A stretch of DNA of 36,155 nt from Lachnospiraceae bacterium (GTDB taxonomy: Bacteria > Bacillota > Clostridia > Lachnospirales > Lachnospiraceae): positions 1-36,155 of the forward strand of contig JAEEVK010000021.1 of NCBI GenBank assembly GCA_016287095.1, in the 5' to 3' direction. Below the pieces are notes generated by a model that did no database searches, was not told where the DNA came from, and saw nothing but the letters and a program-made list of their open reading frames with translations. A program made the position numbers and the translations under genes. Position 1 is the stretch's first letter. The number at the start of each line of letters is the position of its first letter. This document shows, piece after piece, positions 1-36,155 of this stretch.

Positions 1-266
1 ATTTGTTATTGCAAGATGTACGATGCTTGAAGCCATTTGATTCCCTGCCTTTTGTGTTTTATGTGAAAAGTATAACAAAGATGCAGACTGTAGTCAAATT
101 TTTATAAAGTGGCTCTAAAAATGTTGGAAGAATGGAAAAAGTGGCTCTAAAAATGTTGAAAATCTTACAAATGTGTAGTAGGATATGCATAGAATCTTAA
201 TTTTGTACTTTTTTAATGAAGAAGTGGATCAAGGATAAGCCGACAGGAAATGGTTAAGGAGTAAAT
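1..266 (+). promoter_or_regulatory. Promoter region of the GH2-GH3 operon with two direct repeats
   Basis: This stretch holds no gene that I can support. Two identical 21-base direct repeats lie at 106-126 and 138-158. Each begins AAAGTGGCTC and ends ATGTTG, and their starts are 32 bases apart, about three helical turns. The second repeat runs into a likely promoter, TTGAAA at 156-161 and TAGGAT at 179-184 with a 17-base spacer. A ribosome binding site AAGGAG lies at 256-261 just before the ATG at 267. Tandem repeats abutting the -35 box are typical for AraC-type activators, but no such regulator is in the window. In bases 1-105 I see nothing else. Confidence 0.55.
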
Positions 267-2045
267 ATGGAGAAGAAAAAATTCGTTCTGGATATTCATA
301 TGAATGACTATACTGGTCAGTATGAAGAAAAACAGTCATATTCGGAAGATGCGATCTGTACAAGCGGGAGGGAGACGGTCTCTCTTAACGGGGAATGGCA
401 TTATGCTGTTGATCAGTATGATACTTGTCTGCGGCAGAAATGGTTCCGTGAGATATACAGGGACCAGAAGGGATTTACATTACCGGTGGATTATTCTTTT
501 GACGAATGGCCTGTGATGGAGCTGCCTTGCTGTTGGAATACAAAGCAGCCCGAATATCTGCTTTATGAAGGCAGTATGGTATTTACCAGGACCTTTGACT
601 GTGAGATAAAGGAAAACGAAAATATTTTTTTAAGACTTGGCGCAGTAAATTATATCGGTAGAGTCTTTTTAAACGGAAATTATATAGGTATGCATCGCGG
701 CGGCTCTACTCCGGCATTTTATAATATTACTTCTGAAGTAAAGGAACATAACAGGATAATCATAGTTGCCGATTCAACCAGACGTCCGGAACAGGTACCG
801 ACCGAAAACACGGATTGGTTTAACTACGGTGGCATATACAGGGATATTGAGCTTATCAAGGTACCCAAACTGTACATTAAAGACTTTTTTATTTCACTGG
901 TACCTGATGGGAGCTATAAAAATATCGGGATAAAAGCTGAGATTTCCGAAAAGACAGATATTACAGGATACCTAGAGATCCCTGAATTAAACATAAATGC
1001 CGAAATACCTTTTGTTCAGGGCCTGGCAGATGCAGTAATAACCTCCGAACCAAAGCTTTGGACTCCGGAAAATCCCAGACTCTACGAAGTAAGCTTATCC
1101 TGTGCAGGTGATAGGATCACAGACAGAGTGGGGTTCAGAGAAATAAAAGTACAAGGAAGGGATATTCTCCTAAATGGTAAGCCGGTATTTCTTCGTGGCA
1201 TAAGCTGTCATGAGGAAAGTGTGGAAAACGGCAAGGGGCTAACCGACGATGAACGCAGGGAAAATATCCGTATAGCAAAAGAACTGGGCTGCAATTTTAT
1301 GAGGCTGGCTCATTATCCGCATCATGAAAACATGGCAAAGCTGGCTGATGAGATGGGACTGCTTCTGTGGGAGGAGATCCCCGTATACTGGGCTATACGG
1401 TTTGACCGGGAGGCAACATATCAGGATGCGGAAAATCAGTTAAAGGAGCTGATCGTCAGAGACCGTAACAGAGCCAGTGTGATCATCTGGTCCGTAGGAA
1501 ATGAAAATGCCGATTCTGACGAGAGACTCACATTTATGAGCAGGCTTGCTGAATGTGCGCATAAAATTGATAAGACACGTCCGGTTTCGGCTGCATGTCT
1601 TGTAAATGGCGAAAAGAATATGATCTGCGACAGGCTGGAGGCATATCTTGATATCATAGGTCTTAACGAATACTGTGGCTGGTATTCTCCTGATTTTAAT
1701 TCATTACCTGAGCTTATGCAGAACAGCAATCCGGATAAACCGGTGATCATTACCGAATTCGGTGCTGACGCACTTACAGGTCATCATGGAACTTTTGAAG
1801 ATAAGGGAACGGAAGAATGCCAGAAATATGTTTATGAAAAACAGATCGAAACGTTAGAGGACATAGAATATATAAAGGGGATGACGCCATGGATCATATA
1901 TGATTTCAGATGTCCCAGACGTACAAGCTATATTCAGAAATATTACAATAGAAAGGGTCTTCTTTCGGAGGATAAGAAGTATCGTAAACCGGCATTTTTT
2001 GTACTACAGGAGTTTTATATGGCTAAAAAAACGGGGAAAGCATAA
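267..2045 (+). CDS. GH2 glycosidase, probable beta-glucuronidase
   Basis: This is a 592-residue cytoplasmic enzyme without a signal peptide that hydrolyses a terminal beta-linked sugar, most likely glucuronate. The order is GH2: a sugar-binding jelly-roll at about 50-200, an immunoglobulin-like domain at about 200-290, then a TIM barrel to the C-terminus. The acid/base lies in WSVGNEN at E413 and the nucleophile in ITEFGAD at E497. N561-R-K563-G matches the N-x-K motif that in beta-glucuronidases contacts the glucuronate carboxylate, which favours this over beta-galactosidase. The length fits E. coli UidA, about 600 residues. AAGGAG precedes the ATG. The GH3 gene follows after 23 bases, so the two probably form an operon for plant or host glycans or glycosides. 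The GH2 family is certain, and the substrate is inferred from one motif. Confidence 0.85.
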
Positions 2046-2068
2046 TATAATACAGGAGGGGTAAAAGG

Positions 2069-4528
2069 ATGTTAACAGACAGAGAAAGAAAAAATGCGGG
2101 AATAGTAAGGGGATTACAGGCAGAATGCACTGTTTTACTGAAGAAAAACGGTGATTTTCCTATTAGTGGACCATGTGATATAGCGTTATACGGAAACGGA
2201 GCCAGAAATACCTTAAGAGGTGGCACCGGTTCGGGAGAGGTATACTCTCATTTTACGGTGTCGATAGAAAGAGCTCTGGAAAAAGCGGGATTTAACATAA
2301 CAACCAAGGCTTGGCTGGATGCATATGACGGGATATTGAAACAATCCAGAAAAGATTTTGTGCGTGATGTAAAAGAAAGGGCTAAGAAGAAGCATGTAAA
2401 TCCCGTTTTTGAAGGGATGGGTGCTGTCATGCCCGAGCCCGAATATGATCTACCCTTATCCGGAGACGGAGATGTAGCTGTATACGTGCTTTCGAGAATC
2501 TGTGGCGAAGGAAACGACAGAGTTGCGGAAAAAGATATTCTTCTTACAAAGACTGAAATAAAGACCATACTTGAATTAAACAGAAAATTTGAAAAGTTTA
2601 TGCTCGTGCTTAATGTCGGCGGACCGGTGGATTTGACCCCTGTTTTAGAGGTTGAAAATATCCTTCTGCTTTCACAGCTTGGAGCTCTAACAGGGTATGC
2701 ATTTTCCGATATCCTGCTGGGAAAGAAGAATCCTTCCGGAAAGCTTGCCACTACATGGGTTCCGTGGGCTGAGTATCCTGAGCTTTTTGATTTTGGAGAT
2801 AAGGATGATACCAGATATAAAGAAGGTATCTATGTTGGCTACAGATATTACAATACCGTCGGGACCAAGGTATTGTTCCCGTTCGGATACGGTCTTTCAT
2901 ATACCGATTTTGATGTAAAGTGCACAGAAACCGGGAATGATGGCGAAAATATTACCTTGAACTTCAATGTGGAAAATACAGGTGAATACTGTGGAAAAGA
3001 AGTTGTCCAGGTATATGTTTCTAAGCCTGCAGGTAAGCTTGACCAACCTTCGGCAGTGCTTGCCGGATGGGTAAAAACCGAGAAGCTCGCTTCGGGACAG
3101 AGTACAAAGGCCTCTGTTAATTTTGCTATGTCGGAGCTTGCAAGCTACGATACAGCAAGCAGCAGCTACATCCTTGAAAAAGGTGACTATATCATAAAAT
3201 ATGGTGTTGACAGTGCTAATATTACTCCCTGTGCAATAGTCAGAATCTCTGAAAATGTGACTGTAAGAGAAGTTGAGAGCACATTTGAAGGACCGGATTT
3301 TGAAGACTTCAAACCTGAGAATAATTGTAAAACTGCAGGTGATGAGAAATCTGTTACCGGATCATCAAATGATATCGTGGCAGATTCATCATTAACTCTG
3401 ATCACAATTGATGATAAGAATATCTCAAAAGAAAAGATTACATATGACTCCGTACCCGAGATCATAGAAGAGGTAAAGAATTTTACGGACGAAGAGCTGG
3501 TATACCTTAATATTGGTGCCTTTTTCGGAAACGGTGTGGGCGGAAGCATGATAGGAAATGCAGGAAGGCTTGTAGCCGGAGCTGCCGGAGAGACTACTGA
3601 AAAGCTGAGAGACAAGGGTATTCCTTCACTTTCTATGGCTGACGGTCCTGCAGGAGTACGTATCAGCCAGAAATACTGGGTGGATGAGACCGGAGCTCAT
3701 TCTGTAGGGAATACCCTGCTTGAAGGTCTGTCGGATTTCCTGCCCAAGCCTGCTGTAATCATGGGTAAACTGTTAAATCCTTCAAAACCTAAACACGGAG
3801 AAAAAATAGAAGCACATTATGCTACCGCAATACCTATAGGTACGGCACTGGCACAGAGCTGGAATCTTAAGCTGATCGAAAAATGCGGAGATATAGTGGG
3901 CGGTGAGATGCAAGAGTTTGGAGTTCATCTGTGGCTGGCACCTGCCATGAACATTCACAGGCACGTAAGATGCGGCAGAAACTTTGAGTATTACTCCGAG
4001 GATCCGCTGATCACCGGTAAGACGGCAGCAGCTATAACAAAGGGTGTACAAAAGCATAAGGGTTGTGGAGTATCTATAAAGCACTTCTGTGTAAACAACC
4101 AGGAATATAACCGCTGCTTCAATAACAGTATGGTCAGTGAAAGAGCCATGAGAGAAATATATCTCAAAGGCTACGAGATATGTGTTAAGGAGGCGCAGCC
4201 TCTGACAGTGATGTCGTCATACAACCTGTTAAACGGAATACATACCAATGAGAGAAGAGACCTTTTGGAAAATATCCTAAGAGATGAATTTGGATTTAAG
4301 GGTATAGTTATGACCGACTGGCTGATAGCTTCCGTACCAAACCTGGGCTCAAAGCATCCCGCATCCTGTGCATCCAGGATCGCTGCAGCAGGAGGAGCAT
4401 TAGTAATGCCCGGCAGTAAGGTGGATTATGATGATATGATGACGGCATTAAAGAATGGTACCCTTACCAGAAAACAGCTTGAGATAAATGCTACCAGACT
4501 GATCAGAGTAATAAGAACACTAATTTAA
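2069..4528 (+). CDS. GH3 beta-glucosidase with swapped domain order
   Basis: This is an 819-residue glycoside hydrolase family 3 protein whose domains run in the reverse of the usual order. The normal C-terminal alpha/beta domain and its end motif (LPFGYGLSYT-like, here FPFGYGLSYTDF) come first, in about residues 1-290. A fibronectin-III-like domain follows at about 290-400, then a linker. The catalytic TIM barrel comes last, with SMADGPAGVR, KHFCVNNQE and the nucleophile D750 in MTDW. The same permutation is known from Butyrivibrio fibrisolvens and Ruminococcus albus beta-glucosidases. No signal peptide is visible, so it should act in the cytoplasm on imported oligosaccharides or glycosides. 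GGAGGGG stands before the ATG. It is the second gene of the GH2-GH3 pair and ends 12 bases before the promoter of the Rrf2 gene. Confidence 0.93.
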   Translation: MLTDRERKNAGIVRGLQAECTVLLKKNGDFPISGPCDIALYGNGARNTLRGGTGSGEVYSHFTVSIERALEKAGFNITTKAWLDAYDGILKQSRKDFVRDVKERAKKKHVNPVFEGMGAVMPEPEYDLPLSGDGDVAVYVLSRICGEGNDRVAEKDILLTKTEIKTILELNRKFEKFMLVLNVGGPVDLTPVLEVENILLLSQLGALTGYAFSDILLGKKNPSGKLATTWVPWAEYPELFDFGDKDDTRYKEGIYVGYRYYNTVGTKVLFPFGYGLSYTDFDVKCTETGNDGENITLNFNVENTGEYCGKEVVQVYVSKPAGKLDQPSAVLAGWVKTEKLASGQSTKASVNFAMSELASYDTASSSYILEKGDYIIKYGVDSANITPCAIVRISENVTVREVESTFEGPDFEDFKPENNCKTAGDEKSVTGSSNDIVADSSLTLITIDDKNISKEKITYDSVPEIIEEVKNFTDEELVYLNIGAFFGNGVGGSMIGNAGRLVAGAAGETTEKLRDKGIPSLSMADGPAGVRISQKYWVDETGAHSVGNTLLEGLSDFLPKPAVIMGKLLNPSKPKHGEKIEAHYATAIPIGTALAQSWNLKLIEKCGDIVGGEMQEFGVHLWLAPAMNIHRHVRCGRNFEYYSEDPLITGKTAAAITKGVQKHKGCGVSIKHFCVNNQEYNRCFNNSMVSERAMREIYLKGYEICVKEAQPLTVMSSYNLLNGIHTNERRDLLENILRDEFGFKGIVMTDWLIASVPNLGSKHPASCASRIAAAGGALVMPGSKVDYDDMMTALKNGTLTRKQLEINATRLIRVIRTLI

Positions 4529-4539
4529 AAAAGAAATAC

Positions 4540-4572
4540 TTGAAAACCTATTTACCCTGTGGTATAATAGGT
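4540..4572 (+). promoter_or_regulatory. iscR promoter with an overlapping dyad (possible autoregulation)
   Basis: TTGAAA at 4540-4545 and TATAAT at 4563-4568 are separated by 17 bases. Between and over them lies a long dyad: ACCTATT-TACC at 4546-4556 mirrors GGTA-T-AATAGGT at 4561-4572, with one unpaired base. The outer half-sites ACCTATT/AATAGGT are the same as those of the 19-bp dyads upstream of iscS and the two sulfur leaders, but the spacing is wider. This fits autoregulation by the Rrf2 protein encoded directly downstream, which is an inference. Confidence 0.7.
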
Positions 4573-4605
4573 AATCGAAATTTGAAAAACGAGAGGTATT
4601 TCATA

Positions 4606-5007
4606 ATGGTATCGACAAGAGGCAGGTATGCCATACGTGTAATGATAGATCTGGCAGAAAATCATGACGGAAATTATATACCGCTGAAGGATATAGCGGC
4701 CAGGCAGGAGATTTCAAAAAAATATCTTGAGATCATAGTAAAGGATATGGTAGCAGGAGGTCTGGTGGTAGGAGCCAGCGGAAAGGGCGGCGGATATAAG
4801 CTGTGCCGTGAGCCCGAGGAGTATTCGGTAGGAGAGATACTTGAGCTTATGGAGGGTACTATGGCTCCTGTAGCCTGTGTAGCCGATAAAAGCATAGTAT
4901 GTCCGAGAAAAGACGGGTGCCATACTTTGCCTATGTGGGCTGAGTTTGACGAGCTGGTTCACAACTTCTTTTATAGTAAGAAGCTGACCGATCTGATAAA
5001 AAAATAA
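4606..5007 (+). CDS. iscR: Rrf2-family transcription regulator, IscR/CymR type
   Basis: This is a 133-residue winged-helix repressor of the Rrf2 family. It starts MVSTRGRYAIRVMIDL, carries the recognition region around ISKKYLEIIVKDM, and has a wing rich in Gly (GKGGGYKL). C91, C99 and C105 sit where IscR binds its [2Fe-2S] cluster, so it probably senses Fe-S or cysteine status. Bacillus CymR lacks these cysteines. I chose the ATG at 4606, with GAGAGG nine bases upstream, because the upstream in-frame start at 4540 lies within the -35 box. It is followed by iscS-iscU-cysE. Matching dyads at four promoters in this window suggest it controls Fe-S assembly, serine acetylation, sulfur import and the MetY/CysK enzymes. 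The regulon is inferred and the family is clear. Confidence 0.92.
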   Translation: MVSTRGRYAIRVMIDLAENHDGNYIPLKDIAARQEISKKYLEIIVKDMVAGGLVVGASGKGGGYKLCREPEEYSVGEILELMEGTMAPVACVADKSIVCPRKDGCHTLPMWAEFDELVHNFFYSKKLTDLIKK

Positions 5008-5009
5008 TT

Positions 5010-5043
5010 ACCTATTGACAAAGTAGGTGAATGGGTGTATAAT
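5010..5043 (+). promoter_or_regulatory. iscS-iscU-cysE promoter with an Rrf2-type operator
   Basis: TTGACA at 5015-5020 and TATAAT at 5038-5043 have a 17-base spacer. The dyad ACCTATTGACAAAGTAGGT at 5010-5028 overlaps the -35 box, so a bound protein would block RNA polymerase. The same 19-mer, differing at one base, stands at 7782-7800 and 19559-19577. Transcription should start near 5050, leaving a leader of only about 27 bases. Confidence 0.85.
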
Positions 5044-5075
5044 CCCCTCTGACAATGAGCAGAGGGGGTTTTTAT
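5044..5075 (+). terminator. Possible read-through terminator overlapping the iscS ribosome binding site
   Basis: CCCCTCT at 5044-5050 and AGAGGGG at 5061-5067 form a 7-bp stem with a 10-base loop, followed by GTTTTTATTTT. Transcripts started at the iscS promoter begin inside the 5' arm and cannot form it. Transcripts reading through from iscR could, which would isolate the two units. The 3' arm also serves as the iscS ribosome binding site. Confidence 0.4.
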
Positions 5076-5076
5076 T

Positions 5077-6264
5077 TTGATTTATGCAGATAATGCCGCT
5101 ACGACCAAGATGAGCGAAGTGGCGATAAATACTATGGTTTCCCTGATGAATGAGACATACGGAAACCCTTCAAGCCTTTATACTTTCGGACAGAAAGCAA
5201 AGGAGGCATTGGAGAAAGCGAGAGCTGATGTAGCGGCTGTTATAGGAGCTGATAAAAAAGAGATCCTTTTTACATCCGGCGGCAGTGAGGCTGATAACCA
5301 GGCTATCATCTCGGCAGCAGAGCTGGGTAAAAAGAACGGAAAAAAGCACATCATATCCACAGCATTTGAGCATCATGCAGTACTTCATACATTAAATAAG
5401 CTGGCAAAAGAAGGCTTTGAAATTACTCTTTTACCTGTACATGAGAATGGTATAGTGTTACCCGAAGAGGTTGAGGCAGCCATCCGTGAGGATACATGTC
5501 TGGTTACCGTGATGTTTGCAAACAATGAGATCGGTACCATACAACCCATCAGGGAGATCGGTGCCGTATGCAGGGCTAAAGGAGTGCTTTTCCATACGGA
5601 TGCGGTACAGGCGATAGGACATCTTCCTATTAATGTAGTGGATGACAATATTGATATGCTCTCGGCATCGGGACATAAATTCCATGGACCTAAGGGTGTA
5701 GGATTCCTCTATTTTAAGAAGGGTATTCGTCTTACCAATCTGATAGAGGGTGGTGCTCAGGAAAAAGGCAAGCGTGCCGGTACAGAAAACGTACCCGGTA
5801 TCGTAGCCATGGCAGAGGCATTAAAGGAATCTGTCGCAAAGATGGAAAGTACCACAAATTACCTAATAAATAAGAGGGATCGTCTGATAGCAGGTCTTAA
5901 AGAAATACCTCACTCGGCAGTAAACGGTGATCTGACACACAGGCTTCCGAGCAATGTGAATTTCTGTTTTGAGGGAATAGAGGGTGAGTCCTTGCTTCTC
6001 CTTTTGGATGATAAGGGTATAGCGGCTTCGTCAGGCAGTGCCTGTACATCCGGATCACTTGATCCGAGCCATGTATTACTTGCTATCGGCAGAGTACATG
6101 ATGTGGCACATGGGTCACTCAGACTCAGCATTGGTGAGGACATAACCGACGAGGATGTGGATTATATAATAAAGAGCGTAAAAGAAGTAGTGGAGTACCT
6201 CAGAGGTTTTTCTCCGGTATGGCGTGATCTGGTATCCGGAAAAACACAGTTCATACTTCCATAA
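5077..6264 (+). CDS. iscS: Cysteine desulfurase
   Basis: This 395-residue PLP enzyme removes sulfur from cysteine as a persulfide and passes it to the scaffold IscU. It begins IYADNAATT, has the PLP lysine K201 in SASGHKFHGPKG, and carries the catalytic C323 in SSGSACTSGS, typical of the IscS/NifS group. The start is a TTG at 5077, supported by AGGGGG at 5063-5068 eight bases upstream and by alignment of the family N-terminus. No ATG fits. The TTG start and the hairpin overlapping its ribosome binding site could keep translation low. It heads iscS-iscU-cysE behind an Rrf2-type operator, so cysteine use for clusters and cysteine synthesis are co-controlled. Confidence 0.96.
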   Translation: MIYADNAATTKMSEVAINTMVSLMNETYGNPSSLYTFGQKAKEALEKARADVAAVIGADKKEILFTSGGSEADNQAIISAAELGKKNGKKHIISTAFEHHAVLHTLNKLAKEGFEITLLPVHENGIVLPEEVEAAIREDTCLVTVMFANNEIGTIQPIREIGAVCRAKGVLFHTDAVQAIGHLPINVVDDNIDMLSASGHKFHGPKGVGFLYFKKGIRLTNLIEGGAQEKGKRAGTENVPGIVAMAEALKESVAKMESTTNYLINKRDRLIAGLKEIPHSAVNGDLTHRLPSNVNFCFEGIEGESLLLLLDDKGIAASSGSACTSGSLDPSHVLLAIGRVHDVAHGSLRLSIGEDITDEDVDYIIKSVKEVVEYLRGFSPVWRDLVSGKTQFILP

Positions 6265-6289
6265 AAGAACAGACAGAAAGGATAGAAAA

Positions 6290-6667
6290 ATGGCTTTATA
6301 CAGTGAAAAAGTAATGGATCATTTTCGTAATCCCAGAAACGTGGGTGTTATCGAGGATGCAAACGGTATAGGTGAAGTCGGAAATGCAAAGTGCGGTGAC
6401 ATCATGAAGATGTATCTGAAGATAGAGGATGATGTAATTCAGGATGTTAAATTTGAAACCTTTGGCTGCGGCAGTGCGATAGCATCAAGCTCTATGGCTA
6501 CCGAGATGATAAAGGGTAAGCCGGTATCAGAGGCTATGAATCTCACAAACAAAGCGGTAGCAGAGGCACTGGACGGACTTCCGGACTACAAGATGCACTG
6601 TTCGGTACTGGCTGAAGAGGCAATAAAATCAGCGTTAGAGGATTATGAGAAACGTAAATCTGAATAA
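6290..6667 (+). CDS. iscU: Iron-sulfur cluster scaffold protein IscU
   Basis: This 125-residue scaffold builds [2Fe-2S] clusters from the sulfur that IscS supplies. The three conserved cysteines are C35 (GNAKCGD, with D37), C60 (FGCGSAIASS) and C104 (HCSVLAEEAI). I prefer the ATG at 6290 over a start at 6224, because the family begins with M-x-Y-S-E-K-V-M-D-H and a GAAAGGA box lies a few bases before it. The start is 25 bases after iscS. The C-terminal charged tail (EDYEKRKSE) is normal for clostridial IscU. Confidence 0.96.
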   Translation: MALYSEKVMDHFRNPRNVGVIEDANGIGEVGNAKCGDIMKMYLKIEDDVIQDVKFETFGCGSAIASSSMATEMIKGKPVSEAMNLTNKAVAEALDGLPDYKMHCSVLAEEAIKSALEDYEKRKSE

Positions 6668-6710
6668 TCAATAACATAGAAAATATTTTTAAATAATGGT
6701 GAGAGCGGGA

Positions 6711-7667
6711 ATGGGAGAAAATAGAGAGAATTATATTGACGAAATAGTGCAGAAAATACTTTCTGATTATGACGGAGACAAAAATATCGATGCCTTCAAT
6801 ATATATAATAAGCCGGATAAGGATGAAGTAAGGGATATTCTGTTTAAACTTATAAGAATTGTATATCCCGGATATTTTAAGGAGAGGGCATATAAGATAT
6901 ATAATCTGAAAAACAGTCTTGCTGTCACTATAGAAGATATTTATTATCATCTTCACAGGCAAATAGAGCTTGCACTTGAAACAGGCAAAAACAAAACCGC
7001 TCTTAATGATGAAGAGAAAAAGAATAAAAGCGATGAGATCTGTAATGTTTTTTTTGAAAGACTTCCGGCAATAAGGGAGATCATAGAGACAGATCTGCTT
7101 GCAACATTTGACGGAGATCCGGCTGCAGGCAGTTTTGAAGAGATAATACTTGCTTATCCCGGACTTATGGCGATCACGGTATACCGTCTGGCACATGAAT
7201 TGTATAAGCTTAATGTTCCTATCATTCCCAGACTTATGACAGAGTATGCTCATTCCGAGACAGGTATAGATATTCATCCGGGTGCAACAATCGGAAAATA
7301 TTTCTTCATAGATCACGGTACCGGTATAGTAGTAGGTGAAACATCAATAATCGGAAAGAATGTAAAGATATATCAGGGCGTGACCATCGGTGCACTTTCC
7401 ACCAGAGGTGGGCAGAAGCTTTCGGGTAAGAAACGTCATCCTACTATAGAAGACAATGTGACTATATATGCAGGTGCTTCCATTTTAGGTGGAGAAACTG
7501 TGATAGGCGAAAATTCCGTAATAGGTGGCAACACCTTTATCACAAGTTCGGTACCTGCCAATACCAGAGTCAGTATGAAGAATCCGGAGATGGAATACAG
7601 GACATACGAAAACAAAGTGAAAAAAGAAGAAATCACTCAGAGCGAAGAGTGGTATTACATTATTTAA
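6711..7667 (+). CDS. cysE: Serine O-acetyltransferase (EpsC/CysE type)
   Basis: This 318-residue enzyme acetylates serine to O-acetylserine, the substrate of the CysK enzymes encoded nearby. The C-terminal half is a left-handed beta-helix of hexapeptide repeats, with the signature IDHGTGIVVGET and GVTIGALSTRGGQ. The long helical N-terminal half is typical of the clostridial EpsC-like group. Two starts are possible. The ATG at 6711 has GGTGAG a few bases upstream and is preferred. The one at 6696 would add MVRAG and has no ribosome binding site. It is the last gene of the iscS operon and is followed by a terminator. The position ties O-acetylserine supply to cysteine desulfurase under the same operator. 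Confidence 0.93.
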   Translation: MGENRENYIDEIVQKILSDYDGDKNIDAFNIYNKPDKDEVRDILFKLIRIVYPGYFKERAYKIYNLKNSLAVTIEDIYYHLHRQIELALETGKNKTALNDEEKKNKSDEICNVFFERLPAIREIIETDLLATFDGDPAAGSFEEIILAYPGLMAITVYRLAHELYKLNVPIIPRLMTEYAHSETGIDIHPGATIGKYFFIDHGTGIVVGETSIIGKNVKIYQGVTIGALSTRGGQKLSGKKRHPTIEDNVTIYAGASILGGETVIGENSVIGGNTFITSSVPANTRVSMKNPEMEYRTYENKVKKEEITQSEEWYYII

Positions 7668-7687
7668 TGAACTGGATACTATATTAA

Positions 7688-7727
7688 AACGCAAAACACA
7701 GGTATATTTGTGGGTTGCGTTTTTTTG
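7688..7727 (+). terminator. Intrinsic terminator of iscS-iscU-cysE
   Basis: AACGCAA at 7688-7694 pairs with TTGCGTT at 7715-7721, with an inner CACA/TGTG stem, and is followed by a run of T to 7726. It lies 20 bases after the cysE stop. Confidence 0.85.
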
Positions 7728-7781
7728 TTGCTCAGTTATCAGTTCTATTGATAACCGGGGATAAATTATTCTTATGCTATT

Positions 7782-7815
7782 ACCTATTGACATAGTAGGT
7801 GAGTGATGATATAAT
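7782..7815 (+). promoter_or_regulatory. Sulfur operon promoter with an Rrf2-type operator
   Basis: TTGACA at 7787-7792 and TATAAT at 7810-7815 are 17 bases apart. The dyad ACCTATTGACATAGTAGGT at 7782-7800 covers the -35 box and is identical to the one at 19559-19577. A hairpin GTTATCA/TGATAAC stands upstream at 7735-7755, as it also does before the metY promoter. Transcription should start near 7822 and run through the leader into the ten-gene operon. Confidence 0.87.
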
Positions 7816-7861
7816 CTCCAACATCAGATACGAAAACGAATTAAGAAAGGGGGCGTTAGAT

Positions 7862-7981
7862 ATGAACCATACAGCTATTCGCAGTTATTATTCATACATG
7901 TGTCGAATGCAGTTCTCCCGGGCAATCAATATGGCCAGGGTGTTCGGCAGTTTGTCCTTACGCCCTGATATGAGACAATAG
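7862..7981 (+). CDS. Leader peptide 1, putative cysteine-sensing attenuator peptide
   Basis: This 39-residue open frame begins at an ATG preceded by AAAGGGGG at 7846-7853. Its core, MCRMQFSRAINMARV, matches leader peptide 2 (start 19645) in the pattern R-M-Q-x-S-R-A-[IV]-[ND]-M-A, with synonymous changes between the two. The Cys codon TGT is at 7901-7903. The next codons include CTCCCGGGCAA at 7915-7925, which can pair with the 5' arm of the terminator at 8011. A longer in-frame reading from 7799 would start inside the promoter and is rejected. I infer that ribosome stalling at Cys exposes the antiterminator strand. Translation of the frame is not proven. Confidence 0.72.
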   Translation: MNHTAIRSYYSYMCRMQFSRAINMARVFGSLSLRPDMRQ

Positions 7982-8010
7982 ATATATTATTGTGCATATG
8001 AGCCATTTTG

Positions 8011-8043
8011 CCCGGGAGCATTTTTGCCCCGGGTTTTTATTTT
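8011..8043 (+). terminator. Conditional terminator of the sulfur operon leader
   Basis: CCCGGGAGCA at 8011-8020 pairs with TGCCCCGGG at 8025-8033, nine pairs with one bulged A and a TTTT loop, followed by TTTTTATTTT. It lies about 40 bases before the first operon gene, so it must be bypassed for expression. Confidence 0.83.
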
Positions 8044-8084
8044 GCCCGAGGAAGCATAAAACTTATTTGACAGGAAATTGATAT

Positions 8085-9242
8085 ATGAGTGATGACAAAA
8101 TAAAAATTAACAGAACACGTCTGTTGTGTGAATTTATCAGACTTACATCCTTTGATTCCGAATCCTTCAATGAAAAAAGGATTTCCGAATATCTAAAAGT
8201 AAAGCTCAAGGAACTGGGACTTAAAGTTGAAACAGACACAGTCGGTGATTTATTAAAGGAAATATCACCGGGTTTAACAGGCACAACCTCAAACATATAT
8301 GCCACGCTAAAAGGGAATAAAAACATACCTCCCATTCTCTTCTCAGCACATATGGATACAGTAAAACCCGGGAATGGAAAAAAAGCTGTGATCCGTCAGG
8401 ATGGAAAGATAACATCTAAAGGAAATACGGTTTTGGGAGCTGACGATGTTTCAGGTTTGGTTTCTATTATAGAAGCGCTGACAGTGATAAAAGAAAACAA
8501 GATAAACACAGGAGACATAGAAATAGTTCTTACAGTAGCTGAGGAACCATATTGTGTGGGGAGCAGATACCTGCTGTATGACAAGATTAAATCTAAAGAA
8601 GGGTATGTTCTTGATCTGAACGGATCGGTTGGGAGAGCCGCATTAGCAGCCCCGTCAATACTTTCAATCAGTATAAAGGTTAATGGAAAATCCGCACATG
8701 CCGGTTTTTCACCCGAACAGGGGATAAATGCATTGTCGATAGCCGCCGGGGCTTTAGCTAATCTTAAGACAGGACATGTATATGAGGATGTGACAGTAAA
8801 CTTCGGTACCATTATCGGGGGAACAGGTAAGAATATAGTTCCGGAAACAGTAGAGATTGAAGGAGAGATACGAAGTCTGGAACATGAAAAAGCAATAGCC
8901 GAAACCGAAAAGATAAAAACCGAGTTTGAAAGATTTGCAAGAGAATATGGAGGAAGCGTTGAGGTTACTGTAACAGAACAGCTACATTCTTATAGGGTTA
9001 TAAAGGAAAGGAATGTAGTTAAACGTTTCATAAAAGCAGCAAGAGAGGCAGAACGATGTATAAAGCCGGAATGCATTGACACTTTTGGGGGCAGTGATGC
9101 TAACCGGCTAAATAAAAATGGAATTGAAACAATAGTACTGGCATGTGGCATGGAAAACTGCCACAGTACCGGGGAATATACAAGTATTGAGGAGCTGGAG
9201 AAATCCACAGAACTTACGTTAAGGCTTATGACAGCTGATTAA
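8085..9242 (+). CDS. M20-family metallopeptidase, PepT-like
   Basis: This 385-residue dizinc enzyme of the peptidase T / M20 amidohydrolase group is probably cytoplasmic. The expected metal ligands are visible: H89 in SAHMDT, D120 in LGADDVSG, catalytic E153 and ligand E154 in VAEEPY, D177 in VLDLNG, and H360 in ENCHSTGEY. The central dimerisation domain spans about residues 190-300. It may cleave a di- or tripeptide, or an N-acyl amino acid, to release a cysteine derivative. In Bacillus the sulfur-salvage operons for S-(2-succino)cysteine carry an M20 deacetylase next to an acetyltransferase and an ABC importer. The same three activities are present in this operon. It is the first gene behind attenuator 1. 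Family sure, substrate unknown. Confidence 0.87.
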   Translation: MSDDKIKINRTRLLCEFIRLTSFDSESFNEKRISEYLKVKLKELGLKVETDTVGDLLKEISPGLTGTTSNIYATLKGNKNIPPILFSAHMDTVKPGNGKKAVIRQDGKITSKGNTVLGADDVSGLVSIIEALTVIKENKINTGDIEIVLTVAEEPYCVGSRYLLYDKIKSKEGYVLDLNGSVGRAALAAPSILSISIKVNGKSAHAGFSPEQGINALSIAAGALANLKTGHVYEDVTVNFGTIIGGTGKNIVPETVEIEGEIRSLEHEKAIAETEKIKTEFERFAREYGGSVEVTVTEQLHSYRVIKERNVVKRFIKAAREAERCIKPECIDTFGGSDANRLNKNGIETIVLACGMENCHSTGEYTSIEELEKSTELTLRLMTAD

Positions 9243-9277
9243 ATATATTATAAAACATATTTGGAGGATTTTTAATC

Positions 9278-10564
9278 ATGAGAAAAAATAATATTAAAGG
9301 ATCAAAATTAGGAGTTTTAGTAGCAGGAATTATATTTATTACAGGATCACTCAGCGGTTGTGGTACCGCAAAGAGTGTAGCTGATGATACCTCGGGTACA
9401 CAGAAGGTAGAGGCAAGCGAGATACAGTCAAAAAATGAAGAAACCAAGAATACTGAGAACGGTAGTAACGATCAAATAACATCGAACAATGAAGATAACA
9501 AAGAGAAGACAACAGAGAAAAAAGAACTGTCACCGTTAAGTGTATCATACCCGGCAGGTAATATAAGGGTAACGGTTAATATCCTGGCACTTCAGAAAGG
9601 ATATTTCGCAGAGGAAGGTTTGACAGTAAATCCTGTAGCGATAGGTGGAAATAATGCTTTGACAGCAATTAACGAAGAAAATGGAGAACTGGATATACTT
9701 ACAGCCGGGTTTGTTCCAGATGTCCAGGCTATAGGATCGGGTTATGATCTGACATTTATTGCAGGTACAGCTGTTGAAGGAGGAGCGGTTATTGCTAAGA
9801 AAGGAAATGCAGATAAGTTTAAGGGAACAGATCTGATCTTAAATCTTGATCAGGTTACAAATGCTAAACTTGGTTTCTCCAGAAATGAGGCTGCCTGGAT
9901 TGTTACCAGACAGTATCTCCTTGATAACGGTGTTGCAGCAGATACTATTGCAGCAATAGAAGATGAAGCGAGTGGAAATATTTCCTATTATGAGGATCAG
10001 ACGGCTACCGCTCAGGCAGTTCAAAAGGGTGAGGTTGAACTTGGATTCCTTCCTATGGAGTTTGCGTTACTTTATGCAGATGCATACGATCTTGAGATTG
10101 TAGCAGCAGCGGGAGACTTATTACCTAATTATGTATGCTGCCGTGAAGTAACATCAAAGAAAAGACTGTCAGATAAATATGATTCTTATGTGGCATATGA
10201 AACAGCACGAATCAGAGCATTTGAGTATTATAAGAAGGGTGAAACCGATGCGGAGATCAAAGCTGATGTGGTTAAGACAGTGGCTGAGTACTCAGGAAAA
10301 GAACCGGATTATGTAGAAACCTATCTTTATGGAGGTGTAACAAAGTTTGCGGTAGATCCCAATACCAACGGGATACAAAAATATATTACAGCAGCTTATA
10401 ACTCAGGTGTATTTACAGGAAATGCCGTAGATTTTGGAACATATGATATCAAGCAGAATATTGATACATCAGCATATAAGAAAGCTTTGGATAATTTAAT
10501 TGCAGAGAATCCGGATAATACTTTCTATACAGGATTACTTACACAGTTTACTGAGAGTAATTAA
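9278..10564 (+). CDS. ABC transporter substrate-binding lipoprotein, SsuA/TauA (NMT1) type
   Basis: This 428-residue exported lipoprotein has an N-terminal hydrophobic segment and a lipobox SLSGC with C28. A long low-complexity linker rich in S, N, E and K follows to about residue 85, then a periplasmic-binding fold of the sulfonate/taurine/NMT1 family (YPAGNIRVTVNILALQKGYFAEEGL, then TAGFVPDVQAIGSG). The linker should hold the binding domain away from the cell surface. GGAGG precedes the ATG. The matching ATPase and permease are encoded at 13916 and 14740, separated from it by three enzyme genes, which suggests the enzymes belong to the same pathway as the import. The ligand is likely a sulfonate or other organosulfur compound, judged from context only. 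Confidence 0.88.
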   Translation: MRKNNIKGSKLGVLVAGIIFITGSLSGCGTAKSVADDTSGTQKVEASEIQSKNEETKNTENGSNDQITSNNEDNKEKTTEKKELSPLSVSYPAGNIRVTVNILALQKGYFAEEGLTVNPVAIGGNNALTAINEENGELDILTAGFVPDVQAIGSGYDLTFIAGTAVEGGAVIAKKGNADKFKGTDLILNLDQVTNAKLGFSRNEAAWIVTRQYLLDNGVAADTIAAIEDEASGNISYYEDQTATAQAVQKGEVELGFLPMEFALLYADAYDLEIVAAAGDLLPNYVCCREVTSKKRLSDKYDSYVAYETARIRAFEYYKKGETDAEIKADVVKTVAEYSGKEPDYVETYLYGGVTKFAVDPNTNGIQKYITAAYNSGVFTGNAVDFGTYDIKQNIDTSAYKKALDNLIAENPDNTFYTGLLTQFTESN

Positions 10565-10589
10565 ATAATAAAAACGAGGTACACTTTAT

Positions 10590-11519
10590 ATGGCAAAGAT
10601 TTATGACAGTATATTGGAATTGGTTGGAAATACCCCATTACTGCATTTGAACAGAATAGAGGAAGAAGAAAAACTCCAGGTAAAGCTTTATGCAAAGGTA
10701 GAAAGCTATAATCCGGCCGGAAGCGTAAAAGACAGGGCCGCACTTCACATGATAGAATCTGCAGAAGCAGAGGGAAGACTGAAGGAAGGCGGAACTATAG
10801 TAGAGGGTACATCCGGAAATACCGGCATAGGACTGGCTATGGTTGGTGCAGTAAAAGGTTATCGGACAGTAATATGCATGGCAGAGGGTGCCAGTAAAGA
10901 GAAAATAAAGATACTTAAGGCATATGGAGCTGAAGTAGAACTTACTCCAAAATCCAATGGATTTGGTGGTGGAAGTAAAAAAGCGGTAGATTTAGCTGAA
11001 AGCATACCGGGAGCATTCAGACCGGCTCAGGGAGAGAACCTCCACCATCCGGAAACACATTATCAGACTACAGGTCCGGAGATATGGAGGGCTACGAAAG
11101 GTAAGGTTGATATCTTTGTGGCTGCGGTAGGTACCAGTGGAACATCAGGAGGGATAGGAAGATTCTTAAAAGAACAGAATCCTCAGATCGAGATATATGG
11201 AGTTGAACCTAAGGGATGCCCGGTATTAAATGGTGGAGAAGCCGGACCTCATAAGATACAGGGTATCGGGGGTGGAGCAATCTGTCCCATAACGGATCTG
11301 AAGCTATACAAAGAAATTCTTCTGTGCTCGGACGAGGATGCATATAAATATGCAAGGCTTTGTCCCAAGAAGGAAGGATTACTGATAGGAATAAGCGCAG
11401 GTGCTGCGCTGTGGGCGGCAGTAACGGTTGCAAAACGTCCGGAAAACAAGAACAAGAATATAGTCGTGCTTTTCCCTGATGGTGGAAACAAGTACCTGTC
11501 AAGTGATCTTTATACATAA
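10590..11519 (+). CDS. Divergent cysteine synthase / cystathionine beta-synthase-like PLP enzyme
   Basis: This is a 309-residue fold-type II PLP enzyme of the CysK group, with the PLP lysine in NPAGSVKDR and the TSGNTG loop. Several positions differ from the two normal CysK copies in this window. The phosphate-binding GTGGT is GTSGTSGG here. PGQF is replaced by PAQGENLHHPE. MPxTMSxER is replaced by MAEGASKEK. These are around the substrate and cofactor pocket, so the substrate probably differs from O-acetylserine plus sulfide, perhaps another leaving group or nucleophile. It lies 25 bases after the binding-protein gene and before the GST-like gene. It could also be a cysteine-related lyase or a CysK-like regulator. 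Confidence 0.82.
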   Translation: MAKIYDSILELVGNTPLLHLNRIEEEEKLQVKLYAKVESYNPAGSVKDRAALHMIESAEAEGRLKEGGTIVEGTSGNTGIGLAMVGAVKGYRTVICMAEGASKEKIKILKAYGAEVELTPKSNGFGGGSKKAVDLAESIPGAFRPAQGENLHHPETHYQTTGPEIWRATKGKVDIFVAAVGTSGTSGGIGRFLKEQNPQIEIYGVEPKGCPVLNGGEAGPHKIQGIGGGAICPITDLKLYKEILLCSDEDAYKYARLCPKKEGLLIGISAGAALWAAVTVAKRPENKNKNIVVLFPDGGNKYLSSDLYT

Positions 11520-11629
11520 AACTAAATATAGAAGACATCTCCAATAGATATGATTGAGTAAATGAAACAAAATGTATAAATAGAAATAATATCTGAGTAA
11601 AAAAACATAAAAGAAAAGAGGAAGAGAAG

Positions 11630-12877
11630 ATGAGTGAAAATAAATCAGTAGATTATGGCAGTGCATGCAGTTTGGAACTTAGAAGAAAAAAAGTAAATGG
11701 AACAGTTGATTATACAGATGCAGAAGCAGAGGAGCACGCTAAGGAAGTTGGAGCAAGACCGAGACCTAAGGAGACAATAAGTGAAATAGATGAAAGAGGA
11801 GCATTTATAAGGCAGCCTAATGCATTTATAAAACCATTTGGCTCAAAGGAAGGAGATTTTAAAGCAGAAGCAAACAGGTTTGGAATATACTGGGCTCATG
11901 GATGCCACTGGTCAAACCGCCCGGTTATCGTAAGAGATATACTTGGACTTGATGGAGTGATTTCAGAGGTTCATACAACACATAGCGGTGAAACTAATGT
12001 ATACGGACATGGATTTGCTGATTATCCGGGACACAAGGATCCTTTGGCAGGTGCATACTTCTTAAGTGAATTTTATAAGAATGCAGATCCTGATTATCAG
12101 GGCAGGGCAACTACACCTACATTTGTTGACCTGAAGGAAAAGAAGGCAGTCAACAATGATTATCATCGTCTGACAAACTATATTGAGGTTCAATTCAGAC
12201 CTTTCCAGCCGGTAGATGCACCGGATCTTTATCCTAAAAAGTATCGAAAAGAAATAGATGAGTTTAATGACTGGCTCTTCCCTCATATCAATAACGGACA
12301 TTATCGTATGGCATTTTGCCAGTCCTGGGAAGCATATAACGAGGCATATGAAGATTTCTTTGATTCTTTGGATAAACTGGATAAGAGATTAGCAGATAAT
12401 CGTTTCATATTCGGAGATTATATTACTGACTCGGATATCAGACTTTATGTAACATTGGTAAGATGGGAAACAAGCTACTATAGAAATGTAGGACCAATAA
12501 AGAAGAGGATTACGGAGTATCCTAATATTTGGGGATATGTAAAAGATTTATTTGCATTACCCGTATTTAGAAAGTATACATTTTTTGAGTTCCCTAAAGA
12601 CGGTAATGCTGATCTGTTTAGGAGCTATGCATATAGAATAGCATCACAGGTTCCGTATGATGAGCTTTGGAAAACAGATGGCAGCAGAAAATCTTTAAGT
12701 CAGGATCCCGAAAATGTTTATTTGAAACATCCTAAGGGAGAATCTCCTGAAGATTACCAGTCAGAGATTTCAACAACAATATGGAATTCACCCAAGTGGG
12801 AAGACAGAAATCCTTTAAATGGCACTCTTTCAACCGATGCATCCATTAATCCTATAACATCGAAATTAAGAGATTAG
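11630..12877 (+). CDS. Glutathionyl-hydroquinone reductase-like (Xi-class GST) protein
   Basis: This 415-residue protein resembles the YqjG/ECM4 family. A thioredoxin-like N-terminal domain carries the active-site cysteine C92 in HGCHWSNRP, where family members usually have CPWAxR. A helical C-terminal domain (DFFDSLDKLDKRLADNRFIFGDYITDSDIRLYVTLVRW) follows. Known members reduce S-aryl or beta-keto thioether adducts of glutathione, breaking a C-S bond through the cysteine. Most clostridia do not make glutathione, so the natural substrate here is probably a different thioether. It is about 60-90 residues longer than E. coli YqjG, mostly as N- and C-terminal extension. It is embedded between two CysK-type genes in an importer operon, pointing to sulfur salvage. 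The assignment to the family is good and the function is open. Confidence 0.82.
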   Translation: MSENKSVDYGSACSLELRRKKVNGTVDYTDAEAEEHAKEVGARPRPKETISEIDERGAFIRQPNAFIKPFGSKEGDFKAEANRFGIYWAHGCHWSNRPVIVRDILGLDGVISEVHTTHSGETNVYGHGFADYPGHKDPLAGAYFLSEFYKNADPDYQGRATTPTFVDLKEKKAVNNDYHRLTNYIEVQFRPFQPVDAPDLYPKKYRKEIDEFNDWLFPHINNGHYRMAFCQSWEAYNEAYEDFFDSLDKLDKRLADNRFIFGDYITDSDIRLYVTLVRWETSYYRNVGPIKKRITEYPNIWGYVKDLFALPVFRKYTFFEFPKDGNADLFRSYAYRIASQVPYDELWKTDGSRKSLSQDPENVYLKHPKGESPEDYQSEISTTIWNSPKWEDRNPLNGTLSTDASINPITSKLRD

Positions 12878-12923
12878 TAAAGAGACAGGTTTAGTACATA
12901 AAAAATAGAAAGCAGGTACGGCT

Positions 12924-13850
12924 ATGAAAACAGCAGAAAATATATCAGACCTGATTGGAGATACTCCTTTATTGCGCTTGAACAGATTTGCAGAGAAAAG
13001 CAACTTGAAGGCTGAAATCATTGCTAAATTGGAATGGTTTAGCCCTGCAGGAAGCATAAAAGACAGAATTGCTTTATATATGATAAGGGATGCTGAAGAA
13101 AAGGGATTACTAAAAAAGGATTCGGTGATAATTGAACCAACCAGCGGAAACACAGGGATTGGACTTGCTGCAGTTGCGGCGCACAAAGGATACAGAGTTA
13201 TAATTGTAATGCCAGATACGATGAGTATTGAAAGACAGAATATCTTGAAGGCTTATGGCGCGGAAGTCATACTTACAGATGGAAAAGGAGGAATGAAGGC
13301 ATCTATTGCTAAGGCCAAAGAGCTGGCTGCCTCCATTCCCCACAGTTTCATACCCGGACAGTTTACAAGCAGTTCTAATCCGAAAGCACATTATGAAACA
13401 ACCGGTCCTGAGATATGGCGAGATACCGGACGGCAGGTTGATTTCCTTGTGGCAGGAGTCGGAACCGGCGGCACTCTTTCAGGTGCCGGAAAATACCTGA
13501 AGGAAGTGAATCCGGATATAAAAATCATCGCTGTAGAACCAAAGGATTCTCCACTTCTTTCTGTTGGGACAACTGGTGCTCATAAATTACAGGGTCTTGG
13601 AGCAGGTTTTATTCCTCTTACACTTGATACGGAGATATATGATGAAGTGTTGGCTGTAACAACGGCTGAAGCCATCGGTGCATCAAACCTTTTGGCAAAA
13701 GAGGAGGGAGTTTTGGCAGGTATTTCGTCCGGAGCGGCTTTGCATGCAGCTGAAGAAATCGCAAAAAGAGAAGAGAATCAGGGAAAACGAATTGTTGTAA
13801 TCTTCCCGGATAATGGTGATCGGTATTTATCTACTGAGTTGTATGAGTAG
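12924..13850 (+). CDS. cysK: Cysteine synthase (O-acetylserine sulfhydrylase)
   Basis: This 308-residue PLP enzyme makes cysteine from O-acetylserine and sulfide. It has the full set of CysK motifs: SPAGSIKDR with the PLP lysine, [41 protein letters not shown], the phosphate loop GTGGT, and DNGDRYLST near the C-terminus. It is the second CysK-like gene of the operon and the third in the window counting 21271. Its codon use is more AT-rich than that of the 21271 copy. That suggests the 21271 gene is the housekeeping form and this one serves the salvage operon. Confidence 0.93.
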
Positions 13851-13915
13851 ATTAATGAGCAAGTAAATAGGATATATCATTTTTAGAGAAGTATATGGAA
13901 CGGAGGGACCAAACT

Positions 13916-14743
13916 ATGGAAGGTCTTCAGAATGAGTCAAAGAATACTCCGAAAAATAAAATAGAAATTAAGGATGTAAACTTTGATTATATAGATAAGA
14001 AAAGTAAATATGAAGCCTTGAAGGATATTAATCTAAGTATTAAAGAAGGCGAATTTATCTGTATTCTGGGGGCTTCCGGATGTGGTAAATCAACTTTACT
14101 GAGTTTGTTGGCAGGACTTAATAAGGCAAAATCAGGGGAAATTCTCGTGGATGGAAATCCTGTCAAGGGTCCCGGGACTGACAGAGCTGTTGTGTTCCAA
14201 CAATATTCTCTTTTCCCTTGGTTAACCGTAAAAGGGAATGTGCTTTTCGGAATCAAGCAGAGTGGGAGGAAGCTGGGGAGAAAGGAAAGAGAAAAACTGG
14301 CGGAAAAATACGTGGAAAGTGTTGGACTTTCAGGAGCTATAAACAGATATCCCTCTCAGCTGTCAGGCGGCATGAAACAAAGAGTGGCTGTGGCAAGAGC
14401 TTTGGCTTTGGAATCCGATATTCTGCTTTTGGATGAGCCATTTGGTGCCATAGATCCGAGACTCAGATTAGAATTACAGGAACTTGTTTCAAAGCTTTGT
14501 ACCGAAAACCATAAGACCGTGGTTTTTATAACTCATGATATAGATGAAGCTATTTTACTGGCTGATCGTGTAGTTGTTATGGAACCGGGACGGATAAAGA
14601 ATATTATAAAGGTTCGTCTGTCACATCCGAGAATCCGGGAAGAATTATCGGGAACGGATGAATATGAAAAGCTTCACAGACAACTGATTTCGGCATTTTA
14701 TGATCAGGTAGAAGAGCAGATTGATGCGGGGGTAGCACTATGA
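13916..14743 (+). CDS. ABC transporter ATP-binding protein, SsuB/TauB type
   Basis: This 275-residue ATPase energises import of the ligand bound by the lipoprotein encoded at 9278. Walker A is GASGCGKST (K58), the signature is LSGGMKQR, Walker B is ILLLDEPFGAID, and the switch histidine is in FITHDIDEA. The pattern VFQQYSLFPWLTVKGNV matches nitrate/sulfonate/taurine importers. I prefer the ATG at 13916 with GGAGGG at 13902-13907. The upstream ATG at 13895 would add seven residues and lacks a good ribosome binding site. It overlaps the permease gene by four bases (ATGA), which implies coupled translation. Confidence 0.93.
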   Translation: MEGLQNESKNTPKNKIEIKDVNFDYIDKKSKYEALKDINLSIKEGEFICILGASGCGKSTLLSLLAGLNKAKSGEILVDGNPVKGPGTDRAVVFQQYSLFPWLTVKGNVLFGIKQSGRKLGRKEREKLAEKYVESVGLSGAINRYPSQLSGGMKQRVAVARALALESDILLLDEPFGAIDPRLRLELQELVSKLCTENHKTVVFITHDIDEAILLADRVVVMEPGRIKNIIKVRLSHPRIREELSGTDEYEKLHRQLISAFYDQVEEQIDAGVAL

Positions 14744-15678
14744 AAGGAAAACTACGATTGGATAAAGGCCTTATTGGCGGCCTGATAATAGCCACAGTGC
14801 TAATGGTAGTAAATATTGTGCTTGCTTCAGTACTCCCGTATTTTACTTCACATAAGGTTTATTATGACAGTACGGCATATGTAGTAGTCATACTGATTTC
14901 TTATGTGATTTATATTATCAGATTGTTTTTACTAAAAAAGAAAAGTGTTAATGATGTAGCAGTAGTTTTATTTGGTTTTTTCATATTATGGGAAACAGCG
15001 TATAAGTTAGGCTGGATACATAATGATCTGTTACTTCCGTCTCCTGAAGGACTTTTCCATGTTTTTGTTGAAAAGTCAGGAGAAATAACAGCGGATGTAT
15101 GGGGGTCTGTCAGACTGCTGTTTGTCGGATTTATACTGGCAGCAGTATTTGGAACACTTTTAGGACTTTTAGCCGGCTGGATTCCCAGGGTAAGGGAAGT
15201 GCTTTTGCCGATATCAAATGTAATAACCCTGATACCTCCGTTAATGTTTTCGGCATACCTTATCATGATTTTATCTACTTTTAGGCAGGCGGCAATAGCA
15301 GTAATATTTTTCGCAGTATTCTGGCCTACTTTTCAGGGAACGGTTGTACGTGTCGGTCAGATAGATAAGCAGATCATTGAAGCTGCCAAAACGATGGGAG
15401 TAGGAACCTTTGGGATGCTGGTAAAAGTTATATTCCCTTATTGCCTGCCCGGAATAATCGGGAGTTTATCAAAGAGTTTAAGAGGCGCATTTATGTGTCT
15501 GGCCGGTGCTGAGATGCTCGGAGTTAATCTCGGAATAGGATATTTTACTGAAAAATATAAAAGCTTTGCGGATTACAGATGTGTGCTTGCCGGTATTGTT
15601 ACGGTAGGAGTCATAACAACCGTAATTGATATGGCAGTCAATAAAGCAAAAAATGTGCTGATAAAATGGGAGAACTAA
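14740..15678 (+). CDS. ABC transporter permease, SsuC/TauC type
   Basis: This 312-residue membrane protein is the permease partner of the ATPase that overlaps it by ATGA. The core carries the cytoplasmic EAA loop (EAAKTMGVGTFGMLVKVIFPYCLPG), which docks on the ATPase. It has about 60 more residues than usual for the family. The excess is at the N-terminus, where two extra hydrophobic helices (about residues 9-30 and 46-68) come before the normal start. The gene ends directly at the next ATG. The extra helices are a feature worth noting but are not explained. Confidence 0.9.
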   Translation: MKGKLRLDKGLIGGLIIATVLMVVNIVLASVLPYFTSHKVYYDSTAYVVVILISYVIYIIRLFLLKKKSVNDVAVVLFGFFILWETAYKLGWIHNDLLLPSPEGLFHVFVEKSGEITADVWGSVRLLFVGFILAAVFGTLLGLLAGWIPRVREVLLPISNVITLIPPLMFSAYLIMILSTFRQAAIAVIFFAVFWPTFQGTVVRVGQIDKQIIEAAKTMGVGTFGMLVKVIFPYCLPGIIGSLSKSLRGAFMCLAGAEMLGVNLGIGYFTEKYKSFADYRCVLAGIVTVGVITTVIDMAVNKAKNVLIKWEN

Positions 15679-16155
15679 ATGAAAGCTATAGAAGTTAAAG
15701 ATGAATGGGCCAGAGCGGGAGTGTATTATGTGAGAACCGAGGCGATGGTTTTAGGATTTAATCTTAATCTGGAAGGAGAGTTTTCAGGAGATGACCGTGA
15801 TTCGGAATATGTACTTGTGACGGATGACAATGGCAAGCCTTTAAGCACCAACAGGATACATCTGCTTCCTGAAAGAGGATTTGCAAAAATAGAAAGGGTG
15901 GCTACGGTTTCATACGCAAGAAAGCTGGGAGCGGGTAAATATGGGATAGAAGCCGCAGAGAAAATAATAAGTGAAAAAGGTTATAAAAAAATAGTGATTA
16001 CCAGTCGTGAGGAAGCTGCGGGTTTTTATGAAAAACTTGGTTATAAAAAAAGACCTGATATGAATCCGGATACATTGGAAAAGTTTAAAGAGGGAGAGAC
16101 TATTAAAGTAAGGGATCCGAGATTTGTATGTGTATATATGGAGAAGGATCTGTGA
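15679..16155 (+). CDS. GNAT-family N-acetyltransferase
   Basis: This 158-residue acetyltransferase is of the ElaA/GNAT type. The acetyl-CoA loop is in RVATVSYARKLGAGKYGIEAAEKI, and the closing strand-helix is ITSREEAAGFYEKLGYKK. Its ATG follows the permease stop with no gap, so it is translationally linked to the importer. In Bacillus organosulfur salvage, small GNAT enzymes acetylate S-modified cysteines before C-S cleavage. Its place beside an importer and with an M20 enzyme fits such a role. That role is an analogy, since sequence alone gives only the family. Confidence 0.85.
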   Translation: MKAIEVKDEWARAGVYYVRTEAMVLGFNLNLEGEFSGDDRDSEYVLVTDDNGKPLSTNRIHLLPERGFAKIERVATVSYARKLGAGKYGIEAAEKIISEKGYKKIVITSREEAAGFYEKLGYKKRPDMNPDTLEKFKEGETIKVRDPRFVCVYMEKDL

Positions 16156-16164
16156 AAGGAGGAC

Positions 16165-17262
16165 ATGATGTATTCTATTGAAACACGATGTATACATGGA
16201 GAAAAACATAATAATCCTGATCAGAACTATTCTATAAGTTTTCCTATTTATCAGACTGCTTCTTTCAGTCATTTAACTCCGGGACATAATCCTACAGGAT
16301 TTGATTATTCAAGGGAATCTAATCCAACCAGAAGGTATTTGGAAGAAACTATGAGCTCTTTGGAAGGTGCAAACGATACTATCGCATATGCTTCAGGAAT
16401 GGCAGCAATTTCTGCTTTCTTTGAGTATTTCAGTCCGGGAGACCACATCCTGTGCGGAGAAGATCTTTATGGTGGAGTTGTAAGATTGATAGAGCTGGTC
16501 TGTAAAAAGAACAGATATGAAGTAGAATATGTTGATACGACAGATATAAATGCTATAGAAAAAAACATTAAATCAAATACAAAAGCAATATATTTTGAAA
16601 CACCTACAAATCCTATGATGAAGGAAACAAATATCCCGGAAGTTGCAAAAATAGCATCAAAGTATAATGTTTTAGTTGCAGTAGATAATACTTTTATGAC
16701 TCCATATTTTAGAAATCCTATAAAGGACGGAGCAGATATCGTTCTTCATTCAGGAACTAAGTATATCAGTGGGCATAACGATACAGTATGTGGGTTTTTA
16801 TGTTGTAAAACCAAAGAACTGAGTGACAGGTTCAGGCTGTTGTCAAAAACTACCGGCGCAACTTTGGGACCGTTTGAGTGCTGGCTGGTTTTAAGAGGAC
16901 TGAAGACTTTGGCTGTAAGGATGGATAGACATAGTTCAAATGCGCGCGAGATTAAGGCTTGGCTTGAAAAAAGAGATGATGTGGACAATGTATTTTATGC
17001 CGGAAGCGGAATGATTTCTTTTTATGTGAATTCTGCAGATAAAGCTCTATCAATACTGAAAAACATAAAACTGATAACTTTTGCGGAAAGCTTGGGCGGT
17101 ACAGAAAGTCTTCTTACATATCCAGTTGTTCAGACTCATCCGGATGTCCCCGTTGAGCAAAGGGAAAAAATAGGAATAAATGACAGACTGTTGCGTTTGT
17201 CGGTGGGCCTGGAAGCTCCAAGTGATCTGATAGATGATCTTGAGAAAGCTTTTAATGTCTGA
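16165..17262 (+). CDS. Cys/Met metabolism PLP enzyme (cystathionine gamma-synthase/lyase family)
   Basis: This 365-residue fold-type I PLP enzyme has the cofactor tyrosine and arginine motif YSRESNPTRRYLE. The PLP lysine is in HSGTKYISGHNDT and the C-terminal signature is RLLRLSVGLE. The family interconverts cysteine, homocysteine and methionine, or eliminates thiols from them. It is slightly short for the family (380-400), with a compact region before the C-terminal domain. The exact reaction cannot be read from the motifs, and gamma-synthase, gamma-lyase and methionine gamma-lyase all remain possible. AAAGGAGG precedes the start. A second ATG three bases on is equally possible. It is followed by the PatB-type lyase, giving a complete transsulfuration pair. 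Confidence 0.87.
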   Translation: MMYSIETRCIHGEKHNNPDQNYSISFPIYQTASFSHLTPGHNPTGFDYSRESNPTRRYLEETMSSLEGANDTIAYASGMAAISAFFEYFSPGDHILCGEDLYGGVVRLIELVCKKNRYEVEYVDTTDINAIEKNIKSNTKAIYFETPTNPMMKETNIPEVAKIASKYNVLVAVDNTFMTPYFRNPIKDGADIVLHSGTKYISGHNDTVCGFLCCKTKELSDRFRLLSKTTGATLGPFECWLVLRGLKTLAVRMDRHSSNAREIKAWLEKRDDVDNVFYAGSGMISFYVNSADKALSILKNIKLITFAESLGGTESLLTYPVVQTHPDVPVEQREKIGINDRLLRLSVGLEAPSDLIDDLEKAFNV

Positions 17263-17288
17263 TTTGGAATAACAAAAAGAGGTATTTC

Positions 17289-18476
17289 ATGAGTGAAAGA
17301 AATCTGGACTTTGATAGAGTTATCAACAGGAAAAATACTAAATGTCTTAAATATGACTTTGCTGTTAAAAGGGGTTATCCGGAGGATGTACTTCCTCTAT
17401 GGGTAGCCGATATGGATTTTAGAACCAGTTCATATGTGGAAGATGCCATAAAAAATATAGCTGACTTAAATATATATGGATATACCAATACTCAGCATAA
17501 TGACGGTTTTTTCGAGGCAGTAGCAGATTGGATGAAAAGACATCACGGATGGGATGTTGAGGAAGCATGGCATGTGAAAACCCCGGGAGTATGCTTTGCA
17601 ATAGCAACTGCGGTGAGGGCATTAACCGAAAAAGGGGATTCGGTAATAATACAACAGCCTGTATATTACCCTTTTGCAAATATAATTAAACAAAACGAAA
17701 GAAGGATGATAAGTTCTGATCTGGTTAAGGATGAAGAAGGCTATTACAGTATAGATTTTGATGATTTTGAGAAAAAGATCATTGTAAACTCTGTAAAACT
17801 GTTTATTTTATGTAATCCTCATAATCCGACAGGACGGGTGTGGAACAGGGATGAATTAAAAAGACTTGGAGATATTTGTTTGAAACATAATGTAAAGGTT
17901 TTTTCGGATGAGATACATTTTGATTTTATCTGGAAAGGAAAACATAATGTGTTTCAGGAGATTGATGACGGATTTAAAATTATAACCATAACTGCTACAT
18001 CACCAAGCAAGACATTTAATCTTGCCGGGTTGCAGCAGTCTAATATTTTTATACCTGATCCTAATCTGAGACAAAGATTTATCAGGACATTGGATGCTAC
18101 AGGATATGATGAACCCAATATTATGGGGATAGCTGCTGCGGAGGCTGCATACCGTTACGGGGATGAATGGTATAAAGAAGTCAGACAGTATATACAAAGT
18201 AATATTGATCTGACGGATGAATATGTAAGGAACAATCTTCCGTTTGTGAAAATGAGCGAGACGCAGGGGACATATCTGGTTTGGCTGGATTTTAATAAAT
18301 CCGAACTTGCACCTAAAGAGATAGATGATATTATATGTAATAAAGCAAAGCTTTGGTTGGACAGTGGCAGGATATTTGGAGATTCCGGTGCAGGATTTGA
18401 ACGGATAAATGTCGCCTGCCCTAAAACAGTATTGCTTACGGCATTGGAGAGAATTAAAAGAGCATTTGAGACTTGA
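17289..18476 (+). CDS. PatB/MalY-type cystathionine beta-lyase (C-S lyase)
   Basis: This 395-residue class I/II aminotransferase-fold PLP enzyme has the MalY/PatB start FDRVINRKNTKCLKYD, the motif LPLWVADMDF, the site CNPHNPTGRVW and the PLP lysine in SPSKTFNLAGLQ. Enzymes of this group split cystathionine or other S-substituted cysteines into thiol, pyruvate and ammonia. That makes it the most likely C-S lyase of the operon. Its stop codon overlaps the -35 box of the LysR gene promoter. No clear terminator lies between the two genes, so the operon may extend into the regulator. Confidence 0.92.
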   Translation: MSERNLDFDRVINRKNTKCLKYDFAVKRGYPEDVLPLWVADMDFRTSSYVEDAIKNIADLNIYGYTNTQHNDGFFEAVADWMKRHHGWDVEEAWHVKTPGVCFAIATAVRALTEKGDSVIIQQPVYYPFANIIKQNERRMISSDLVKDEEGYYSIDFDDFEKKIIVNSVKLFILCNPHNPTGRVWNRDELKRLGDICLKHNVKVFSDEIHFDFIWKGKHNVFQEIDDGFKIITITATSPSKTFNLAGLQQSNIFIPDPNLRQRFIRTLDATGYDEPNIMGIAAAEAAYRYGDEWYKEVRQYIQSNIDLTDEYVRNNLPFVKMSETQGTYLVWLDFNKSELAPKEIDDIICNKAKLWLDSGRIFGDSGAGFERINVACPKTVLLTALERIKRAFET

Positions 18477-18501
18477 CATACAGTTATATGATATATATTA
18501 T
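18473..18501 (+). promoter_or_regulatory. Promoter of the LysR gene
   Basis: TTGACA at 18473-18478 and TATTAT at 18496-18501 have a 17-base spacer. The -35 box contains the stop codon of the preceding PatB-type gene. No Rrf2-type dyad is present here, unlike at the other sulfur promoters. Confidence 0.7.
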
Positions 18502-18553
18502 GTATAAAAGAAGTTGGGCATAACGAAACTATGACGGTTAGCCGGAGGTATAT

Positions 18554-19486
18554 ATGACATTACAGCAGGTATTATATGCTCTTACTATAGCAGAATGCGG
18601 ATCAATGAATAAGGCATCTGAAAAGCTTTTTATTGTTCAGCCGACACTTACAAGTGCTATTCAGGAACTTGAGAATGAGTTGGGGATTACCATATTTTTG
18701 AGGACAAGAAAAGGAGTAATCCCTACACCGGAGGGCACAGAATTTCTTGAGGATATTAGAAATTTTTACAGACATTACAATATGGTAATGCAGAAGTATG
18801 AGGGTGAGGGAGATTATAAAAGAAAATTCGGTGTATCTACCCAGCATTATTCATTTGCGGTTAAAGCGTTTACCGAGATGGCAAAAAAATATGATATGAA
18901 AGAATTTGATTTTGCCATACGTGAAACTCAGACAAAGATGGTATTAACAGATGTTGGTTCTTTAAAGAGTGAAATCGGTGTTCTTTTTATGAGCTCAGTA
19001 AATCGTAAAGCTATTGAAAAAATTATGAAGGATGAAGAATTGGAGTTTCATCCTCTTATAAAATGCAGAGCTTATGTTTATCTATGGGGCCAGCATCCCT
19101 TGGCAAATGAAAAAACAATAAGCATAGAGCAGCTTGAGCCGTATCCGTGTCTTTCTTTTGAACAGGATGAAGAGGAGCATTATTTCGCAGAAGAAATACT
19201 AAGTGAAAATGTTTATCCGCAGACTATAAAGGTTACAGACCGCTCCACAATGCTGAATCTGATGGTTGGGCTAAACGGGTATACTCTTTGCTCCGGGATC
19301 ATTTCAAGTGATCTTAACGGAGACGGATACGTAGTAATTCCTTTCAAAGAAGATGCTGAGAACCCTAACAGCATAATGGAAATAGGTTATGTCACTAAAA
19401 AGAACAGTATGCTGAGTAAGATGGGCGAAGAGTACATAGAAGAGCTAAATAAATATCTGGAGCATGTCCAGCGAGAAGTCTTATAA
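18554..19486 (+). CDS. LysR-family transcription regulator
   Basis: This 310-residue regulator has an N-terminal helix-turn-helix (MTLQQVLYALTIAECGSMNKASEKLFIVQPTLTS form) followed by a type 2 periplasmic-binding-like effector domain at about residues 90-300. CGGAGG stands before the ATG. Its place between the sulfur operon and metY-cysK suggests it senses a sulfur metabolite such as O-acetylserine, in the manner of CysL or CmbR. This is context only. It has its own promoter and a terminator, so it is probably made independently of both attenuators. A target site could not be picked out by eye. Confidence 0.9.
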   Translation: MTLQQVLYALTIAECGSMNKASEKLFIVQPTLTSAIQELENELGITIFLRTRKGVIPTPEGTEFLEDIRNFYRHYNMVMQKYEGEGDYKRKFGVSTQHYSFAVKAFTEMAKKYDMKEFDFAIRETQTKMVLTDVGSLKSEIGVLFMSSVNRKAIEKIMKDEELEFHPLIKCRAYVYLWGQHPLANEKTISIEQLEPYPCLSFEQDEEEHYFAEEILSENVYPQTIKVTDRSTMLNLMVGLNGYTLCSGIISSDLNGDGYVVIPFKEDAENPNSIMEIGYVTKKNSMLSKMGEEYIEELNKYLEHVQREVL

Positions 19487-19505
19487 TAGTAAACATCTAA
19501 AAGAG

Positions 19506-19544
19506 TAGCCAGTTATCAATTTGATTGATAACCGGCTATTAATT
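19506..19544 (+). terminator. Terminator of the LysR gene
   Basis: TAGCC-a-GTTATCA at 19506-19518 pairs with TGATAAC-c-GGCTA at 19526-19538 and is followed by TTAATTTT. The inner hairpin recurs at 7735-7755 before the other sulfur promoter, where the outer pairs are lost. Confidence 0.75.
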
Positions 19545-19558
19545 TTGCTTATTTTAAA

Positions 19559-19592
19559 ACCTATTGACATAGTAGGTAATATGTGTTATAAC
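19559..19592 (+). promoter_or_regulatory. metY-cysK promoter with an Rrf2-type operator
   Basis: TTGACA at 19564-19569 and TATAAC at 19587-19592 are 17 bases apart. The dyad ACCTATTGACATAGTAGGT at 19559-19577 overlaps the -35 box and is identical to that at 7782-7800. Confidence 0.87.
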
Positions 19593-19644
19593 ATGTACAT
19601 CGGATGAAACAAGACCGAAAGACAGAAAAAGGAGGCGCTAGGAT

Positions 19645-19767
19645 ATGACTACTACATATTATAAAACAAATGTCATGTGTTGTTATCGAATGCAAAACTC
19701 CCGGGCAGTTGATATGGCTGGGGCAGTTGAAGGGTACTTCATGCGCCTCATAACAGAACGATGTTGA
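19645..19767 (+). CDS. Leader peptide 2, putative cysteine-sensing attenuator peptide
   Basis: This 40-residue frame begins at an ATG with AGGAGG at 19630-19635. The core MCCYRMQNSRAVDMAG shares R-M-Q-x-S-R-A-[IV]-[ND]-M-A with leader peptide 1. Two adjacent Cys codons (TGT TGT, 19678-19683) come just before the strand CTCCCGGGCA at 19698-19707, and the last sense codon is also Cys. The distance from the second Cys codon to that strand is 14 bases, so a ribosome stalled on cysteine should leave it free. Changes such as CAG/CAA, GCC/GCT, Ile/Val and Asn/Asp between the two leaders argue that the peptide itself is conserved. Confidence 0.75.
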   Translation: MTTTYYKTNVMCCYRMQNSRAVDMAGAVEGYFMRLITERC

Positions 19768-19794
19768 TCTAATCGCTGAATTCTTCAAGCCATT

Positions 19795-19826
19795 TGCCCG
19801 GGAGCTGAAATGCCTCGGGCATTTTT
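19795..19826 (+). terminator. Conditional terminator of the metY leader
   Basis: TGCCCGGGAGC at 19795-19805 pairs with GCCTCGGGCA at 19812-19821, with six strong outer pairs and a less regular top, and is followed by TTTTTC. The start of metY is about 85 bases downstream. That intervening stretch is very A-rich and holds the ribosome binding site AAGGAG. Confidence 0.75.
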
Positions 19827-19911
19827 CATTGACTCACTTAAATAACAAATAACTAAATAAAAACATAAAATAAAAATAATAAAACAATATATATTCAAGG
19901 AGATTAAGATT

Positions 19912-21192
19912 ATGAGTAATTATAAATTTGAGACATTACAGTTACACGTTGGACAGGAACAGGCAGATCCCACTACAGATTCAAGGGCGGTTCCGATTTA
20001 CCAGACTACTTCTTATGTATTCCATAACAGTAAGCACGCAGCAGACAGATTTGGTCTTGCAGATGCAGGTAACATTTATGGCAGACTTACCAATACCACT
20101 CAGGATGTATTAGAGAAGAGACTTGCAGCTCTTGAGGGTGGCAGCGCAGCACTTGCTCTTGCATCGGGTGCAGCAGCTATTACATATACTATAGAAGCTT
20201 TAGCAGCAAACGGCGGACATATCGTAGCACAGAAGACTATCTACGGTGGCAGCTACAATTTACTTGCACATACACTTCCCCAGTACGGCATCGAGACCAC
20301 ATTCGTTGATGCTCATAATCTGGCAGAGGTTGAGGGAGCGATCAAGGAAAATACCAGAGCCATCTACTTAGAGACTCTCGGCAATCCTAACAGCGACATC
20401 CCGGATGTAGATGCTATCTCAGAGATAGCTCACAAGTACGGACTTCCCGTAGTAGTTGATAATACATTTGGTACACCTTATCTTTTCAGAGCTTTTGAGC
20501 ATGGTGCAGATATAGTAGTTCATTCAGCTACCAAATTTATCGGTGGACATGGAACAACTCTTGGTGGTATAATTGTTGAGTCGGGCAAGTTTAACTGGAA
20601 GGCCAGCGGAAAGTATCCGAATATCGCAGCTCCCAATCCCAGCTACCACGGAGTATCTTTCTATGATGCTGTAGGACCTGCTGCATTTGTTACATTTATC
20701 AGAGCGATACTTCTTCGTGATACCGGTGCTACCATTTCTCCTTTCAACGCATTCCTTCTGCTTCAGGGCGTTGAGACGTTATCACTCAGACTTGACAGAC
20801 ATGCTGAAAACACAAAGAAGGTAGTTGAGTTCTTAAAGAACCATCCTAAGGTAGCAAAGGTTAATCATCCTTCACTTCCCGATCATCCCGATCACGAGCT
20901 TTATAAGAGATACTTCCCTAACGGCGGCGGATCGATATTCACATTTGATATCAAGGGCGGCAAGGAAGAGGCTTGGAAGTTTATTGATAACCTTAAGATT
21001 TTCTCACTTCTTGCAAATGTTGCAGATGTTAAGAGTCTGGTTATCCATCCCGCAACCACTACTCATTCACAGCTGACCGAAGAAGAACTTTTAGATCAGG
21101 GTATCAATCAGAGTACCATCAGACTTTCAATCGGTACAGAGCATGTTGATGATATAATCGCAGATCTTGAGAATGGATTTGCTGCTGTTTAA
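19912..21192 (+). CDS. metY: O-acetylhomoserine sulfhydrylase
   Basis: This 426-residue PLP enzyme makes homocysteine from O-acetylhomoserine and sulfide. It shows the MetY pattern [26 protein letters not shown], the cofactor residues in [16 protein letters not shown], the PLP lysine in [13 protein letters not shown], and the long MetY insert [10 protein letters not shown]...[10 protein letters not shown] that separates it from cystathionine gamma-synthases. Codons are more regular and GC-richer than in the 8-18 kb operon, as expected of a strongly expressed gene. It lies behind attenuator 2 and is followed by a stable hairpin and cysK. Confidence 0.95.
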
Positions 21193-21203
21193 TAGGTCGT
21201 TAG

Positions 21204-21224
21204 CTCCATCCTGCAAGGATGGAG
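21204..21224 (+). other. Intergenic hairpin between metY and cysK
   Basis: CTCCATCCT and AGGATGGAG form a perfect 9-bp stem with a GCA loop. No T run follows, so it is more likely a stability or processing element than a terminator. Confidence 0.65.
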
Positions 21225-21270
21225 TGGCAATAGGCTAGAATTAAAATAATAAGAAAGAAGGATAAATGTC

Positions 21271-22203
21271 ATGTCAAAAATTTATAAGGGAACTTTAGGA
21301 TTAATAGGAAATACACCTCTTGTAGAGGTTGTTAATATCGAAAAGGAATTAGGATTAGAGGCAACAGTACTTGTTAAGCTTGAATATTTCAATCCCGCAG
21401 GCAGCGTTAAGGATCGTATCGCAAAGGCCATGATCGAGGATGCTGAAGCAAAGGGCTTGCTTAAGGAAGGTTCGGTTATCATCGAGCCTACCAGCGGAAA
21501 TACAGGTATCGGTCTTGCTTCTATAGCAGCAGCAAAAGGATACAGGATTATCCTTACCATGCCTGAGACCATGAGTGTTGAGAGAAGAAATATCTTAAAG
21601 GCATATGGTGCTGAGATAGTCCTTACTGAGGGAGCAAAGGGTATGAAGGGTGCTATTGCAAAGGCTGAAGAGCTTGCAAAGGAAATCCCTAACAGCTTTA
21701 TACCCGGACAGTTTGTAAATCCTGCTAACCCTGCCGTACATAAGGCAACCACAGGTCCCGAGATCTGGAATGATACCGACGGAAAGGTTGATATCTTTAT
21801 CGCAGGTGTAGGTACAGGCGGAACCCTTACCGGTACAGGAGAATATTTAAAATCACAGAATCCTAATGTAAAGATAGTTGCGTTAGAGCCTTCGGACTCA
21901 CCCGTCCTTTCAGAAGGCAAGGCAGGTCCTCACAAGATTCAGGGTATTGGTGCCGGCTTTGTTCCCGACGTCCTTAACACAAAAATTTATGACGAGATTT
22001 TCAAGGCTGAAGGCGCTGACGCATTTGCAGCAGCTAAGTTACTTGCAAAGAAGGAGGGTATCTCCGTAGGTATCTCTTCAGGTGCTGCTCTTCACGGAGC
22101 ATTAGAGCTCGCTAAGCGTCCGGAAAACAAGGGCAAGGTGATAGTTGCGCTTCTTCCCGACAGCGGCGACAGATACTATTCAACAGCATTATTCACAGAC
22201 TGA
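21271..22203 (+). CDS. cysK: Cysteine synthase (O-acetylserine sulfhydrylase), main copy
   Basis: This 310-residue CysK has all the family motifs: NPAGSVKDR with the PLP lysine, [42 protein letters not shown], the phosphate loop GTGGTLTG, and DSGDRYYST. It uses O-acetylserine from CysE (6711) and sulfide to make cysteine. GAAGG precedes the ATG. It shares the metY transcript and so the same operator and attenuator. Its optimised codons mark it as the housekeeping copy. In Firmicutes, CysK can bind the Rrf2 protein CymR as a co-repressor, so a contact with the regulator encoded at 4606 is possible. Confidence 0.96.
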
Positions 22204-22238
22204 TTCGAGAGACTCTTTGGATATATGATTGGCAAATT

Positions 22239-22261
22239 GGAGCAGGAAACTGCTCCTTTTT
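22239..22261 (+). terminator. Terminator of metY-cysK
   Basis: GGAGCAG at 22239-22245 pairs with CTGCTCC at 22250-22256 around a GAAA loop and is followed by TTTTT. Confidence 0.9.
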
Positions 22262-22275
22262 GTGTTGTATAAAAA

Positions 22276-22304
22276 TTGACTTTATTAAGAGCATTTGTTA
22301 TAAT
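22276..22304 (+). promoter_or_regulatory. Promoter of the HD-GYP sensor gene
   Basis: TTGACT at 22276-22281 and TATAAT at 22299-22304 have a 17-base spacer. The leader of about 95 bases shows no clear structure. GGGAGG at 22389-22394 lies 11 bases before the ATG. Confidence 0.8.
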
Positions 22305-22405
22305 ATAACGTTAATACATATGAAGAACGCAAGCTTGTTTTATAAATTGATTTTTTGAAAAATAATATCAGATAAACTCTGTAGGAGCGGGAGGCTATAT
22401 TAGGG

Positions 22406-25400
22406 ATGAAAAATTGGAAAACCTGGAAAATTGTTCTGTTTATAGCACTATGTCTTTGCATGAACATAGGAGGAAAGCTGCTGTCTTCATGGCTGGAACT
22501 GCCCATGTGGATGGATTCCTTTGGTACGGTTCTGTGTGCTTATGTTGCAGGGCCTGTATGCGGCGCAATGGTCGGACTTACAGGAAATCTCGCATATTGT
22601 ATTGTGAATTCCCTTGCTGCCGCCTACTCCGTAACCAGTATTGCACTGGGTGTGATCATAGGTATTGCGGCACGCAAGAGATGGTTTGAACGGTTTTACG
22701 GCTTTATGAAAGCCGTTTCCCTGACTATGCTTACCGCATTGGTAGTATCAGTGCCCGTGAATATGATTTTTTCACAGGGCTATACCGGAAATAAATGGGG
22801 TGACGGAGTCATAGATTTTCTTCTTAATAAGGAATGGCCCCGCTTCCTGTGCATAATTTTAGGCCAGCTGGCTATAGAATTTGTTGACAAGATGCTTACA
22901 ATAATTGCCGTATGCCTGATCATCTGGGTTAACAAAATGCGGCATAACAGGAATAACGATAAGGCTTTAAACAAAAATGCCATAGCAAGTGCGGTTTTTG
23001 CACTTTGCCTGTTCTGTGGATTGGCTACTCCTCAAAATGTTAAAGCGGATAGTTCCACGGATATAGTTGATTATAACGATTATGTAAAAACTGTTTTTAG
23101 CAGTAACAACGGCTTACCCTGCGGCGAAGCCAACGATATCGCACAGACAAATGATGGTGTACTCTGGATTGGTACATATGCGGGATTATACCGTTACAAC
23201 GGGCGTGAATTCCGCTGGATCGATAATTATGAATCGGTAAAAAATGTAAACTGCCTTTATGTGGATGAGGAAGGTCGTCTGTGGATCGGTACCAATGATA
23301 ACGGCCTTTCCATCGTAATACGTGAAAAAGTAGTAAATGTTATCGATATGTCATCCGGACTTCCTTCGAATTCAGTGCGATGCATTACCCGTGCGTCTGA
23401 CGGATACTATTATGTCGGGACAACCGGCAGCCTGCAGATCCTTATGATGAATAACGGACTTAAAGCGGCAGGTACTCTTGAAGAGGTCAATTATGCTGAC
23501 AGTATTACTGCGGATGAGCGTGGCCACGTGGCAGCTATTGCTTCTGACGGACGTTTGTTCCTACTGAAAAACGGTGAGATCAAGGCTTCACTTCAGCTTG
23601 ATAACGGACAGGATCTTTTTAACTGCTGTGCATTTGCTCCAGACGGGACACTGATGGTAGGTACTTCTACCAATCATATTTATCAGTATGATGTAACAAA
23701 TGATGAATTCAGGCAGATTGGTGTCAGGACCTGTGAAGATGTAACAAGCATAAACAATATTAACTTTATAGACGACGGAACTCTTTTCCTTTCTACCGAC
23801 AGCGGAGTATCTTATATAGATTCAACCGGCTATCATCGTTTAAATACAAACGATTTCAATAATTCCATAGACAATATGCTTTATGACTATCAGGGGAATC
23901 TGTGGTTTACATCCTCAAGACTTGGCCTGCTCCGCCTGGCTAAATCACCTTTTAAGGATATTTACGGTGCCATAGGCATGGACCGAAGAGTAGTCAATGC
24001 TATAGTCTTCTGGCAGGGAAATTACTATATCGGTACCGATAAAGGACTGGATGTAGTGGATAAAGCCTGTCATTCTCAGGTAGAGAATGCTTTGACAGAG
24101 GAGCTGACAGGAAAGCGTATCCGCTGTATGTATGTGGACAGTAATGATCATCTGTGGGTTTGTACTTACGGAAGCGGGCTTAGGGAGTATTCGCCCAATG
24201 GAGAGAGCTGGTCATATAATGCCGAAGACGGAAGCTTTGGAAACCGGGCACGAGTAGTCACAGGCCTTTCTGACGGGACGATCTTAGCAGCCGGTGACAC
24301 AGGTATAAGCTATATCAGGGATCATAAAGTAGAAAAAACTATCCGTAATGAGGACGGTCTGATCAATTCCATGATACTGACAATTACCGAACGGAGTGAC
24401 GGCACGATCCTCGCCGGAACCGACGGAGACGGTATTGCAGTTCTTAAGGACGGAAAGGTAGATAGGATGATCACCCGTGATGACGGCTTAAGCAGCGGTG
24501 TTATCCTGCGTACTATAAAGGATCCGAAATCAGAGGGCGTTTTCATAGTTACAAGTAACAGTCTCTGCTATCTTGAACCGGCAGGAACTGTCCGTATACT
24601 GGATAAATTCCCTTATTTCAACAATTATGATATCTGGGTTAAGGATGAAGACACTTTCTTCGTAATGTCCAGTGCCGGAATCTATGTAGTAGAACGTGAT
24701 GAGCTGGTTGAAGGCGGAGAGCTCGCATGGGAGCTTTTGGATGCAAGAAGAGGTTTAGGTACTTCACTGACTGCAAATTCATGGAACTATTATAACGGAA
24801 ACAATGAATTGTTCCTTCCCTGCGATACAGGTGTTTATCAGATTGATGTTGAAAAGTACAACAGTGATGTAAGATCCTATCGTATGCAGCTGGCATCTGT
24901 AAAATTAGACGGTGTCTTACAGCCGATTGACAGGACCGGAGCTATTACAATAGGCCAGGGTGTCAGCCGTATCGAGCTTGATCCGGAGATTTTAAACTAT
25001 ACGATCCAGGAGCCGAATGTAGGCTACTTTCTTGAAGGATTTGACACACAATGGACTATAGTTCCTCAGAATAGCCTGAACAATATCATTTATGGCAATG
25101 TCCCGTCAGGAACTTATACATTCCATCTGGCTATTATAGACAGTGCCGGTGAAAAGGTTCTTGAGGAACGTAAGTTTGAAGTGGTTAAGGAAGGAAAATT
25201 TTATGAGCAGCCGGGCTTTTATATGTATATGCTCATAATTCTTTCATTGTTTCTGATATGGTTTACATGGCTTGTAGTACAAAGACAGCTTAATAAACAG
25301 CAGATAAAGATCAATATGGCCAATCAGACTGTTATGGCTATAGCGAACGCAGTCGATGCCAAGGATGTGCGTACTCATCAGCATTCCACCCGTGTTGCTG

Positions 25401-26053
25401 AGTATTCCGCACTTTTAGCAAAGGAAATGAACTGTTTTAAGTGGTGGAGACGTAACAAGGAGATTGAAAACTTAAGAAAAGCTGCTCAGATGCACGATAT
25501 CGGAAAGATAGGTGTTCCTGACAGCGTACTGAACAAGGTCGGAAGGCTGACAGATGAAGAGTACGTTAAAATGAAATCCCATGTTTTAGGAGGTGCGGAG
25601 ATATTAAAGGACTTCACTCTGGTTGATCATGTTGTGGATGGAACCAGGTACCATCATGAGCGTTTTGATGGCCGCGGTTATCCGGACGGACTTAAGGGTG
25701 AGGAGATCCCGCTTTACGGACGTATCATCGGTGTAGCCGATGCCTTCGATGCCATGACTTCAAACCGTGTCTATCGTAACTGTATGGATACGGATTATGT
25801 TGTTAAAGAAATACAAAACGGACGAGGCACTCAGTTTGATCCGGATGTTGTAGATGCGTTCATGCGTCTCATAGAAAAGAAAGTGATCGATCTGGATGAA
25901 CTATATGCACAGAAACAGGCAGAAATCCAGCAGGCCGATCAGGATGCACAGGCCGAGCTTAAGCGTCGTGTTGAAGAGGACAAGAAGATCCAGGAAGCTC
26001 AGATGAAGAGTGAAGAGAAAAAAGAGGATGATAAGAAAGGAGCAAAGGCATGA
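22406..26053 (+). CDS. Membrane sensor: ECF-S-like domain, double beta-propeller, Y_Y_Y and HD-GYP
   Basis: This is a 1215-residue sensor that probably hydrolyses cyclic di-GMP. Residues 1-175 form a multi-helix membrane domain like an ECF transporter S component. A further hydrophobic segment (about 195-215) leads outside the cell. About 225-850 holds some 13-14 propeller repeats of the Reg_prop kind (DGVLWIGTYAGLYRYN, EGRLWIGTNDNGLSI and so on), enough for two seven-bladed propellers. A Y_Y_Y domain follows to about 930, then a membrane helix at 937-957. The HD-GYP domain has H1030-D1031 in MHDIGKIGVPD and G1091-Y-P1093 in HHERFDGRGYPDGL, all intact. A charged coiled-coil tail ends it. It overlaps the BMP gene by ATGA. 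The outer part resembles hybrid two-component sugar sensors, but the output is HD-GYP rather than a kinase. Confidence 0.88.
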   Translation: MKNWKTWKIVLFIALCLCMNIGGKLLSSWLELPMWMDSFGTVLCAYVAGPVCGAMVGLTGNLAYCIVNSLAAAYSVTSIALGVIIGIAARKRWFERFYGFMKAVSLTMLTALVVSVPVNMIFSQGYTGNKWGDGVIDFLLNKEWPRFLCIILGQLAIEFVDKMLTIIAVCLIIWVNKMRHNRNNDKALNKNAIASAVFALCLFCGLATPQNVKADSSTDIVDYNDYVKTVFSSNNGLPCGEANDIAQTNDGVLWIGTYAGLYRYNGREFRWIDNYESVKNVNCLYVDEEGRLWIGTNDNGLSIVIREKVVNVIDMSSGLPSNSVRCITRASDGYYYVGTTGSLQILMMNNGLKAAGTLEEVNYADSITADERGHVAAIASDGRLFLLKNGEIKASLQLDNGQDLFNCCAFAPDGTLMVGTSTNHIYQYDVTNDEFRQIGVRTCEDVTSINNINFIDDGTLFLSTDSGVSYIDSTGYHRLNTNDFNNSIDNMLYDYQGNLWFTSSRLGLLRLAKSPFKDIYGAIGMDRRVVNAIVFWQGNYYIGTDKGLDVVDKACHSQVENALTEELTGKRIRCMYVDSNDHLWVCTYGSGLREYSPNGESWSYNAEDGSFGNRARVVTGLSDGTILAAGDTGISYIRDHKVEKTIRNEDGLINSMILTITERSDGTILAGTDGDGIAVLKDGKVDRMITRDDGLSSGVILRTIKDPKSEGVFIVTSNSLCYLEPAGTVRILDKFPYFNNYDIWVKDEDTFFVMSSAGIYVVERDELVEGGELAWELLDARRGLGTSLTANSWNYYNGNNELFLPCDTGVYQIDVEKYNSDVRSYRMQLASVKLDGVLQPIDRTGAITIGQGVSRIELDPEILNYTIQEPNVGYFLEGFDTQWTIVPQNSLNNIIYGNVPSGTYTFHLAIIDSAGEKVLEERKFEVVKEGKFYEQPGFYMYMLIILSLFLIWFTWLVVQRQLNKQQIKINMANQTVMAIANAVDAKDVRTHQHSTRVAEYSALLAKEMNCFKWWRRNKEIENLRKAAQMHDIGKIGVPDSVLNKVGRLTDEEYVKMKSHVLGGAEILKDFTLVDHVVDGTRYHHERFDGRGYPDGLKGEEIPLYGRIIGVADAFDAMTSNRVYRNCMDTDYVVKEIQNGRGTQFDPDVVDAFMRLIEKKVIDLDELYAQKQAEIQQADQDAQAELKRRVEEDKKIQEAQMKSEEKKEDDKKGAKA

Positions 26054-27243
26054 AACGAGTATATATTATAACGGCGTTGACCTGTGTAGTCATGCTGGCT
26101 GCTTTCTTTGGATTGTTGCGGCTTTTAAACCTTTCCGGTGGGAAGGAAAACCTGAAGGTTGGTTTTATCTATGACAATGATGAAAGCACGCCTTATACCT
26201 ACAATTTTTCTCTTGCGAAGGATGCTTTGGAGAAAAAATACGGTGAGAGCATTGAAATACTGACATGCAGTAACGTACTTGATGATGAGATGGAAGAACC
26301 GTTGAGAGATCTGGCTTCCAAAGGCTGTGACATTATTTTCTTTAACGGTTACAGCGAAATGGTTATGAAGCTGGCTCCGGAGTATCCTGATATCGAATTT
26401 TGCCAGACATCATATATGGATATGTATGGGAAGACAGTACCTGAGAATTATCACTCCTTTAAGGGTGAAGCTTATCAGGGCAGGTACGTAAGCGGTATCG
26501 CTGCAGGCATGAAGATCAAGCAGATGATTTCCGATGGAGTAATTTCGGAAAATCAGGCTTTGGTAGGCTTTGTAGCTGCATTTCCCACTTCAGAGGTTAT
26601 TTCAGGATATACTGCATTTTTACTGGGGATAAGATCGGTGGTTCCGCAGACTGAAATGCGTGTCTGCTATACATATACATGGAGCAGTTATGCCCAGGAG
26701 AAGAGTGTGGCTCAAAGACTTATCAATGACGGATGCGTGATAATTTCACAGCATACAGATACCATAGGTCCTGCTATAGCCTGTGAGGAGGCTTCACAGA
26801 AAAAAGAGGTATGCTTTATTGGATTTAATCAGAGCATGTCGGAGGTAGCTCCCGCAGTTTCTCTCGTTACCTCAAGGGTGTGCTGGGAACCGTATGTACT
26901 TGGTGCTGTTGAGGCAGTAAAAAAGGATAAAAAGATAGAGTCCGTTGTTAAAGGCAATATTCACGGAACCGATATTTCCGCAGGTTTTGATAAAGGCTGG
27001 ATAGAGATGGTCGATCTTAACCTACAGGTTGCAGCTCCCGGAACAGAGGAGGCTATGAACAGTGCGATCGCCCAATTCAAAAAGGGAAAAACGGATTTCG
27101 TTTTCAAGGGAGATTATATCGGCGTAAATCCTGACAATCCGTCCGATACCTATGACTTAAGCAAAGGATATATTGAGAATCAAAATACTTCTTATCCGCT
27201 GTTTAACTATATGCTTTCGGAAATAATTACAGTTGTTGAATAA
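26050..27243 (+). CDS. Membrane-anchored BMP/PnrA-family binding protein
   Basis: This 397-residue protein has one N-terminal membrane helix (about residues 4-26) with no lipobox cysteine, then an extracellular type 1 binding fold of the BMP group (VGFIYDNDESTPYTYNFSLAKDALEKKYG, then GCDIIFFNGYSEMVMKLAPEYPDIEFCQ and GEAYQGRYVSGIAAG). Normal members are nucleoside-binding lipoproteins next to ABC transporter genes. No permease or ATPase gene is near here. Its start overlaps the stop of the HD-GYP sensor gene, so the two are made together. I infer that it presents a ligand to the propeller domain instead of to a transporter. The ligand is unknown. A -35 box for the aro operon follows 25 bases after the stop. 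Confidence 0.85.
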   Translation: MKRVYIITALTCVVMLAAFFGLLRLLNLSGGKENLKVGFIYDNDESTPYTYNFSLAKDALEKKYGESIEILTCSNVLDDEMEEPLRDLASKGCDIIFFNGYSEMVMKLAPEYPDIEFCQTSYMDMYGKTVPENYHSFKGEAYQGRYVSGIAAGMKIKQMISDGVISENQALVGFVAAFPTSEVISGYTAFLLGIRSVVPQTEMRVCYTYTWSSYAQEKSVAQRLINDGCVIISQHTDTIGPAIACEEASQKKEVCFIGFNQSMSEVAPAVSLVTSRVCWEPYVLGAVEAVKKDKKIESVVKGNIHGTDISAGFDKGWIEMVDLNLQVAAPGTEEAMNSAIAQFKKGKTDFVFKGDYIGVNPDNPSDTYDLSKGYIENQNTSYPLFNYMLSEIITVVE

Positions 27244-27267
27244 GATTGACACTTTAAAAAATATTTC

Positions 27268-27296
27268 TTGACAAATCTTTTTACTGAGGGTATACT
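27268..27296 (+). promoter_or_regulatory. Promoter of the aromatic amino acid operon
   Basis: TTGACA at 27268-27273 and TATACT at 27291-27296 are separated by 17 bases. Transcription should start near 27303 and give a leader of about 220 bases. Confidence 0.87.
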
Positions 27297-27350
27297 AACT
27301 TTCGTCAGTTGAAGTGATAAAGTGTTTTTTGAGTTTCATCGGAGATTATT

Positions 27351-27416
27351 ATGAAGAGATCATTTACCAATGTATCATATTATTACTTTTATTATTACTT
27401 TACTTGTTCCAAGTAA
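27351..27416 (+). CDS. Tyr/Phe-rich leader peptide of the aro operon
   Basis: This 21-residue frame ends VSYYYFYYYFTCSK. Eight Tyr or Phe codons in a row stand at 27378-27401. GGAG lies six bases before the ATG. The codons after the run, ACTTGTTCC at 27402-27410, form the antiterminator strand, and the stop at 27414-27416 is close enough that a ribosome resting there covers it. The peptide itself probably has no other role. Confidence 0.9.
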   Translation: MKRSFTNVSYYYFYYYFTCSK

Positions 27417-27500
27417 GGTTAATTTGTGATGCATAGGTACATGAAGAAAAGAGTTCATGATTAGATGCGGAGCAGGTTAACCTGTTCCGCTTAATTTTTT
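27402..27500 (+). ncRNA. Tyr/Phe attenuator of the aro operon
   Basis: ACTTGTTCC at 27402-27410 pairs with GGAGCAGGT at 27469-27477 (nine pairs, two G-U) to form the antiterminator. ACTTG/CAAGT (27402-27414) can form a small protecting hairpin. A separate CATGAA/TTCATG hairpin lies at 27440-27459. With Tyr and Phe scarce, the ribosome waits upstream and the antiterminator forms. With plenty, it reaches the stop codon and masks 27402-27410, so the terminator forms. Confidence 0.87.
27467..27500 (+). terminator. Conditional terminator in the aro leader
   Basis: GCGGAGCAGG at 27467-27476 pairs with CCTGTTCCGC at 27481-27490 (one G-U, TTAA loop) and is followed by TTAATTTTTT. It lies 21 bases before the aroF start. 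Confidence 0.93.
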
Positions 27501-27520
27501 GTTCAGAAAGGAAAACAGAC

Positions 27521-28522
27521 ATGATCGTAGTACTTAAGAAGGAAGCAAGTCAGGCAAAAAAGGACCAGTTAATTGATTGGTTAAAGGGAATGGGTCTCGG
27601 GATCCATATTTCAGTAGGTGAATACCAGACAGTTTTGGGTCTTATAGGAGATACCAGCAAGGTGGATATGGATCTGATCGGAAGCCTTGACATCGTTGAT
27701 TCTGTAAAAAGAGTAACAGACACCTTTAAGTGTGTAAACAGACAGTTTCATCCCGATGATACAGTAGTATCTGTCGGAGATGTAAAGATCGGCGGCGGGA
27801 ATTTCGCCATGATAGCGGGTCCCTGCTCTGTAGAGTCCGAGGAGCAGATTGTGGAAGTAGCAAAGGCTGTGAAGGCAGCAGGTGCAAATTTACTTCGCGG
27901 CGGTGCTTTTAAGCCCCGTACTTCTCCCTACGATTTCCAGGGACTTAAGGCTGAAGGTCTTGAACTTTTAAGAATTGCAAGAAAAGAGACCGGACTTCCT
28001 ATTGTTACTGAGATTATGAGTGTTTCCGACCTGCCTTTGTTTGAGGATGTGGATGTACTCCAGGTAGGTGCACGAAATATGCAGAATTTTGACCTTTTAA
28101 AGGAACTGGGAAATACCGGAAAGCCCATATTACTTAAGAGGGGTCTGGCAAATACATTGAAAGAGCTCCTTATGAGTGCTGAGTATATTATGGCCAGCGG
28201 TAATGAGCAGGTTATCCTCTGCGAGAGAGGTATCCGTACATACAGCGACTATATGAGAAATACTTTGGATCTTTCTGCTGTACCGATGCTGCACGAGCTC
28301 TCACACCTGCCTGTGATCGTTGACCCGAGCCATGCAACAGGTATCGCAAGAATGGTACCTCCGATGGCTCTTTCGGCAGCAGCATGCGGTGCGGACGGCC
28401 TGATCATTGAGGTACATAATGATCCTATTCATGCTCTCTGCGATGGGGCTCAAAGTCTTAAACCTGAGGAATATGCAGAACTTGTAAAGAAGGTTAACGC
28501 GGTCAGGGAAGCTATAATGTAG
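27521..28522 (+). CDS. aroF: 3-deoxy-7-phosphoheptulonate synthase (DAHP synthase)
   Basis: This 333-residue enzyme catalyses the first step of the shikimate pathway, joining phosphoenolpyruvate and erythrose 4-phosphate. An N-terminal ferredoxin-like regulatory domain (about 1-70, MIVVLKKEASQAKKDQL) as in Thermotoga-type enzymes precedes the type I barrel. The barrel has the motifs MIAGPCSVESEEQ, RGGAFKPRTSPYDFQG and PVIVDPSHATG. The regulatory domain usually gives feedback inhibition by Tyr or Phe, so the pathway is controlled both at the enzyme and by the attenuator upstream. It heads the operon aroF-tyrA-aroB-aroA-aroC. Confidence 0.96.
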   Translation: MIVVLKKEASQAKKDQLIDWLKGMGLGIHISVGEYQTVLGLIGDTSKVDMDLIGSLDIVDSVKRVTDTFKCVNRQFHPDDTVVSVGDVKIGGGNFAMIAGPCSVESEEQIVEVAKAVKAAGANLLRGGAFKPRTSPYDFQGLKAEGLELLRIARKETGLPIVTEIMSVSDLPLFEDVDVLQVGARNMQNFDLLKELGNTGKPILLKRGLANTLKELLMSAEYIMASGNEQVILCERGIRTYSDYMRNTLDLSAVPMLHELSHLPVIVDPSHATGIARMVPPMALSAAACGADGLIIEVHNDPIHALCDGAQSLKPEEYAELVKKVNAVREAIM

Positions 28523-28647
28523 CTGTACAAGACTAAAAAACAGACTAGATATAACAAAAATGAGATGCAGGGCATCATTTTTCCTAAGGAAAGGCTGAAG
28601 GCGTTGAGGAAAATGACTGTTGGTGTATAGGAAGAAGGAAGCGGATT
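28523..28647 (+). other. aroF-tyrA intergenic region with two competing hairpins
   Basis: AAAAAT-GA-GATGC at 28556-28568 can pair with GCATC-ATTTTT at 28572-28582. TCATTTTTCCT at 28575-28585 can instead pair with AGGAAAATGA at 28607-28616. The two folds share bases and exclude each other. No gene is seen here. It may be a processing or partial termination site. Confidence 0.4.
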
Positions 28648-29478
28648 ATGACATTAGGAGTAGTTGGACTTGGACTTATCGGTGGCTCGTTTGCAAAAGC
28701 ATATCATGCTGCAGGTGAAAAGATATTAGCCAGAGAGCTTGATAAATCGGTGCTTGGGTTTGCCGAGCTTTCGGATGCTGTGGACGGAGAACTCACAAAG
28801 GAGAATATCGGAGAATGCGATCTGATACTTATCTGTGTTTATCCTCAGGCAGTTATCGATTTCTTGGAGGAAATGGGCCCTTATATAGGAAAGCATCCGG
28901 TAGTCATAGACTGCTGCGGTACCAAAAGAGTACCGATGTACGAAGGTGTTAAGCTGGCTGAAAAGTACGGATTCCTTTATATAGGCGGACATCCCATGGC
29001 AGGTACACAGTACTCCGGATTTAAGTATGCAAAGGAGACTCTGTTTAAGGGTGCTCCGATGGTCATAGTGCCGCCGGAGTATGATGATATAGTTTTGCTT
29101 GACAGGATAAAGGAACTGCTAGCCCCTGCCGGATTCAGGAAGATAACCGTCACTACGGCAGAAAAGCATGATGAGATGATCGCATTTACCTCACAGCTGG
29201 CTCACGTTGTATCGAATGCTTATGTAAAGAGTCCTACAGCTCTGAAGCATAAGGGCTTTTCAGCAGGCAGCTACAAGGATATGACGAGAGTTGCATGGCT
29301 TAACCCTCAGATGTGGGCCGAGCTTTTCCTGGATAACAAGGATTATCTGATAAAGGAAATAGACCTTTTGATAGATAACCTTTCAGAATATCGAGAGGCC
29401 ATAAAAAAGGATGACCGCGAAGGACTTGTAAAGCTCCTGGATGATGGTAAAAAGCGAAAAGAAGAAGTAGACGGGTAA
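28648..29478 (+). CDS. tyrA: Prephenate dehydrogenase
   Basis: This 276-residue NAD(P)-dependent enzyme turns prephenate into 4-hydroxyphenylpyruvate for tyrosine. The nucleotide-binding start is VGLGLIGGSFAKAYHAAG. The substrate region carries GGHPMAGTQYSGF and the helix TAEKHDEMIAFTSQLAHVV with the conserved histidines. It lacks the C-terminal ACT domain of many Firmicute enzymes, so it is probably not feedback-inhibited through that domain. It is the only Tyr-branch gene in the operon; pheA is not in the window. Confidence 0.93.
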   Translation: MTLGVVGLGLIGGSFAKAYHAAGEKILARELDKSVLGFAELSDAVDGELTKENIGECDLILICVYPQAVIDFLEEMGPYIGKHPVVIDCCGTKRVPMYEGVKLAEKYGFLYIGGHPMAGTQYSGFKYAKETLFKGAPMVIVPPEYDDIVLLDRIKELLAPAGFRKITVTTAEKHDEMIAFTSQLAHVVSNAYVKSPTALKHKGFSAGSYKDMTRVAWLNPQMWAELFLDNKDYLIKEIDLLIDNLSEYREAIKKDDREGLVKLLDDGKKRKEEVDG

Positions 29479-29504
29479 TTTGAAAAAGACAGAGGTTTTC
29501 GTTT

Positions 29505-30584
29505 ATGGAGAAGATAAGGGTATTTGCTTCAACGGATTATGATGTGCTGATAGATGCAGGACTCCTGGATCAGGCTGGTGACCGTATCGCTGAAGCCATA
29601 AACTTTCAAAAGGATGCAGTGAGTATCACTGCCGTTATAGTTTCGGATGATAATGTTTTTCCGTTGTACGGGGAGAGACTTAAAGAATCCTTAAATAAGA
29701 GAGGCTTTAAAACTTTGGAGTTTGTCTTTCCTCACGGAGAAAAGAGCAAGAGCCTTGCTACTTATGGCGAATTGTTGGAATTTATGTGTGAGTCCAAGGT
29801 TAAGCGCTCCGATATGATAGTGGCCTTAGGCGGAGGAGTAGTGGGCGATCTTTCCGGATTTGCGGCAGCTTCATACCAGAGAGGCATTGCTTTTGTACAG
29901 GTTCCTACGACCTTGCTTGCGGCAGTGGATTCATCCGTGGGCGGAAAGACCGCGGTAGATCTAAAGAGCGGAAAAAACCAGGTTGGAGCATTTTATCAGC
30001 CTAGACTTGTGCTCTGTGATACGGATACTTTAAAAACACTGCCCAAAGAGGAATATGAGTGCGGCTGCGGAGAGATAATAAAGTATGCCATACTCGAGAG
30101 TGATGAGTTTTTTGATGAGCTTTTGGAGAAGCCGGTTTCGGAGCAGTATGAGCATGTAATAGCAACCTGTGTGAATATAAAAAAGCACTATGTGGAAAAC
30201 GACGAGTTTGATACGGGACTCAGGATGAAGCTGAATCTCGGACATACCTTCGGACATGCTGTGGAGACCTGCAGCGGATACACTATCCTGCACGGACAGG
30301 CAGTAGCTATGGGCATGGCAGCGGTTACAAAGGCTGCGAGTGAAATGGGACTCTGTTCTAAGGAGACTGAGGTCAGAGTGCTGGAAATACTGGACAGATA
30401 TGAGCTGCCAAAGGACATCTCGTTTAAAATTGACGAAATGTATGAGGCTATGCTTGTGGACAAGAAGAATACGGGAGCAGTGACAAATCTGATAGTCCCG
30501 ACTGCCATAGGAAACTGCCGTATCATGAAAATACCCACCGATAAGCTTAAGGGATGGCTTGAAGAGGGTGGAGTTGAAGATTGA
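29505..30584 (+). CDS. aroB: 3-dehydroquinate synthase
   Basis: This 359-residue NAD- and metal-dependent enzyme performs the second step of the shikimate pathway. Clear motifs are HGEKSKSL, ALGGGVVGDLSGFAAASYQRG, QVPTTLLAAVDSSVGGKTAVD, CGCGEIIKYAIL and the metal-binding NLGHTFGHAVE. It starts 26 bases after tyrA and is followed by aroA after 37 bases. Length and motifs are normal. Confidence 0.97.
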   Translation: MEKIRVFASTDYDVLIDAGLLDQAGDRIAEAINFQKDAVSITAVIVSDDNVFPLYGERLKESLNKRGFKTLEFVFPHGEKSKSLATYGELLEFMCESKVKRSDMIVALGGGVVGDLSGFAAASYQRGIAFVQVPTTLLAAVDSSVGGKTAVDLKSGKNQVGAFYQPRLVLCDTDTLKTLPKEEYECGCGEIIKYAILESDEFFDELLEKPVSEQYEHVIATCVNIKKHYVENDEFDTGLRMKLNLGHTFGHAVETCSGYTILHGQAVAMGMAAVTKAASEMGLCSKETEVRVLEILDRYELPKDISFKIDEMYEAMLVDKKNTGAVTNLIVPTAIGNCRIMKIPTDKLKGWLEEGGVED

Positions 30585-30621
30585 CAGAGTATAAGAAAAA
30601 GACACAGGTTAAGGAGTTTAT

Positions 30622-31986
30622 ATGACTATAAAGGTACCCTGCGGAGAGAGAAGCGGATGTGTTAAGGTGCCCGCTTCAAAATCCTGGGCACACAGGATGC
30701 TTATAACTGCGGCTCTGGCCGCAGAAAAGAGTGAGTTGATGTGTGACGGGATCTCAAATGATATCTCAGCTACCATAAAGTGCTTAAATGCGATGGGGGC
30801 TTATATCACTATATCTGAAGCCGGAACTGTGAGTGAAGCTGCAGCCCAAAATACCGGAAATATGGTGATACATGTTAGTCCTATAAAGAAGATCATCGAT
30901 CACTCAAATGAAAGAGCGCTGTATGCACCTCTTTTGTGTGGGGAAAGCGGTTCTACACTGCGTTTCCTGATACCCATAGCAGGTGCGCTCGGCATAAATG
31001 CAGCATTTCATATGGAAGGAAGACTTTCAAAAAGACCGCTTGGACCGCTTATTGATGTCCTTTCAGAACATGGGTTGAGCTTCTTTCAGGACGGAGACAT
31101 ATTGTATTGCAGAGGACAGCTTGAGTGCGGGAGCTTTGATATACCCGGTAATATTTCGTCTCAGTATGTATCCGGATTGCTGATGGCATTACCCATGCTG
31201 CCCGGGAGCAGTGTTTTAAACGTAACGGGGACAGTGGAGTCGGGTGACTATATAGAAATGACCGTAAAAGCCGTCGAACAGGCGGGCATTCGTTTTGAAC
31301 GCAATGGCTTTTGTTTTAAGATAGAAGGAAATCAGAGCTTTAAGACGTCCAAATGCCTTGAGGTTGAAAAGGACTGGTCGTCGGCGGCATTCCCTTTGTG
31401 TATGGGTGCATTTTCAGATAATGGCATGACTGTTACCGGGCTGAATATGGATTCGGTACAGGGAGATAAAGAAATCATAAATATACTCAAAGGCTTTGGA
31501 GCCGGGGTTGAAATAAAATCACGATCTGCCAATCTGCAGGAAGCTCAGGGTGAAATCGCTGATATAACTGTAAGAAAAGGGAATCTTAAAGGACAGATCA
31601 TCGATGCTTCACGCATACCGGACCTGGTACCGGTGATAAGTGTAGTAGCGGCAGGCGCAAAAGGAAAAACGAGCATTATAAATGCAGGGAGATTAAGACT
31701 TAAAGAGTCTGACAGACTTGCAACCACGACAGCCATGTTAAAAGCACTGGGAGCCGATATTGAGGAAACAGAAGACGGCCTTGTTATAAACGGCAGCAGG
31801 GATGAAGAGAGCCCGATGCTTTCGGGCGGGACAGCTGAATCCTTTAATGATCATCGTATAGCGATGTCGGCTGCGGTTGCCGCAGGGATTGCAACGGGTG
31901 ATGTGACAGTTATGGGGACGGAATGTACCGACAAATCTTTCCCGGGCTTTTGGAGTATGCTGGAAAATTTGAAGATTTCAGAATGA
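30622..31986 (+). CDS. aroA: 3-phosphoshikimate 1-carboxyvinyltransferase (EPSP synthase)
   Basis: This 454-residue enzyme adds enolpyruvate to shikimate 3-phosphate. It shows VPASKSWAHRMLI, the phosphate-binding GESGSTLRFLIPIAG, GRLSKRPLGPL, QYVSGLLMALP, the catalytic RLKESDRLATT and FNDHRIAMSAAVAAG. Two conserved active-site positions differ from the E. coli form. SWAHR replaces SxSxR at the first Lys loop, and the GSTLRF loop lacks the usual AGT/NAGT lead. This suggests it belongs to a class other than the E. coli type. AAGGAG stands before the ATG. Confidence 0.95.
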   Translation: MTIKVPCGERSGCVKVPASKSWAHRMLITAALAAEKSELMCDGISNDISATIKCLNAMGAYITISEAGTVSEAAAQNTGNMVIHVSPIKKIIDHSNERALYAPLLCGESGSTLRFLIPIAGALGINAAFHMEGRLSKRPLGPLIDVLSEHGLSFFQDGDILYCRGQLECGSFDIPGNISSQYVSGLLMALPMLPGSSVLNVTGTVESGDYIEMTVKAVEQAGIRFERNGFCFKIEGNQSFKTSKCLEVEKDWSSAAFPLCMGAFSDNGMTVTGLNMDSVQGDKEIINILKGFGAGVEIKSRSANLQEAQGEIADITVRKGNLKGQIIDASRIPDLVPVISVVAAGAKGKTSIINAGRLRLKESDRLATTTAMLKALGADIEETEDGLVINGSRDEESPMLSGGTAESFNDHRIAMSAAVAAGIATGDVTVMGTECTDKSFPGFWSMLENLKISE

Positions 31987-32066
31987 TGGATTTATGTTGC
32001 AATGCTTATTAACAATATAGATAAACATTTTACAGTATATAAAAAACGGATAAATGGGAGAACAGT

Positions 32067-33170
32067 ATGAGCAGCAGCTTTGGCAAAAATATTAAGATAA
32101 CTGTATTTGGCCAGTCTCATTCTAAAGGGATTGGAATGACTCTTGAGGGTATCCCTGCAGGGAAAAAACTGGATATGGAGAGACTGAATGCCTTTATGGA
32201 AAGGCGTGCTCCCGGCAGGAACGCATATTCGACACCAAGAAAAGAGGTTGACAAGCCGGATTTTTTAAGCGGTGTTGTCGGAGACGTGACTTGCGGGACT
32301 CCGATCACAGCCGTGATAATGAATACAAATACCAGATCGCAGGACTATGATATTTTAAAGGATATACCGAGACCAGGACATGCTGACTATACAGGCCTTA
32401 TCAAATACGGTGAGCATCGTGACTATACCGGAGGAGGGCATTTCTCGGGCAGGCTGACCGCTCCTTTATGCATAGGAGGAGGGATAGCTCTGCAGCTGCT
32501 GGAGGAAAAGGGTATCCGTATCTGCTCCAGGATCGCCTCTATCGGGGATGTTAAAGACGAAGGTGACCTGACGGAATATGTGCTTAGCAATACAATTAAA
32601 GAAAAAGACAGGACCGTTTACAGGAATCCTGCTGAAGAAAGGGATTTCCCTACTATATCCGAAGAAAGCGGTAAAAGAATGCAGGATCTGATCGCTGAGG
32701 CAAAATCTGAAGGAGACTCCGTGGGAGGCATAGTTGAGTGTGCCGTTTTTGGCGTTCCGGCCGGGCTGGGAGATCCGATGTTTGAAGGTGTGGAAAACAG
32801 GATAGCACAAGCAGTGTTTGGGATACCGGCCGTTAAAGGACTTGAGTTTGGTAACGGCTTTGGGGCCGCAGCGGTCAGAGGCAGTGTTAATAATGATGCT
32901 TTCCGTTTTGATGATGGGAAAGTGGTTACGGAAACAAATAACTGCGGCGGTATACTTGGCGGGATATCAAACGGTATGCCTATAACCTTCAGAGTCGCTT
33001 TTAAACCTACACCGTCAATTGCAAAAGAGCAGAACAGCGTGAATCTGAAAACAATGGAGGCGACCAAACTTATAGTTCCCGGAAGACATGATCCGTGCAT
33101 TGTACCGAGAGCGGTACCCGTAGTGGAGGCTGTAGCTGCTCTGGCAATTTATGACATCCTTTTTGATTGA
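32067..33170 (+). CDS. aroC: Chorismate synthase
   Basis: This 367-residue FMN-dependent enzyme makes chorismate, the end point of the shared pathway. It has the start FGQSHSKGIGMTLEGIPAG, RRAPGRNAYSTPRKE, the signature GEHRDYTGGGHFSGRLTAP, and the C-terminal RHDPCIVPRAVPVVEA. It begins 80 bases after aroA with GGGAG before the ATG. It ends the operon, and no strong terminator follows at once, only the short hairpin at 33184-33207. Confidence 0.97.
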   Translation: MSSSFGKNIKITVFGQSHSKGIGMTLEGIPAGKKLDMERLNAFMERRAPGRNAYSTPRKEVDKPDFLSGVVGDVTCGTPITAVIMNTNTRSQDYDILKDIPRPGHADYTGLIKYGEHRDYTGGGHFSGRLTAPLCIGGGIALQLLEEKGIRICSRIASIGDVKDEGDLTEYVLSNTIKEKDRTVYRNPAEERDFPTISEESGKRMQDLIAEAKSEGDSVGGIVECAVFGVPAGLGDPMFEGVENRIAQAVFGIPAVKGLEFGNGFGAAAVRGSVNNDAFRFDDGKVVTETNNCGGILGGISNGMPITFRVAFKPTPSIAKEQNSVNLKTMEATKLIVPGRHDPCIVPRAVPVVEAVAALAIYDILFD

Positions 33171-33476
33171 CTACAGGTATAGAATGTATTTTGGCAATAT
33201 AATACATCAAAATATGAGCAAAATAATACATGATAGAGTATATGGAGTATATTGTACTTTGAGAAATGCCCAAAAAAAGCCTAAAAACAGTGGGTATAAA
33301 TCGATTTTTAGCATTTGGGTAAAGATGTATTATTTTGCTCATTACTATTTAAAAATAGCAATATCTGTAATTTTTGATTGCTTTTTTGAGCAAAATATGA
33401 TAGTATCTCAATCGATGAGCTTTTTGAAAAGAAAGAATTTCTGTCATCTGAGATAGTTTTTTGGGGGTTTTTTATC
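33171..33476 (+). promoter_or_regulatory. Repeat-rich control region before the sugar ABC operon
   Basis: No gene is seen here. ATGAGCAAAATAATACAT at 33214-33231 is mirrored exactly at 33325-33342. Inside lie a further CCCAAA/TTTGGG pair (33269-33274, 33314-33319) and CTAAAAA/TTTTTAG (33281-33287, 33305-33311), giving a nested dyad of 129 bases. ATGTATT/AATACAT also form a hairpin at 33184-33207, and GAGCAAAATA recurs at 33388-33397. A likely promoter is TTGATT at 33374-33379 and TATGAT at 33396-33401 with a 16-base spacer, overlapping the last copy. The repeats may be operator sites for a regulator of the importer. Confidence 0.6.
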
Positions 33477-34412
33477 ATGGCAAAAGTTGAGGGTTACGGT
33501 GGAGCAGAGCATTCCTTCTGGAAAAATATGGTCAAGCACAGGGCACATATTGTTTTGGCTTTGCCTGCGTTTCTCATAATGTTTTTTATTCTTTACGTTC
33601 CGATGGTAGGTCTTGTTGTTGCATTTAAGAACTACACATATTCGGGAGGTATCTTCGGTAGTGAGTGGGTTGGTCTTGATAATTTTAAATTCCTGATTGC
33701 CTCGAAGAATACTTTCATTACTATGACTAAGAACACTGTTTTCTATTATTTGGTGTTCACTTCGATCGGTACTTTTCTTAATATCGTACTTGCAATTGCT
33801 ATCGACCAGTGTGTATTTAAAAAGTCGGCTAAGACAATGCAGACGATTATGATTATTCCCGTATTCATTTCTTATGCAGCAGTTACATTCATAGTTGATG
33901 CATATATTAACGGCAGCCTTGGATTGATAAACAGGGTATTTGGTTCAAGTACCAGATTCTACAGTGAGCCCAGCTATTGGCCGGTCATCCTTACCATAGT
34001 TAAGATCTGGAACTCGGTGGGATATGGCTCGGTACTTTATATGTCAGTGCTTGCAGGTATTGACACGGGACTGTATGAGGCGGCCCAGATAGACGGTGCC
34101 AATAAGTGGAAGCAGATATGGCACATTACGCTTCCTGAGCTTTTCCCTATGATCACGGTTATGCTGCTGCTTTCGGTCGGTGGTATCATGAAGTCGGATA
34201 CCGGTCTTTTCTACCAGGTAACCCGTAACAGCGGACAGCTGTATCAGACCACTCAGGTTATTGATTCATATGTACTGAATCAGATTACCCGAAACTCGAA
34301 CTTCGGATATACTTCGGCAGCGACATTGTTCCAGTCTGTAGTCGGATTGCTTATGATGCTGGTGTCGAATGGCATAGTTCGTAAGCTGGCGCCGGAAAAC
34401 GCATTATTCTAA
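33477..34412 (+). CDS. Sugar ABC transporter permease, LplB type
   Basis: This 311-residue membrane protein of the carbohydrate uptake group 1 has about six helices and the permease signature EAAQIDGANKWKQIWHITLPELFPMI. It belongs to the LplB/YteP subtype of oligosaccharide importers, which usually take up complex plant oligosaccharides. Neither an ATPase nor a regulator gene is included before it; such importers often share the ATPase MsmX, encoded elsewhere. The second permease gene follows after 13 bases. Confidence 0.92.
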   Translation: MAKVEGYGGAEHSFWKNMVKHRAHIVLALPAFLIMFFILYVPMVGLVVAFKNYTYSGGIFGSEWVGLDNFKFLIASKNTFITMTKNTVFYYLVFTSIGTFLNIVLAIAIDQCVFKKSAKTMQTIMIIPVFISYAAVTFIVDAYINGSLGLINRVFGSSTRFYSEPSYWPVILTIVKIWNSVGYGSVLYMSVLAGIDTGLYEAAQIDGANKWKQIWHITLPELFPMITVMLLLSVGGIMKSDTGLFYQVTRNSGQLYQTTQVIDSYVLNQITRNSNFGYTSAATLFQSVVGLLMMLVSNGIVRKLAPENALF

Positions 34413-34425
34413 GGAGGGATCGGAA

Positions 34426-35352
34426 ATGGCTAAGAAAGATTTAGATATGGTCTCCTCCGGACGCAGAGAGAGAAAAGGTGTCGGCCAGGTTATACTTTTA
34501 ATCTGCCTGATAATATATACACTGTTTTGTGCACTGCCGGTTATTCTGGTATTCGTTTCTGCATTTGCGGATGATATGAGCATCACACAGAACGGTTTCA
34601 GTTATTTCCCGGACAAGTGGTCCATGAACGGTATGAATGCCGTACTTAAATATGGTAAACAGTTGTTTACATCATATGGCGTAACTATTTTGGTAACTGT
34701 ATTCGGAACTCTTCTCGGACTTTTGGTTATGAGTATGTATGCTTACGCTATCTCAAGACCGGGATTTAAGCTGTCAAGGTTCCTGTCGATCTACCTGATC
34801 ATCCCTATGCTGTTCCAGGGCGGTACCCTTTCGGCATACATTATATTTACTAATGCATACGGTCTTAAGGACAGCCTCTGGCTCCTGATACTTCCTTTGT
34901 GTGTATCTACGATGAATGTTATCATCCTAAGGACCTTTATCGCTAACAGTATTCCGGCAGAGCTTATGGAAGCAGCAAAGATTGACGGTGCAGGTGATTA
35001 CCGTACATTCTTCCAGATAACACTTCCTCTTATGAAGCCCTCGCTTGCAGCTGTTGGTTTCATGATGGCTACAGCTTATTGGAATGACTGGCAGAATGCT
35101 TATCTGTACATCTCCTCGGATAACAAGAAGCCTTTGCAGATGCTTCTTATTAAGATCCAGAAGAGTATCGAGTTCCTGCTGAACAATAACAATGTACCCG
35201 CATCTGTAAGAGCGGCTATGGGAAATTCAATCCCGGAGTATTCGGCAACAATGGCTACGGTTATCGTAGTTATCGGACCTATCATGGTTGCATATCCCTT
35301 CTTCCAGAAGTATTTCATCAAGGGCTTGACAGTTGGTTCGGTAAAGGGTTGA
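34426..35352 (+). CDS. Sugar ABC transporter permease, YtcP/LplC type
   Basis: This 308-residue inner-membrane partner of the preceding permease has a positively charged N-terminus, about six helices and the motif EAAKIDGAGDYRTFFQITLPLMKPSLA. AAGGAGGG precedes its ATG. The C-terminal PFFQKYFIKGLTVGSVKG is typical for the YtcP group. A hairpin (35367-35393) separates it from the binding-protein gene. Confidence 0.93.
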   Translation: MAKKDLDMVSSGRRERKGVGQVILLICLIIYTLFCALPVILVFVSAFADDMSITQNGFSYFPDKWSMNGMNAVLKYGKQLFTSYGVTILVTVFGTLLGLLVMSMYAYAISRPGFKLSRFLSIYLIIPMLFQGGTLSAYIIFTNAYGLKDSLWLLILPLCVSTMNVIILRTFIANSIPAELMEAAKIDGAGDYRTFFQITLPLMKPSLAAVGFMMATAYWNDWQNAYLYISSDNKKPLQMLLIKIQKSIEFLLNNNNVPASVRAAMGNSIPEYSATMATVIVVIGPIMVAYPFFQKYFIKGLTVGSVKG

Positions 35353-35366
35353 ACACATTAACATGA

Positions 35367-35393
35367 TATCCCGTCGTATTACGACTTTGGATA
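35367..35393 (+). other. Intergenic hairpin before the sugar-binding protein gene
   Basis: TATCC-c-GTCG at 35367-35376 pairs with CGAC-ttt-GGATA at 35382-35393, interrupted, then a short A run. It may stabilise the downstream mRNA so that the binding protein is made in excess over the permeases, as is common in such operons. Confidence 0.4.
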
Positions 35394-35421
35394 TAAAAAA
35401 AGAAAACATATGGAGGTTTTT

Positions 35422-36155
35422 ATGAAGAAAGTAGTAGCACTCCTCTTAGTTGCAGTTATGGCACTTTCAGTACTTGCCGGCTGTGATAAGAAGGAGGACA
35501 AACCTAGTACTCCCAGTACTACTGATGCTCCCGCATCAAACTCAAATGATTCTGCTACACCTGTAAAGATCAGCCTTTACAGAGCATCATTCAACACTCA
35601 GACTCCTGACAGCGCACAGGAGAAGAAAATCCAGGATAAGCTTAATGCTTACCTGAAGGACAAGGGATTCAACATCGAGATCGATTACCATGACATCGGA
35701 TCAGATGAGTACACAGATAAGGCTAACCTTGCTCTTGCTAACAACGAGATCAACCTTCTCTGGACTGCATCATGGGAGTCAGTAATCGGTACTAACGATC
35801 TTATTCCCAAGAATGCTTGTTATGACCTTACCGATCTTCTTAAGGGCAGTGCTCTTTACGGATCAATGGATGCAGGTCAGTGGGAAGCTACCAAGTACAA
35901 CGGAAAGAACTATTTCGTTCCCGTTTACAAGGATAACGTAGAAGGTTACGATATCATGTTCCGTCAGGATCTTATTGACAAGCATGGCTGGAATATTTCT
36001 TCAGTTAAGAAGCTTGCTGATATCGAGCCCATGCTTGCTGATGCTAAGGCTGATGGTCTTAAGTATCCCCTTCTTCTTCAGAAGACAGCTATGTTCTACA
36101 GATTCTACATCAATGATTTCGATTTCTTCACAGCTGACGTTACAGGTAACTTCGT
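35422..36155 (+). CDS. Sugar ABC transporter substrate-binding lipoprotein (5' part)
   Basis: The gene runs off the right edge, and 244 codons are visible. It starts MKKVVALLLVAVMALSVLAGC with a lipobox LAGC at C21. A short S/T/P-rich linker and then a family-1-like extracellular binding domain follow (VYKDNVEGYDIMFRQDLIDKHGWN). Such proteins, about 500 residues long, bind oligosaccharides and serve the LplB/YtcP permeases encoded before it. TGGAGG precedes the ATG. Codon use is strongly biased to a few preferred codons (CTT, GCT, AAC), marking a very highly expressed gene. The sugar cannot be told. Confidence 0.92.
   Translation, partial: MKKVVALLLVAVMALSVLAGCDKKEDKPSTPSTTDAPASNSNDSATPVKISLYRASFNTQTPDSAQEKKIQDKLNAYLKDKGFNIEIDYHDIGSDEYTDKANLALANNEINLLWTASWESVIGTNDLIPKNACYDLTDLLKGSALYGSMDAGQWEATKYNGKNYFVPVYKDNVEGYDIMFRQDLIDKHGWNISSVKKLADIEPMLADAKADGLKYPLLLQKTAMFYRFYINDFDFFTADVTGNF

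Follow-up and report, generated by a model that had tools for sequence, protein, structure and literature searches.

A short leader reading frame upstream of a ten-gene sulfur operon carries a Cys codon and the 5' arm of an antiterminator, and an intrinsic terminator follows it. The best explanation is probably a cysteine-specific, ribosome-mediated transcription attenuator that senses charged tRNA-Cys; judging from sequence comparison, we give this reading a probability of about 0.85. The same design recurs ahead of sulfur genes in many other bacteria of the gut and rumen. Model and pattern searches yielded at least 172 non-redundant leaders, the one described first included, in Lachnospiraceae, other Clostridia and Anaerovibrio.

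Layout of the leader and its operon

The window, that is, the whole stretch of 36,155 nt analysed here, contains the following elements at the first leader (copy 1).

7849..7856, + strand: Shine-Dalgarno region GGGGGCGT of leader 1; GGGCGT can pair with ACGCCC 7960-7965
7862..7981, + strand: leader peptide ORF 1, 39 aa (translation and relatives)
7901..7903, + strand: Cys codon TGT, candidate stall site (Cys at −4 to −1 in 82/82 usable leaders)
7901..7910, + strand: proposed anti-antiterminator 5' arm UGUCGAAUGC, partner 7940-7949 (complementarity peak)
7915..7925, + strand: strand 1, CTCCCGGGCAA, antiterminator 5' arm, inside the ORF (inverted repeat and covariation)
7932..7935, + strand: TGGC, antiterminator extension, partner GCCA 8002-8005 (4/4 pairs changed on both sides)
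7938..7942, + strand: inner hairpin 5' arm, partner CGCCC 7961-7965 (5/5 pairs changed on both sides)
7961..7965, + strand: inner hairpin 3' arm and alternative Shine-Dalgarno partner (covariation, own-versus-swapped test)
7966..8001, + strand: variable hairpin, from the leader end to strand 2 (MFE against shuffles)
8008..8018, + strand: strand 2, pairs with strand 1 or with the terminator 3' arm (both helices tested)
8010..8043, + strand: intrinsic terminator with T-rich tail (stem 8010-8034, tail to 8043)
8085..18476, + strand: ten-gene sulfur operon (profile matches; ABC permease named by eye)

Translation of ORF 7862-7981 (+) gave a peptide of 39 codons, MNHTAIRSYYSYMCRMQFSRAINMARVFGSLSLRPDMRQ followed by a stop, with a single mid-frame Cys codon. 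A gap of 11 bases separates TGT 7901-7903 from strand 1, and CTCCCGGGCAA is an 11-base complement of TTGCCCGGGAG (8008-8018). An earlier note on this DNA had described the 39-residue frame, the Cys codon, the strand 11 bases on and its 11-base complement, and all of them were recovered by translation and a repeat check. Its terminator, placed at 8011-8043, was right within one base, and its ten-gene sulfur operon does comprise ten genes, from 8085 to 18476. The second leader, the Shine-Dalgarno pairing, the hairpin over the Cys codon and the common promoter palindrome described below are additional to that note.

The terminator hairpin of copy 1 had a computed folding energy of −18.3 kcal/mol. 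To gauge chance, 300 dinucleotide shuffles of 7816-8043 were searched for perfect inverted repeats whose arms lie 40 nt or more apart; the longest repeat reached 11 bases in 1 of the 300. The motif TCCCGGGCA occurred five times in the window versus 0.09 expected, and four of these occurrences were the arms of two separate leaders. Searching for it led to leader 2, which is followed by cysK and a gene for O-acetylhomoserine sulfhydrylase.

19645..19767, + strand: leader ORF 2, MTTTYYKTNVMCCYRMQNSRAVDMAGAVEGYFMRLITERC and a stop (Cys codons 19678-19683 and 19762-19764)
19698..19707, + strand: strand 1 of copy 2, CTCCCGGGCA (TCCCGGGCA search)
19795..19824, + strand: strand 2 and terminator of copy 2 (repeat search, folding)

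The final codon of leader 2 before the stop encodes Cys (RC and stop); this feature is common to many relatives.

Leader 1 sits between a cysE-type gene and the operon. The first five operon genes encode, in order, a PepT/M20-like hydrolase, a substrate-binding protein, a cysteine synthase, a GST-like protein and a cysteine synthase. The last five encode an ABC ATPase, an ABC permease, a GNAT protein, a cystathionine synthase/lyase-type enzyme and a PatB C-S lyase. The operon is followed by a LysR gene, which has its own promoter-like site. The gene set (M20 hydrolase, GNAT, ABC importer, C-S lyase, LysR neighbour) presumably resembles the ytmI-ytnM sulfur-compound operon of B. subtilis. The operon may break down S-modified or N-acyl cysteines.

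Relatives of the leader

Searching 61 genomes with the peptide returned 22 places. Several were chance matches; inspection of the hits showed that further species of the genus carry leaders built in this way. Covariance model R1 was built from 11 leaders, and the wider model R2 from 99 matches. R1 matched in 45/397 family genomes. R2 matched in 16/24 genus, 13/391 class and 5/398 phylum genomes, where each count includes the source genome, one further family genome was part of the class set and one class genome part of the phylum set; searches of the large sets used stricter filters, with weak matches lost. In the source genome itself (217 contigs, 85% completeness), the covariance model found only the two window leaders; a third match (E 7.5) was the reverse strand of copy 2. 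A pattern scan of named genomes added at least 119 stretches. The taxa among the matches listed were Lachnospiraceae, Ruminococcaceae, Saccharofermentans, Blautia, Christensenella, Anaerovibrio, and further or unplaced Clostridia and Firmicutes. The isolate Anaerovibrio lipolyticus DSM 3074 (L057) is one carrier of the leader. One of the 80 names among the matches listed, a Gammaproteobacterium (L074), lacked the leader build and was dropped as a chance match.

L074 and two leaders with a poor Shine-Dalgarno sequence were left out of the 143 pattern-found stretches. Removal of near-duplicates reduced 221 leaders to 174, and 172 remained after the exclusion of two that contained N or were too short. 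For the model-found leaders (n = 87), five (L189, L194, L195, L199 and L219; truncated, alignment-shifted or with a long insertion) were dropped from the codon counts, leaving 82 usable, and six from the folding calculations (n = 81).

The downstream gene was defined as the longest frame with a start at most 900 nt from the leader; 6 of the 172 leaders had no such frame. According to Pfam, 96 of 167 downstream genes encode Cys/Met-metabolism enzymes and 47 of 167 encode amino-acid-type binding proteins. The 78 genes after model-found leaders comprised 43 Cys/Met-metabolism PLP enzymes, 12 family-3 and 8 NlpA substrate-binding proteins, 3 GST-like proteins, 2 ABC ATPases, 2 M20, 1 PALP and 1 glutamate-cysteine ligase, with single matches to a short-chain dehydrogenase, a pyruvate-formate-lyase-like protein and a cyclase. 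The other 89 (88 after pattern-found leaders and the window gene at 19912) included 53 Cys/Met-metabolism PLP enzymes, 14 family-3 and 13 NlpA proteins, 3 permeases, 2 M20 and 1 PALP. No tRNA synthetase was among the Pfam families listed for the 167 genes (25 of 26 and 14 of 14 families).

Several arrangements stood out among the relatives. In two records, leaders form opposite-orientation pairs a few hundred bases apart: L154:957-1095 (−) with L154:1573-1720 (+), and L145:5921-6059 (−) with L145:6443-6590 (+). This suggests a common divergent promoter region in each, the minus-strand matches being weak (33 bits). The stretch L085:1048-1196 contains the leader core twice in tandem, 127 bases apart with an N run between, which may be due to assembly. 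A leader in a same-genus genome (G011:C223:1339-1492, L232) encodes a peptide nearly identical to that of L071, a Saccharofermentans record, and perhaps lies on a stray contig.

Pairing and covariation of the leader RNA

Covariation of the antiterminator was assessed on 88 model-found matches, a set that still contains one spurious entry, the opposite strand of L029, which the palindrome produced. In an alignment fitted to the antiterminator structure, which favours that structure, 92.7% of the cells were paired, versus 85.3% after shuffling and 36–52% after sliding. Double-change cells numbered 121 versus 31.9 in the shuffles, and 19 of the 21 pairs showed changes on both sides. The strand 1–strand 2 helix was 97.2% paired; the two innermost antiterminator pairs were weak (68%). 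Compensating swaps between strand 1 and strand 2 were visible by eye (CTCCCAGGCA/TGCCTGGGAG and CTCCCGGACA/TGTCCGGGAG). These swaps turn the peptide segment SRA into SQA or SRT, and it is therefore the RNA, not the peptide, that is conserved there.

The pairing also emerged in an alignment-free comparison of own with swapped partners (n = 172), whose p values treat related leaders as independent. Strand 1 with strand 2 gave p = 7.7e-11. The terminator helix was 90.1% paired, versus 88.9% in shuffles and 20–68% after sliding, with 11 double-change cells versus 3.0. The antiterminator and the terminator are mutually exclusive: both helices need strand 2, and both are conserved. This covariation, the Cys codons and the 11-nt spacing of strand 1 from the conserved CGA (82/82 and 82/87, see below) and the downstream gene families point to cysteine as the signal and to a stall that would free the strand, as the earlier note had proposed.

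The Shine-Dalgarno region, which is absent from both search models, had the inner hairpin 3' arm as its best partner. Own pairs reached −9.96 kcal/mol versus −7.82 kcal/mol for swapped pairs and were better in 121 of 172 leaders (p = 2.5e-11), while six other positions gave p values from 0.012 to 0.95. The region corresponding to the variable hairpin (7966-8001) had a mean MFE of −5.3 versus −3.3 in mononucleotide shuffles and was lower in 54 of 72 leaders.

The CGAAUGC segment 3' of the Cys codons showed a complementarity peak 30–50 nt downstream, at the inner hairpin 5' arm, with a mean duplex energy of −3.6 to −3.8 versus about −2.0 in shuffles (n = 81). The resulting hairpin over the Cys codon was paired in 71% of the cells, versus 33–51% after sliding but 70.6% after shuffling, and showed no covariation beyond the shuffles, because its 5' arm hardly varies. 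Its own-versus-swapped comparison gave p = 0.0039, little better than the control position of another test (p = 0.019). For strand 1 with the G-rich segment at +25 to +42, the difference was very small (own −9.77, swapped −9.69, p = 0.00013). Since the control position reached p = 0.019, weak p values in this comparison mean little.

Conserved codons and reading frame

The leader frame was open over the core in 81 of 87 leaders, versus 27 and 19 for the other two frames, and a Shine-Dalgarno-like sequence preceded most of the leader starts. A stop codon followed 57–81 nt after the conserved CGA in 66/82; L204, one of these 82 leaders, has a frame that ends before strand 1. At least one of the four codons before CGA encoded Cys in all 82 usable model-found leaders, and two or more did so in 69/82, compared with a Cys frequency of 5.2% elsewhere in the peptides. 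This conservation is partly built in, because both models hold TGT columns and the pattern imposes TGT. The Cys codons shift place or swap TGT for TGC among leaders, yet they persist. Where the last codon before CGA was Tyr, Pro, Ile, Met, Gly or Trp, Cys was kept further upstream. Strand 1 started 11 nt from CGA in 82 of the 87 model-found leaders.

Other residues were conserved as well, and these bear on a nascent-peptide arrest. According to this explanation, a conserved C-R-M-x-x-S-R-A peptide would halt the ribosome on cysteine or another sulfur compound, and the same RNA switch would operate downstream. TnaC, whose peptide arrests in response to tryptophan, provides a precedent. CGA was kept in 76/82 and Arg in 77/82, and the next codon was ATG (Met +1) in 82/82. 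Met occurred at −4 to −2 before CGA in 71/82, often directly 5' of the Cys cluster, and Cys was among the last two residues in 35/82. A plain starvation stall accounts for none of the four regularities (Met +1, Arg, upstream Met, terminal Cys). However, R-M and S-R-A are encoded by stretches that also serve as arms of the RNA pairings. Within S-R-A, Gln replaced R in 10/81 and Thr replaced A in 10/81, and 11 A-U pairs stood in place of G-C at each of the two matching helix positions. The number of Cys codons before CGA also varied from 1 to 4. We thus regard peptide arrest as improbable. Leader peptide 1 had no NCBIfam or Pfam match, and seven other leader peptides had none in NCBIfam.

Folding with and without a ribosome

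Equilibrium folding was computed for four ribosome positions (means, n = 81). With the ribosome on strand 1, the antiterminator was lost (0.00) and the terminator formed (0.77). The ribosome stalled at Cys gave 0.58 for the antiterminator and 0.29 for the terminator, the ribosome-free RNA 0.53 and 0.32, and the ribosome at the stop codon 0.35 and 0.47. The antiterminator was favoured in 51/81 leaders when ribosome-free, in 55/81 when stalled and in 34/81 at the stop codon, so that the stall changes little.

Copy 1 showed antiterminator values of 0.88 ribosome-free, 0.90 stalled and 0.82 at the stop, and lost the structure only with the ribosome on strand 1. Copy 2 ran against the model: the stalled form had 0.34 for the antiterminator versus 0.55 for the terminator, and the form at the stop 0.89 versus 0.01. 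The masking and folding check suggested in the earlier note thus did not tell the stalled state of copy 1 from the ribosome-free one and went in the wrong direction for copy 2. In neither window copy does the switch appear in equilibrium folding; therefore, if it exists, it would have to be kinetic. We also folded the nascent RNA lacking strand 2. Here, the stall lowered the mean pairing of strand 1 from 0.67 to 0.61 and raised the inner hairpin from 0.11 to 0.20. In copy 1, the changes upon stalling had the expected direction, the hairpin over Cys falling from 0.90 to 0.00 and the inner hairpin rising from 0.01 to 0.41; in copy 2, the stall gave no change.

The split of the ribosome-free RNA between the two structures, together with the strong conserved structure, would suit a riboswitch-like leader RNA that binds a metabolite or a protein, needs no ribosome and carries the short ORF incidentally. 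We consider this very unlikely. The frame and the Shine-Dalgarno sequence are conserved, the Cys codons persist through shifts and synonymous swaps, and no Rfam family, T-box and SAM riboswitches included, matched at its gathering score. A T-box, a SAM riboswitch or another known RNA was rejected for the window on that basis; the sub-threshold Rfam matches around leaders 1 and 2 (5 and 4) all belonged to unrelated families.

Promoter and palindrome

The leader is preceded by promoter and operator-like elements, which recur in the window.

4606..5007, + strand: Rrf2-family regulator gene (TIGR00738 above cutoff; IscR and CymR models below theirs)
5010..5028, + strand: third palindrome site, before nifS-type cysteine desulfurase, nifU-type and cysE-type genes
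7782..7800, + strand: palindrome ACCTATTGACATAGTAGGT over the −35 element, candidate Rrf2/CymR-type operator (motif search)
7787..7815, + strand: promoter TTGACA-17-TATAAT, 12/12 consensus bases (sequence match)
19559..19577, + strand: same palindrome, upstream of leader 2 (motif search)

A promoter of the form TTGACN-16..18-TANNNT was present 5' of 140/174 leaders versus 3/174 shuffled sequences. The palindrome pattern ACCTANTGACANAGTAGGT had three sites in the source genome (5010-5028, 7782-7800 and 19559-19577) and none for the reversed control. Among the relatives, the arms ACCTA-N9-TAGGT scored 9 or 10 of 10 upstream of 125/174 leaders, with TTGA after ACCTA in 120 of the 125; mononucleotide-shuffled upstream regions scored at most 8. 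At the third site, the nifS-type gene is next to the Rrf2-family regulator gene; an attenuator was looked for there and not found. The IscR and CymR motifs are alike in Clostridium acetobutylicum and its relatives, according to the accessible part of PMC3828012. The Rrf2-family protein (4606-5007) is perhaps the reader of the palindrome.

It is hardly credible that the terminator, despite its position between two operons, only stops the transcript that arrives from the cysE-type gene or holds expression at a fixed level behind a non-regulatory leader, given the 12/12 consensus promoter between the cysE-type gene and the terminator and an antiterminator pairing that covaries before several kinds of genes.

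Comparison with known leaders

Enteric trp-type attenuators work through protector, antiterminator and terminator strands, and the ribosome-binding site of their leader pairs with a distal segment. The strand logic is the same here, but the ORF continues through the antiterminator strand, and cysteine replaces tryptophan as the predicted signal.

The uORFC-8-2 motif before cysS in Rhodobacterales, as presented in the available portion of PMC8632094, likewise has a uORF with two tandem Cys codons, a terminal U run and a proposed tRNA-Cys attenuation. In that portion, however, its Cys codons lie inside the first stem, and it is confined to Alphaproteobacteria and to cysS. The present leaders were judged not to be uORFC-8-2, which stands before cysS: the Pfam families listed for the 167 downstream genes included no tRNA synthetase. 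Actinobacterial leader peptides, in the part of PMC1262725 at hand, are also short ORFs with Cys codons before cys genes, but their Cys run lies near the stop and no conserved terminator-capable hairpin is described; here, the Cys codons are mid-frame and an intrinsic terminator follows. The mycobacterial polycysteine ORFs are leaderless by the title of Canestrari 2020. That type was ruled out for leader 1, whose Shine-Dalgarno sequence GGGGG (7849-7853) stands 8 nt 5' of the ATG and whose −10 box ends 47 nt before it.

Two Gram-positive systems are related in their logic. In the vmlR leader of B. subtilis, as far as the accessible text of PMC9226507 goes, a ribosome stalled in the uORF likewise blocks an anti-antiterminator, so that the antiterminator forms and intrinsic termination is prevented; the signal there is an antibiotic-stalled ribosome, not cysteine. 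The His leader peptides before hisS paralogs (PMC2965389) are likewise classical Firmicutes leader peptides, for histidine and in bacilli. The excerpted text of that paper reports such peptides as new to the Firmicutes, the earlier systems known to it being from Proteobacteria and Actinobacteria, ermC apart, and that of PMC1262725 states that the Firmicutes synthetase genes are mostly under T-box control, with none under classical attenuation. No cysteine attenuator in Clostridia was found in the literature accessible to the search. The cysteine leaders reported in the accessible parts of these sources are alphaproteobacterial or actinobacterial, and a cysteine attenuator variant in Clostridia and Anaerovibrio appears to be new.

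Proposed mechanism

When Cys-tRNA is short, the ribosome would stall at the Cys codon or codons of the proposed attenuator. With the usual ribosome footprint sizes taken for the stall geometry, a TGT codon in the A site would place the leading edge about 12–13 nt on, beside the first base of strand 1. Since the leading edge would end about at strand 1, the CGAAUGC arm would be covered, and strand 1, the inner hairpin and strand 2 would be free. In this stalled state, the antiterminator could form and RNA polymerase would read through. When cysteine is plentiful, the ribosome would translate past strand 1 and, on reaching the stop codon, cover the inner hairpin 3' arm. Strand 1 would then be masked, or trapped in the hairpin over the Cys codon, and the terminator would form. 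Later, the free CGCC arm could close the leader Shine-Dalgarno sequence and damp further rounds of leader translation. The palindromic operator over the −35 element, perhaps read by the Rrf2-family protein (4606-5007), would add control of initiation.

In B. subtilis, transcription outruns the ribosome, according to the part of PMC9226507 at hand. If the same held here by analogy, the timing of an attenuator would be difficult.

Meaning for the Clostridia

We lean, with some reserve, towards a broader picture, in which the cysteine attenuators of Clostridia and Anaerovibrio form a large family that extends over the regulon. The RNA would be a two-state device, the inner hairpin, the hairpin over the Cys codons and the Shine-Dalgarno-closing helix having common arms, so that one passing ribosome would both terminate transcription and shut leader translation. 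It would act jointly with an Rrf2-type operator over the −35 element, and the leading ribosome would keep pace with RNA polymerase or gate it, unlike in B. subtilis.

If true, the presence of cysteine leaders in many Clostridia of the gut and rumen would alter the picture of the Firmicutes, in which T-boxes dominate and leader peptides were a novelty. Cysteine-controlled genes could also be recognised by sequence in bacteria that do not lend themselves to manipulation, and the closeness of ribosome and RNA polymerase would become directly testable in these bacteria. Wide use of such attenuators would imply that, in these Firmicutes, the leading ribosome keeps up with or gates RNA polymerase.
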